From the NCBI GenBank assembly GCA_030595835.1, contig JAUVLG010000019.1, positions 1 through 38,221 on the forward strand: a stretch of 38,221 nucleotides of DNA, read 5' to 3'. Positions 1 through 38,221 of the stretch are shown here, piece by piece. The stretch's first letter is position 1. Every line of letters starts with the position of its first letter. The notes beneath the pieces are model-generated. The model did no database searches and had not been told where the DNA came from. It saw nothing but the letters and a program-made list of their open reading frames with translations. A program made the position numbers and the translations under genes. This DNA comes from Candidatus Eiseniibacteriota bacterium (GTDB lineage: Bacteria > Joyebacterota > Joyebacteria > Joyebacterales > Joyebacteraceae).

Positions 1-4
1 CGGC

Positions 5-79
5 GGGCCCATAGCTCAGCGGTAGAGCAGCGGACTCATAATCCGTAGGTCCTTGGTTCGAATCCGAGTGGGCCCACCA
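5..79 (+). tRNA. tRNA-Met (anticodon CAT), probably elongator
   Basis: The sequence folds as a full cloverleaf. The 7-bp acceptor stem pairs 5-11 with 69-75. The D-arm contains AGCTCAGCGGTAGAGCA. The anticodon loop is CTCATAA, giving anticodon CAT, and the T-loop is TTCGAAT. The 3' CCA is encoded at 77-79. The G1-C72 acceptor pair and the absence of the three G-C pairs of initiator anticodon stems argue against initiator tRNA. A tRNA-Ile read through lysidine modification of CAT cannot be excluded by eye. Confidence 0.93.
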
Positions 80-96
80 AGAATACCAGGCCATGG

Positions 97-173
97 GGGC
101 GATTAGCTCAGTTGGTTAGAGTGCCGGTCTCACATACCGGAAGTCACTGGTTCAAATCCAGTATCGCCCACCA
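97..173 (+). tRNA. tRNA-Val (anticodon CAC)
   Basis: A complete cloverleaf lies 17 nt after the first tRNA, so the two are probably co-transcribed. The acceptor stem pairs 97-103 with 163-169. The anticodon stem CCGGT/ACCGG encloses loop CTCACAT, giving anticodon CAC, which reads GTG valine codons. The T-loop is TTCAAAT and CCA is encoded at 171-173. The 214 nt that follow, up to the next gene, hold no gene I can support. Confidence 0.95.
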
Positions 174-387
174 TACTCGGGAACAGATCAGAATGTGTCC
201 GTCGCGAACTCCTGCTCCCGGCGCGAGCGGCAGGAATGGGAGTCCGCGTGCAGCATCGCGTCTGCAGGCGCGTCAACAGAGTGGTATCGTGCGGAAGCCC
301 GCAGGTCGACGCAGGTGTGCCCGACCGGGCGCGCCTGTTGTTTGCGTCCACCCGCGGCCGTGGGCATCGTCTCTTTAGGGGGAACTA

Positions 388-1107
388 GTGCTTGAGCAAC
401 TTGAGCTTCTGCTCGAGCTTCAGAAGAAGGACATCGATCTCGCCGATATGTTGAGGCAGGGCGAGCTGCTTCCCGTTCGCATCGACGAGTTGGAGAGCGA
501 GCGAGAGCGCGTCCGGGCCGCTCATCAGGTGAAGGAACTCGCGCTGGCTGAGGCGAGGAAAGAGCGCCAGCACGAGGAGAGTGAGCTTGAGGACGCCACG
601 GTGCGGATCAACGACCTCAAGGCCAAGCAGCTTCTCATCAAGACCAACGCGGAATACGCGGCCCTCACTCACGAGATAGCGTTCGCCCAGCAGAGCATCT
701 CGGATCTCGAGGACGGCATCCTCAAACTGCTTGAGGAGACAGAGGAGCTGGCGGCGGATCTGGAGCAGGCCGGTACCGATCTGGCCGAAGTTGAGCGCGG
801 CATTGATGAGAACGTGAGCGAGCTCCGTGCAAGGCTCGACGAGTTGAACGACAAGGTGGTCGTCAAGGAGGACGAACGGCAGCGGATAGCGATGCGGGTC
901 GACGCGCCGCTGCTCAGGCGGTACGAGGGCATCTTCAGGAGCAAGGGCGACTGCGCGCTGGCGTGTGTGGAGAATGGCGCGTGCTCCGGGTGCTACATGA
1001 GCCTGCCTGCTCAGACCATCATCGAGGTCAAGCGGACCACCGGTTTCAAAGAGTGCGACAGCTGTGGACGGATCCTCTACTGGCGGCGGGAGACGGACGG
1101 TGGGTAG
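388..1107 (+). CDS. CdsZ-like coiled-coil protein with C-terminal zinc ribbon (DUF164 family)
   Basis: This 239-residue protein starts at GTG 388 behind the SD-like AGGGGGA at 377-383. Residues 1 to about 180 are Glu/Lys/Leu-rich and read as a long antiparallel coiled coil. The C-terminus carries a four-cysteine zinc ribbon: C199-x2-C202 and C223-x2-C226, with two further cysteines at 189 and 193. This layout (helical hairpin plus zinc ribbon) matches the C4-type zinc-ribbon family known as DUF164 or CdsZ. Its molecular role is not firmly established; a nucleic-acid or protein-scaffold role is plausible. Its reading frame overlaps the start of the RNase HI gene by 8 nt, so the two are probably translationally coupled. 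In mycobacteria a homologue also sits next to an RNase HI gene, which supports a conserved link. Confidence 0.85.
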   Translation: MLEQLELLLELQKKDIDLADMLRQGELLPVRIDELESERERVRAAHQVKELALAEARKERQHEESELEDATVRINDLKAKQLLIKTNAEYAALTHEIAFAQQSISDLEDGILKLLEETEELAADLEQAGTDLAEVERGIDENVSELRARLDELNDKVVVKEDERQRIAMRVDAPLLRRYEGIFRSKGDCALACVENGACSGCYMSLPAQTIIEVKRTTGFKECDSCGRILYWRRETDGG

Positions 1108-1723
1108 GAGAGAAGAGGGTTTCATCAGGGCGATCGCAGCTGGACGCACGCTGCAGGAGGCGGCCCACGACGTTGGTCTTCCCGAGGAGCGGGCAGCGGC
1201 CTTCCTCGAGAGCGTGGCCGTATTCGCGGGCTCGGTTACCGCGCCGATGGAGTTCGGTCTTCCCGAGGCCGTCGCCTCCGATTCCGGAGCCGGCGACGTC
1301 GCGGCATCTCGGCAATCGTACGCCGAGGTTGTCATATATACGGATGGCGCATCCAAGGGGAATCCCGGCCCGTCGGGGGCAGGCGGAGTCATACTGACTC
1401 CTGACGGTGAGACCATCGAGGAGTTCCGCGAGCACCTCGGACGGACGACGAACAACGTGGCTGAGTACGAGGCCGTGAGAATCGGACTCGCGAGGGCTCT
1501 GGCCCTGGGTGCACGGCGCGTCACCGTGCGGCTCGACAGCGAGCTCGTCTCGAATCAGCTCACCGGGCGCTACAGAGTCAAGGACACGAAGCTCATAGAT
1601 CGGTACCTCGAGGTCGGACAGCTGCTCTCCCGTCTGGATTCGGTGAGGTTCGAGACCATACCGAGGGAGAAGAACACCAGGGCCGACAAGCTGGCGCAGA
1701 TCGGCGCTCGGATGGGACGCTGA
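1100..1723 (+). CDS. Ribonuclease HI-like protein with an N-terminal helical extension
   Basis: RNase HI cleaves the RNA strand of RNA-DNA hybrids. The core begins near residue 75 and carries the expected four acidic metal ligands: D82 in YTDGASKGNPG, E122 in NNVAEYEA, D146 in RLDSE and D196 near the C-terminus (TRADKLA). The preferred start is GTG 1100, preceded by a GGGAGA-type SD and overlapping the upstream stop by 8 nt; it gives 207 residues. An in-frame ATG at 1064 lies deeper inside the upstream gene. The first ~50 residues are not part of the RNase H fold. They contain a segment (GRTLQEAAHDVGLPEERA) that looks like a small helix-turn-helix. The upstream zinc-ribbon gene and downstream RNase P RNA make this a small RNA-metabolism cluster. 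Confidence 0.9.
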   Translation: MGRREEGFIRAIAAGRTLQEAAHDVGLPEERAAAFLESVAVFAGSVTAPMEFGLPEAVASDSGAGDVAASRQSYAEVVIYTDGASKGNPGPSGAGGVILTPDGETIEEFREHLGRTTNNVAEYEAVRIGLARALALGARRVTVRLDSELVSNQLTGRYRVKDTKLIDRYLEVGQLLSRLDSVRFETIPREKNTRADKLAQIGARMGR

Positions 1724-1731
1724 TCCCATCC
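1710..1731 (+). terminator. Hairpin over the RNase HI stop codon, possible terminator
   Basis: There is a perfect 8-bp inverted repeat: GGATGGGA at 1710-1717 pairs with TCCCATCC at 1724-1731. The 6-nt loop ends with the RNase HI stop codon (TGA 1721-1723). No T-run follows, so intrinsic termination is uncertain; the structure could instead protect the 3' end of the mRNA. It lies about 80 nt before the RNase P RNA. Confidence 0.4.
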
Positions 1732-1812
1732 CGGAGGGCGCAGGGGCCCGCGCAGTTCCGGGGACGCACTCGCGACCCCGACGGCGCGCGGTCCAGAGGT
1801 GTGCAGAGATCG

Positions 1813-2193
1813 GACGGAGTAGACCAGGCGGTCGCGGGTGGCCCACGGGCTCACCTGAGGAAAGTCCGAGCTCCACAGGGCAGGGTGCTGGGTAACTCCC
1901 AGTGGGAGCGATCCTAAGGAAAGTGCCACAGAGAGGGAAACCGCCTAAGGTCCCCGGCAACGGGGTCCCGGCAAGGGTGAAAAGGTGAGGTAAGAGCTCA
2001 CCAGTGTTCCCGGTGACGGGAGCAGCTTGGTAAACCCCACCCGGAGCGAGATCAAATAGGAGAGGAGAAGCTGCCCGCTTCGCTACAACTCTCGGGTAGG
2101 TCGCATGAGGCGTCGGGTAATCGGCGTCCCAGATGAATGATCGCCGCGGAAGGTAACACTTCCGACAGAACTCGGCTTACGGTCTGCTCCGTC
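1813..2193 (+). ncRNA. rnpB: RNase P RNA, bacterial class A
   Basis: This is the catalytic RNA that matures tRNA 5' ends. The universally conserved segments appear in order: GAGGAAAGTCCGAGCTCC near 1857, ACAGGGCAGGGTGCTGGGTAA near 1875, the GAAACCGCC block near 1937, GGTAAGAGCTCACC near 1989, TTGGTAAACCCCA near 2027, and the 3' ACAGAACTCGGCTTACG near 2165. The ends are set by the P1 helix: 1813-1825 pairs with 2181-2193 with one G-U pair. The length of about 381 nt fits class A. No clear promoter is visible directly upstream. Confidence 0.95.
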
Positions 2194-2309
2194 TGTACTG
2201 TTTCCACCCCGGCCCTTTCCTCTCACGGCGCGCGCACGCTCCGGTCGGGATGGAAGCCCCGGCACTGATCGACGATATCGGCAGTCCCCACGCGGAAGAG
2301 GAGAGACGC

Positions 2310-4016
2310 TTGAAGCGCCGATGGAGACTTCCGGACGAGGACCAGCAGGCCCGAGCGATCGAACTCGCGACCGAGATGGACGTTCCGCGAGCGTTCGCGG
2401 CTGTGCTCGTCCGGCACGGGGTGACGAGCGCCGAGGAGGCGCACGCGTTTCTTCACCCTGACCGTGAGATCCTCAACGACCCGTTCCTGCTCCCCGACAT
2501 CGAGCCCGCACTCGAGCGCCTGAGACTGGCCGTCGACGAGAAGCAGAAGGTCTTCGTCTGCGGCGACTACGACGTTGACGGCATAACCTCCGTCGTAGTG
2601 GTCAAACGGTGCCTCGAGGCCGCCGGACTCGACGTCGGTTTCTACATCCCAAACAGACTTACGGACGGCTACGGGCTCTCTGAGAATGGAGTTCGGATTG
2701 CGCGTGATAGCGGTGTCAAGCTGATCGTGACGGTCGACAGCGGTGTGACGGGACACGCGGAGATCGCTCTGGCGAAGAGCTTCGGGATCGACGTCATCGT
2801 CACCGATCATCACGAACCTCAGGACGAGCTGCCGGATGCTGTCGCCGTCGTAGACCCCAAGAGGAAAGACTCCAAGTACCCGTACCCGCACCTGGCCGGT
2901 GTGGGCGTCGCGTACAAGGTCATGGCGGCGCTCGCGCGGGACTACCGCGACGTTGCTCACGCGATAGAGGAGATCATCGATCTGGTTGCCGTCGGGACCG
3001 TCGCCGACATCGTCCCGCTCGATTCCGAGAACCGCGTGCTGACCACGCTGGGGCTGGAACGGCTCAGGAGAACGAGCAACCTGGGGCTCAGGGCGCTGAT
3101 GGAAGTGGCCGGTGTGGAGCCCGCACGTGCGCAGGCCCCGCACATCGGATTCGCGCTGGGGCCCAGGCTGAACGCCGCCGGTCGACTGGGCGACGCCAGC
3201 ATCGGCGTCGAGCTGCTCACGACCGAGGACGAGGCCGTGGCCGCAGAGATCGCCAGGAAGCTGGATCTCGAGAACAAGAAGCGGCGGACTCTCGAGACCG
3301 GCGTGCTCGAGGACGCCACCAGGATCATCGAAGAGTCGGTCGATCTGTCGGCCTGTCGTTCGATCGTGCTGTGGTCGTCCGGGTGGCACCCCGGCGTTAT
3401 CGGGATCGTCGCCTCGCGCATCGCCAAGCAGTACAACCGCCCGACGATCTTGCTGTCTGTGACCGACGGGGTGGGGAAGGGGTCGGGACGCAGCATCCCC
3501 GGTTTCGATCTCCACTCGGCGCTGGTTGAGTGCAAGAAGCACCTCACCAGCTTCGGGGGCCATCGGCACGCGGCGGGCGTCGCACTACCGGAGGAGCGAC
3601 TGCCGGCGTTTCGGGAATGCGTGGAGAGCGTCGTGTCGCGTACTCTGACGGCGGAGGATCTGGTTCCCGTCATCGACATCGACTCACTGGTCACGCTCGT
3701 CGAGTGTGACTTCAACCTCGTCGGGCACATGAAGAAGATGCGGCCGTTCGGCGCGGGTAATCCGGAGCCCATCTTCGGGACTCGCAACGTCAAGCTGATA
3801 GCGGCGAAATCGGTCGGCAACGGTCACCTCAAGCTCACCGTCGCGCAGGGCGACCGCGTCATGGACGCAATCGGCTTCGGCATGGCGAATCACCTGGACG
3901 AGCTCAGGGGCGGTGGCGGAATGATCACCCTCGCCTACGTGCTCGAGGAGAACACCTGGAGAGGGGTCACCGACCTGCAGTTGAGGCTCAAGGACGTTCA
4001 GCCGGAAGACTACTAG
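2310..4016 (+). CDS. recJ: Single-stranded-DNA-specific 5'-3' exonuclease RecJ
   Basis: RecJ degrades single-stranded DNA 5' to 3' in recombination and mismatch or base-excision repair. The DHH phosphoesterase motifs are intact: CGDYDVDGITS at residues 84-94, VDSG at 142-145 and TDHHEP at 165-170. They are followed by VDPKR and a HLAGVGVAYK segment. The DHHA1 region contains GRSIPGFDLHSAL and GGHRHAAG, and an OB-like C-terminal part follows. I prefer TTG 2310 as start: it follows GAGGAG at a good distance and opens with LKRRWRLPD, as RecJ proteins usually do, giving 568 residues. An in-frame ATG at 2250 would add 20 unconserved residues and lacks a clear SD. A short hairpin (CTAGCA 4013-4018 with TGCTAG 4025-4030) overlaps the stop codon. 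Confidence 0.93.
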   Translation: MKRRWRLPDEDQQARAIELATEMDVPRAFAAVLVRHGVTSAEEAHAFLHPDREILNDPFLLPDIEPALERLRLAVDEKQKVFVCGDYDVDGITSVVVVKRCLEAAGLDVGFYIPNRLTDGYGLSENGVRIARDSGVKLIVTVDSGVTGHAEIALAKSFGIDVIVTDHHEPQDELPDAVAVVDPKRKDSKYPYPHLAGVGVAYKVMAALARDYRDVAHAIEEIIDLVAVGTVADIVPLDSENRVLTTLGLERLRRTSNLGLRALMEVAGVEPARAQAPHIGFALGPRLNAAGRLGDASIGVELLTTEDEAVAAEIARKLDLENKKRRTLETGVLEDATRIIEESVDLSACRSIVLWSSGWHPGVIGIVASRIAKQYNRPTILLSVTDGVGKGSGRSIPGFDLHSALVECKKHLTSFGGHRHAAGVALPEERLPAFRECVESVVSRTLTAEDLVPVIDIDSLVTLVECDFNLVGHMKKMRPFGAGNPEPIFGTRNVKLIAAKSVGNGHLKLTVAQGDRVMDAIGFGMANHLDELRGGGGMITLAYVLEENTWRGVTDLQLRLKDVQPEDY

Positions 4017-4075
4017 CAGACAGGTGCTAGGTCCCCTTTGTGTCCGCACGCGGTTGTTGAGACCCACACCAGCCC

Positions 4076-6205
4076 ATGACAGATTCTGAATTCGCAGAAA
4101 GGGTTCTCGAACTGGACCCCAGGTTGGATGCCAACCTCGTCGCGCGAGCGCATAGTGTCGCCGCCCGCGCACACGAGGGGCAGACCCGCAGGTCCGGCGA
4201 CCCCTATCTTGTCCACGCCGAGATGGCGGCGGAGATCCTCGCCCAGCTCCAGCTCGATTCGGCCACCGTCGTGGCGGGGCTTCTCCATGATGTGGTCGAG
4301 GAGAGCGACATCGACCTCGACAGCATCATGGAGGAGTTCGGCGAGGAGATAGCCGAGCTCGTCGACGGCGTCACGAAGATCACCGGCCTCAAGTTCGAGA
4401 GCAAGGAGCGGGAGCAGGCGGAGAACTTCCGGAAGATGCTCCTGTCCGTGATCAAGGACGTCCGCGTTATCCTCATCAAGCTGGCCGATCGTCTCCACAA
4501 CATGAGAACCATCTCCCACCTGACGCCCGCGCAGATCGAGCGCATCTCACGCGAGACGCGCGAGATCTATGCTCCGCTCGCCGGGAGGTTCGGCATGGCG
4601 AGGATCCAGCGTGAGCTGGAGGATCTCGCTTTCAAGTGGCTCGATCCCGATGCTCACAAGAAACTGGAGAGCGCTCTCTCCGCCGGCCGCCTGGAGCGGG
4701 ACGCCTACATCGAGCAGATATCGCGGCCGATACGGGAGACGCTGGAGCGCGAGGGTGTGGTCGCGAGGATCTTCGGCCGGTCGAAGCACCTCTACAGCAT
4801 TCACAAGAAGATGCTGGCCCAGGACAAGAGGGTCGACGAGATCTACGACCTCGTGGCGATGCGGATCATCACGTCCACCGTCGGTGAGTGCTACCGCTCG
4901 CTCGGAGCGGTCCACACGCTCTACACGCCGATCCACGACCGCATCAAGGACTTCATCGCGACGCCGAAGCTCAACGGATACCGGGCGCTTCACACGACGG
5001 TCGTCGGTCCGCGTGGTCAGATGGTGGAGATTCAGATCCGCACCGAGGAGATGCACGAACAGGCGGAGATGGGGATTGCGGCCCACTGGACGTACAAGGA
5101 GGGCAGCCCGGTCGATGACGAGCTGAGGGAGAGCCTGGCGTGGGTCAGGCAGCTGCTCGAGGGGAACATCGATCTGACCGAGGCCGACGAGTTCCTCGAG
5201 TCGCTCAAGGTCGATCTCTACAGGGACGAGATATTCGTCTTCACGCCGAACGGAGACCTCAAGCATTTGCCCAAGGGCTCCACACCGATAGACTTCGCCT
5301 ACTCCATTCACTCGGACGTTGGCTATCATTGCGCGGGCGCTCGCGTGGACGGCAGGCTGGTCACACTGAAGCATCTGCTCGAGAGCGGGTCGACCGTGGA
5401 GGTCGTTACATCGGAGGCCGCACATCCCAGCAGGGACTGGCTTGGTCTCGTGGCGACGTCGCGGGCGCGCAGCAAGATCCGCCACTACTTGAGAGAGCAG
5501 GCAGACGGCGAAAGTATCATCCTCGGGCGCAGGATCATCGACAAGGAGCTCAAGAAGCTCGGCCCCGCCGCGAGCGCCGTGTCGCTCGATGACGTGGCAC
5601 AGAGCTTTGGGCTTGACGGCACTCAGGATCTGGCCGCGGCCGTCGGGCGCGGCGACGTCGGTCTGGGTGAGCTCGGGCGGAGGCTGAGACCCGCGCCTCC
5701 CAAGCGGCCTGCGATCGTAGAGCGCTTCGCCAGGAAGGTGCGGCGCCCGGAGACCGGCGTGAAGATCAAGGGCATCGGTGACATCATGCTCAGCTTCGCC
5801 AAATGCTGTCAGCCCGTGCCGGGTGACCAGATAGTGGGGATCATCACGCGCGGCCGGGGCATATCGGTGCACAGGGTCGGCTGCCCGAATACGTTTGGAC
5901 CGACGATCGACGACGAGCACAAGATGTCCGTCGAGTGGGACGTCGGTGAGAGGCAGACGTTCCCCGCCGGCTTCGTCGTTCACGGCGATCTCACGAGCAG
6001 CTTTCTGGCCGATGTGTCGAGGGCGATAGCCGACCAGGGAGTTGAGGTCACCGGAGCGTCCATGGCCACCGAGGACGGCCAGGTGGTCGCCCGCTTCAGC
6101 GTGGTCGTGGGGAACCTCCACCGTCTGAAGAAGCTCATCCGGACCCTCAAGGGCCTCAAGGGCATCAAAGGCGTCGAGCGCCGGCGCTCGGTGCGGCGGT
6201 ACTGA
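4076..6205 (+). CDS. rel: Bifunctional (p)ppGpp synthetase/hydrolase (RelA/SpoT family)
   Basis: This is the stringent-response enzyme that makes and degrades (p)ppGpp. All domains of a long RSH protein are present in 709 residues. The N-terminal HD hydrolase domain has H71-D72 in LLHDVVEES and a later ADRLHNMRT motif. The synthetase domain carries YDLVAMRI, KLNGYRALHTT and the catalytic Glu at 318 in VEIQIRT. A TGS domain starts near residue 384 (DEIFVFTPNG). A Cys-Cys motif (FAKCCQPVPGD) follows, then a C-terminal ACT domain from about 632. Because the HD residues are kept, hydrolysis should be active, making this a Rel-type bifunctional enzyme and not a RelA-type synthetase. The ATG at 4076 has no convincing SD. 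About 120 nt separate it from dtd. Confidence 0.95.
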   Translation: MTDSEFAERVLELDPRLDANLVARAHSVAARAHEGQTRRSGDPYLVHAEMAAEILAQLQLDSATVVAGLLHDVVEESDIDLDSIMEEFGEEIAELVDGVTKITGLKFESKEREQAENFRKMLLSVIKDVRVILIKLADRLHNMRTISHLTPAQIERISRETREIYAPLAGRFGMARIQRELEDLAFKWLDPDAHKKLESALSAGRLERDAYIEQISRPIRETLEREGVVARIFGRSKHLYSIHKKMLAQDKRVDEIYDLVAMRIITSTVGECYRSLGAVHTLYTPIHDRIKDFIATPKLNGYRALHTTVVGPRGQMVEIQIRTEEMHEQAEMGIAAHWTYKEGSPVDDELRESLAWVRQLLEGNIDLTEADEFLESLKVDLYRDEIFVFTPNGDLKHLPKGSTPIDFAYSIHSDVGYHCAGARVDGRLVTLKHLLESGSTVEVVTSEAAHPSRDWLGLVATSRARSKIRHYLREQADGESIILGRRIIDKELKKLGPAASAVSLDDVAQSFGLDGTQDLAAAVGRGDVGLGELGRRLRPAPPKRPAIVERFARKVRRPETGVKIKGIGDIMLSFAKCCQPVPGDQIVGIITRGRGISVHRVGCPNTFGPTIDDEHKMSVEWDVGERQTFPAGFVVHGDLTSSFLADVSRAIADQGVEVTGASMATEDGQVVARFSVVVGNLHRLKKLIRTLKGLKGIKGVERRRSVRRY

Positions 6206-6327
6206 CGGTTGCCCGTGCGAGGGTCCGCCGCCTGCACTGAGAGACCGCTCTCACGTTTCGGCGGTGTGCCCCCGAAGGGACAGCGCGCAGAGGCGGCGCG
6301 CGGGTCGGCAACCAAGGAACGAAGGAC

Positions 6328-6804
6328 ATGAGAGCAGTGCTACAGAGAGTGGCGCACGGGCGCGTCACGGTCGACGGGCGAACCGTCGGCGAGATCCAGA
6401 GCGGACTGGTGGTTCTCTTGGGCGTCGCCGAGGGCGACACGGACGCCGAGGCTCGCTGGATGGCGGGCAAGATGGCTGCCCTTCGGATCTTCGAGGACGA
6501 TTCTGAGAAGATGAACCTCTCGGTCACCGACGTGGGCGGCGCCATCCTCCTGGTCTCGCAGTTCACCCTGCTGGCGTCCTGCAGAAAGGGACGCAGGCCC
6601 AGCTTCATCGGTGCAGCGCGGCCGGATGAGGGACAGAGGCTCTACGAGCGCGTCGCCGAGTTCCTTCGGGAGGGGGGGCTGACGGTCGCGACCGGCCGGT
6701 TCGGTAGTCGCATGGCGGTTTCCATGGAGAACGACGGTCCCGTGACCATCATCCTCGACACTGACGAAGGGGCGGCCGTGGGCGACCCCGGGGAGGTCTC
6801 TTGA
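6328..6804 (+). CDS. dtd: D-aminoacyl-tRNA deacylase
   Basis: Dtd hydrolyses D-amino acids, and mischarged glycine, from tRNA, acting as a chirality proofreader in the cytoplasm. The 158-residue length is close to the family size of about 145-150, with a short charged tail. Both active-site motifs are visible: SQFTL in the middle and the Gly-cisPro motif near the C-terminus, here NDGPVTIILDT. The N-terminus MRAVLQRV is typical. The stop overlaps the maf start codon (TTGA), so dtd and maf are translationally coupled. Confidence 0.95.
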   Translation: MRAVLQRVAHGRVTVDGRTVGEIQSGLVVLLGVAEGDTDAEARWMAGKMAALRIFEDDSEKMNLSVTDVGGAILLVSQFTLLASCRKGRRPSFIGAARPDEGQRLYERVAEFLREGGLTVATGRFGSRMAVSMENDGPVTIILDTDEGAAVGDPGEVS

Positions 6805-7409
6805 GCTGCGGTCTGATTGCGGACCTCATAGGTGAGCTGCCTCTGATCCTGGCTTCCAGCTCGCCTCGCAGGAGGCGCATACTCAAGGGTCTCGGCCTGG
6901 AGTTTGTCATCGAGCCTCCGGGGACGGATGAGAACACGGAGGACGGCGAGACTCCCGAGGATCACGTTGTCAGGCTGGCGGGCATGAAGGCCGCGGAGAT
7001 CGCTCGCCGCTACGCCGAGGGAACGGTTCTCGGTGCTGACACCATCGTTATCATTGACGGGGCCATGCTTGGGAAGCCGTCGGACCCGCCCGATGCGGTA
7101 CGGATGCTCAAGGCCATCAGCGGGAGGTGGCACGAGGTCCTGACCGGGCTCGCGGTCATTCGCTGCTCGGACGGAGTGACCGTGCGGGGTTTCGAGAGGA
7201 CTAAGGTCCTGGTCCGTGAGCTGTCGGACAGCGAGATAGACGGCTACGTCGCCGGCGGCGAGCCGATGGACAAAGCGGGATCCTACGCCATTCAGGAGTG
7301 CGGTGCGGCCGTCGTCTCGAGAGTCGACGGGTGTTTCTACAACGTCGTCGGGCTGCCCGTTGTTCGTTTGAGCCTGCTCTTGAAGGAACTGCGTGGCGAG
7401 GCCCGCTGA
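6801..7409 (+). CDS. maf: Maf-family nucleoside triphosphate pyrophosphatase
   Basis: Maf enzymes hydrolyse non-canonical or modified nucleoside triphosphates to monophosphates, keeping them out of nucleic acids. The 202-residue protein shows ASSSPRRRRIL near the N-terminus, TPEDHVVRLAGMKA, GADTIV with the catalytic Asp, and the GEPMDKAGSYAIQ segment. The start is TTG 6801, inside the dtd stop, with a GGGGAGG SD just upstream. The stop codon TGA (7407-7409) falls inside the first unit of an 18-bp tandem repeat. In the maf frame every later unit with an intact TGA offers another in-frame stop. Confidence 0.93.
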   Translation: MSCGLIADLIGELPLILASSSPRRRRILKGLGLEFVIEPPGTDENTEDGETPEDHVVRLAGMKAAEIARRYAEGTVLGADTIVIIDGAMLGKPSDPPDAVRMLKAISGRWHEVLTGLAVIRCSDGVTVRGFERTKVLVRELSDSEIDGYVAGGEPMDKAGSYAIQECGAAVVSRVDGCFYNVVGLPVVRLSLLLKELRGEAR

Positions 7410-7526
7410 TCCGGCTGGGCCCGCTGATCTGGCAGGACCCGCTGATTCGGCGAGGCCCGCTGATCCGGCTGGGCCCGCTGATCCGGCGAGGCCCGGTGAT
7501 CCGGCTGGGCCCGCTGATCCGGTGGA
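7401..7526 (+). repeat. Seven-unit 18-bp tandem repeat
   Basis: Seven consecutive 18-nt units start at 7401, 7419, 7437, 7455, 7473, 7491 and 7509. The consensus is GCCCGCTGATCCGGCTGG, with a few substitutions per unit and no length change. The array begins at the 3' end of maf, including its stop codon, and ends 38 nt before the mtnA ATG. Because 18 is a multiple of three, each frame keeps a constant pattern. The frame in phase with mtnA is open from GTG 7393 and would encode a Pro/Ala/Asp-rich hexapeptide repeat; the maf frame has a TGA in each unit. Confidence 0.93.
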
Positions 7527-7563
7527 CGAAGGACGGCGGGGCGAAACGCACCGCGGGGGAGAC

Positions 7564-8625
7564 ATGGGAACAGATACGAACATCAGAACGATAGAGTGGC
7601 TCGGCGACTCGGTCAGGCTTATCGACCAGACGAGACTCCCGCTGGAGTTCGTACACAAGGAGACGCGTGACTACCGCGACATCGCGGAGAGCATCCGGCG
7701 GCTCGAGGTTCGCGGTGCTCCCGCGATCGGTGTCGCTGCTGCGATGGGGATCACCCTTGCGGCGCTCGAGCATCAGGCACTGAGTCCTGATGAGTTCAGG
7801 GCCGAGGTCTCGTCCGCGGCCGAGTTTCTCAATTCTACGCGACCCACGGCCGTCAACCTCGCGTGGGCGGTCGCCCGGATGCTCAAGGTTTTGCGTGACC
7901 CCGCCGTCGTCGATCCGCACGAGGCCGTGCGTCGACTGAGCGCGGAGGCTGTCTCCATCTGTGAGGAGGACCGCGAGCTATCCCGGAGGATCGGCGAGTA
8001 CGGTGCGGCCCTCATCGATGACGGTGACGGCGTGCTGACACACTGCAACGCGGGGGGCCTTGCGACCGCGGAGGGCGGGACCGCCCTCGCGGTCATATTC
8101 GCGGCAGTCGAGCAAAGGAAGGGTGTCAGAGCCTTCGCCGACGAGACCAGACCACTTCTGCAGGGCGCAAGACTGACCGCCTGGGAGTTTCGGCAGAGGG
8201 GGATCGACGTCACGCTTCTTTGTGACAGCGCGGCCGCGTCCGCAATGGCGAGAGGTTGGGTGACGAAGGTCGTGGTCGGCGCCGACCGCATCGCCCGGAA
8301 CGGTGATGTGGCCAACAAGATAGGGACGTTCCCTCTGGCGCTCGCCGCGCGGGAGCACGGCGTCCCGTTCTACGTGGCGGCCCCTTTCTCGACGCTGGAC
8401 CCGTCGCTCAGCAGCGGTGCCCTGATACCCATAGAGGAGCGCGACGGTTCCGAGGTGACTGAGATTCAGGGCGTGCGGGTCGCCCCCGAGGGGGTGTCCG
8501 TCTACAATCCCGCCTTTGACGTGACACCGGCACGTCTTGTGACGGCGATCGTCACGGACGCCGGCGTCTTCAGGGCGCCGTATGAGGATACGCTCTTTCG
8601 CGACGGGACGGGCCTTGAGGCTTGA
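7564..8625 (+). CDS. mtnA: S-methyl-5-thioribose-1-phosphate isomerase
   Basis: MtnA converts 5-methylthioribose-1-phosphate to 5-methylthioribulose-1-phosphate in methionine salvage. Family motifs are RGAPAIGVAAAMG near residue 52, the catalytic Cys at 161 in THCNAGG, ADETRPLLQGARLTAWE, and the catalytic Asp at 241 in GADRIARNGDVANKIGT. ATG 7564 follows GGGGGA and gives 353 residues, the usual family length. The frame remains open upstream to GTG 7393 through the 18-bp repeats, which would add a 57-residue low-complexity leader; I do not favour this start. The stop codon (8623-8625) lies inside the -35 box of the rplM promoter. Confidence 0.95.
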   Translation: MGTDTNIRTIEWLGDSVRLIDQTRLPLEFVHKETRDYRDIAESIRRLEVRGAPAIGVAAAMGITLAALEHQALSPDEFRAEVSSAAEFLNSTRPTAVNLAWAVARMLKVLRDPAVVDPHEAVRRLSAEAVSICEEDRELSRRIGEYGAALIDDGDGVLTHCNAGGLATAEGGTALAVIFAAVEQRKGVRAFADETRPLLQGARLTAWEFRQRGIDVTLLCDSAAASAMARGWVTKVVVGADRIARNGDVANKIGTFPLALAAREHGVPFYVAAPFSTLDPSLSSGALIPIEERDGSEVTEIQGVRVAPEGVSVYNPAFDVTPARLVTAIVTDAGVFRAPYEDTLFRDGTGLEA

Positions 8626-8650
8626 CAGGCTTCTCTCAGGACACTAAACT
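8622..8650 (+). promoter_or_regulatory. Sigma70-type promoter for rplM-rpsI
   Basis: TTGACA at 8622-8627 is followed by exactly 17 nt and TAAACT at 8645-8650. The predicted transcription start is near 8657, which leaves a leader of about 105 nt before rplM. The -35 box overlaps the mtnA stop codon. Confidence 0.8.
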
Positions 8651-8686
8651 TACAAGTTCGTGTTGCTGAAAAGCGCGGTCTGATCC

Positions 8687-8708
8687 GGCGCAGGGGCGTA
8701 CTTGCGCC
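8687..8708 (+). promoter_or_regulatory. Hairpin in the rplM leader
   Basis: GGCGCA (8687-8692) can pair with TGCGCC (8703-8708) within the untranslated leader of the L13 operon. Ribosomal protein leaders are often autoregulatory and L13 leaders are known in other bacteria. I see only this short helix and no match to a described leader, so a regulatory role is speculative. Confidence 0.25.
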
Positions 8709-8761
8709 CAACGCGGCCTGTGTCCCTGAGTCCGGAAGCGCAAAACCTGGAGGGAACTTCG

Positions 8762-9238
8762 ATGTCGACACACGTAACGAAACTTCCTGAGATCGAACGA
8801 CGGCACTACGTCGTCAACGCCGACGGGCAGGTGCTCGGGCGACTGGCGACCAAAGTGGCGTCGGTTCTGAGGGGGAAGGGCAAGACCTACTTCTCGCCAC
8901 ATCTCGACACCGGCGACTACGTCATCATCGTGAACGCTGAGAAGATACAGCTCACTGGCAAGAAGCTCGACCAGAGAACGTACTTCACCCACAGCGGGCA
9001 CCCGGGGGCAGGGAAGTACGTCACCGTGAGGATGATGCTCGAGAAGAAGCCGACCGAGGTCGTGAGACACGCGGTGAAGGGGATGCTTCCCAAGAACAAA
9101 CTTGGGCGCAAGATGATGAAGAAGCTCAGGGTCTACGCCGGTCCGGACCATCCGCACCAGGCCCAGTGCCCCGAGGTTCTGGAGCTCACGGGCGGAATGG
9201 GCAGTTCGACGGTCCATCCGAAAGGAGTCGATGAATGA
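8762..9238 (+). CDS. rplM: 50S ribosomal protein L13
   Basis: L13 is an early-assembling 23S rRNA-binding protein of the large subunit. The 158-residue product has the family features: WHV-like [27 protein letters not shown], then [31 protein letters not shown] and the segment [16 protein letters not shown] 8762 is chosen because a GGAGGG SD lies 7 nt upstream; an in-frame TTG at 8702 lies in the leader. The start overlaps nothing; the stop overlaps the rpsI start (ATGA). The N-terminus is about 15 residues longer than in the shortest homologues. Confidence 0.97.
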
Positions 9239-9624
9239 GTAACACGATTCAGGCGGTCGGCAGGAGGAAGGAATCGATTGCCAGGGTAAGACTTGTGCCG
9301 GGTACCGGGAACAGAACGGTCAACGGCAAGGCGATCGCTGTCTACTTCCCGCGCAAGACCGCGGTCGAGGGTGTACTGAAGCCCTTTGAGTTGACGTCGA
9401 CGGGCGACCGGTACGACGTGCATGCGAGCGTGAACGGTGGGGGCATCAGCGGGCAGGCCGGTGCCGTGCGGTTGGGCATTGCTCGTGCGCTCGTCAAGGT
9501 GGACGAGAGCTACAGGAAGCCTCTGAAGCAGGCCGGACTTCTGACCAGGGACCCGCGGATGAAGGAGCGGAAGAAGCCGGGCCAGAAGGGCGCGCGCAAG
9601 AAGTTCCAGTTCTCGAAGAGGTAG
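9235..9624 (+). CDS. rpsI: 30S ribosomal protein S9
   Basis: S9 sits in the head of the small subunit and its C-terminal tail reaches the P-site tRNA. The 129-residue protein carries [14 protein letters not shown] at the N-terminus, [19 protein letters not shown] in the middle and the basic tail [18 protein letters not shown] ending in the conserved SKR. Its ATG overlaps the L13 stop and has AAAGGAG upstream, the classical rplM-rpsI coupling. Confidence 0.98.
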
Positions 9625-9635
9625 CAGTGGCTGTA

Positions 9636-9659
9636 CCCACACCGACGCTGTGGTGTGGG
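9636..9659 (+). terminator. Hairpin between rpsI and rpsB
   Basis: CCCACACC (9636-9643) and GGTGTGGG (9652-9659) form a perfect 8-bp stem with an 8-nt loop, 12 nt after the rpsI stop. No T-tract follows. It may end the rplM-rpsI transcript, or act as a leader element of rpsB, for which I find no separate promoter in the 153-nt gap. Confidence 0.45.
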
Positions 9660-9777
9660 AATCTCACACGCGGCCGGACCGGCACGGGGGTCCGCGGGCG
9701 GGAAGGACGCCGCTCGTGGCCGGCGCCGGGATGAAGGGCGCGGAGGAACAACCTGTTCACGGAGGTAGAAGCAAGAG

Positions 9778-10542
9778 ATGCCTAAGGCCGATCTGCAAAC
9801 GCTGCTGGAAGCCGGTGTTCACTTCGGACACCAGACGCACCGATGGAATCCCAAGATGAAGCGCTTCATTTTCATGAAGCGCAATGGGATTCACATCATC
9901 GATCTCGCAAAGACGCTGCTCAACCTGGAGAAGGCGCGCGACGCCATCGCGGAGACCGTGAGGCGCGGCGAGTCGATCCTGTTCGTCTGCACGAAGAAGC
10001 AGGGCAGGACCATTGTCCAGGAGGAAGCCGTTCGCTGTGGGATGATGTACGTGACCGAGCGCTGGCTCGGCGGCACACTGACCAACCTCCGCACGATACG
10101 ACAGAGCATCAGGCGCCTCGAGGATGTCGAGCGCATGGCCGAGGATGGCACCTACAATCTCATCTCGAAGAAGGAAATCCTCCAGATCGAGAGAGAGAAG
10201 GCCAAGCTCCTGAAGGTCCTCAACGGAATCCGAACGATGGGTAAGCTCCCCGGTATGGTCTTCATCCTGGACACCCGCAAGGAGCAGATCGCCCAGAGCG
10301 AGGCGAACAAGCTCGGGATCCCGATCGTCGGAATCTGCGACACGAACTCCAATCCCGAGAGGATCGAATTCCCGATCCCGGGCAACGACGACGCGATCAG
10401 GTCGATCAGATTCTTCGCGGCGTTCATTGCTGACACCGTGCTGGAGGTCAGGACGACCTCCCTCGAGGGCGGTGACGCTGTCGAGCCCGCTGCCGTTATG
10501 ACCGGCAGTGAGAGCGGTGAGGCCACGCCTCAGGCTCAGTAG
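9778..10542 (+). CDS. rpsB: 30S ribosomal protein S2
   Basis: S2 is a late-assembling small-subunit protein. The 254-residue sequence has the family signature blocks: LLEAGVHFGHQTHRWNPKM near the N-terminus, GIHIIDLAKTL, RWLGGTLTN and the later VGICDTNSNPERIEFPIPGNDDAIRSIR. The acidic, Ser/Thr/Ala-rich tail (last ~30 residues) is variable in the family. The SD is GGAGGT at 9761-9766. It is followed by tsf, the near-universal rpsB-tsf pairing. Confidence 0.98.
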   Translation: MPKADLQTLLEAGVHFGHQTHRWNPKMKRFIFMKRNGIHIIDLAKTLLNLEKARDAIAETVRRGESILFVCTKKQGRTIVQEEAVRCGMMYVTERWLGGTLTNLRTIRQSIRRLEDVERMAEDGTYNLISKKEILQIEREKAKLLKVLNGIRTMGKLPGMVFILDTRKEQIAQSEANKLGIPIVGICDTNSNPERIEFPIPGNDDAIRSIRFFAAFIADTVLEVRTTSLEGGDAVEPAAVMTGSESGEATPQAQ

Positions 10543-10599
10543 CCGAGCGCACCAGCGCTCTGCGCGTCTCACGTCACACACACATCATTGGAGAACAGA

Positions 10600-11238
10600 A
10601 TGGGCATTTCAGCTGCTCAGGTGAAGGAGCTCCGGCAGAAGACCGGAGCGGGCATGATGGACTGCAAGGCCGCGTTGAACGAGACCGCCGGTGATCTGGA
10701 GAAGGCCGTCGACCACCTCCGCAAGGCGGGGATACTGAAGGCCGCGAAGAGGGCCGAGCGAGCGACGGGCCAGGGGCTCATCGCTTCCTACATACACGCG
10801 GGGTCGAAGCTGGCGGTGCTTGTCGAGATCAACTGCGAGACTGACTTTGTTGCCAAGACCGATCTCTTCAAGACGTTCTCGAAGGACGTCGCCATGCACG
10901 TGGCTGCCCAGAGCCCGTTGGTCGTTCTGAGGGAAGACCTCTCCCAGGACGCGCTCGAGCGGGAGCGGAGCATCTACAAGGAGCAGGCTCTGGCGTCCGG
11001 CAAGCCCGAGAACATCGTCGACAAGATTGTGGAAGGCAAGATAGGGAAGTACTATTCTGAGGTCTGTCTGCTGGAGCAGCCGTTCGTGAAGGACACGGAC
11101 ATCACCGTCGGCGATCTCCTCACGCAGACGATTGCGACCTTGGGCGAGAATATCCGCATCGCGCGCTTCGTCCGGTTGGAGCTGGGCGATACCGCGCCGG
11201 AGGGTCAAGAGGAAGCCTCAGGTGCCTGCTGCGTATAA
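10600..11238 (+). CDS. tsf: Elongation factor Ts
   Basis: EF-Ts recharges EF-Tu by GDP/GTP exchange. The 212-residue protein is the short form, as in Thermus, and not the ~283-residue enterobacterial form. Diagnostic segments are VKELRQKTGAGMMDCKAAL at the N-terminus and CETDFVAKTDLF in the core. ATG 10600 follows GGAG with suitable spacing; a TTG 12 nt upstream is less likely. The last codons overlap the start of pyrH by 17 nt. The tail ends Cys-Cys-Val, which is unusual and may simply reflect the overlap. Confidence 0.96.
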   Translation: MGISAAQVKELRQKTGAGMMDCKAALNETAGDLEKAVDHLRKAGILKAAKRAERATGQGLIASYIHAGSKLAVLVEINCETDFVAKTDLFKTFSKDVAMHVAAQSPLVVLREDLSQDALERERSIYKEQALASGKPENIVDKIVEGKIGKYYSEVCLLEQPFVKDTDITVGDLLTQTIATLGENIRIARFVRLELGDTAPEGQEEASGACCV

Positions 11239-11938
11239 TCGCGTAGTTCTCAAGGTAAGTGGGGAATCTCTGCTGGGCGAGGGTGGCGCACCCGTGTCAC
11301 GTGAAGCCGCCGTGCGACTGGCGACGGAGATCAAGGCCGCCGCGGACGCAGGGGCGGAGTTGGGCGTCGTGATAGGCGGCGGCAACATCCTTCGGGGTAT
11401 CGCCGTGGCCGCCGGTGGGGCCGACCGCGTCGCTTCCGATCTTGCCGGAATGGCGGCGACCCTCGTGAACGGGCTGGTGCTCAGAGACGCGCTTGAGTCG
11501 TTGGGGCAGAAGGCCGTGCTCATGAGCGCGATTCCCTGCGGTCGCATCGCGGAACCTTTCGACCACAGGGTGGCCGACTCCCATCTATCTGAGGGCGCCG
11601 TCGTCATCTTCGGTGCCGGTACGGGTAACCCCTTTTTCAGCACAGATACCGCCGCCGTTCTGCGAGCGGCCGAGATCGGGGCCGACGTGCTCCTCAAGGC
11701 TACGCAGGCCGAGGGCGTTTACGACTCGGACCCCGCCAAGAACCCGGACGCGGTCCGTTTCGCCAGCGTGACCTATCAGGAGATGCTTGAGAAGCGGCTC
11801 ATGGTAATGGACATGACCGCCGTGTCACTGGCTAGGGAACAGGGAGTGCCCCTGGTCGTTTTCGCACTCGCGGTGCCTGGCAACATCGCCAGGGCGGTCG
11901 CGGGAGAGCCGGTGGGAACAACCGTCAAGGGAGGGTGA
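11222..11938 (+). CDS. pyrH: Uridylate (UMP) kinase
   Basis: PyrH phosphorylates UMP to UDP and is the essential hexameric bacterial enzyme of the amino-acid-kinase fold. Motifs are VVLKVSGESL, VVIGGGNILRG, the GTGNPFFSTDTAA nucleotide segment and KATQAEGVYDSDP. GTG 11222 is the best start: GAGGA lies 9-13 nt upstream, and the 238-residue product opens at the family N-terminus. The frame is open further upstream inside tsf but that part is unconserved. A small change from the usual FAGGTGNP to FGAGTGNP is present. Confidence 0.96.
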   Translation: MPAAYNRVVLKVSGESLLGEGGAPVSREAAVRLATEIKAAADAGAELGVVIGGGNILRGIAVAAGGADRVASDLAGMAATLVNGLVLRDALESLGQKAVLMSAIPCGRIAEPFDHRVADSHLSEGAVVIFGAGTGNPFFSTDTAAVLRAAEIGADVLLKATQAEGVYDSDPAKNPDAVRFASVTYQEMLEKRLMVMDMTAVSLAREQGVPLVVFALAVPGNIARAVAGEPVGTTVKGG

Positions 11939-11941
11939 TCG

Positions 11942-12499
11942 ATGGACGAGCTCTTCGCTGATACCGGGAACAGGATGCAGAAGGCCGTGGAGGCAGTCAG
12001 AAGGGAGTTCGCGAGGATTCGCACGGGGAAAGCGACCGTGTCTCTTCTGGATGGGGTCAAGGTCGAGTACTACGGGAGCTCGGCTCCCCTGAGACAGGTG
12101 GCGAACATCAGTGTCCCCGAGGCGCGCCTTCTGGTCGTTCAGCCCTGGGACAAGAAGCTGATCGGTGACATAGAGAAGGCGATTCGTTCGGCCGACCTGG
12201 GTCTTAACCCGTCGAGCGACGGCAACCTGATCCGCGTGCCCATCCCGGCTCTGACCGAGGAGCGGCGCAAGGAGATGGTCCGCTACGTCCACAAGCTCGG
12301 CGAGGAGGGGCGCGTCGCGATCCGGAACGTCCGGCGCGACGTCAACGAGATCCTCAAGAAGAAGCTCAAGGACGGGGACATCTCCGAGGACGACTTCCAC
12401 CGTGCCCACGACAAGACCGTCCAGGATATGACCGACAAGAGCATCCACGAGGTCGACCACGTTCTCGCGGCGAAGGAGACCGAATTGATGGAGGTCTGA
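11942..12499 (+). CDS. frr: Ribosome recycling factor
   Basis: RRF, with EF-G, splits post-termination ribosomes. The 185-residue length is exactly typical. It begins with a long helix, then ARIRTGKATVSLLDGVKVEYYGS, PLRQVANISVPEARLLVVQPWD and the C-terminal helices containing EERRKEMVRYVHKLGEEGRVAIRNVRRD. The ATG is 4 nt after the pyrH stop with GGGAGGG upstream. pyrH-frr adjacency is standard. Confidence 0.98.
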   Translation: MDELFADTGNRMQKAVEAVRREFARIRTGKATVSLLDGVKVEYYGSSAPLRQVANISVPEARLLVVQPWDKKLIGDIEKAIRSADLGLNPSSDGNLIRVPIPALTEERRKEMVRYVHKLGEEGRVAIRNVRRDVNEILKKKLKDGDISEDDFHRAHDKTVQDMTDKSIHEVDHVLAAKETELMEV

Positions 12500-12575
12500 C
12501 ACGGGCGCTCGAGTGTCCGTTCGGGCCGAATGGCAGTACCGACAGTGATGGAATTCTTCATCGAGGAGGTGGGAG

Positions 12576-12749
12576 ATGGCATACCTGATCACCGACGCCT
12601 GCACGGCGTGTGGCGCCTGTGTCAGCGCGTGCCCGGTCGAGGCGATCTCCGAGGGCGAGGACAAGTACGTCATCGACCCGGAAGCTTGCACGGACTGCGG
12701 GCTATGCGCCGACGAGTGCCCGTTCGATGCTATAGAGCCGGGCAAGTAG
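12576..12749 (+). CDS. Small 2[4Fe-4S] ferredoxin
   Basis: This 57-residue electron carrier has two complete clostridial-type cluster motifs, CxxCxxCxxxCP. The first uses C9, C12, C15 and C19 followed by Pro. The second uses C38, C41, C44 and C48 followed by Pro. A very strong SD, GAGGAGGT at 12563-12570, precedes ATG 12576. It sits between frr and uppS, where this cluster usually has no gene. Its partner cannot be told from sequence. IspG and IspH of the Dxr pathway are Fe-S enzymes that need an electron donor, so service to isoprenoid synthesis is an inference from its position near uppS and dxr. Confidence 0.93.
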   Translation: MAYLITDACTACGACVSACPVEAISEGEDKYVIDPEACTDCGLCADECPFDAIEPGK

Positions 12750-12779
12750 GGCGCTGGTCTGGCGCGAGGCGACCATTTT

Positions 12780-12809
12780 GGGGACGGCTGGCGATGGTCG
12801 GCCGTCCCC
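12780..12809 (+). terminator. GC-rich hairpin after the ferredoxin gene
   Basis: GGGGACGGC (12780-12788) pairs perfectly with GCCGTCCCC (12801-12809) around a 12-nt loop, 30 nt after the ferredoxin stop. Only TTT two nt later stands in for a T-tract, so read-through into uppS is likely. It could act as an attenuator separating the translation genes from the envelope genes. Confidence 0.5.
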
Positions 12810-12854
12810 GCGTTTCACCCCCAATCGATGCCGGCAGAGGCGACTGTTGTGGCC

Positions 12855-13619
12855 ATGAAACGGAAGAAGCGAGACCATACCCTGGGGACGCTGGTGCTGG
12901 ACCCCGACCTCCTGCCGCACCACGTGGCCATCATCATGGACGGCAACGGCAGGTGGGCGCGGAAGCGCGGACTGCCGCGCATCGCGGGACACGCGGCCGC
13001 GACCGCGTCCGTGAGGGACGTTGTGGCCGCCGGCGCCAAGCTCGGTCTCTCTGAGCTTACCCTGTACACGTTCTCGATGCAGAACTGGACCCGACCCAGA
13101 TCCGAGGTCGCGGGCCTCATGCATCTCCTCGATCAGACGCTGCGGGAGCAGATTAATGATATGGATGCGGACAACATCCGCCTGAATGCGATCGGTCGTC
13201 TCGACCGTCTCCCGAAGTACGTTCGTGCTCGCCTGGACGCAACCTCTGAGCGGTTGTCCGGCAACACCGGTCTCAGGCTCAACCTGGCCATCAGCTACGG
13301 GGGACGCGCAGAGATCCTGGATGCCACCCGCGCGATCGCGGAGGCAGTGCGCCGGGGCGACGTGCGGTCTGAAGACATAGACGAAGACACCTTCCGCGGT
13401 TTCCTGTACTCTCCCGATGTTCCCGATCCTGATCTGCTGATTCGGACGAGCGGGGAGCAGCGCATCAGCAACTTTCTGCTCTGGCAGATCGCCTACAGCG
13501 AGATACACGTTACAAAGGTGCTCTGGCCCGACTTTCGCAGGTGTCACCTGCACGAGGCTCTGGCGGATTACCAGCGCCGCGAGCGCCGCTTCGGCGGCAT
13601 CTCGTCAAAGAGGCGATAG
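12855..13619 (+). CDS. uppS: Isoprenyl transferase (undecaprenyl diphosphate synthase)
   Basis: UppS condenses isopentenyl diphosphate onto farnesyl diphosphate in cis to make the C55 lipid carrier for peptidoglycan. The catalytic Asp is at 29 in IIMDGNGRWA. GHAAATASVRDVV and the C-terminal RTSGEQRISNFLLWQ, containing substrate-binding Arg and Ser residues, are intact. The usual FSxENWxRP is FSMQNWTRP here. ATG 12855 gives 254 residues. GTG 12849, better spaced from AGAGG, is an equally possible start, and ATG 12828 lacks an SD. It leads the uppS-cdsA-dxr-rseP envelope block. Confidence 0.95.
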   Translation: MKRKKRDHTLGTLVLDPDLLPHHVAIIMDGNGRWARKRGLPRIAGHAAATASVRDVVAAGAKLGLSELTLYTFSMQNWTRPRSEVAGLMHLLDQTLREQINDMDADNIRLNAIGRLDRLPKYVRARLDATSERLSGNTGLRLNLAISYGGRAEILDATRAIAEAVRRGDVRSEDIDEDTFRGFLYSPDVPDPDLLIRTSGEQRISNFLLWQIAYSEIHVTKVLWPDFRRCHLHEALADYQRRERRFGGISSKRR

Positions 13620-13622
13620 AGC

Positions 13623-14456
13623 ATGGGTATTGACCGGCGACAGCTCGCATCGCGGCTCCTGACCGCATCCGTCGGCGGGCCGGTCATCATCATCTGTTCA
13701 CTCGTGGGCGGCATCCCGTTCCTTCTCGCCATGAACTTCATCATCGGGGTGGGCCTCTTCGAGTTCTACCGCATGATGGAGGCCAAGGACATCAGGCCGT
13801 TCAAGACCGTTGGGATCGCGGCCGGCCTGGTCGTCTCCTGGTACGTCTATTTCCAGGGCGGGATGTTCTCCGGGCTCTTCATCACGCTGATGCTTATCGC
13901 GATCATGGGAATGGAGCTCTTCAGACGGGACGGCGAACTCGCGGTCTTCCACATATCGACGACCATTCTGGGGGTCTTCTACGTCGCCTGGCTTGGCAGC
14001 CACATCATCCTCCTGAGGCAGCTGGGCGAGGGCGTCGAGGGGACGGACCTGGGCGGGTTCTTCGTTCTCCTTGCCTTCGTCCTGACTTGGGGGGCCGACA
14101 CGGGCGCGTACTTCGTAGGGAACGCCATTGGGAAGAGGAAGCTCCTCCCTCGAGTAAGCCCGGGCAAGTCGGTCGAGGGTGCCGTGGGCGGCGTCGTCGT
14201 CGCGATCGTGATCGCCTTCATTGCCAGGGCCACGATCGTTCCGCTTCTGACGGTCGTGGACGCGCTGGTGCTCGGTCTGACGACCCCCGTCATGGCCGTT
14301 CTTGGTGATCTCGTCGAATCTCTGATGAAGCGCGACGTCCGGATAAAGGACACGTCGCACGCTCTGCCGGGGCATGGGGGCATGCTCGATCGCTTCGACA
14401 GCGTTTTGTTCGTTGCCCCGCTTGTCTACTACTACCTGAGGTTCCTGGTGGTGTAG
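13623..14456 (+). CDS. cdsA: Phosphatidate cytidylyltransferase
   Basis: CdsA makes CDP-diacylglycerol from phosphatidic acid and CTP, the precursor of all membrane phospholipids. The 277-residue protein has at least six hydrophobic segments, beginning at residues 16-35. The C-terminal signature is present: GDLVESLMKRDVRIKDTS followed by LPGHGGMLDRFDS. The upstream SVEGAVGGVV segment is also family-typical. ATG 13623 lies 4 nt after the uppS stop. Confidence 0.96.
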   Translation: MGIDRRQLASRLLTASVGGPVIIICSLVGGIPFLLAMNFIIGVGLFEFYRMMEAKDIRPFKTVGIAAGLVVSWYVYFQGGMFSGLFITLMLIAIMGMELFRRDGELAVFHISTTILGVFYVAWLGSHIILLRQLGEGVEGTDLGGFFVLLAFVLTWGADTGAYFVGNAIGKRKLLPRVSPGKSVEGAVGGVVVAIVIAFIARATIVPLLTVVDALVLGLTTPVMAVLGDLVESLMKRDVRIKDTSHALPGHGGMLDRFDSVLFVAPLVYYYLRFLVV

Positions 14457-14491
14457 TCCGTACGTAGGCACGGCCGCGCAACACGAACTGG

Positions 14492-15715
14492 ATGGGAGCG
14501 CTCTTGTCGTCACGCAAGCGCATAGCGGTTCTTGGGTCCACGGGCTCGATCGGACGAAGCGTCCTGTCCGTCGTCGAGTCCAATCCCGACGTCTTCGAGG
14601 TCGTGGGTCTCTCCGCGCTCAGGAACGCCGAGCTCCTTGCCGCACAGGCAAAGCAGTTCGGTGTTGTGAAGGTTGCCATTGGTGAAGAGGCGGCGGGCTC
14701 AAGCTCGCTCGGCGCCGACCTTGAGATAGGAGTGGGCGAGGAGGCGCTGGTAGAGCTTGCGTCCGATCCCGATGTGGACCTCGTTGTGAACGCTCTGGTC
14801 GGTACCGCCGGCCTGCCCGTGACCGCGGCGTCCGTCGGGGCCGGCAAGAGGCTGGCCATTGCCAACAAGGAGTCGCTCGTGATGGCCGGGGAACTCGTGA
14901 CGAGCCTGGCCGGTCGGACGGGCAGCGAGCTGATACCCGTTGATAGCGAGCACAGCTCCATATTCCGCTGCCTCAGGGGGACCGCACACGGTGAAGTCAC
15001 GGGTGTGGTGCTGACGGCTTCCGGCGGTCCGCTGCGCGACCTGCCAGTAGGCGAGGTGGGTTCTGCTACCGTCGAGGCGGTCTTGTCGCACCCCACATGG
15101 GACATGGGCAGGAAGATCACCGTCGATTCAGCCACGCTTGCCAACAAGGCGATGGAGGTTGTGGAGGCAATGTGGCTCTTCGACCTTCCGCTGGAGCTGA
15201 TAGACGTGGTAGTGCACCGGGAATCGATCGTGCACTCTCTCGTCCGTCTGTGTGACGGCAGCCTTCTGGCGCATCTCGGCTCGCCCGACATGCGCGTTCC
15301 CATTCAGTATGCTCTCTTCTACCCCGACGCACCCGGGACCTCCTTTAACGAGTTCCGTCCCGCCGATATGGGGACGCTGAACTTCGGACCGGTCGAGGCC
15401 GAGCGATATCCCTGCTTCGGCCTGATCCTCGCGAGCGCGCGCGAGGGCGGGACCGCCCCAACGATCGCGACTACGGCGGACGAGGTGGCGGTCGGTGCGT
15501 TCCTCGAGGGCAGGATTCGTTTCGGTGATATCGCCACTGTCATCGCCAGAACCCTGGACGCGGAGGGAACCGGCCCCGCCGAGAACCTCGCTGCCATTTT
15601 CGAGGCCGAGCGGAGCGCCAGGACCACCGCAGTAGAGATCGTCGATGACATCGTCGGTCGCACGGGCCACGGGCCCGCGGGTGCGGCACTGACAAACAAC
15701 CACTCCGGAGTCTGA
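14492..15715 (+). CDS. dxr: 1-deoxy-D-xylulose 5-phosphate reductoisomerase
   Basis: Dxr (IspC) performs the first committed step of the MEP isoprenoid pathway using NADPH and a divalent metal. The NADPH-binding loop GSTGSIG is at residues 15-21. Later segments are ANKESLVMAG, VDSEHSSIFRCL with metal ligands, TASGGPLRD, MGRKITVDSATLANKAMEV and HRESIVHSLV. The 407-residue form uses ATG 14492. TTG 14504, with GGGAG closer to the ideal spacing, would shorten it by four residues. Its position between cdsA and rseP is the classical arrangement. Confidence 0.96.
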   Translation: MGALLSSRKRIAVLGSTGSIGRSVLSVVESNPDVFEVVGLSALRNAELLAAQAKQFGVVKVAIGEEAAGSSSLGADLEIGVGEEALVELASDPDVDLVVNALVGTAGLPVTAASVGAGKRLAIANKESLVMAGELVTSLAGRTGSELIPVDSEHSSIFRCLRGTAHGEVTGVVLTASGGPLRDLPVGEVGSATVEAVLSHPTWDMGRKITVDSATLANKAMEVVEAMWLFDLPLELIDVVVHRESIVHSLVRLCDGSLLAHLGSPDMRVPIQYALFYPDAPGTSFNEFRPADMGTLNFGPVEAERYPCFGLILASAREGGTAPTIATTADEVAVGAFLEGRIRFGDIATVIARTLDAEGTGPAENLAAIFEAERSARTTAVEIVDDIVGRTGHGPAGAALTNNHSGV

Positions 15716-15720
15716 CGCCG

Positions 15721-17046
15721 ATGATACGTTTCTACCTCTATGCCATAGTTTTCAATCTGGGGATTCTCATCTTCGTACACGAGCTCGGGCATTACCTGGC
15801 CGCGCGAGCCTCGGGGGTCACCGTCGAACGCTTCTCGATGGGCTTCGGCCCGCGCATCCTCAAGTTCACGCGCGGTGCAACGGAGTACGCCCTCTCGGCG
15901 ATCCCTTTCGGTGGCTACGTGAAGATGGCGGGCACGGAGCAGCGGCCCGAGGGTGACACGGCTGAGCTCGGTCCCGGCGCGTTCCTCAGCAAGCGCATTG
16001 GCATCCGCGCCATCATCGTTGCGGCAGGACCTGTCACAAACCTCGTCTGGGCCGTGTTGGTCGCCACCGGCCTCCTCCTGTTCACGGGGATCCAGACGCT
16101 GGGCGAGCCGGTGGTGGGTGAGGTGGAGGGAGGCTCACCGGCGGCGGTCGCGGGCCTTCTCCCACGGGACCACATCATGTCGGTCGGTGGGACGGACGTC
16201 GGGAGCTGGGAGGACGTAGTCAGGCTCGCCGCTCTGGACGAGGACGGATCGGTCGAACTCGTCGTGAGCCGCGGCGCGGATCCCGGAGTGCTTGTCGACG
16301 TCACTCTCGCGGTCGCAGGGGATGAGGAGACGGGCGAGCTCGACCTCGGGTTGACGGCGTACGTTCCGCCCGTCGTAGGCGATGTGCTGAGCGGCGGCCC
16401 GGCTGACAGGGCCGGGATGAGAGCCGGCGATGTCATCGTCACCATAGATGACGTCGAGATCGCTAGCTGGAGTGAACTCGGCGGCATCATCTACGAGAGC
16501 CTGGGCGAGGAGCTGACCATCGTCTGGGAGCGTGACGCGGAGGTGATGAGCGCCGTAGTCGTGCCCGAGGAGGGGGATGAGCCTGTGGGCATGACGGAGG
16601 TGCGCACCGTCGGTATGATAGGCATCATGCGTCCCTGGGAGGTGCGAAGGCTCGGTCCCGGCGAGGCCGTCGTGACGGCCGTCAGGTTCACCGCTGCCAA
16701 CCTCCGGATGATAGTGGAGTTCTTCGTCGGTCTTGCGACGGGTCAGGTTGCGGGGAGCATGGTGGGGGGACCCATCAAGGTGATCCAGCTGGCCAGCGAG
16801 AGTGCCAGGTGGGGGGCGACCTACTTCTTCGGATTCATGGCGTTCATGTCACTCAACCTGTTCCTCATCAACATGCTGCCGCTTCCGATCCTGGACGGCG
16901 GCCACCTGCTGCTTATGGTGCTCGAGAAGGTGCGGCGGCGCGGGCTCACCGAGAGGCAGCTCATGGTCTGGCAGCAGACCGGCCTCGTTTTCTTCGCCGG
17001 ACTGATGATCTTCCTGCTCGTCCGGGACGCTCTCTCGTTCAGCTAG
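15721..17046 (+). CDS. rseP: RIP metalloprotease RseP (site-2 protease)
   Basis: RseP is an inner-membrane zinc protease that cuts transmembrane anti-sigma factors and leftover signal peptides. The HExxH motif HELGH is at residues 20-24 in the first membrane segment. The third zinc ligand is D392 in NMLPLPILDGGH near the C-terminus. Two PDZ domains lie between, at about 125-205 and 215-295, with LPRDHIMSVGG and MRAGDVIVTIDD as carboxylate-binding-type segments. The length of 441 residues is typical. It closes the operon; the next gene on the left-facing strand converges with it. Confidence 0.96.
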   Translation: MIRFYLYAIVFNLGILIFVHELGHYLAARASGVTVERFSMGFGPRILKFTRGATEYALSAIPFGGYVKMAGTEQRPEGDTAELGPGAFLSKRIGIRAIIVAAGPVTNLVWAVLVATGLLLFTGIQTLGEPVVGEVEGGSPAAVAGLLPRDHIMSVGGTDVGSWEDVVRLAALDEDGSVELVVSRGADPGVLVDVTLAVAGDEETGELDLGLTAYVPPVVGDVLSGGPADRAGMRAGDVIVTIDDVEIASWSELGGIIYESLGEELTIVWERDAEVMSAVVVPEEGDEPVGMTEVRTVGMIGIMRPWEVRRLGPGEAVVTAVRFTAANLRMIVEFFVGLATGQVAGSMVGGPIKVIQLASESARWGATYFFGFMAFMSLNLFLINMLPLPILDGGHLLLMVLEKVRRRGLTERQLMVWQQTGLVFFAGLMIFLLVRDALSFS

Positions 17047-17096
17047 CGTCGCCCGCTGACGTCGGGACCAGCGGTTATTCTCCTCGGCCGTCGCTG

Positions 17097-17510
17097 CTAC
17101 TCGGTGTCGCCGGTGCCATCGCGGGCCGCGCTTCTGAGTTCGACGATCCTTTTGTCCACCTCTCTCTCGATCTCTACCCACGTCTTCGGACGTGAGCGGA
17201 GCGTCCGGGCGAACTCCTCTACTTCCTCTCGCAAGTGCCCCTTGCTGCCCAGCGCGATCGCCCGTGACGCGGCGTCGTGGCCCGACAACCCTTCCTCGAC
17301 CGCAATTGTGAGAGCGGCTATGTGTGCGACGTAAGCTTCAGCCGTCATTGGCTGCGTGGTGGAGGGCCCCCGCGCAGCCGGGGCGCCGGGTTGCCCGGTC
17401 TCCCCATCAGGTCCGCAACCGCCCGTTATGAGAACGGCGAGCGCGAACGCCGCGGCGATCGTCCGAACGCCCCGCGCCGCTCTTCCTTCGCACGCGCACA
17501 GTCGAATCAC
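17097..17510 (-). CDS. Putative small lipoprotein, function unknown
   Basis: The 137-residue product starts at GTG 17510 with an excellent SD (GGAGG, 8 nt upstream on the minus strand). It opens with a basic stretch, a hydrophobic helix (about residues 17-29) and a Cys at 32 in ITGGC, which resembles a lipobox although Thr at -3 is atypical. A Gly/Pro/Ala linker follows, then a helical, charged C-terminal half. I recognise no family. It is divergent from the 1046-residue peptidase-propeller-barrel protein and shares its promoter region, so a joint role is possible. Confidence 0.65.
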   Translation of the reverse strand: MIRLCACEGRAARGVRTIAAAFALAVLITGGCGPDGETGQPGAPAARGPSTTQPMTAEAYVAHIAALTIAVEEGLSGHDAASRAIALGSKGHLREEVEEFARTLRSRPKTWVEIEREVDKRIVELRSAARDGTGDTE

Positions 17511-17557
17511 CGTGTTGTCCTCCGCGTCGTAAGGTACTGTGAGAGACTCAGAGCACC

Positions 17558-17586
17558 ATCATCGCGGCCGAGAGCGGTGAAGTCAA
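17558..17586 (-). promoter_or_regulatory. Candidate promoter for the minus-strand lipoprotein
   Basis: On the minus strand, TTGACT (17586-17581) is followed by 17 nt and GATGAT (17563-17558), four of six matches to the -10 consensus. It would start transcription about 40 nt before GTG 17510. Its -35 box lies 9 bp from the -35 box of the opposing promoter. Confidence 0.5.
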
Positions 17587-17595
17587 CCGCTGGAG

Positions 17596-17624
17596 TTGAC
17601 ACATCGTAAGGCGATGCCTAAAAT
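17596..17624 (+). promoter_or_regulatory. Sigma70-type promoter for the 1046-residue surface protein
   Basis: TTGACA at 17596-17601, a 17-nt spacer and TAAAAT at 17619-17624 form a near-perfect promoter. The predicted start near 17631 leaves a leader of about 55 nt before ATG 17687. Confidence 0.82.
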
Positions 17625-17686
17625 GAAGTTGTGGTTGTAGTTTCCTTCGTCCCGAAGCTGACCGGAGCCCCTGGGAGGATATCGAG

Positions 17687-20600
17687 ATGCGCGGAACGTG
17701 GCGCACGAGAGCCTTAGTCGTCGCCGCTCTGGTCACGGTGAGTATCGTTCCGTCCGACGCGCTCGCAACGCGGTTTGGGCGGAACAAGGTCCAGTACGGC
17801 GCGTTCACCTGGAACATCATCCAGACCGAGCACTTCGATGTCTACTACTACGATGGTTACGAGGACCTTTCGGACGCCGTCTCGATCATAGTCGAGGCCG
17901 CGAACGCTGAGTTCGAGACGCTCCTCGGGCACGAGCTCACGACGGTGATACCGGTCATCATCTACGGATCGCACAACGACTTCCGCCAGACGAACACCTC
18001 CGATTCTGCCATTGGCGAGACCGTCGGGGGATTCATGGAACTCTTCAAGAACAGGGTCGTCGTTCCCTTCACGGGTTCGTACGAGGACCTCCGCCACGTT
18101 CTCTACCACGAACTGACACACGTCTTCATGTTCGACATCATCTACGGCGGGCTCGTCGAGTCCGTTCTCCGGCAGGCCTACACCAACCCCGTCCCGCTGT
18201 GGTTCGTCGAGGGGCTGGCGGAGTACGTCTCCAGGGGATGGGACTCCGAGGCGGAGATGATACTGCGCGACCTCACTCTGTCCGATGCCGTCGTTCCCCT
18301 TCAGTATCTCTGGGGAGGCTATCTCGTCTACAAGGAGGGGCAGTCGGCGCTCTGCTTCATCGCGAGCACGTATGGCCCCGAGAAGATCGAAGAGACGGTC
18401 AAGACACTCGCGAGGACTCACAATCTCGAGCGCGCTCTGACAGAGGCGACCGGGTTCACTACGGTCGAGCTCTCGAAGGAATGGGAGCGTTCGCTCCAGG
18501 AGAGGTATTGGCCCGAGGTGTCCGAGAGGGACCGTGGGGAGGATGTCCTGAGGCTTGTCACCGACCACAAGAAGGACAACTCCTATCTGAACGTGGGTTC
18601 CTCGATCTCGCCTGACGGCCAGAGGGTCGCGTTCATCACTGATCGCAGCGGATACTCGGACGTCTACGTGGCGTCCACGCTGGACGGGACCATCCTCAGC
18701 AAGCTCGTGAAGGGCGAGCGCTCGGACGACTTCGAGACGCTTCACCTGCTTCGCCCCGGGTCTTCATGGTCGCCCGATGGGACCGCGCTGTGCCTGATTG
18801 TCAAGGCCGGCGCGAGTGACGCTCTTCACATCGTCGACGCAGAGACCGGCAAGCTTCGGGCGAGCTTCAGGTTTGCTCTGGACGGTGCGTTCACTCCGTC
18901 GTGGTCTCCGGACGGCGAGCGCATCGCGTTCGTGGGCATAAGCGCCGGGGCCTCCGACCTCTACGTCACTGACGTCGACGGCGGGAATCTCATCCGGCTG
19001 ACCGACGATTTCTTCGACGAGAGAACGCCCGTCTGGTCGCCGGACGGCAGCCTCATAGCCTTCGCCTCGGACCGCGACGCTCCGGTCCGGAGCGACCTGA
19101 GACGCAGCTACGATCTGTACGCCATCGACGTCGATTCGGGGGCCATTGAAACACTCGTGGCGACGGTCGCGAACGAGCACTCGCCAAGCTGGTCGCCCGA
19201 CGGATCCTGGGTGGCCTACGTGTCTGATTCGAGCGGCTCGCCGCAGCTCCACCTGGCCGACCTCCGCGACTCGACGAGCGTGCGTGTGACGCATCTCATC
19301 GGCGGTGTGTCCTCACCGAGTTGGTCGGCAGCCGGGGACCGCATGGCTCTTGGGGTCTACGGTGAGGGAGGGTGGGACATCGCCTCCGTCAAGGCCCCGC
19401 TTGAGGCCTTCGCCGGCGCGATCGCAGATGGGGAGCGAGAGGCGAGGATCGATGGCGCCTACCTCCGCGGCGAGGTGGTCGACGGACCCTGGTTCCCTGC
19501 GGCGTGCGCGGGCGCCGTACACGGACCGCCCGTCGCGGCGGAAGATGAGGCGGACGCCGCCGTGGCCGAGTTGTCCGGGGAGCCGGCGAGCGAGCAGGAG
19601 GGGCGGGTGATGGGACCGGACCCGACGGTCGACGGGCATGATGGCAGCAGTGCCACGGTCGCCAGGGCCAGCGCCGCTTACCGAGCTGCCGTCGAAGCCA
19701 ATGACGGTCCACCAACGCGAGCCGAGCGTCCCGAGCCGGCGGATGAAGACGTCCGCAGTATCGGGTCCGTCGAGAAATACCGACCCCGCTTCACGCCCGA
19801 CTGGATCAGCGGTGGATTCGCCTACACGTCAGGCTACGGTTTCAGCGGCGCGATGCAGATCGCCGTGAGCGACGTGCTTGGCAACCACCGTTTCTACGTC
19901 TCCACCAACTTCTTCTCGGAGATCGAGTCCAGTAACTTCCACGTGCTCTACGAACACCTGGTGCGCAGGGCCAACTTCTCGTTGGCCGTGTACAACTTCA
20001 AGGACTACTACTACTCTGACCGCACGTGGCTCGGCGAGGATCTGGGCGAGAAACGCTACTTCACCGAGCGGAACTACGGTGTGTCGGCCGGAGTCTCGTA
20101 TCCGTTCAGCATGTTCAGCCGCGTTGAGTTCGATCTCTCGGCCATCTCCGTCAGCAGGCAGTTCGCGGAGGTGAACGAGGAGGGGTACCACGAGTTCACG
20201 GACGAGCAGGTCGCGCGATCACTGATAATTCCAAAGGTGCGCTTCGTGAACGACACGACGCTCTGGGGTTCCATCGGTCCTCTGAGCGGCGGCAGGTCCT
20301 CCATTGCGCTGCAGCGGGCCTGGGAATCCGGAGGCGATTTCGCCTACCTGACCGGCATCGCCGACGTGCGAAGGTACATACGGCTGGGCGCCAGACACAG
20401 CATCGCGCTCAAACTCGTCGCGGCGAGGAGCTCGGCGCGCAACGCGCAGAATTTCTACATGGGTGGTGTCAACACAGTGCGAGGGTACGATGACTTTGCC
20501 TTCCACGGCCGGAACCTCGCGCTGGCTTCCTTCGAGTTCCGCTACCCCTTCATCGACCATCTGCAGATCGCTTCGCCCATTCCGCTGTCCCTGTGGGGTC

Positions 20601-20827
20601 TGCGCGGCGTGGCGTTCGTCGACGCCGGCGCCGCGTGGGACGACGACTTCCGCGGAGTCGTCCGGGGCGCGGCCGGCGCCAGGTTGTCGGACATCAAAGC
20701 GAGCCACGGGGTCGGCCTCAGAATGCGGCTCTCGATGTTCATTATTCGCTTCGACTGGGCGTGGCCGAACGACTACCAAAGGACCGGCGACGTCGTGACC
20801 CATTTCGCTTTGGGCGCCGAGTTCTAG
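17687..20827 (+). CDS. Outer-membrane fusion: gluzincin metallopeptidase, TolB-like propeller, Omp85-like barrel
   Basis: The 1046-residue protein has a signal peptide (about 1-27, ending SDALA). Residues 30-300 form a peptidase domain with HELTH at 141-145 and a downstream E175 in WFVEGLAEY, the HExxH...E pattern of gluzincins, closest to the MA-type family. Residues about 300-580 contain at least five TolB/PD40-type blades marked by repeated SPDG (first S308). A low-complexity Glu/Ala/Pro linker spans about 600-700. The C-terminal ~340 residues look like a beta-barrel, with VRGY at 931-934 (the Omp85 loop-6 motif) and a terminal Phe. No POTRA domain is evident. The protein is probably anchored in the outer membrane. 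Whether it displays the peptidase outside or keeps it in the periplasm is unknown. The SD is GGGAGG before ATG 17687. Confidence 0.85.
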   Translation: MRGTWRTRALVVAALVTVSIVPSDALATRFGRNKVQYGAFTWNIIQTEHFDVYYYDGYEDLSDAVSIIVEAANAEFETLLGHELTTVIPVIIYGSHNDFRQTNTSDSAIGETVGGFMELFKNRVVVPFTGSYEDLRHVLYHELTHVFMFDIIYGGLVESVLRQAYTNPVPLWFVEGLAEYVSRGWDSEAEMILRDLTLSDAVVPLQYLWGGYLVYKEGQSALCFIASTYGPEKIEETVKTLARTHNLERALTEATGFTTVELSKEWERSLQERYWPEVSERDRGEDVLRLVTDHKKDNSYLNVGSSISPDGQRVAFITDRSGYSDVYVASTLDGTILSKLVKGERSDDFETLHLLRPGSSWSPDGTALCLIVKAGASDALHIVDAETGKLRASFRFALDGAFTPSWSPDGERIAFVGISAGASDLYVTDVDGGNLIRLTDDFFDERTPVWSPDGSLIAFASDRDAPVRSDLRRSYDLYAIDVDSGAIETLVATVANEHSPSWSPDGSWVAYVSDSSGSPQLHLADLRDSTSVRVTHLIGGVSSPSWSAAGDRMALGVYGEGGWDIASVKAPLEAFAGAIADGEREARIDGAYLRGEVVDGPWFPAACAGAVHGPPVAAEDEADAAVAELSGEPASEQEGRVMGPDPTVDGHDGSSATVARASAAYRAAVEANDGPPTRAERPEPADEDVRSIGSVEKYRPRFTPDWISGGFAYTSGYGFSGAMQIAVSDVLGNHRFYVSTNFFSEIESSNFHVLYEHLVRRANFSLAVYNFKDYYYSDRTWLGEDLGEKRYFTERNYGVSAGVSYPFSMFSRVEFDLSAISVSRQFAEVNEEGYHEFTDEQVARSLIIPKVRFVNDTTLWGSIGPLSGGRSSIALQRAWESGGDFAYLTGIADVRRYIRLGARHSIALKLVAARSSARNAQNFYMGGVNTVRGYDDFAFHGRNLALASFEFRYPFIDHLQIASPIPLSLWGLRGVAFVDAGAAWDDDFRGVVRGAAGARLSDIKASHGVGLRMRLSMFIIRFDWAWPNDYQRTGDVVTHFALGAEF

Positions 20828-20963
20828 CCGCATGACGTTCGCGCGGCCGGCCAGGTCGCGCGGTCCGCGGCAAGGCGACTGCCCTCTGCGGTCGCGCGCC
20901 ACTACGGACGCCTCGGTGCCCCGAACGCGTCCATCCACATCCCCTTCCATAGGAGGAGAAGTC

Positions 20964-23198
20964 CTGGAAACGGACCTCACAAGGGATCTCAATCCCATTC
21001 AGCGGGAAGCGGTCAGTCACGGCGACGGGCCGATGCTTGTACTCGCGGGCGCCGGCAGCGGCAAGACGCGCGTCCTGACGTACAGGATCGCACACCTGAT
21101 CACTGAACTGGGGGTAAATCCGCGTCGCATCCTCGCCGTGACGTTCACGAACAAGGCTGCCGAGGAGATGAAGCACAGGGTGGCCGGGCTCGTGGGCGCC
21201 GACGCGAAGGCAGCCTGGATCGGCACGTTCCATTCGGTGTGCGCCAGGATACTCAGGCGCGAGGCCGCCTGGGGTTGGTGGTCGCCGTCGTTTTCCATCT
21301 ACGACGGAACCGACCAGCTGGCTCTCGTCAAGACCTGCATGGAGAAGACCGGGGTTTCAGCGTCGGTCTTCTCACCCAAGGCGGTCCTCTCGGCGATATC
21401 AAGAGCCAAGGACAAGCTTTTGACGGCCGACGGCTACCGTGCTACCGGCGGCGGCTACTTCGAGGAGTGCGTTGCGAAGATCTATGCCGAGTACGAGCGT
21501 GGCCTCGTTGAGAACAACGCGTTCGACTTCGATGACCTGATGATGCGTGCCGTTGGGCTCCTGCGCGGAACGAAGGAGGTCCTCGCGGCGTACTCCGAGC
21601 GTTTCGAGTACATCCTCGTCGACGAGTATCAGGACACGAGCCACGCGCAGTACGAGCTGGTCAATCTGCTGTCGTCCAGGCACCACAACATCTGCGTCGT
21701 GGGTGATGACGACCAGTCCATCTACGGCTGGCGCGGTGCCGATATCTCGAACATCCTCGATTTCGAGCACGACCACCCGACGGCCCGTGTCCTTCGCCTG
21801 GAGCAGAACTACCGGTCCACCGGGAACATCCTGGAGGCGGCGCACGACGTAGTCAGCAGGAACGAGCGGCGCAAGGACAAGAAGCTCTGGACGGAGAGAG
21901 ACGATGGGCGGAAGGTGACGCTCGTCAGGTGCTCGAACGAGTATCAGGAGGCCGACGCCATAAGGGACTGCGTCGTCGAGCTGGCGGGGGACGGAGCGCG
22001 CGACCATCACGAGTTCGCCGTGCTCTACAGGACGCACGCGCAGTCACGAGTGATCGAGGACAGTCTGAGGCGGGCGTCCGTTCCCTACGACATCATCGGA
22101 GGGGTACGGTTCTACGAGCGCGCCGAGGTCAAGGACGTGCTGGCATACGCGCGGGTGGTTTCCAATCCCGCCGACGCAGTCAGCCTGACGCGCATCGTCA
22201 ACGTTCCGCCGAGGAAGATAGGGGACCGGTCGCTCGAGCGCCTGACTGAGTTCGTCGCCGACCGACGGATCTCCCTGCTTGCCGCTCTCGCTTCGAGTGC
22301 CGAGGTTGAGGGGTTGCCCGCCGCGGCCCGCGGGTCGGCCGAGGCGCTGGCGGGCGTGCTCAAGCGCGCGACCGAGAGAGCCGGGCACGACCCGGTCGAC
22401 ACCGTTCTCGAGGGGTTGCTTGCGGACACCGGGTACCTGGACTGGCTGAAGAGGAGTGGCACCGAGGAATCCGAGCAGCGCATCGCGAACGTGCAGGAAC
22501 TCGTGTCGGCCGCGAGCGAGTTCGTCGAGTCGAGCGGTGAGGAGAGCCTGTCCGCGTTCCTTGAGCAAGTCTCGCTCGTCGCGAACATCGACAGGTGGGC
22601 GGACGGTGCGAACGCCGTGTCGCTGATGACCTTGCACAACGCGAAGGGGCTTGAGTTTGGTGTGGTCCTCATCCCGGGTCTGGAGGAGGGGCTCCTGCCT
22701 CACGAGTCCGCGTTCCGCGACGATGAGGAACTTGAAGAGGAGCGCAGGCTCTTCTACGTGGGAATGACCCGGGCCATGGACGAGCTTCACCTGTTCGCCG
22801 CGGACACCAGGAGGCGGGCGGGCGTTATGGACCTGCGCTCATCCTCCAGGTTCCTTGATGAGATCGATCCGTCGCATCTGGAGGTGCGGTCTCTCTCTGC
22901 CGTCCCCAGCCGCGCGGCCGGATTCTCCGGGGGTGCGTCGTTCCGCACACCCGCCGGCCGGCGTCGGGGCCAGGCCCCTCGTGGACCGGCCGCGGTCTTC
23001 CCGGATTACGAGAGCTTCTCGCAGGAAGCGCCGGAGTTCGGGCCGGGAACGCGCGTTCGGCACGCGAAGTGGGGCGATGGCGTTGTGCTGGAACTCGCCG
23101 GGACCTCGGGTGACGCCGTAGCGCGCATAAGATTCGGCGATGACGTTGAGAAGCGTATCATGTTAAGGTACGGCAAGCTGGAGGTCATCTCGGACTGA
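20964..23198 (+). CDS. pcrA: UvrD/PcrA-type superfamily 1 DNA helicase
   Basis: PcrA/UvrD unwinds DNA 3' to 5' in excision repair and removes stalled polymerases. Walker A is AGAGSGKT at residues 28-35 and Walker B is DEYQDT at 220-225. Also visible are LAVTFTNKAAEEM, GDDDQSIYGWRGAD, LEQNYRST and, near the C-terminus, LMTLHNAKGLEF and EERRLFYVGMTRA. The last ~60 residues resemble the PcrA RNA-polymerase-interaction domain (GTRVRHAKWGDGVV). I place the start at CTG 20964: AGGAGG lies 7 nt upstream and the family N-terminus begins there, giving 744 residues. ATG 20832 and GTG 20916 in the same frame lack SDs and would add unconserved residues. Confidence 0.93.
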   Translation: METDLTRDLNPIQREAVSHGDGPMLVLAGAGSGKTRVLTYRIAHLITELGVNPRRILAVTFTNKAAEEMKHRVAGLVGADAKAAWIGTFHSVCARILRREAAWGWWSPSFSIYDGTDQLALVKTCMEKTGVSASVFSPKAVLSAISRAKDKLLTADGYRATGGGYFEECVAKIYAEYERGLVENNAFDFDDLMMRAVGLLRGTKEVLAAYSERFEYILVDEYQDTSHAQYELVNLLSSRHHNICVVGDDDQSIYGWRGADISNILDFEHDHPTARVLRLEQNYRSTGNILEAAHDVVSRNERRKDKKLWTERDDGRKVTLVRCSNEYQEADAIRDCVVELAGDGARDHHEFAVLYRTHAQSRVIEDSLRRASVPYDIIGGVRFYERAEVKDVLAYARVVSNPADAVSLTRIVNVPPRKIGDRSLERLTEFVADRRISLLAALASSAEVEGLPAAARGSAEALAGVLKRATERAGHDPVDTVLEGLLADTGYLDWLKRSGTEESEQRIANVQELVSAASEFVESSGEESLSAFLEQVSLVANIDRWADGANAVSLMTLHNAKGLEFGVVLIPGLEEGLLPHESAFRDDEELEEERRLFYVGMTRAMDELHLFAADTRRRAGVMDLRSSSRFLDEIDPSHLEVRSLSAVPSRAAGFSGGASFRTPAGRRRGQAPRGPAAVFPDYESFSQEAPEFGPGTRVRHAKWGDGVVLELAGTSGDAVARIRFGDDVEKRIMLRYGKLEVISD

Positions 23199-23211
23199 CG
23201 GGAGGACGAAG

Positions 23212-23505
23212 GTGGCGGTCGAGAGAGGTGATGTCGAGCACGTGGCCAAGCTGGCCAGGCTCGCGTTCACGGAAGAGGAGCTTGTCGCGTTCACGACCGA
23301 GATGAACGGGATTCTCGCCCTCTTCGAGGAACTCAAGGCGGTCGACACGGACGGTGTTCCTCCGGCCTTTCGTGTCCTGCGTCGGAGGAACGTCTTCCGC
23401 GGCGACGAACCGGGGGAGATGCTCCCGCCCGAGGAGGCTCTCGCCAACGCTCCGGACAGGCACGAGGATGCGTTCCGGGTGCCGGCCGTCCTTCCCAACG
23501 ACTAG
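23212..23505 (+). CDS. gatC: Asp-tRNA(Asn)/Glu-tRNA(Gln) amidotransferase subunit C
   Basis: GatC is the small scaffold that wraps around GatA and GatB in the transamidosome. The 97-residue product has the family helix VEHVAKLARLAFTEEELVAF and the middle VDTDGVPP segment, and ends with the conserved DEDAFRVP-like block (HEDAFRVPAVL). GTG 23212 follows GGGAGG by 8 nt and lies 13 nt after pcrA, so the helicase and gat genes probably form one transcript. Confidence 0.95.
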   Translation: MAVERGDVEHVAKLARLAFTEEELVAFTTEMNGILALFEELKAVDTDGVPPAFRVLRRRNVFRGDEPGEMLPPEEALANAPDRHEDAFRVPAVLPND

Positions 23506-23565
23506 CGTTCCCCTCCCGGTGAGCGGGCTCTGGACTCCGCTCCGGGTAGGGCCGGGCGCTGACGT

Positions 23566-25038
23566 GTGGCTACAGTGGAACTCTACGAACTGACATTCTC
23601 CCAGATTCGTGCGGGTCTTCTCGAGGGCGATTTCTCGTCGCGCGAACTCACCGAATCGGTGCTCGATCGTGTCGAGCGGGTCGAACCCGCCGTGTCCGCG
23701 TTCGTCACCGTTCGTGAGCGAGGAGAGATCCTCACCGATGCCGAGGCGTCCGACGCCAGGCGCGCGGCCGGAACGTGTCCGGGCGCGCTGTGCGGCGTTC
23801 CCGTCGCCGTCAAGGACAACATCTCTACCAGAGGTCTTGCCACTACCTGCGGCTCGCGGATGCTCAAGAGCTACGTGCCTCCTTACGACGCGACAGCGGT
23901 CGCGCGCCTCCGCGACGCGGGCGCCGTCATCGTGGGCAAGACGAACATGGACGAGTTCGCGATGGGGTCGTCCAACGAGAACTCCGCGCTCGGCCCCACC
24001 CGCAATCCCTGGGACGTCAGTCGCGTGCCGGGCGGCTCAAGTGGGGGTTCGGCCGCGGCGGTGGCGGCCGGAGAGGTGCCGCTGGCCCTCGGTTCCGACA
24101 CAGGCGGGTCGGTGCGACAGCCCGCGGGCTTCTGCGGTGTCGTCGGCGTCAAGCCGACGTACGGTCGCGTCTCCAGATATGGGCTCGTCGCTTTCGCCTC
24201 CTCACTGGATCAGATAGGGACCATGTCACGAGACGTCGCGGGAGCGGCCGCGCTTCTCGAGGTCATTGCGGGGGAGGACCCGCGGGACTCGACCACGGCC
24301 GCCGAGCCGGTGCCGCGTCTTCTTCCCGATACCGGGGTCGACCTCACGGGTGTGGCGGTGGGTGTCCCGGACGAGTACTTCGCCGACGGGTTGGACCCTT
24401 TCGTCGCGGAGAAGGTACGGGACGCACTCGAGGTCATCCGGAGTCTCGGTGCGAAGGTACGGACGATCTCGATCCCGCATCTTGGGCTCGGCGTCGCGGC
24501 GTACTACCTTGTGGCGGACGCTGAGGCGTCGGCGAACCTGGCCCGATACGACGGGGTTCGGTACGGTCACCGGTCGGATCACGCGGAGACGCTCGAGGAT
24601 CTCTATCGGATGAGCAGAAGCGAGGGATTCGGGGCGGAGGTCAAACGGCGGATCATGCTGGGAACCTACGCGCTCTCGGCCGGTTACTACGATCAGTACT
24701 ACCTGAAGGCGCAGAAGGTTCGCACGCTCCTGGTTCGGGACTTCGAGAGGGCCTTTGAGTCCGTGGACGCGGTGATCGCACCGACGTCACCGACGACGGC
24801 GTTCGCACTGGGGGAGCGCGTCAACGATCCGGTCAGCATGTACCTGTCCGACATCTACACGGTACCTGTTAACCTCGCGGGTCTTCCGGCACTGTCGGTC
24901 CCGTGCGGGTTCGCCGCGTCCGGTCTGCCCGTCGGGCTCCAGATAATGGTCGAAAAATTCCGAGAGCCCGTTATGTTCCGGGTGGCGCGGGCTTACGAGC
25001 ACGCCGCGGGCGCATTCCCGGTCCCGTCCACGTTGTAG
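23566..25038 (+). CDS. gatA: Asp-tRNA(Asn)/Glu-tRNA(Gln) amidotransferase subunit A
   Basis: GatA is the glutaminase that releases ammonia for amidation of Glu-tRNA(Gln) or Asp-tRNA(Asn). The amidase-signature triad is intact: K83 in VAVKDN, the cis-Ser S158 in GGSSGGSAAAVAAG and the nucleophile S182 in GSDTGGSVRQPA. The 490-residue length is typical. The GTG 23566 start has only a weak SD; GTG 23564 (other frame) is not useful. The stop codon TAG overlaps the SD of gatB. Confidence 0.96.
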   Translation: MATVELYELTFSQIRAGLLEGDFSSRELTESVLDRVERVEPAVSAFVTVRERGEILTDAEASDARRAAGTCPGALCGVPVAVKDNISTRGLATTCGSRMLKSYVPPYDATAVARLRDAGAVIVGKTNMDEFAMGSSNENSALGPTRNPWDVSRVPGGSSGGSAAAVAAGEVPLALGSDTGGSVRQPAGFCGVVGVKPTYGRVSRYGLVAFASSLDQIGTMSRDVAGAAALLEVIAGEDPRDSTTAAEPVPRLLPDTGVDLTGVAVGVPDEYFADGLDPFVAEKVRDALEVIRSLGAKVRTISIPHLGLGVAAYYLVADAEASANLARYDGVRYGHRSDHAETLEDLYRMSRSEGFGAEVKRRIMLGTYALSAGYYDQYYLKAQKVRTLLVRDFERAFESVDAVIAPTSPTTAFALGERVNDPVSMYLSDIYTVPVNLAGLPALSVPCGFAASGLPVGLQIMVEKFREPVMFRVARAYEHAAGAFPVPSTL

Positions 25039-25047
25039 GAGGTCGCA

Positions 25048-26574
25048 CTGGAATTCGAATCCGTCATAGGCTTCGAGGTTCACGCGCAGCTCACGACTCG
25101 CACCAAGATCTTCTGTGGATGCCTGAATGAGACCGGCGGCCCGCCGAACACGCGCACGTGCCCGGTGTGCCTTGGGATGCCCGGTGCGTTGCCCGTACTC
25201 AATGAGGCCGCCGTGGATCTGGCAACCGCCGTCGCGCTGTCGCTGAACGCGTCCATCGCGGAGAAGGCCGGGTTCGCGCGCAAGAACTACTTCTATCCCG
25301 ATCTGCCCAAGGGCTATCAGATCACTCAGCACGCCGAGCCGCTGGCGAGAGACGGGCACCTGGACGTCGAGTTCGAAGGTCGCACTCTGCGCGTCGGCAT
25401 ACTCCAGATTCACATAGAGGAGGACGCGGGCAAGAGCGTGCACGCGGAGCACCAGGGCGGAGGCGCAAGCCTCATAGACATGAACCGCTGCGGTGTGCCC
25501 CTGGTCGAGATCGTGACGCGCCCCGATCTCAGGGGCATCGATGAGGCCGACGCGTTTCTGAACGAGCTCAGGAGGATCCTGGTCTGTCTCGGCGTGACCA
25601 CGGGAGAGATGCATGAGGGGAGCCTTCGCTTCGACACCAACATCTCGGTCCGCCCGAAGGGGACGAAGGAGCTGGGGACGCAGACCGAGATCAAGAATCT
25701 CAACTCGTTCAGGGCGGTCCGCAGAGCGCTGGTCTACGAGGTCGACAGGCAGTCCGCCGTGCTGAGAGATGGCGGGAAGGTTACCCACGAGACGCTCCTG
25801 TGGGACAAATCAAGAGAGCGCGCCGTTCCCATGCGTTCCAAGGAAGGTGCGTCGGACTACCGCTACTTCCCGGAGCCTGACCTGGTTGATTTTGAGATCG
25901 ACGCGCGCCGTATCGAGCGCGTGAGGGAATCGTTGCCCGAACTGCCGGCGGCGGCTCGTCGGCGCCTGGTGGAGGCCTACGCGATCCCCGAGTACGACGC
26001 GTTCGTACTGACCGCGGAGCCATCGACGCTCCGGCTCTACGAGAGCACCGTCGGAGCCCTGCTTGGGCGATTGGGACCCGACGCGCCTCCCACCGCCGCC
26101 AAGACCGTCAGCAACTGGGTGATGGTGGTGCTCGCGGGTCATCTCAACGAGCGAAGGCTGACACTGGCAGAGCTGTCAGCGAGAGTGGCATCGCTCGACA
26201 CGGGCGACCGGCAGGACGGCGCTCCCGCTCTGCCGTCGCGTCTGGCGGATGTGATCGCGCTGCGGCTGCGTGGTGAGGTCAGCGAGCCTGCCGCCCGTCG
26301 GCTGTTCGAGGCCGCGATGGAGTCGGCCGAGCCGATAGAGAACCTCGTGGAGAGGCTGGACCTCGGGGCGGTGTCTGACGAGGACGTGGTGAGGGCGCTG
26401 GTTCGGGAGGTGCTCGCCGCGCATCCTGAAGAGGTGGCGCGCTACCGCGCGGGGGCCACGAAACTCATGCGGTTCTTCGTCGGCCAGGTGCTTGGGCGAA
26501 CGGGCGGGAAGGCCGACCCCGAGCTTGCAGCTCGCATTCTGCTGGAGGAACTTGGGAACGGGGGGACGACTTGA
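25048..26574 (+). CDS. gatB: Asp-tRNA(Asn)/Glu-tRNA(Gln) amidotransferase subunit B, CTG start
   Basis: GatB binds the misacylated tRNA and performs the kinase and transamidase steps. Family motifs are EFESVIGFEVHAQL at the N-terminus, CPVCLGMPGALPVLN, FARKNYFYPDLPKGYQI, HIEEDAGKS, DMNRCGVPLVEIVT and a C-terminal YqeY-like tail. The frame is bounded by a stop at 25036. Before residue 40, which lies inside conserved sequence, it contains no ATG, GTG or TTG. CTG 25048 lies 5 nt after AGGAGG (25037-25042) and sits exactly at the family N-terminus, giving 508 residues. The downstream GTG 25165 would delete conserved catalytic-domain sequence. Confidence 0.95.
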   Translation: MEFESVIGFEVHAQLTTRTKIFCGCLNETGGPPNTRTCPVCLGMPGALPVLNEAAVDLATAVALSLNASIAEKAGFARKNYFYPDLPKGYQITQHAEPLARDGHLDVEFEGRTLRVGILQIHIEEDAGKSVHAEHQGGGASLIDMNRCGVPLVEIVTRPDLRGIDEADAFLNELRRILVCLGVTTGEMHEGSLRFDTNISVRPKGTKELGTQTEIKNLNSFRAVRRALVYEVDRQSAVLRDGGKVTHETLLWDKSRERAVPMRSKEGASDYRYFPEPDLVDFEIDARRIERVRESLPELPAAARRRLVEAYAIPEYDAFVLTAEPSTLRLYESTVGALLGRLGPDAPPTAAKTVSNWVMVVLAGHLNERRLTLAELSARVASLDTGDRQDGAPALPSRLADVIALRLRGEVSEPAARRLFEAAMESAEPIENLVERLDLGAVSDEDVVRALVREVLAAHPEEVARYRAGATKLMRFFVGQVLGRTGGKADPELAARILLEELGNGGTT

Positions 26575-27881
26575 GAGACACCGAACGAGGCTGCGCCGCG
26601 CGGATCATCCTGATCGGATCTCTGTGCGCGGCCCTTCTGGGTGGGTGTGGAGGAGGCGATGGTTCCGAGGGGGCCGACGGCGAAGCCGGGCTGGAGCAGT
26701 GGGAGACCCCGGGCGGACGGTGGCATCCGGTGCGCGAAGGCGCGCTGACGAGCGAGCAGACGGGAGAAATGGAGCGGCTGAAGTCGCTCGGGTACCTGGC
26801 CGGCTCGACCAGGGCGCCCGATGTCTGGGGCATTACGATTCACGACGAGACAAGGACATGGGACGGCCTCAACTTCTACACGTCCGGGCACACGGCGGGC
26901 GCCACTCTGATGGACATGCACGGCAACGTGCTCCATGAGTGGAATCACAGCTTCCTGGATGCCTGGCGCGCCGGACCCGGCGGCGAGCTCCCGAAATCCA
27001 GCAAGGGCTCGGGGTTCTGGCGTCGCGCGTACCTGTTCGAGAACGGCGATGTTCTGGCCATATTCGACGGGCACGCCATAATCAAGGTGGACAGGGACTC
27101 GCGGCTCATCTGGGCGCAGTTCGGGGGGTTCCATCACGACCTCGATGTCATGGAGGACGGGCGCATCTACGTGCTCCTGCGGGAGCCTCGCATCGTGCCC
27201 AGAATCCACCCGGACAGCCCGGTTCTGGAAGAGTTCATCGTCGTGCTGGACGCTGACGGCAACGAGCTCAGGCGCGTTTCTCAGCTCGAAGCGATCGAGA
27301 GAGCAGGCAGGCAGGACCTGCTGGAGAGCATGAAGGAATCCGGCGACATTTTCCACACTAACACGATCGAGGTCTTAGACGGCGAGCTGGCAGGCTGGGA
27401 CCCCGCGTTCCAGGAGGGGAACGTTCTCATCTGCATCCGGGAACTCGACAACATCGCCGTGGTTGATATGGACAAGGGGCTGGTCGTGTGGGGAATGGAG
27501 GGTCCGTGGCTCAAACAGCATCAGCCGACGGTCTTGGGCAACGGCCATATGCTCATCTTTGACAACGGCGGCAGTCGGGGCGCGTCCAGGATCATCGAGT
27601 TCGACCCCGCCACTAGAGAGATCGTCTGGGTGTACAAGGGAGACGCGAACAGCGTCTTTCATTCCCCGCAGTGCGGTTCCAACGAACGATTGCCCAACGG
27701 TAACACGCTGATAAGCGAGACGGACCGAGGGCGCGCCATCGAGGTGACCCCCGGGCACGAGATCGTGTGGGAGTACATCAACCCCGCTCAGGCCGGTGAT
27801 GAGAGTCAGTACATAGCGTCCTTGTTCGAGGTCATCAGGATCCCGCCTCAGTACGTGGACGGGTGGCTTCCCTCAGACTAG
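26571..27881 (+). CDS. Lipoprotein resembling arylsulfotransferases (ASST-like propeller)
   Basis: The 436-residue protein has a signal peptide with a clear lipobox, LGGC with C26, then a Gly/Asp/Glu-rich tether. The body has repeated beta-propeller-like motifs: ATLMDMHGNVLHEWNH, HDLDVMEDGRIYVLLRE, HTNTIEVLDGE, HQPTVLGNGHMLIFDNGG, LPNGNTLISETDRGRAIEV and HEIVWEY. This matches my memory of the arylsulfotransferase/ASST family, which transfers sulfate between phenols, but I cannot confirm the catalytic His. The short motif LKSLGYL at 70-76 is reminiscent of bacterial sulfatase tails. TTG 26571 overlaps the gatB stop, so it is coupled to gatB. The 216 nt that follow hold the repeat and promoter listed next. 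Confidence 0.75.
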   Translation: MRDTERGCAARIILIGSLCAALLGGCGGGDGSEGADGEAGLEQWETPGGRWHPVREGALTSEQTGEMERLKSLGYLAGSTRAPDVWGITIHDETRTWDGLNFYTSGHTAGATLMDMHGNVLHEWNHSFLDAWRAGPGGELPKSSKGSGFWRRAYLFENGDVLAIFDGHAIIKVDRDSRLIWAQFGGFHHDLDVMEDGRIYVLLREPRIVPRIHPDSPVLEEFIVVLDADGNELRRVSQLEAIERAGRQDLLESMKESGDIFHTNTIEVLDGELAGWDPAFQEGNVLICIRELDNIAVVDMDKGLVVWGMEGPWLKQHQPTVLGNGHMLIFDNGGSRGASRIIEFDPATREIVWVYKGDANSVFHSPQCGSNERLPNGNTLISETDRGRAIEVTPGHEIVWEYINPAQAGDESQYIASLFEVIRIPPQYVDGWLPSD

Positions 27882-27924
27882 CGCGGTCCCCCTCGCGCGG
27901 CCGCGGGTTGCTCTGATCCGAACA

Positions 27925-27994
27925 TGTGTCAGTGGACGTGCGTCAGTGGACATGCGGTAAGGGATGTGCGGTGAGGGATGTGCGGTGACGGACA
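27925..27994 (+). repeat. Five 14-bp degenerate tandem repeats upstream of a promoter
   Basis: Five consecutive 14-nt units start at 27925, 27939, 27953, 27967 and 27981. Units 1-2 share a GTCAGTGGAC core; units 3-4 share TGCGGTRAGGGATG; unit 5 mixes both (TGCGGTGACGGACA). The array ends 10 nt before the -35 box of the GH57 promoter. The location is compatible with an operator array for an activator, but the units may also be a neutral minisatellite. Confidence 0.8.
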
Positions 27995-28004
27995 CACCAG
28001 TTCA

Positions 28005-28033
28005 TTGACCACCCGCCGATTCTGTGGTATAAT
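28005..28033 (+). promoter_or_regulatory. Sigma70-type promoter for the GH57-like gene
   Basis: TTGACC at 28005-28010 is followed by 17 nt and a perfect TATAAT at 28028-28033. The predicted start near 28040 leaves a leader of about 58 nt before ATG 28098. Confidence 0.88.
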
Positions 28034-28097
28034 GCGAATTATCGGATGTTTCTCTGCCTGTCAGCTCGCTGGGAAGGCCCAGCGGAAGGGGATTGGT

Positions 28098-31000
28098 ATG
28101 TCTCTGGTCAGAACGGTCTCACGATCGTGGCTCCTGCTCTCGGTTCTCACCGCGGCGGCGGCAGCCATGCTCTGTGTCGCACCCGCGTTCGCACTGCTTC
28201 CCATCGAGGCCGATGGCTTCCTCAAGAACTACGAGGCGATCAACTGCAAGGCCATAGACGCTATCTACGACGACGCCGATGCCGTCGGGCACGCGGGCGA
28301 CATCATGGCCTTCTACGCCGACCAGGGCGAGGACAGATTGGTCTTCCGCGTCGGCATGTTCATGATGGAGATGATCGACGGGAGTGGTGACTGCTTCAGA
28401 CGGGCGGGGACTCGCATTTACGTGTTCGCGGACTATGAGGATGGCGGGACGATGGCGATGCCCGATCGTCTGGCGCGGCGGGTGCCCATCATGTGGGACA
28501 CGTGTGTCCGACTGGGGTACGGGGAGAGGGGAGCGTTCGAGGAGAAGGTGTTCGGCGCCGATCTTCGCGAGGTTTCGCGGGAGCTCGTTCGCGCGTCGGC
28601 CGTAGTGCCGGAGCTGCACACGCTCGAGGGTTCGATCCGGCTGCCTGACGGATTCCGGGCCGCGGTCACCAGGGCGGCCGGCGTCGGTGAGGAGGACTAC
28701 GATCTCATCGCCGCGGCCGTGTCGGCCGAAGAAGCGACCCCCGTCCGATACCACGTCGTGGCCGTCATCGACGGGGAGGTCGTCGACGAGCTGTCCGCGA
28801 CCAACGAGCCCAGGCGCGGCGACCACAACGTCGCGTTCGCGCAGCACGGCAACCAGGGGCTGACATACACCACGGTCTACTGGGGAGAGAAGGGTGAGAA
28901 CGCGTCGTACCCCGGCGACCCGGCCAACCCGGACGACGGATTCGATGAGATCCTCGATGCGCACGACTACTACGACCTGCCGGGCAACTTCCACATGGCG
29001 GGGACGCTTATCACGGGTGCTGCGTGGCACGACCCGGCCTTCAACGACTCGCTCGTGAACGGCGTGGGCGAGGGTTGGGTTCAGATGCTGACGTCGGCGT
29101 ACGCCCAGCACATCATGCCGTTCGTCTACGACGACATGAACAGCTGGTCCGTCAACGTCCACAGGCAGCTGACCAACCACTACTACGGCCAGTGGCCGAC
29201 CGTCGCCTGGGTACCTGAGCGCGTCTGGCTCGAGAACCCCGACTCCGACGGCAACGGCATCGACGCCTCCTGTTGCGTTATCGACAATACGATCAAGGAC
29301 GACTTCTACGACAACGATGTCGACGCAGTCATTCTCGACGACTACGTGCACTGCGGCTACATGAACGACTACCTGAACGACCACCACGTCTACGTGCTGG
29401 ACAACGGGCTCAAGATCCTGCCCATGGACAACGACTTCAACGGGCAGATGGGCTACGACGCCGGCGCCGCGATGTCGACCATATGGGCGGGGACGTCGGA
29501 TGAGATAATCCTCTACGGCAACGACTGGGAGGTCGCGGCCGAGGTTGCCGGGTTCGACATCACGCACCCCTCCGCGCTCAACAACTACATCTACGTTCTG
29601 CAGCAGTGCAGCACGTATTCCGACGTGATCAGTGTGTGGAAGCTCAACGACGTCATCTCGAGCTTCCCCGCTACCCCCATCACGCTGCAGAACGGGACCT
29701 ACGGGCTGCTCGGTGAGTGGTACGGCTACGGCGGCTCCTGCAACCAGTGGTACTGCGACTGGGCCAGCTACGTGGGGGAGGACAACCTCGATGAGCACAC
29801 TCCGAAGTGGGGCTACCAGGGCGCCTGGCAGTTCGCGCACGACAAGATCGTCGCCGGACCCAGCAACGACCTCTCGGAGTCCGCGTGGTATGTGATGATG
29901 TCGATGCTGCACGAGACGGGCTGGCACGACGCCGGCGAGATCGCCGGCTGGGAGCACCGCTACTCCAATCACATCAAGAACGCCAATCCCTACTCGGAGG
30001 CCGCCCTCTGGGCGGAGGATCTGGGGACGTACGCGTCGAACCCCACCGGTTGCTCGCTGTGGGACATCGACGAGGACGGTGTCCCTGAGGGCGTCATCTG
30101 GAACGACCGTGTGATGGCGGTGTTCGAGATGATCGGCGGCAAGGCCAACTGGATCTTCGCCAAGGGCTCGGGCTACGGCTACTCAGTCGTGGGCAACGAT
30201 AACGTCTACTGGGCCGGGACCGCCGGTGACTGGAACGAGACCAACCACACCGCGGCCCTCTCGGACGTCAGCGTGGGCGGCATCGACCGAGAGCACGACT
30301 ACTACTACCTCTCGGTTCTCTCGTCCGATGGCAACACCGTCACCCTCGAGATCGGGCACAACGACGTCCCGATCGTGAAGACGGTGAGCCTGACTCTCGG
30401 CGACCCGTACCTGGATGTCATCTACGACGTGGGCGGCGAGACGGCCTACATCAAGAGCGGCTGGACGCCGGACCTCGTCGATCTTATCTGGGATCCGGAG
30501 CTCTATCGTGTGTGGGACCCCGGCACCGGCAGCTACTGCGGGCAGCGCAATACGTCCAGCGGCGCGACCGCTGCGCTCGTCCTGGGTGCCGGCGGGACCA
30601 GCCACAACGTGGCTCAGACCGCGACGCTGCTCGAGATCGACGAGATCGTCGGCACCGGCCAGTTCCAGTTCTACATCTACGCGGGTTACACCGGCGCGCC
30701 CGTGTCAGACGAGATCGCCGAGCTCGAGGCGCTGTCCGCCGGGCTCACGGACGTGCTCGCACCTAGACCCGTCGTGGCCAACTACTACCCGAGTGCCGAT
30801 CGCCTGGACATCACGTTCAACGAGATCGTGCAGTACGACGCCGTGACGACCACGGGTGTTGCGATCGACGAGAACAATGACGGCGTGGCGGAGGTTACGC
30901 TCACCGGCGCCGCGACCGTCCTCAACGCGGGCGACGCGACCGTCATCCAGATCCAGGTTGCCGCGGCCACGGCGGCCGCGATCGAGGTCCTGACGCCCGG

Positions 31001-32099
31001 CACGCTCGAGCTTCTGCTTGCGGCGGATTCCTTCTTCGACGTGGTCGGGAACGGCAACGGGGCGGTCGATAACACCGACGACGTGAGGGTCATTTACGGC
31101 GCCGATACGAAGATCACGATCGATGGGCTGATCGATGCGTCCGAATGGGCGCCCTACACGCTCGTGGTCGATGACCCCGACGATGACTCGACATGGCACC
31201 CCGTCGATCCCCTTCTCAACGAGCTCTACGGGCTCTACGTCGACTGGGACGCCGACTTCCTGTATCTCGGCGTGAACGGGCAGGTTGTGTCGAACAGCTG
31301 GCTCCTCTATCTGGACACCGACCCCGGCGGACCCGGTGGAGAGACGGACCTCACCGCCATCGACGCCTGGGAACGCGGCGCTACGTTCAGCGCGTCAGGC
31401 TTCAGGGCCGACTTCCAGTACGGCTGCTACCAGCACCAGGGCGCGTATGACTCCGATAGCTTCTTCTCGATCGACAGCCCGACGACAGCGACCGCGCTGA
31501 CCGACTCGATAATCTCGGCCTTCGATTCGCAGCACGTTAACGGGACGAGCGGCGGGAGCGAGATGGCCATCCCATGGCACGTTCTCTACGGGATGGGACC
31601 GGGGAACGTGCCAGTGAACGCGTCCTTCTCGCTGGTCGCGTCCATCTGTTGGGACCCCGACCCCGACGGCGAGCTCGGCGGGGACTCCGCGCCGTCGAAC
31701 AGCTCGGCCGCGCTGCCCGTGATCGATGCCGCGTACACCATTACAATAGACCACGACGGCGACGGCCTGCCGGACGAGGGCGCCACGGGAGCCGAAGGGG
31801 GTGACGCGGTCGTCGCGCGGAGCTTCCTCAAGCAGAACAGTCCCAACCCGTTCAACCCGGCGACGCGGATCTCGTTCGTCGTTGGCGGGTGTGTGTCCGC
31901 CGACGTTCTGCTGGAGATCTTCGATGTCCGCGGCGCGCGCGTCGCGACGCTCGTGGACGCTTCCCACGAGCCGGGCGAGCACGCCGTCAGCTGGGACGGT
32001 CACGACTCGCGGGGGAGGAGTCTGGCGTCGGGCGTCTACTTCGCGAAGCTCACGGTGGGCGAGGGAACCGATGCGGCAAAGATGATCATGCTCAAGTGA
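28098..32099 (+). CDS. Secreted GH57-like glycoside hydrolase with DOMON/CBM-like and FlgD-like sorting domains
   Basis: The 1333-residue protein starts at ATG 28098 behind GGAAGGGG. It has a signal peptide (about 1-34, ending APAFA). Residues about 225-640 look like a GH57 alpha-glucan hydrolase: WVPERVW at 371-377 matches the WLPE-type motif and HETGWHD starts at H605, as in amylopullulanase-type members. A beta-sandwich region follows, then a DOMON/CBM9-like domain from about 1010 (ITIDGLIDASEW, LYVDWDADFLYLGVNG). The C-terminal ~90 residues (from S1242, NSPNPFNPATRISF) are a FlgD-like/type IX-like sorting domain. Substrate is unproven; starch or glycogen-type glucan is the family expectation. 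The first ~190 mature residues match nothing I recognise. Confidence 0.8.
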   Translation: MSLVRTVSRSWLLLSVLTAAAAAMLCVAPAFALLPIEADGFLKNYEAINCKAIDAIYDDADAVGHAGDIMAFYADQGEDRLVFRVGMFMMEMIDGSGDCFRRAGTRIYVFADYEDGGTMAMPDRLARRVPIMWDTCVRLGYGERGAFEEKVFGADLREVSRELVRASAVVPELHTLEGSIRLPDGFRAAVTRAAGVGEEDYDLIAAAVSAEEATPVRYHVVAVIDGEVVDELSATNEPRRGDHNVAFAQHGNQGLTYTTVYWGEKGENASYPGDPANPDDGFDEILDAHDYYDLPGNFHMAGTLITGAAWHDPAFNDSLVNGVGEGWVQMLTSAYAQHIMPFVYDDMNSWSVNVHRQLTNHYYGQWPTVAWVPERVWLENPDSDGNGIDASCCVIDNTIKDDFYDNDVDAVILDDYVHCGYMNDYLNDHHVYVLDNGLKILPMDNDFNGQMGYDAGAAMSTIWAGTSDEIILYGNDWEVAAEVAGFDITHPSALNNYIYVLQQCSTYSDVISVWKLNDVISSFPATPITLQNGTYGLLGEWYGYGGSCNQWYCDWASYVGEDNLDEHTPKWGYQGAWQFAHDKIVAGPSNDLSESAWYVMMSMLHETGWHDAGEIAGWEHRYSNHIKNANPYSEAALWAEDLGTYASNPTGCSLWDIDEDGVPEGVIWNDRVMAVFEMIGGKANWIFAKGSGYGYSVVGNDNVYWAGTAGDWNETNHTAALSDVSVGGIDREHDYYYLSVLSSDGNTVTLEIGHNDVPIVKTVSLTLGDPYLDVIYDVGGETAYIKSGWTPDLVDLIWDPELYRVWDPGTGSYCGQRNTSSGATAALVLGAGGTSHNVAQTATLLEIDEIVGTGQFQFYIYAGYTGAPVSDEIAELEALSAGLTDVLAPRPVVANYYPSADRLDITFNEIVQYDAVTTTGVAIDENNDGVAEVTLTGAATVLNAGDATVIQIQVAAATAAAIEVLTPGTLELLLAADSFFDVVGNGNGAVDNTDDVRVIYGADTKITIDGLIDASEWAPYTLVVDDPDDDSTWHPVDPLLNELYGLYVDWDADFLYLGVNGQVVSNSWLLYLDTDPGGPGGETDLTAIDAWERGATFSASGFRADFQYGCYQHQGAYDSDSFFSIDSPTTATALTDSIISAFDSQHVNGTSGGSEMAIPWHVLYGMGPGNVPVNASFSLVASICWDPDPDGELGGDSAPSNSSAALPVIDAAYTITIDHDGDGLPDEGATGAEGGDAVVARSFLKQNSPNPFNPATRISFVVGGCVSADVLLEIFDVRGARVATLVDASHEPGEHAVSWDGHDSRGRSLASGVYFAKLTVGEGTDAAKMIMLK

Positions 32100-32162
32100 T
32101 ATGGAGCGGTTGGGCCCGACCGTCCCATATGGTCCAGCGGAAGCTGCAGCAGGATAAGCACA

Positions 32163-32189
32163 CGCGCCGCCCGATTCCGGGGCGGCGCG
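32163..32189 (+). terminator. Hairpin after the GH57-like gene
   Basis: CGCGCCGCCC (32163-32172) pairs perfectly over 10 bp with GGGCGGCGCG (32180-32189) around a 7-nt loop. It lies 64 nt after the stop and before the next promoter. The T-tract is poor, but stem strength and position favour a terminator. Confidence 0.65.
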
Positions 32190-32234
32190 ACTGCTTACCG
32201 CTCTGGATGCGTCCCGAATGGGGCCGTTCTCTCG

Positions 32235-32263
32235 TTGACGTTCTTAACGGAGCGTCCTATATT
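32235..32263 (+). promoter_or_regulatory. Sigma70-type promoter for the DUF1844-barrel operon
   Basis: TTGACG at 32235-32240, 17 nt, then TATATT at 32258-32263. The predicted start near 32270 is 36 nt before ATG 32306, which has GGAGG upstream. Confidence 0.83.
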
Positions 32264-32305
32264 GGGGCAGATGGGACACGATGACAATCCCCGTGGAGGA
32301 ACGAC

Positions 32306-32713
32306 ATGGAGAAGGACACGATCGGTGACGCAACGGGCATCGACGGCTATCTGTTCAGGTTGATAGCCACGTTCGAAGCGGCCGCAATGCAGCAGCTCGG
32401 GAAGATCGTACATCCTCTGACCGGCGACGTGGAGGTGGACCCCGCGAGCGCGAGCGACTCGATTGAGATGCTCGCTGCGATCCAGCGCAAGACGGACGGC
32501 AACCTCAACGCGGATGAGAAACGGCTGCTGGAGCACGTTCTGTATCAGCTTAGAATGAACTACGTCGACGTGGCGAAGGAGCAAGGGGAGGCCAAGGCGG
32601 AGAAGGCGCCCGCCGATGGTGCGGAGGATTCCGATGTCGGGGAGGCCGACGCGGGTTCGGACGAATCGGCGGCGGAGGCGGCTCCCGACGCGGGGGAGGA
32701 ACAGAGCGGATGA
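32306..32713 (+). CDS. DUF1844 family protein
   Basis: The 135-residue protein matches the DUF1844 pattern. A first helix (YLFRLIATFEAAAMQQLGKI) is followed by HPLTGDVEVD, SIEMLAAIQRKTDGNLNADE and LLEHVLYQLRMNYVDV. The last ~40 residues are an acidic, Ala/Glu/Asp-rich tail. No signal peptide is present, so it is probably cytoplasmic. The function of the family is unknown. Its stop overlaps the ATG of the following barrel gene, so the two are translationally coupled. Confidence 0.88.
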   Translation: MEKDTIGDATGIDGYLFRLIATFEAAAMQQLGKIVHPLTGDVEVDPASASDSIEMLAAIQRKTDGNLNADEKRLLEHVLYQLRMNYVDVAKEQGEAKAEKAPADGAEDSDVGEADAGSDESAAEAAPDAGEEQSG

Positions 32714-34026
32714 TGCGGCCCGGATGGATCGTCCACTTCCCGAGGAGCCTCGTGTGCGGCCTCGTGGTGCGCTGCGCGCTGGTCGCCTCACTCTCGGCGC
32801 TCCTGGTGCCCGATGCGGGCGCCGGCCTGCCGGGGTTGTCGGGAGGCGCTTCGCCCGGAGGCTCCGATCTCATGCTCGTGCGGACGGCCAGCCTCCAGAC
32901 CAGGGGTGTCTTGACCGTCTGCGTGGCGGGAGAGTACTCCGAATCACAGGACGCCGCTGAGTTCCGGGGAGAGGACGCGGCCGGTCGGTACACCACCCTG
33001 TGCGCGGGGGCCTCATACGGATTGACGACGTGGCTCGAGGTCTCAGCCCGCGTGCCCGTACGACGAGCGGTCTGGGGCGACGGCGCCAGTCCCGACGAGG
33101 TGGCAGGACTCGATTCGCCGGTCATCGGCGTCAAAGTGGGGGCGCCGGTCGACTGGTCCGTGCTGTCACTCGCCGTGGACGGGCGTGTGGGTCTGCCCGT
33201 CGGGTCCGAGCTCAAGCTTGACGGGGAGGCCGCTGACGGCTTTCACCTGACCGGGGGCTCCGATACCGATTGGGAGATTGCTTTGCTGGCGACCGCGGAC
33301 TTCACGGACTGGCTGCCAGTCCGGCTCCACGCGAACGTGGGATGGGCGCACCACGGAAACGAGGTTTCCGGACGGCGCTTCTTCCCCGATTACTACCCCG
33401 CGGTCCCGGAAGGCGGAGACCCCGGCGACAACGACGCCGTGATCCTGCGTGGCGCCGTGGAGTTCCCCGGGCGGAAGGTTGACCTGTTCACCGAGTTCCG
33501 GGGGGACATCCTGAACGGGAGAGATCTGGTTGCTCTCAAGGAGAACCCCCTGACCATCATGCCCGGTGTGCGTGTGCGATTCGGCTCCGGCTGGAGCGCG
33601 ACGGGCGGGTTATCGATCAGCATATCCGGCGACGACCGCGACACGCCGGACTTCGACCCGCACGACGCCTATCCCGACTGGGGCGCCAAGCTGATGGTCG
33701 GATATGCGTGGCCCGTCTTTGCCGCGGACACTGACGGGGACGGCATCCCCGATTTCCGAGATGGGTGTCCGAAGCTCGCTGAGGACATGGACGGTTTCCT
33801 CGACGACGATGGCTGTCCCGATCCGGACAACGACGCGGACGGCATCCCCGACGAGCGCGACATGTGCCCGGACGAACCCGAGGATATCGACGGCTTCGAG
33901 GACGGCGACGGCTGTCCCGATCTGGACAACGACGGCGACGGCATCGTCGACGAGCGCGACATGTGCCCGGACGAACCCGAGGATATCGACGGCTTCGAGG
34001 ACGGCGACGGATGTCCGGACGACTAG
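32710..34026 (+). CDS. Predicted outer-membrane barrel ending in thrombospondin type 3 repeats
   Basis: The 438-residue protein has a signal peptide (about 1-38, ending DAGAG). Residues about 50-330 are rich in alternating hydrophobic strands (LEVSARVPV, PVRLHANVGWAHHG, VDLFTEFRGD, TGGLSISISGDD), suggesting a beta-barrel. Residues about 333-438 are Asp-rich calcium-binding TSP3 repeats: DTDGDGIPD, DNDADGIPDERDMCPDEP and two copies of EDIDGFEDGDGCPD. In typical proteins of this layout an OmpA peptidoglycan-binding domain follows. Here the gene stops right after the repeats. ATG 32710 overlaps the DUF1844 stop; ATG 32713 is an alternative. Confidence 0.8.
   Translation: MMRPGWIVHFPRSLVCGLVVRCALVASLSALLVPDAGAGLPGLSGGASPGGSDLMLVRTASLQTRGVLTVCVAGEYSESQDAAEFRGEDAAGRYTTLCAGASYGLTTWLEVSARVPVRRAVWGDGASPDEVAGLDSPVIGVKVGAPVDWSVLSLAVDGRVGLPVGSELKLDGEAADGFHLTGGSDTDWEIALLATADFTDWLPVRLHANVGWAHHGNEVSGRRFFPDYYPAVPEGGDPGDNDAVILRGAVEFPGRKVDLFTEFRGDILNGRDLVALKENPLTIMPGVRVRFGSGWSATGGLSISISGDDRDTPDFDPHDAYPDWGAKLMVGYAWPVFAADTDGDGIPDFRDGCPKLAEDMDGFLDDDGCPDPDNDADGIPDERDMCPDEPEDIDGFEDGDGCPDLDNDGDGIVDERDMCPDEPEDIDGFEDGDGCPDD
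33850..34026 (+). repeat. 99-bp coding repeat in the TSP3 region
   Basis: A 99-nt (33-codon) unit starts at 33850 and again at 33949, the second copy truncated by the stop codon. The first 62 nt of both copies (33850-33911 and 33949-34010) are identical including synonymous positions, indicating a recent in-frame duplication or gene conversion. Confidence 0.93.
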
Positions 34027-34043
34027 GTGACAGCGGGAGGCAA

Positions 34044-34445
34044 GTGCCCAGGAACCCGGCGCCGACCGTTGACATCATCATCGAGCAGCAGGGCGGCATC
34101 GTGCTGGTAGAGAGGCGGAACCCGCCGCACGGGTGGGCGCTCCCCGGTGGTTTCATCGACTACGGGGAGAGCGCGGAGGACGCCGCTGCCCGGGAGGCCG
34201 AGGAAGAGACCGGTCTCACGCTCGTCGACCTCCGCCAGTTCCACGTCTACTCGGACCCGGCCCGGGATCCGAGACTCCACACTATTACTACTGTGTTTGT
34301 CGCTCGCGGACGCGGGGAACCGACCGGCGGGGACGACGCGGTCAGCGCGCGCGTGTTCGACCCCGCTGCGCTTCCGGAGCGGATGGCGTTCGATCACCGT
34401 GAGATAATCATGGACTACGTCTCGGGCAGGTGGGGCCGGCCGTAG
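34044..34445 (+). CDS. NUDIX hydrolase
   Basis: The 133-residue protein has a complete Nudix box at residues 36-58: G36, E42, R50-E51, E54-E55 and G57 in the GX5EX7REUXEEXGU pattern. The segment before it (NPPHGWALPGGFIDYGES) resembles ADP-ribose or nucleoside-diphosphate pyrophosphatases, but substrate cannot be assigned. GTG 34044 follows GGGAGG, at short spacing; the frame is open upstream only as a shadow of the TSP3 repeats. It starts 18 nt after the barrel gene and converges with mazG, 55 nt away. Confidence 0.9.
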   Translation: MPRNPAPTVDIIIEQQGGIVLVERRNPPHGWALPGGFIDYGESAEDAAAREAEEETGLTLVDLRQFHVYSDPARDPRLHTITTVFVARGRGEPTGGDDAVSARVFDPAALPERMAFDHREIIMDYVSGRWGRP

Positions 34446-34500
34446 AGGTGCCGGGGCGCACTGTCCTGGCGGCCGCGGTCGCGCGTTGTCCGTACGCGGT

Positions 34501-35298
34501 TCAGTCCTTCGTATCCGACTCGAGGGCCTTCGCCTCGTTCCAAACGCGGTCCATCGCCTCGAGCCCGACCTTGCTCAGATCCCTGTCCCGGAACCTGTGC
34601 TCGATCAGAGCGAATCGCCTGCGGAACTTGAGGTTGGTCTTCCTCAGCGCGGCCTCCGGATCGATCTCGAGCGAGCGCGCGATGTTGACGATGGCAAAGA
34701 GGAGATCGCCTAGTTCCTCTTCGTACTTCTCCGCACGTCGGTCCGCTATCTCGACCCGGAGTTCGGCCAGCTCCTCATCGACCTTCGCGAGAACATCCGA
34801 CAGCTCGTCCCAGTCGAAGCCGACGGCGGCCGCCTTCTCCTGTAATCGGCGGGCGGTGAGCAGAGCGGGGAAGTCCTTGGGCAGTCCGTCGAGAATGGAC
34901 GTCCGTCCCGAGTGGCTCTTCTCGGTGAGCTTCGTCTTCTCCCAGTGGCTTCGCACGGCCTCGGGAGTCGATGCTTCCTTGTCACCGAAGACGTGCGGAT
35001 GACGGCGGCGCAGCTTGGCGTCGATCCCCTCGACGATCGACGTGAGGTCGAATCGTTCCCCTTCTTCCGCCATCCTGGCTATGAAGACGATAAGGAACAG
35101 CAGATCGCCGAGTTCGTCGCGAAGTTGCTCGTCGTCTTCGACGTCCATTGCCTCGAGAACCTCGTGGAACTCCTCGACCAGGTGAGGGCGAATGGTCTCG
35201 ACGGTCTGCGCGCGATCCCACGCGCACCCGCCAGGCGATCGGAGCGTGGCCGTCAGATCGACGAGTCTCTCGAAGGCGTCACTGGACTTGCTTGACAT
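34501..35298 (-). CDS. mazG: Nucleoside triphosphate pyrophosphohydrolase MazG
   Basis: MazG hydrolyses all canonical and some damaged NTPs to NMP and pyrophosphate, and can lower (p)ppGpp. The 265-residue protein has the tandem all-alpha repeats: LRSPGGCAWDRAQT and LVEEFHEVLEAM...DELGDLLFLIVF in the first, and DEELAEL...YEEELGDLLFAIVNIAR in the second. The metal-binding EExxE and ExxD patterns are visible in both. The SD AGAGGA lies upstream of ATG on the minus strand. It is the only other substantial gene on this strand besides the small lipoprotein. Confidence 0.95.
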   Translation of the reverse strand: MSSKSSDAFERLVDLTATLRSPGGCAWDRAQTVETIRPHLVEEFHEVLEAMDVEDDEQLRDELGDLLFLIVFIARMAEEGERFDLTSIVEGIDAKLRRRHPHVFGDKEASTPEAVRSHWEKTKLTEKSHSGRTSILDGLPKDFPALLTARRLQEKAAAVGFDWDELSDVLAKVDEELAELRVEIADRRAEKYEEELGDLLFAIVNIARSLEIDPEAALRKTNLKFRRRFALIEHRFRDRDLSKVGLEAMDRVWNEAKALESDTKD

Positions 35299-35840
35299 CT
35301 GGTCTGTTCCTCTCTGTTGCGGTACGCAGACTTGGGTCGCCGGTGCGTCATGACGCGCTGTGAACGCTCTATAAAGTCGTGCGCATCCACTAAAGCGTCT
35401 CCGAGAGCGACCGGCGAGCCCGTGACTAGGATGTAACGATACTAGAGCGGACGGCGCTTTTCAATCGCAAGTCGCGGTCTGCTGGGGCTCTGCACGAACA
35501 GGAGAGGCGCGTGCAACGAGGAAGCACCTGTGCAATACTCGCGTAACATCAGATGTGTGCGAGAGTTACGGCCATAGAGGTCCGCTGGCACGTCGCTTGC
35601 ACGTTCGGGGGCCGAAAGCGGCGTAGATAGGGCTCTTCCGGTGTGGGAGACCCTGGTGCGGGCCGCTGCGCCGGTCCTCTTGGTCGTGGTGAAAGAGGGT
35701 TCAGGCGCCATTGCTCTTTGATACCAACACATGGACGGGACCGTCGGCGCAGGGAAAGAAGTTGCGGATTGTCACGTGCTGTGCTACTGAATGCTCGCTT
35801 GGTGCGGGTCGGACATCGAGGATCTTCGAAAGGGTGGGGC
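35299..35840. other. 542-nt intergenic region between divergent mazG and alr
   Basis: I see no conserved gene here. The alr frame is open upstream to 35643, but those codons are not alanine-racemase-like. The motif GTGCAA occurs at 35511-35516 and 35530-35535 and its complement TTGCAC at 35597-35602. A small hairpin with arms CTCGC/GCGAG and inner ACAT/ATGT lies near 35538-35563. A known regulatory RNA was not recognised. Confidence 0.6.
35762..35790 (+). promoter_or_regulatory. Weak candidate promoter for alr
   Basis: TTGCGG (35762-35767), 17 nt, TACTGA (35785-35790). Spacing is ideal but the hexamers match poorly, so this is only the best candidate upstream of GTG 35841. Confidence 0.3.
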
Positions 35841-37037
35841 GTGCGATTTTCCACGTGGGTTGAGATCGACCTGGATGCCCTGGCGGACAACATCCGCGAG
35901 GTGCGGGCGCGCATCGCGGCGGGCCAGAGGATCCTGCTTGTGGTCAAGGCGGACGCCTACGGCCACGGAGCGGTGGAGGTGTCGCGGGCGGCCGTTACGG
36001 CGGGCGTCGACATGCTGGGCGTCGCGACGCTCCAGGAGGGAATCGAGCTCAGGCAGGCCGGGATCGCATCTCCGATCCTCATCCTGAGCCCTCCGATGGA
36101 GAGCGAGACGCGAGACGTCATCGAGTACGATCTCGCGTGCACGGTCCCAAGCCTTGGCATAGCGCGGGCTCTGTCCCGTGTCTGCGTCGATAGGGGGAAG
36201 ACCGGCTCCGTGCACGTGGAAGTCGACACGGGCATGGGGCGCAGCGGTGTCGGGCTGGAGGAGGCCCTTCCGTTCGTGACCGCCGTGGGCAAGCTCCCCG
36301 GCCTCTCGCTGGACGGCGTCTATACGCATTTCCCCGCGTCGGACGAGGATGTGGCGTTCACTAAAGGTCAGGTATCCGACTTCGCGGCCCTGCTTTCGCG
36401 GCTGGACAGGAAGGGGATATCGGTTCCCCTGAGGCACGCGGCAAACAGCGCCGCTCTTCTCGGTGTGGCGGAGTCACTGGCGCCACCTCTGAACATGGTT
36501 CGCCCGGGGTTGATGGTCTACGGCCTCAGGCCTTCGGGCCGCTCGCCGGGAGACGCACAGCTTCGGCCCGTGATGAGCTTCAAGTCCCGGATAGCCCAGA
36601 TACGGGAGCTGCCGGAGGGACATCCGATCAGCTATGGCATGACGTTCAGGACTCACGGGGCGATGCGAATAGCGGTGATCCCGGTGGGCTACGGGCACGG
36701 ATACAGTTGGAGGCTCTCCAATGCGGGCGAAGTGCTCGTGCGTGGCACGAGGGCGCCCATCGTCGGGCGCGTGACGATGGACGTGACGCTCGTGGACATC
36801 GACGGGCTTCCGGAGGCGCGCGTCGGGGATGAAGTGGTGCTTTTCGGGCGACAGGGGGATGCGGAGATCACGGTGGACGAGGTCGCCGCCCGGGTGGGCA
36901 CGATCAACTACGAAATCATCTGCGGGATCGGTAAGAGGGTCGCTAGGGCCTACATACGGAGTGGCGAGACCATTGGAGTGCGGACGCTCACTGAGCGCAG
37001 GGCGGTGGGGAGACGGCGATGGGCGGACGAGGAGTGA
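35841..37037 (+). CDS. alr: Alanine racemase
   Basis: Alr interconverts L- and D-alanine with pyridoxal phosphate, supplying D-Ala for peptidoglycan. The PLP lysine is K36 in VVKADAYGHGA and the opposing catalytic tyrosine is Y265 in ISYGMTFRT. Other family segments are STWVEIDLDALADNI at the N-terminus, HVEVDTGMGRSGV, VYTHFPASDE, NMVRPGLMVYGL and GRVTMDVTLVDI. GTG 35841 gives 398 residues, slightly longer than usual because of a basic C-terminal tail. The SD (GGGTGGGG) is imperfect. Confidence 0.96.
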   Translation: MRFSTWVEIDLDALADNIREVRARIAAGQRILLVVKADAYGHGAVEVSRAAVTAGVDMLGVATLQEGIELRQAGIASPILILSPPMESETRDVIEYDLACTVPSLGIARALSRVCVDRGKTGSVHVEVDTGMGRSGVGLEEALPFVTAVGKLPGLSLDGVYTHFPASDEDVAFTKGQVSDFAALLSRLDRKGISVPLRHAANSAALLGVAESLAPPLNMVRPGLMVYGLRPSGRSPGDAQLRPVMSFKSRIAQIRELPEGHPISYGMTFRTHGAMRIAVIPVGYGHGYSWRLSNAGEVLVRGTRAPIVGRVTMDVTLVDIDGLPEARVGDEVVLFGRQGDAEITVDEVAARVGTINYEIICGIGKRVARAYIRSGETIGVRTLTERRAVGRRRWADEE

Positions 37038-37042
37038 GTTTC

Positions 37043-37069
37043 GCCGGCCATGCGACGGACCGGGCCGGC
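37043..37069 (+). terminator. Hairpin after alr
   Basis: GCCGGCC (37043-37049) pairs with GGCCGGC (37063-37069), six nt after the alr stop. The loop is 13 nt and no T-run follows, so termination is plausible but not certain. Confidence 0.45.
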
Positions 37070-37504
37070 AAATGAACACCTCTTCAGAGATGCGAGAAGG
37101 ACGGGCATCCGGATTCCGTAACTTGACAAAGCACCCGGTGTTGGAAGATTCGGCGGGCGTGAATCCGGCACGAAAAAGAAGGTTGACAGATTTTGAAGGC
37201 CTGTGCTAGATTGCCCCAAGCCCCGGCAGAGATGGGGCCCAGAGAGTCTACGGAGCAGCATAAAACTGAGGGTTCCTACGTTCGGAGGCCACTGTATGCG
37301 GTGGCATATCCAGCGTCGAAGAGGAGGTGAAACGAGGGAGTTTTTCGGACAGTGAAGTAGGAGACAGATCGCCACCGGGAGAGGTGGCGGGCGGTCTTCG
37401 CCCGCGGTGTTGGATAGGCCGCGGGGCGGAGTTCCGGGTTGCTGTTGTCCATTGGTCATGGGCAGCGACTTCGGAGTGGACATGCCCTTCTAGGAGGTTG
37501 TCGG
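37070..37504 (+). other. Long structured leader region before the TSP3-repeat protein
   Basis: After the alr hairpin there are two TTGACA boxes, at 37124 and 37183; only the second has a fitting -10. Downstream of it, the ~285-nt leader can form two GC-rich hairpins that share three bases: CGCCACC (37370-37376) with GGTGGCG (37383-37389), and GCGGGCG (37387-37393) with CGCCCGC (37399-37405). An SD-like GAGGAGGTG at 37321-37329 does not lead to a convincing gene. I could not match the leader to a known riboswitch. Confidence 0.5.
37183..37212 (+). promoter_or_regulatory. Sigma70-type promoter for the C-terminal TSP3 gene
   Basis: TTGACA at 37183-37188, an 18-nt spacer and TAGATT at 37207-37212, with TGC directly before it (extended -10 TGN). 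The predicted start near 37219 gives a leader of about 285 nt. Confidence 0.65.
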
Positions 37505-38221
37505 ATGGCAAGAGAGAACCGCAGCGACAGAGGCGCGATGCTTGCGCTCGCTTCTCTTCTGGTCGTGTTCTCACTGACGGTAGCTGTGGCCACCCCGGCC
37601 GGTGCGTATTTCTACGATTCGGACGGGGATGGTTTGCCGGACTTCTACGAAGTCAAGCACGGCATTCACGGTGACGTCACAGACGAGGGAAGCGACTGGG
37701 ACGGTGACGGTCTGCTCGATATAGAGGAGGACGTCAATCTCAATGGTATCGTCGATGTCGGCGAGACCGACCCGGCCAATTGGGACACGGACGGGGATGG
37801 TATCTCAGACGGCATCGAGGGACTGGTCGACACCGATGGTGACGGTCTCATCAACGCGCTCGATCTCGATTCGGACAACGACTTCATACCCGACGGGGTC
37901 GAAGACGCCAATCACAACGGCGTTTGGGACGAGCATCTGGGCGAGACGAACTGGCTCGTCGCGGATACGGACGGCGACGGTTTGATCGACGGTTGGGAAG
38001 CGATGTGGGGCACCGACCCGCTCAATCCCAACACCGATGGCGACGGCTGGAACGACTACGAGGAAGTCATCGTCTACGGTACGAACCCGAACGATCCTGA
38101 CACGGACGGTGACGGTCGTATCGACGGTATCGGTAACGAGGACGGGTCCGACGCCGACGGCGACGGCGCCATCAACGCTGCCGACTTCGACAGCGACAAC
38201 GATGGTCTCACCGACGGCCAG
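37505..38221 (+). CDS. Secreted thrombospondin type 3 repeat protein (3' end outside window)
   Basis: The frame is open for at least 239 codons and runs off the window. ATG 37505 follows AGGAGG. A signal peptide covers about residues 1-36 (hydrophobic [15 protein letters not shown], then TPAGA). The rest is a run of Asp-rich calcium loops, including [63 protein letters not shown] and [10 protein letters not shown]. Segments such as [13 protein letters not shown] are characteristic of large extracellular TSP3 proteins. Domains beyond the window edge, where a sorting domain might lie, cannot be seen. No catalytic domain is visible. Confidence 0.9.

Follow-up and report, generated by a model that had tools for sequence, protein, structure and literature searches.

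What kind of protein is encoded by the gene at positions 17,687 to 20,827 of the window, by which we mean the whole stretch of 38,221 nucleotides analysed here, and what would a member of Candidatus Eiseniibacteriota use it for? The sequence-only reading of this locus had proposed that a gluzincin peptidase, a TolB-like propeller and an Omp85-like barrel are joined in one chain, and had pointed to a signal peptide, a HELTH motif with a downstream Glu, a disordered linker, a VRGY motif and a terminal Phe. All of these have been located, and it is confirmed that one reading frame joins the signal peptide, the gluzincin peptidase, the TolB-like propeller and the Omp85 barrel, laid out as follows.

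17687..20827, + strand: whole gene, peptidase–propeller–Omp85 barrel protein of 1046 aa (open reading frame and translation; full-length relatives at 26–85% identity)
17687..17767, + strand: predicted signal peptide, residues 1–27 (hydrophobic N-terminus, then a conserved FGRNKVQY; conservation low before residue 26)
17768..18550, + strand: predicted gluzincin peptidase domain, residues 28–288 (Peptidase_MA_2; modelled fold)
18107..18121, + strand: HELTH, predicted zinc-binding motif, residues 141–145
18209..18211, + strand: E175, putative third zinc ligand, in a WFxEG(L/M)AEY motif
18329..18331, + strand: Y215, candidate catalytic tyrosine
18584..19396, + strand: six-bladed TolB-like beta-propeller, residues 300–570
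19397..19777, + strand: disordered variable linker without POTRA, residues 571–697
19778..20824, + strand: Omp85 16-stranded barrel, residues 698–1046
20480..20488, + strand: RGY motif of loop L6, residues 932–934
20822..20824, + strand: C-terminal Phe, of the BAM recognition signal type

This three-part architecture is well supported, with Pfam, AlphaFold2 (AF2) and Foldseek in agreement to a degree far beyond chance. Pfam searches of the 1046-aa protein return Peptidase_MA_2 (32.9 bits, cut-off 32.4), PD40 (E 8e-30) and Omp85 (PF01103, E 2.5e-18, residues 772–1046), and give no match to POTRA, patatin or M48 domains or to TPR repeats; NCBIfam adds partial TolB and BamA matches, both under cut-off. 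The AF2 model, built with 67 homologs, has a mean pLDDT of 83.7 and a pTM of 0.83. An alpha+beta domain occupies residues ~28–288, with HELTH on a helix of residues 132–153 and E175 on a helix of residues 171–182, followed by six blades at residues ~300–570 (counted by eye on the DSSP string), a disordered stretch at residues 590–687 with pLDDT mostly <50, and 16 main barrel strands at residues 702–1042 (also counted by eye), as had been anticipated for the C-terminal segment. The RG at residues 932–933 falls between strands 11 and 12, which is the L6 position of Omp85 proteins. When the full model was searched with Foldseek, TolB was the best match for the propeller (E 2.5e-12) and the barrel matched BamA and TamA (E 3e-11 to about 1e-9).

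The same layout is found well beyond this contig. From a scan of genomes 80 related loci were retained, whose record titles name Eisenbacteria, Latescibacterota, Balneolales, Rhodothermales, Gemmatimonadetes, Ignavibacteriales, Bacteroidetes and Acidobacteria. Residues H141, E142, H145 and E175 are identical in 79 of the 79 sequences covering these positions (E179 in 78), and Y215 is invariant among 67 aligned relatives. The expected gluzincin signature is thus supported, in that a predicted zinc site of H141, H145 and E175, with E142 as the putative catalytic residue, appears intact. At the other end of the chain, 65/67 homologs finish with Phe, and the arginine and glycine of L6 are conserved at 90% and 100%, respectively. 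Among 44 members scanned with Pfam, PD40 was matched in 44/44, Omp85 in 31/44 and Peptidase_MA_2 in 30/44; members that escaped one or other model nevertheless align at full length and carry the invariant residues, and so look divergent and not domain-less. A survey of how often the three parts co-occur, for which two match lists were compared by hand, found ~22 frames in 14 genomes that match both the family profile (propeller part) and Omp85, all of which also cover the peptidase segment.

As modelled, the peptidase domain is a gluzincin fold of the M9-collagenase-like kind. Modelled alone it reaches a pLDDT of 87.4, and its top Foldseek matches are the peptidase domains of M9 collagenases (E 6e-6), followed by the M1 and M61 aminopeptidases; a profile search agrees with this (M9, E 2e-4). 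In the printed alignment the glutamate of WFxEG and Y215 fall on the corresponding residues of the collagenase WWSEG(V/I)AEY and YRWG motifs, and the residue aligned with Y215 is an alanine in entry 9l5o, titled mutant Y549A. The M9 peptidase domains of ColG, ColH, ColT and the Vibrio collagenases are therefore the best match by both fold and profile, with aligned ligands and tyrosine, but those enzymes are secreted, share 12–18% identity in Foldseek and have neither a TolB propeller nor a barrel. The protein lies below the Pfam gathering score of the M9 collagenase family proper: PF01752 gives no Pfam match to it at E up to 10, and weak matches in 24/51 domain rows (best E 4e-7).

Which known Omp85 proteins does this chain resemble? 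Type Vd autotransporters had been suggested as the closest known logic, and a self-anchoring protease at the surface or in the periplasm had been proposed. PlpD, the patatin-Omp85 protein of this type, likewise has an exported enzyme domain ahead of a C-terminal Omp85 barrel, but that domain is a patatin lipase and is accompanied by one POTRA, both of which are absent here. Membership of type Vd was rejected on the Pfam results and because the patatin domain of PlpD, which is a dimer, is periplasmic (PMC11116518); surface display by this route is a weak analogy for the present protein. The type Vd comparison also gives way to a closer one, since a POTRA-less subfamily joining a propeller to Omp85 has already been published (PMC4104836). 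A self-anchored protease is still plausible.

The absence of POTRA, by comparison, has been borne out. The linker ranges from 37 to 225 aa across 67 homologs with conservation of 0.12–0.24 over most of its length, so a cryptic POTRA within it was rejected, and none appears among the 25 families listed, out of 27, for the 44 scanned members. These features bear on whether the barrel might carry the peptidase and propeller across to the cell exterior, as was first proposed for type Vd. The related barrels FhaC and CdiB secrete proteins, and even the shortest linkers, at 37 aa, could still span a barrel. Here, however, a POTRA that could hand a passenger to the barrel is missing, confidence in the modelled linker is low, and the conservation of the family is of a housekeeping type; with the PlpD passenger itself periplasmic, we consider a surface-displayed autotransporter protease unlikely.

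The closer comparison comes from Heinz and Lithgow, who defined ten Omp85/TpsB subfamilies in 2014, among them WD40-Omp85, with a C-terminal Omp85 barrel, an N-terminal TolB-like propeller and no POTRA (PMC4104836). A PF01103 barrel of 16 strands, a TolB-like propeller and the lack of POTRA are all seen here, so that by the subfamily's published features the protein is a probable member. The difference is the peptidase, as the main text of PMC4104836 mentions no such domain in WD40-Omp85 proteins. The same paper defines a metalloprotease-Omp85 ('Metallo') subfamily, a name that suggests an Omp85 protease, by PF00149; in the family library used here PF00149 is Metallophos, a different family that is absent from this protein. 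Both the metalloprotease and the WD40-like groups were still described as not well characterised in 2024 (PMC11116518). The expectation that novelty would lie in function and not in architecture was about right.

WD40-Omp85 proteins were proposed to act as a BamA-BamB-like platform (PMC4104836), and one could read the present protein chiefly as such an assembly platform or insertase, a fusion in which proteolysis is secondary. An Omp85 barrel with the L6 RG motif next to a propeller fits this published hypothesis, as does a BamB-like neighbour gene in one clade (below), but the lack of POTRA and the separate BamA of the organism do not, and a minor part for catalysis would not readily account for the invariance of every catalytic residue; we regard this, too, as improbable. 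The genome of the organism holds further Omp85 genes, including that separate BamA, with five POTRA domains, beside lpx-like genes on contig C168. Its presence there led us to reject the idea that the gene, by virtue of its slot after rseP, is the organism's BamA. This BamA also adjoins a 1346-aa ORF, and TamA-like Omp85 genes on contigs C68 (L108) and C172 (L109) each stand beside a long, possibly TamB-like ORF (1469 and 1139 aa). Contig G000:C110 has Omp85 and POTRA matches and, judged by GLVLSGGGARGAAHAGV starts, encodes two patatin-like Omp85 (PlpD-type) proteins on the minus strand (L111:3250-5481 and 9042-11258).

Within the window the order of genes is uppS-cdsA-dxr-rseP-[gene]-pcrA/uvrD-amidase(gatA)-gatB, with rseP and pcrA read from sequence, and the order from uppS to gatB is the same in Eisenbacteria relatives. 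The slot after rseP is the place of bamA in E. coli. Between rseP and the gene lies a 137-aa lipoprotein-like ORF (LITGGC; 17097-17510, minus strand) with no Pfam match, whose cluster is present in 12 loci. Further along the window, at 27978-32099, a 1373-aa protein combines a GH57 glycoside hydrolase domain with a C-terminal FlgD_ig domain, and an arylsulfotransferase-like gene lies upstream of it. In Gemmatimonadota the context is L9-DegV/Dak2-RsfS-[gene]-SPOR-SMC, and in Balneolia DUF748 and RNase R lie upstream of the gene, in that order. Five loci of the Balneolota group (L029, L030, L032, L054 and L056) have a T9SS plug-domain gene directly downstream on the opposite strand (PF17116 in L029).

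In ten loci of a Rhodothermia/Ignavibacteria/Bacteroidetes clade, the gene that comes next, touching or overlapping this one, encodes a PQQ_2 (BamB-type) propeller, in most cases with a lipobox-like Cys close to the N-terminus. In 7/10 (L060, L065, L066, L070, L073, L074 and L075) its start as called gives an overlap of 4–17 nt with the end of the main gene; the exact start codons of these genes are uncertain, the calls in L057 and L069 are clearly too early, and the gene is split in L072. Nine of the ten loci fall within one ten-row clade of the tree, from which L072 was left out, the exception inside the clade being L071.

The family is near-universal in three of the lineages sampled. It was found in 14/15 genomes of the same phylum, in 60/61 of Gemmatimonadota (the phylum of Gemmatimonadetes locus L055) and in 40/40 of the class holding Rhodothermia and Balneolales (taken from Balneolaceae locus L029), mostly at 1–3 copies per genome; in Acidobacteriota (the phylum of Vicinamibacterales locus L079) it is patchy, at 11/60. 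These prevalence samples cover four lineages, with other phyla outside their reach. The genome of the same phylum that lacks it, G012, is complete; the propeller part is matched there only weakly and the peptidase part not at all, so the gene is not indispensable in that phylum.

A form that shares the peptidase and propeller but lacks the barrel is encoded on the Salinibacter ruber plasmid pSR116 (L113:5932-7833, annotated as basic secretory protein-like), from which it follows that these two parts can exist alone; the notion that the next gene supplies a barrel was rejected, as it encodes an S10 carboxypeptidase. Genes near this form include those of a TonB-dependent receptor and a serine carboxypeptidase, and the fold resembles collagenases and aminopeptidases, as might be expected of a nutritional or scavenging enzyme that breaks down peptides at the outer membrane. 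Against this, copies on chromosomes have housekeeping genes as neighbours and whole lineages carry them almost without exception, and we think a nutritional role very improbable.

Our preferred explanation, to which we give a probability of roughly 0.45, is that the protein is a zinc metallopeptidase which anchors itself in the outer membrane and takes part in the assembly or quality control of outer-membrane proteins. A role as a zinc peptidase is argued for by the catalytic residues invariant in 79/79 sequences across phyla, by the invariant Y215 and by the M9/M1 fold match. A near-universal gene, mostly in 1–3 copies in three lineages, is probably a housekeeping protease for outer-membrane maintenance, unlike an accessory weapon, and the housekeeping gene contexts, the separate true BamA and the BamB-like gene in one clade point to assembly or quality control. 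BAM would insert the barrel into the outer membrane, with the peptidase and propeller suspended from it by a flexible tether on the periplasmic side; the propeller may then serve as a recognition module that captures client or partner proteins, and the peptidase may remove misassembled or stalled envelope proteins. Sequence and model show the architecture, including export signal and flexible tether, and the catalytic residues, whereas the periplasm-facing location, peptidase activity, substrate and link to BAM are our inference; the periplasmic placing is in line with PlpD, the closest studied enzyme-Omp85 protein (PMC11116518).

Such a role would be similar to that of BepA, a periplasmic zinc peptidase of E. 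coli that helps to assemble outer-membrane proteins and to control their quality (PMC8423444), except that the present protein would bring its own membrane anchor. The single M48 match in the genome of the organism looks like HtpX, so that the search revealed no enzyme of BepA type there, and this favours a BepA-like role. The likeness is one of functional analogy: BepA is a soluble M48 and TPR protein without propeller or barrel, whereas the present protein has an M9-like peptidase and a propeller, and this difference counts against the comparison. The preferred explanation is further weakened by gene neighbours that differ between phyla, by the confinement of the BamB-like gene to one clade and by the absence of the gene from G012. 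A bolder version is possible, though we hold it as doubtful, in which the protein is a conserved quality-control protease with its own anchor, at the core of the outer-membrane assembly machinery in Gemmatimonadota, Rhodothermota/Balneolota and Eisenbacteria and partnered in one clade by a BamB-like lipoprotein, as an Omp85 protein that destroys its clients in place of inserting them.

No published description of a peptidase–propeller–barrel protein was found in the main texts of the open-licence literature, and the peptidase domain appears to have gone unrecognised in the papers found, which noted only the propeller and barrel. Those main texts lack both the conserved domain of apparently catalytic type and the predicted BamB-like neighbour gene. 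In several understudied phyla, an envelope gene that is near-universal carries a protease domain, intact as judged by its signature, that is absent from the published accounts found, while the one 'metalloprotease-Omp85' label that turned up in the literature is based on a domain of the phosphoesterase type. If active, the protein would be an Omp85-anchored metallopeptidase, and the reading of WD40-Omp85 proteins would shift from passive platforms to enzymes.
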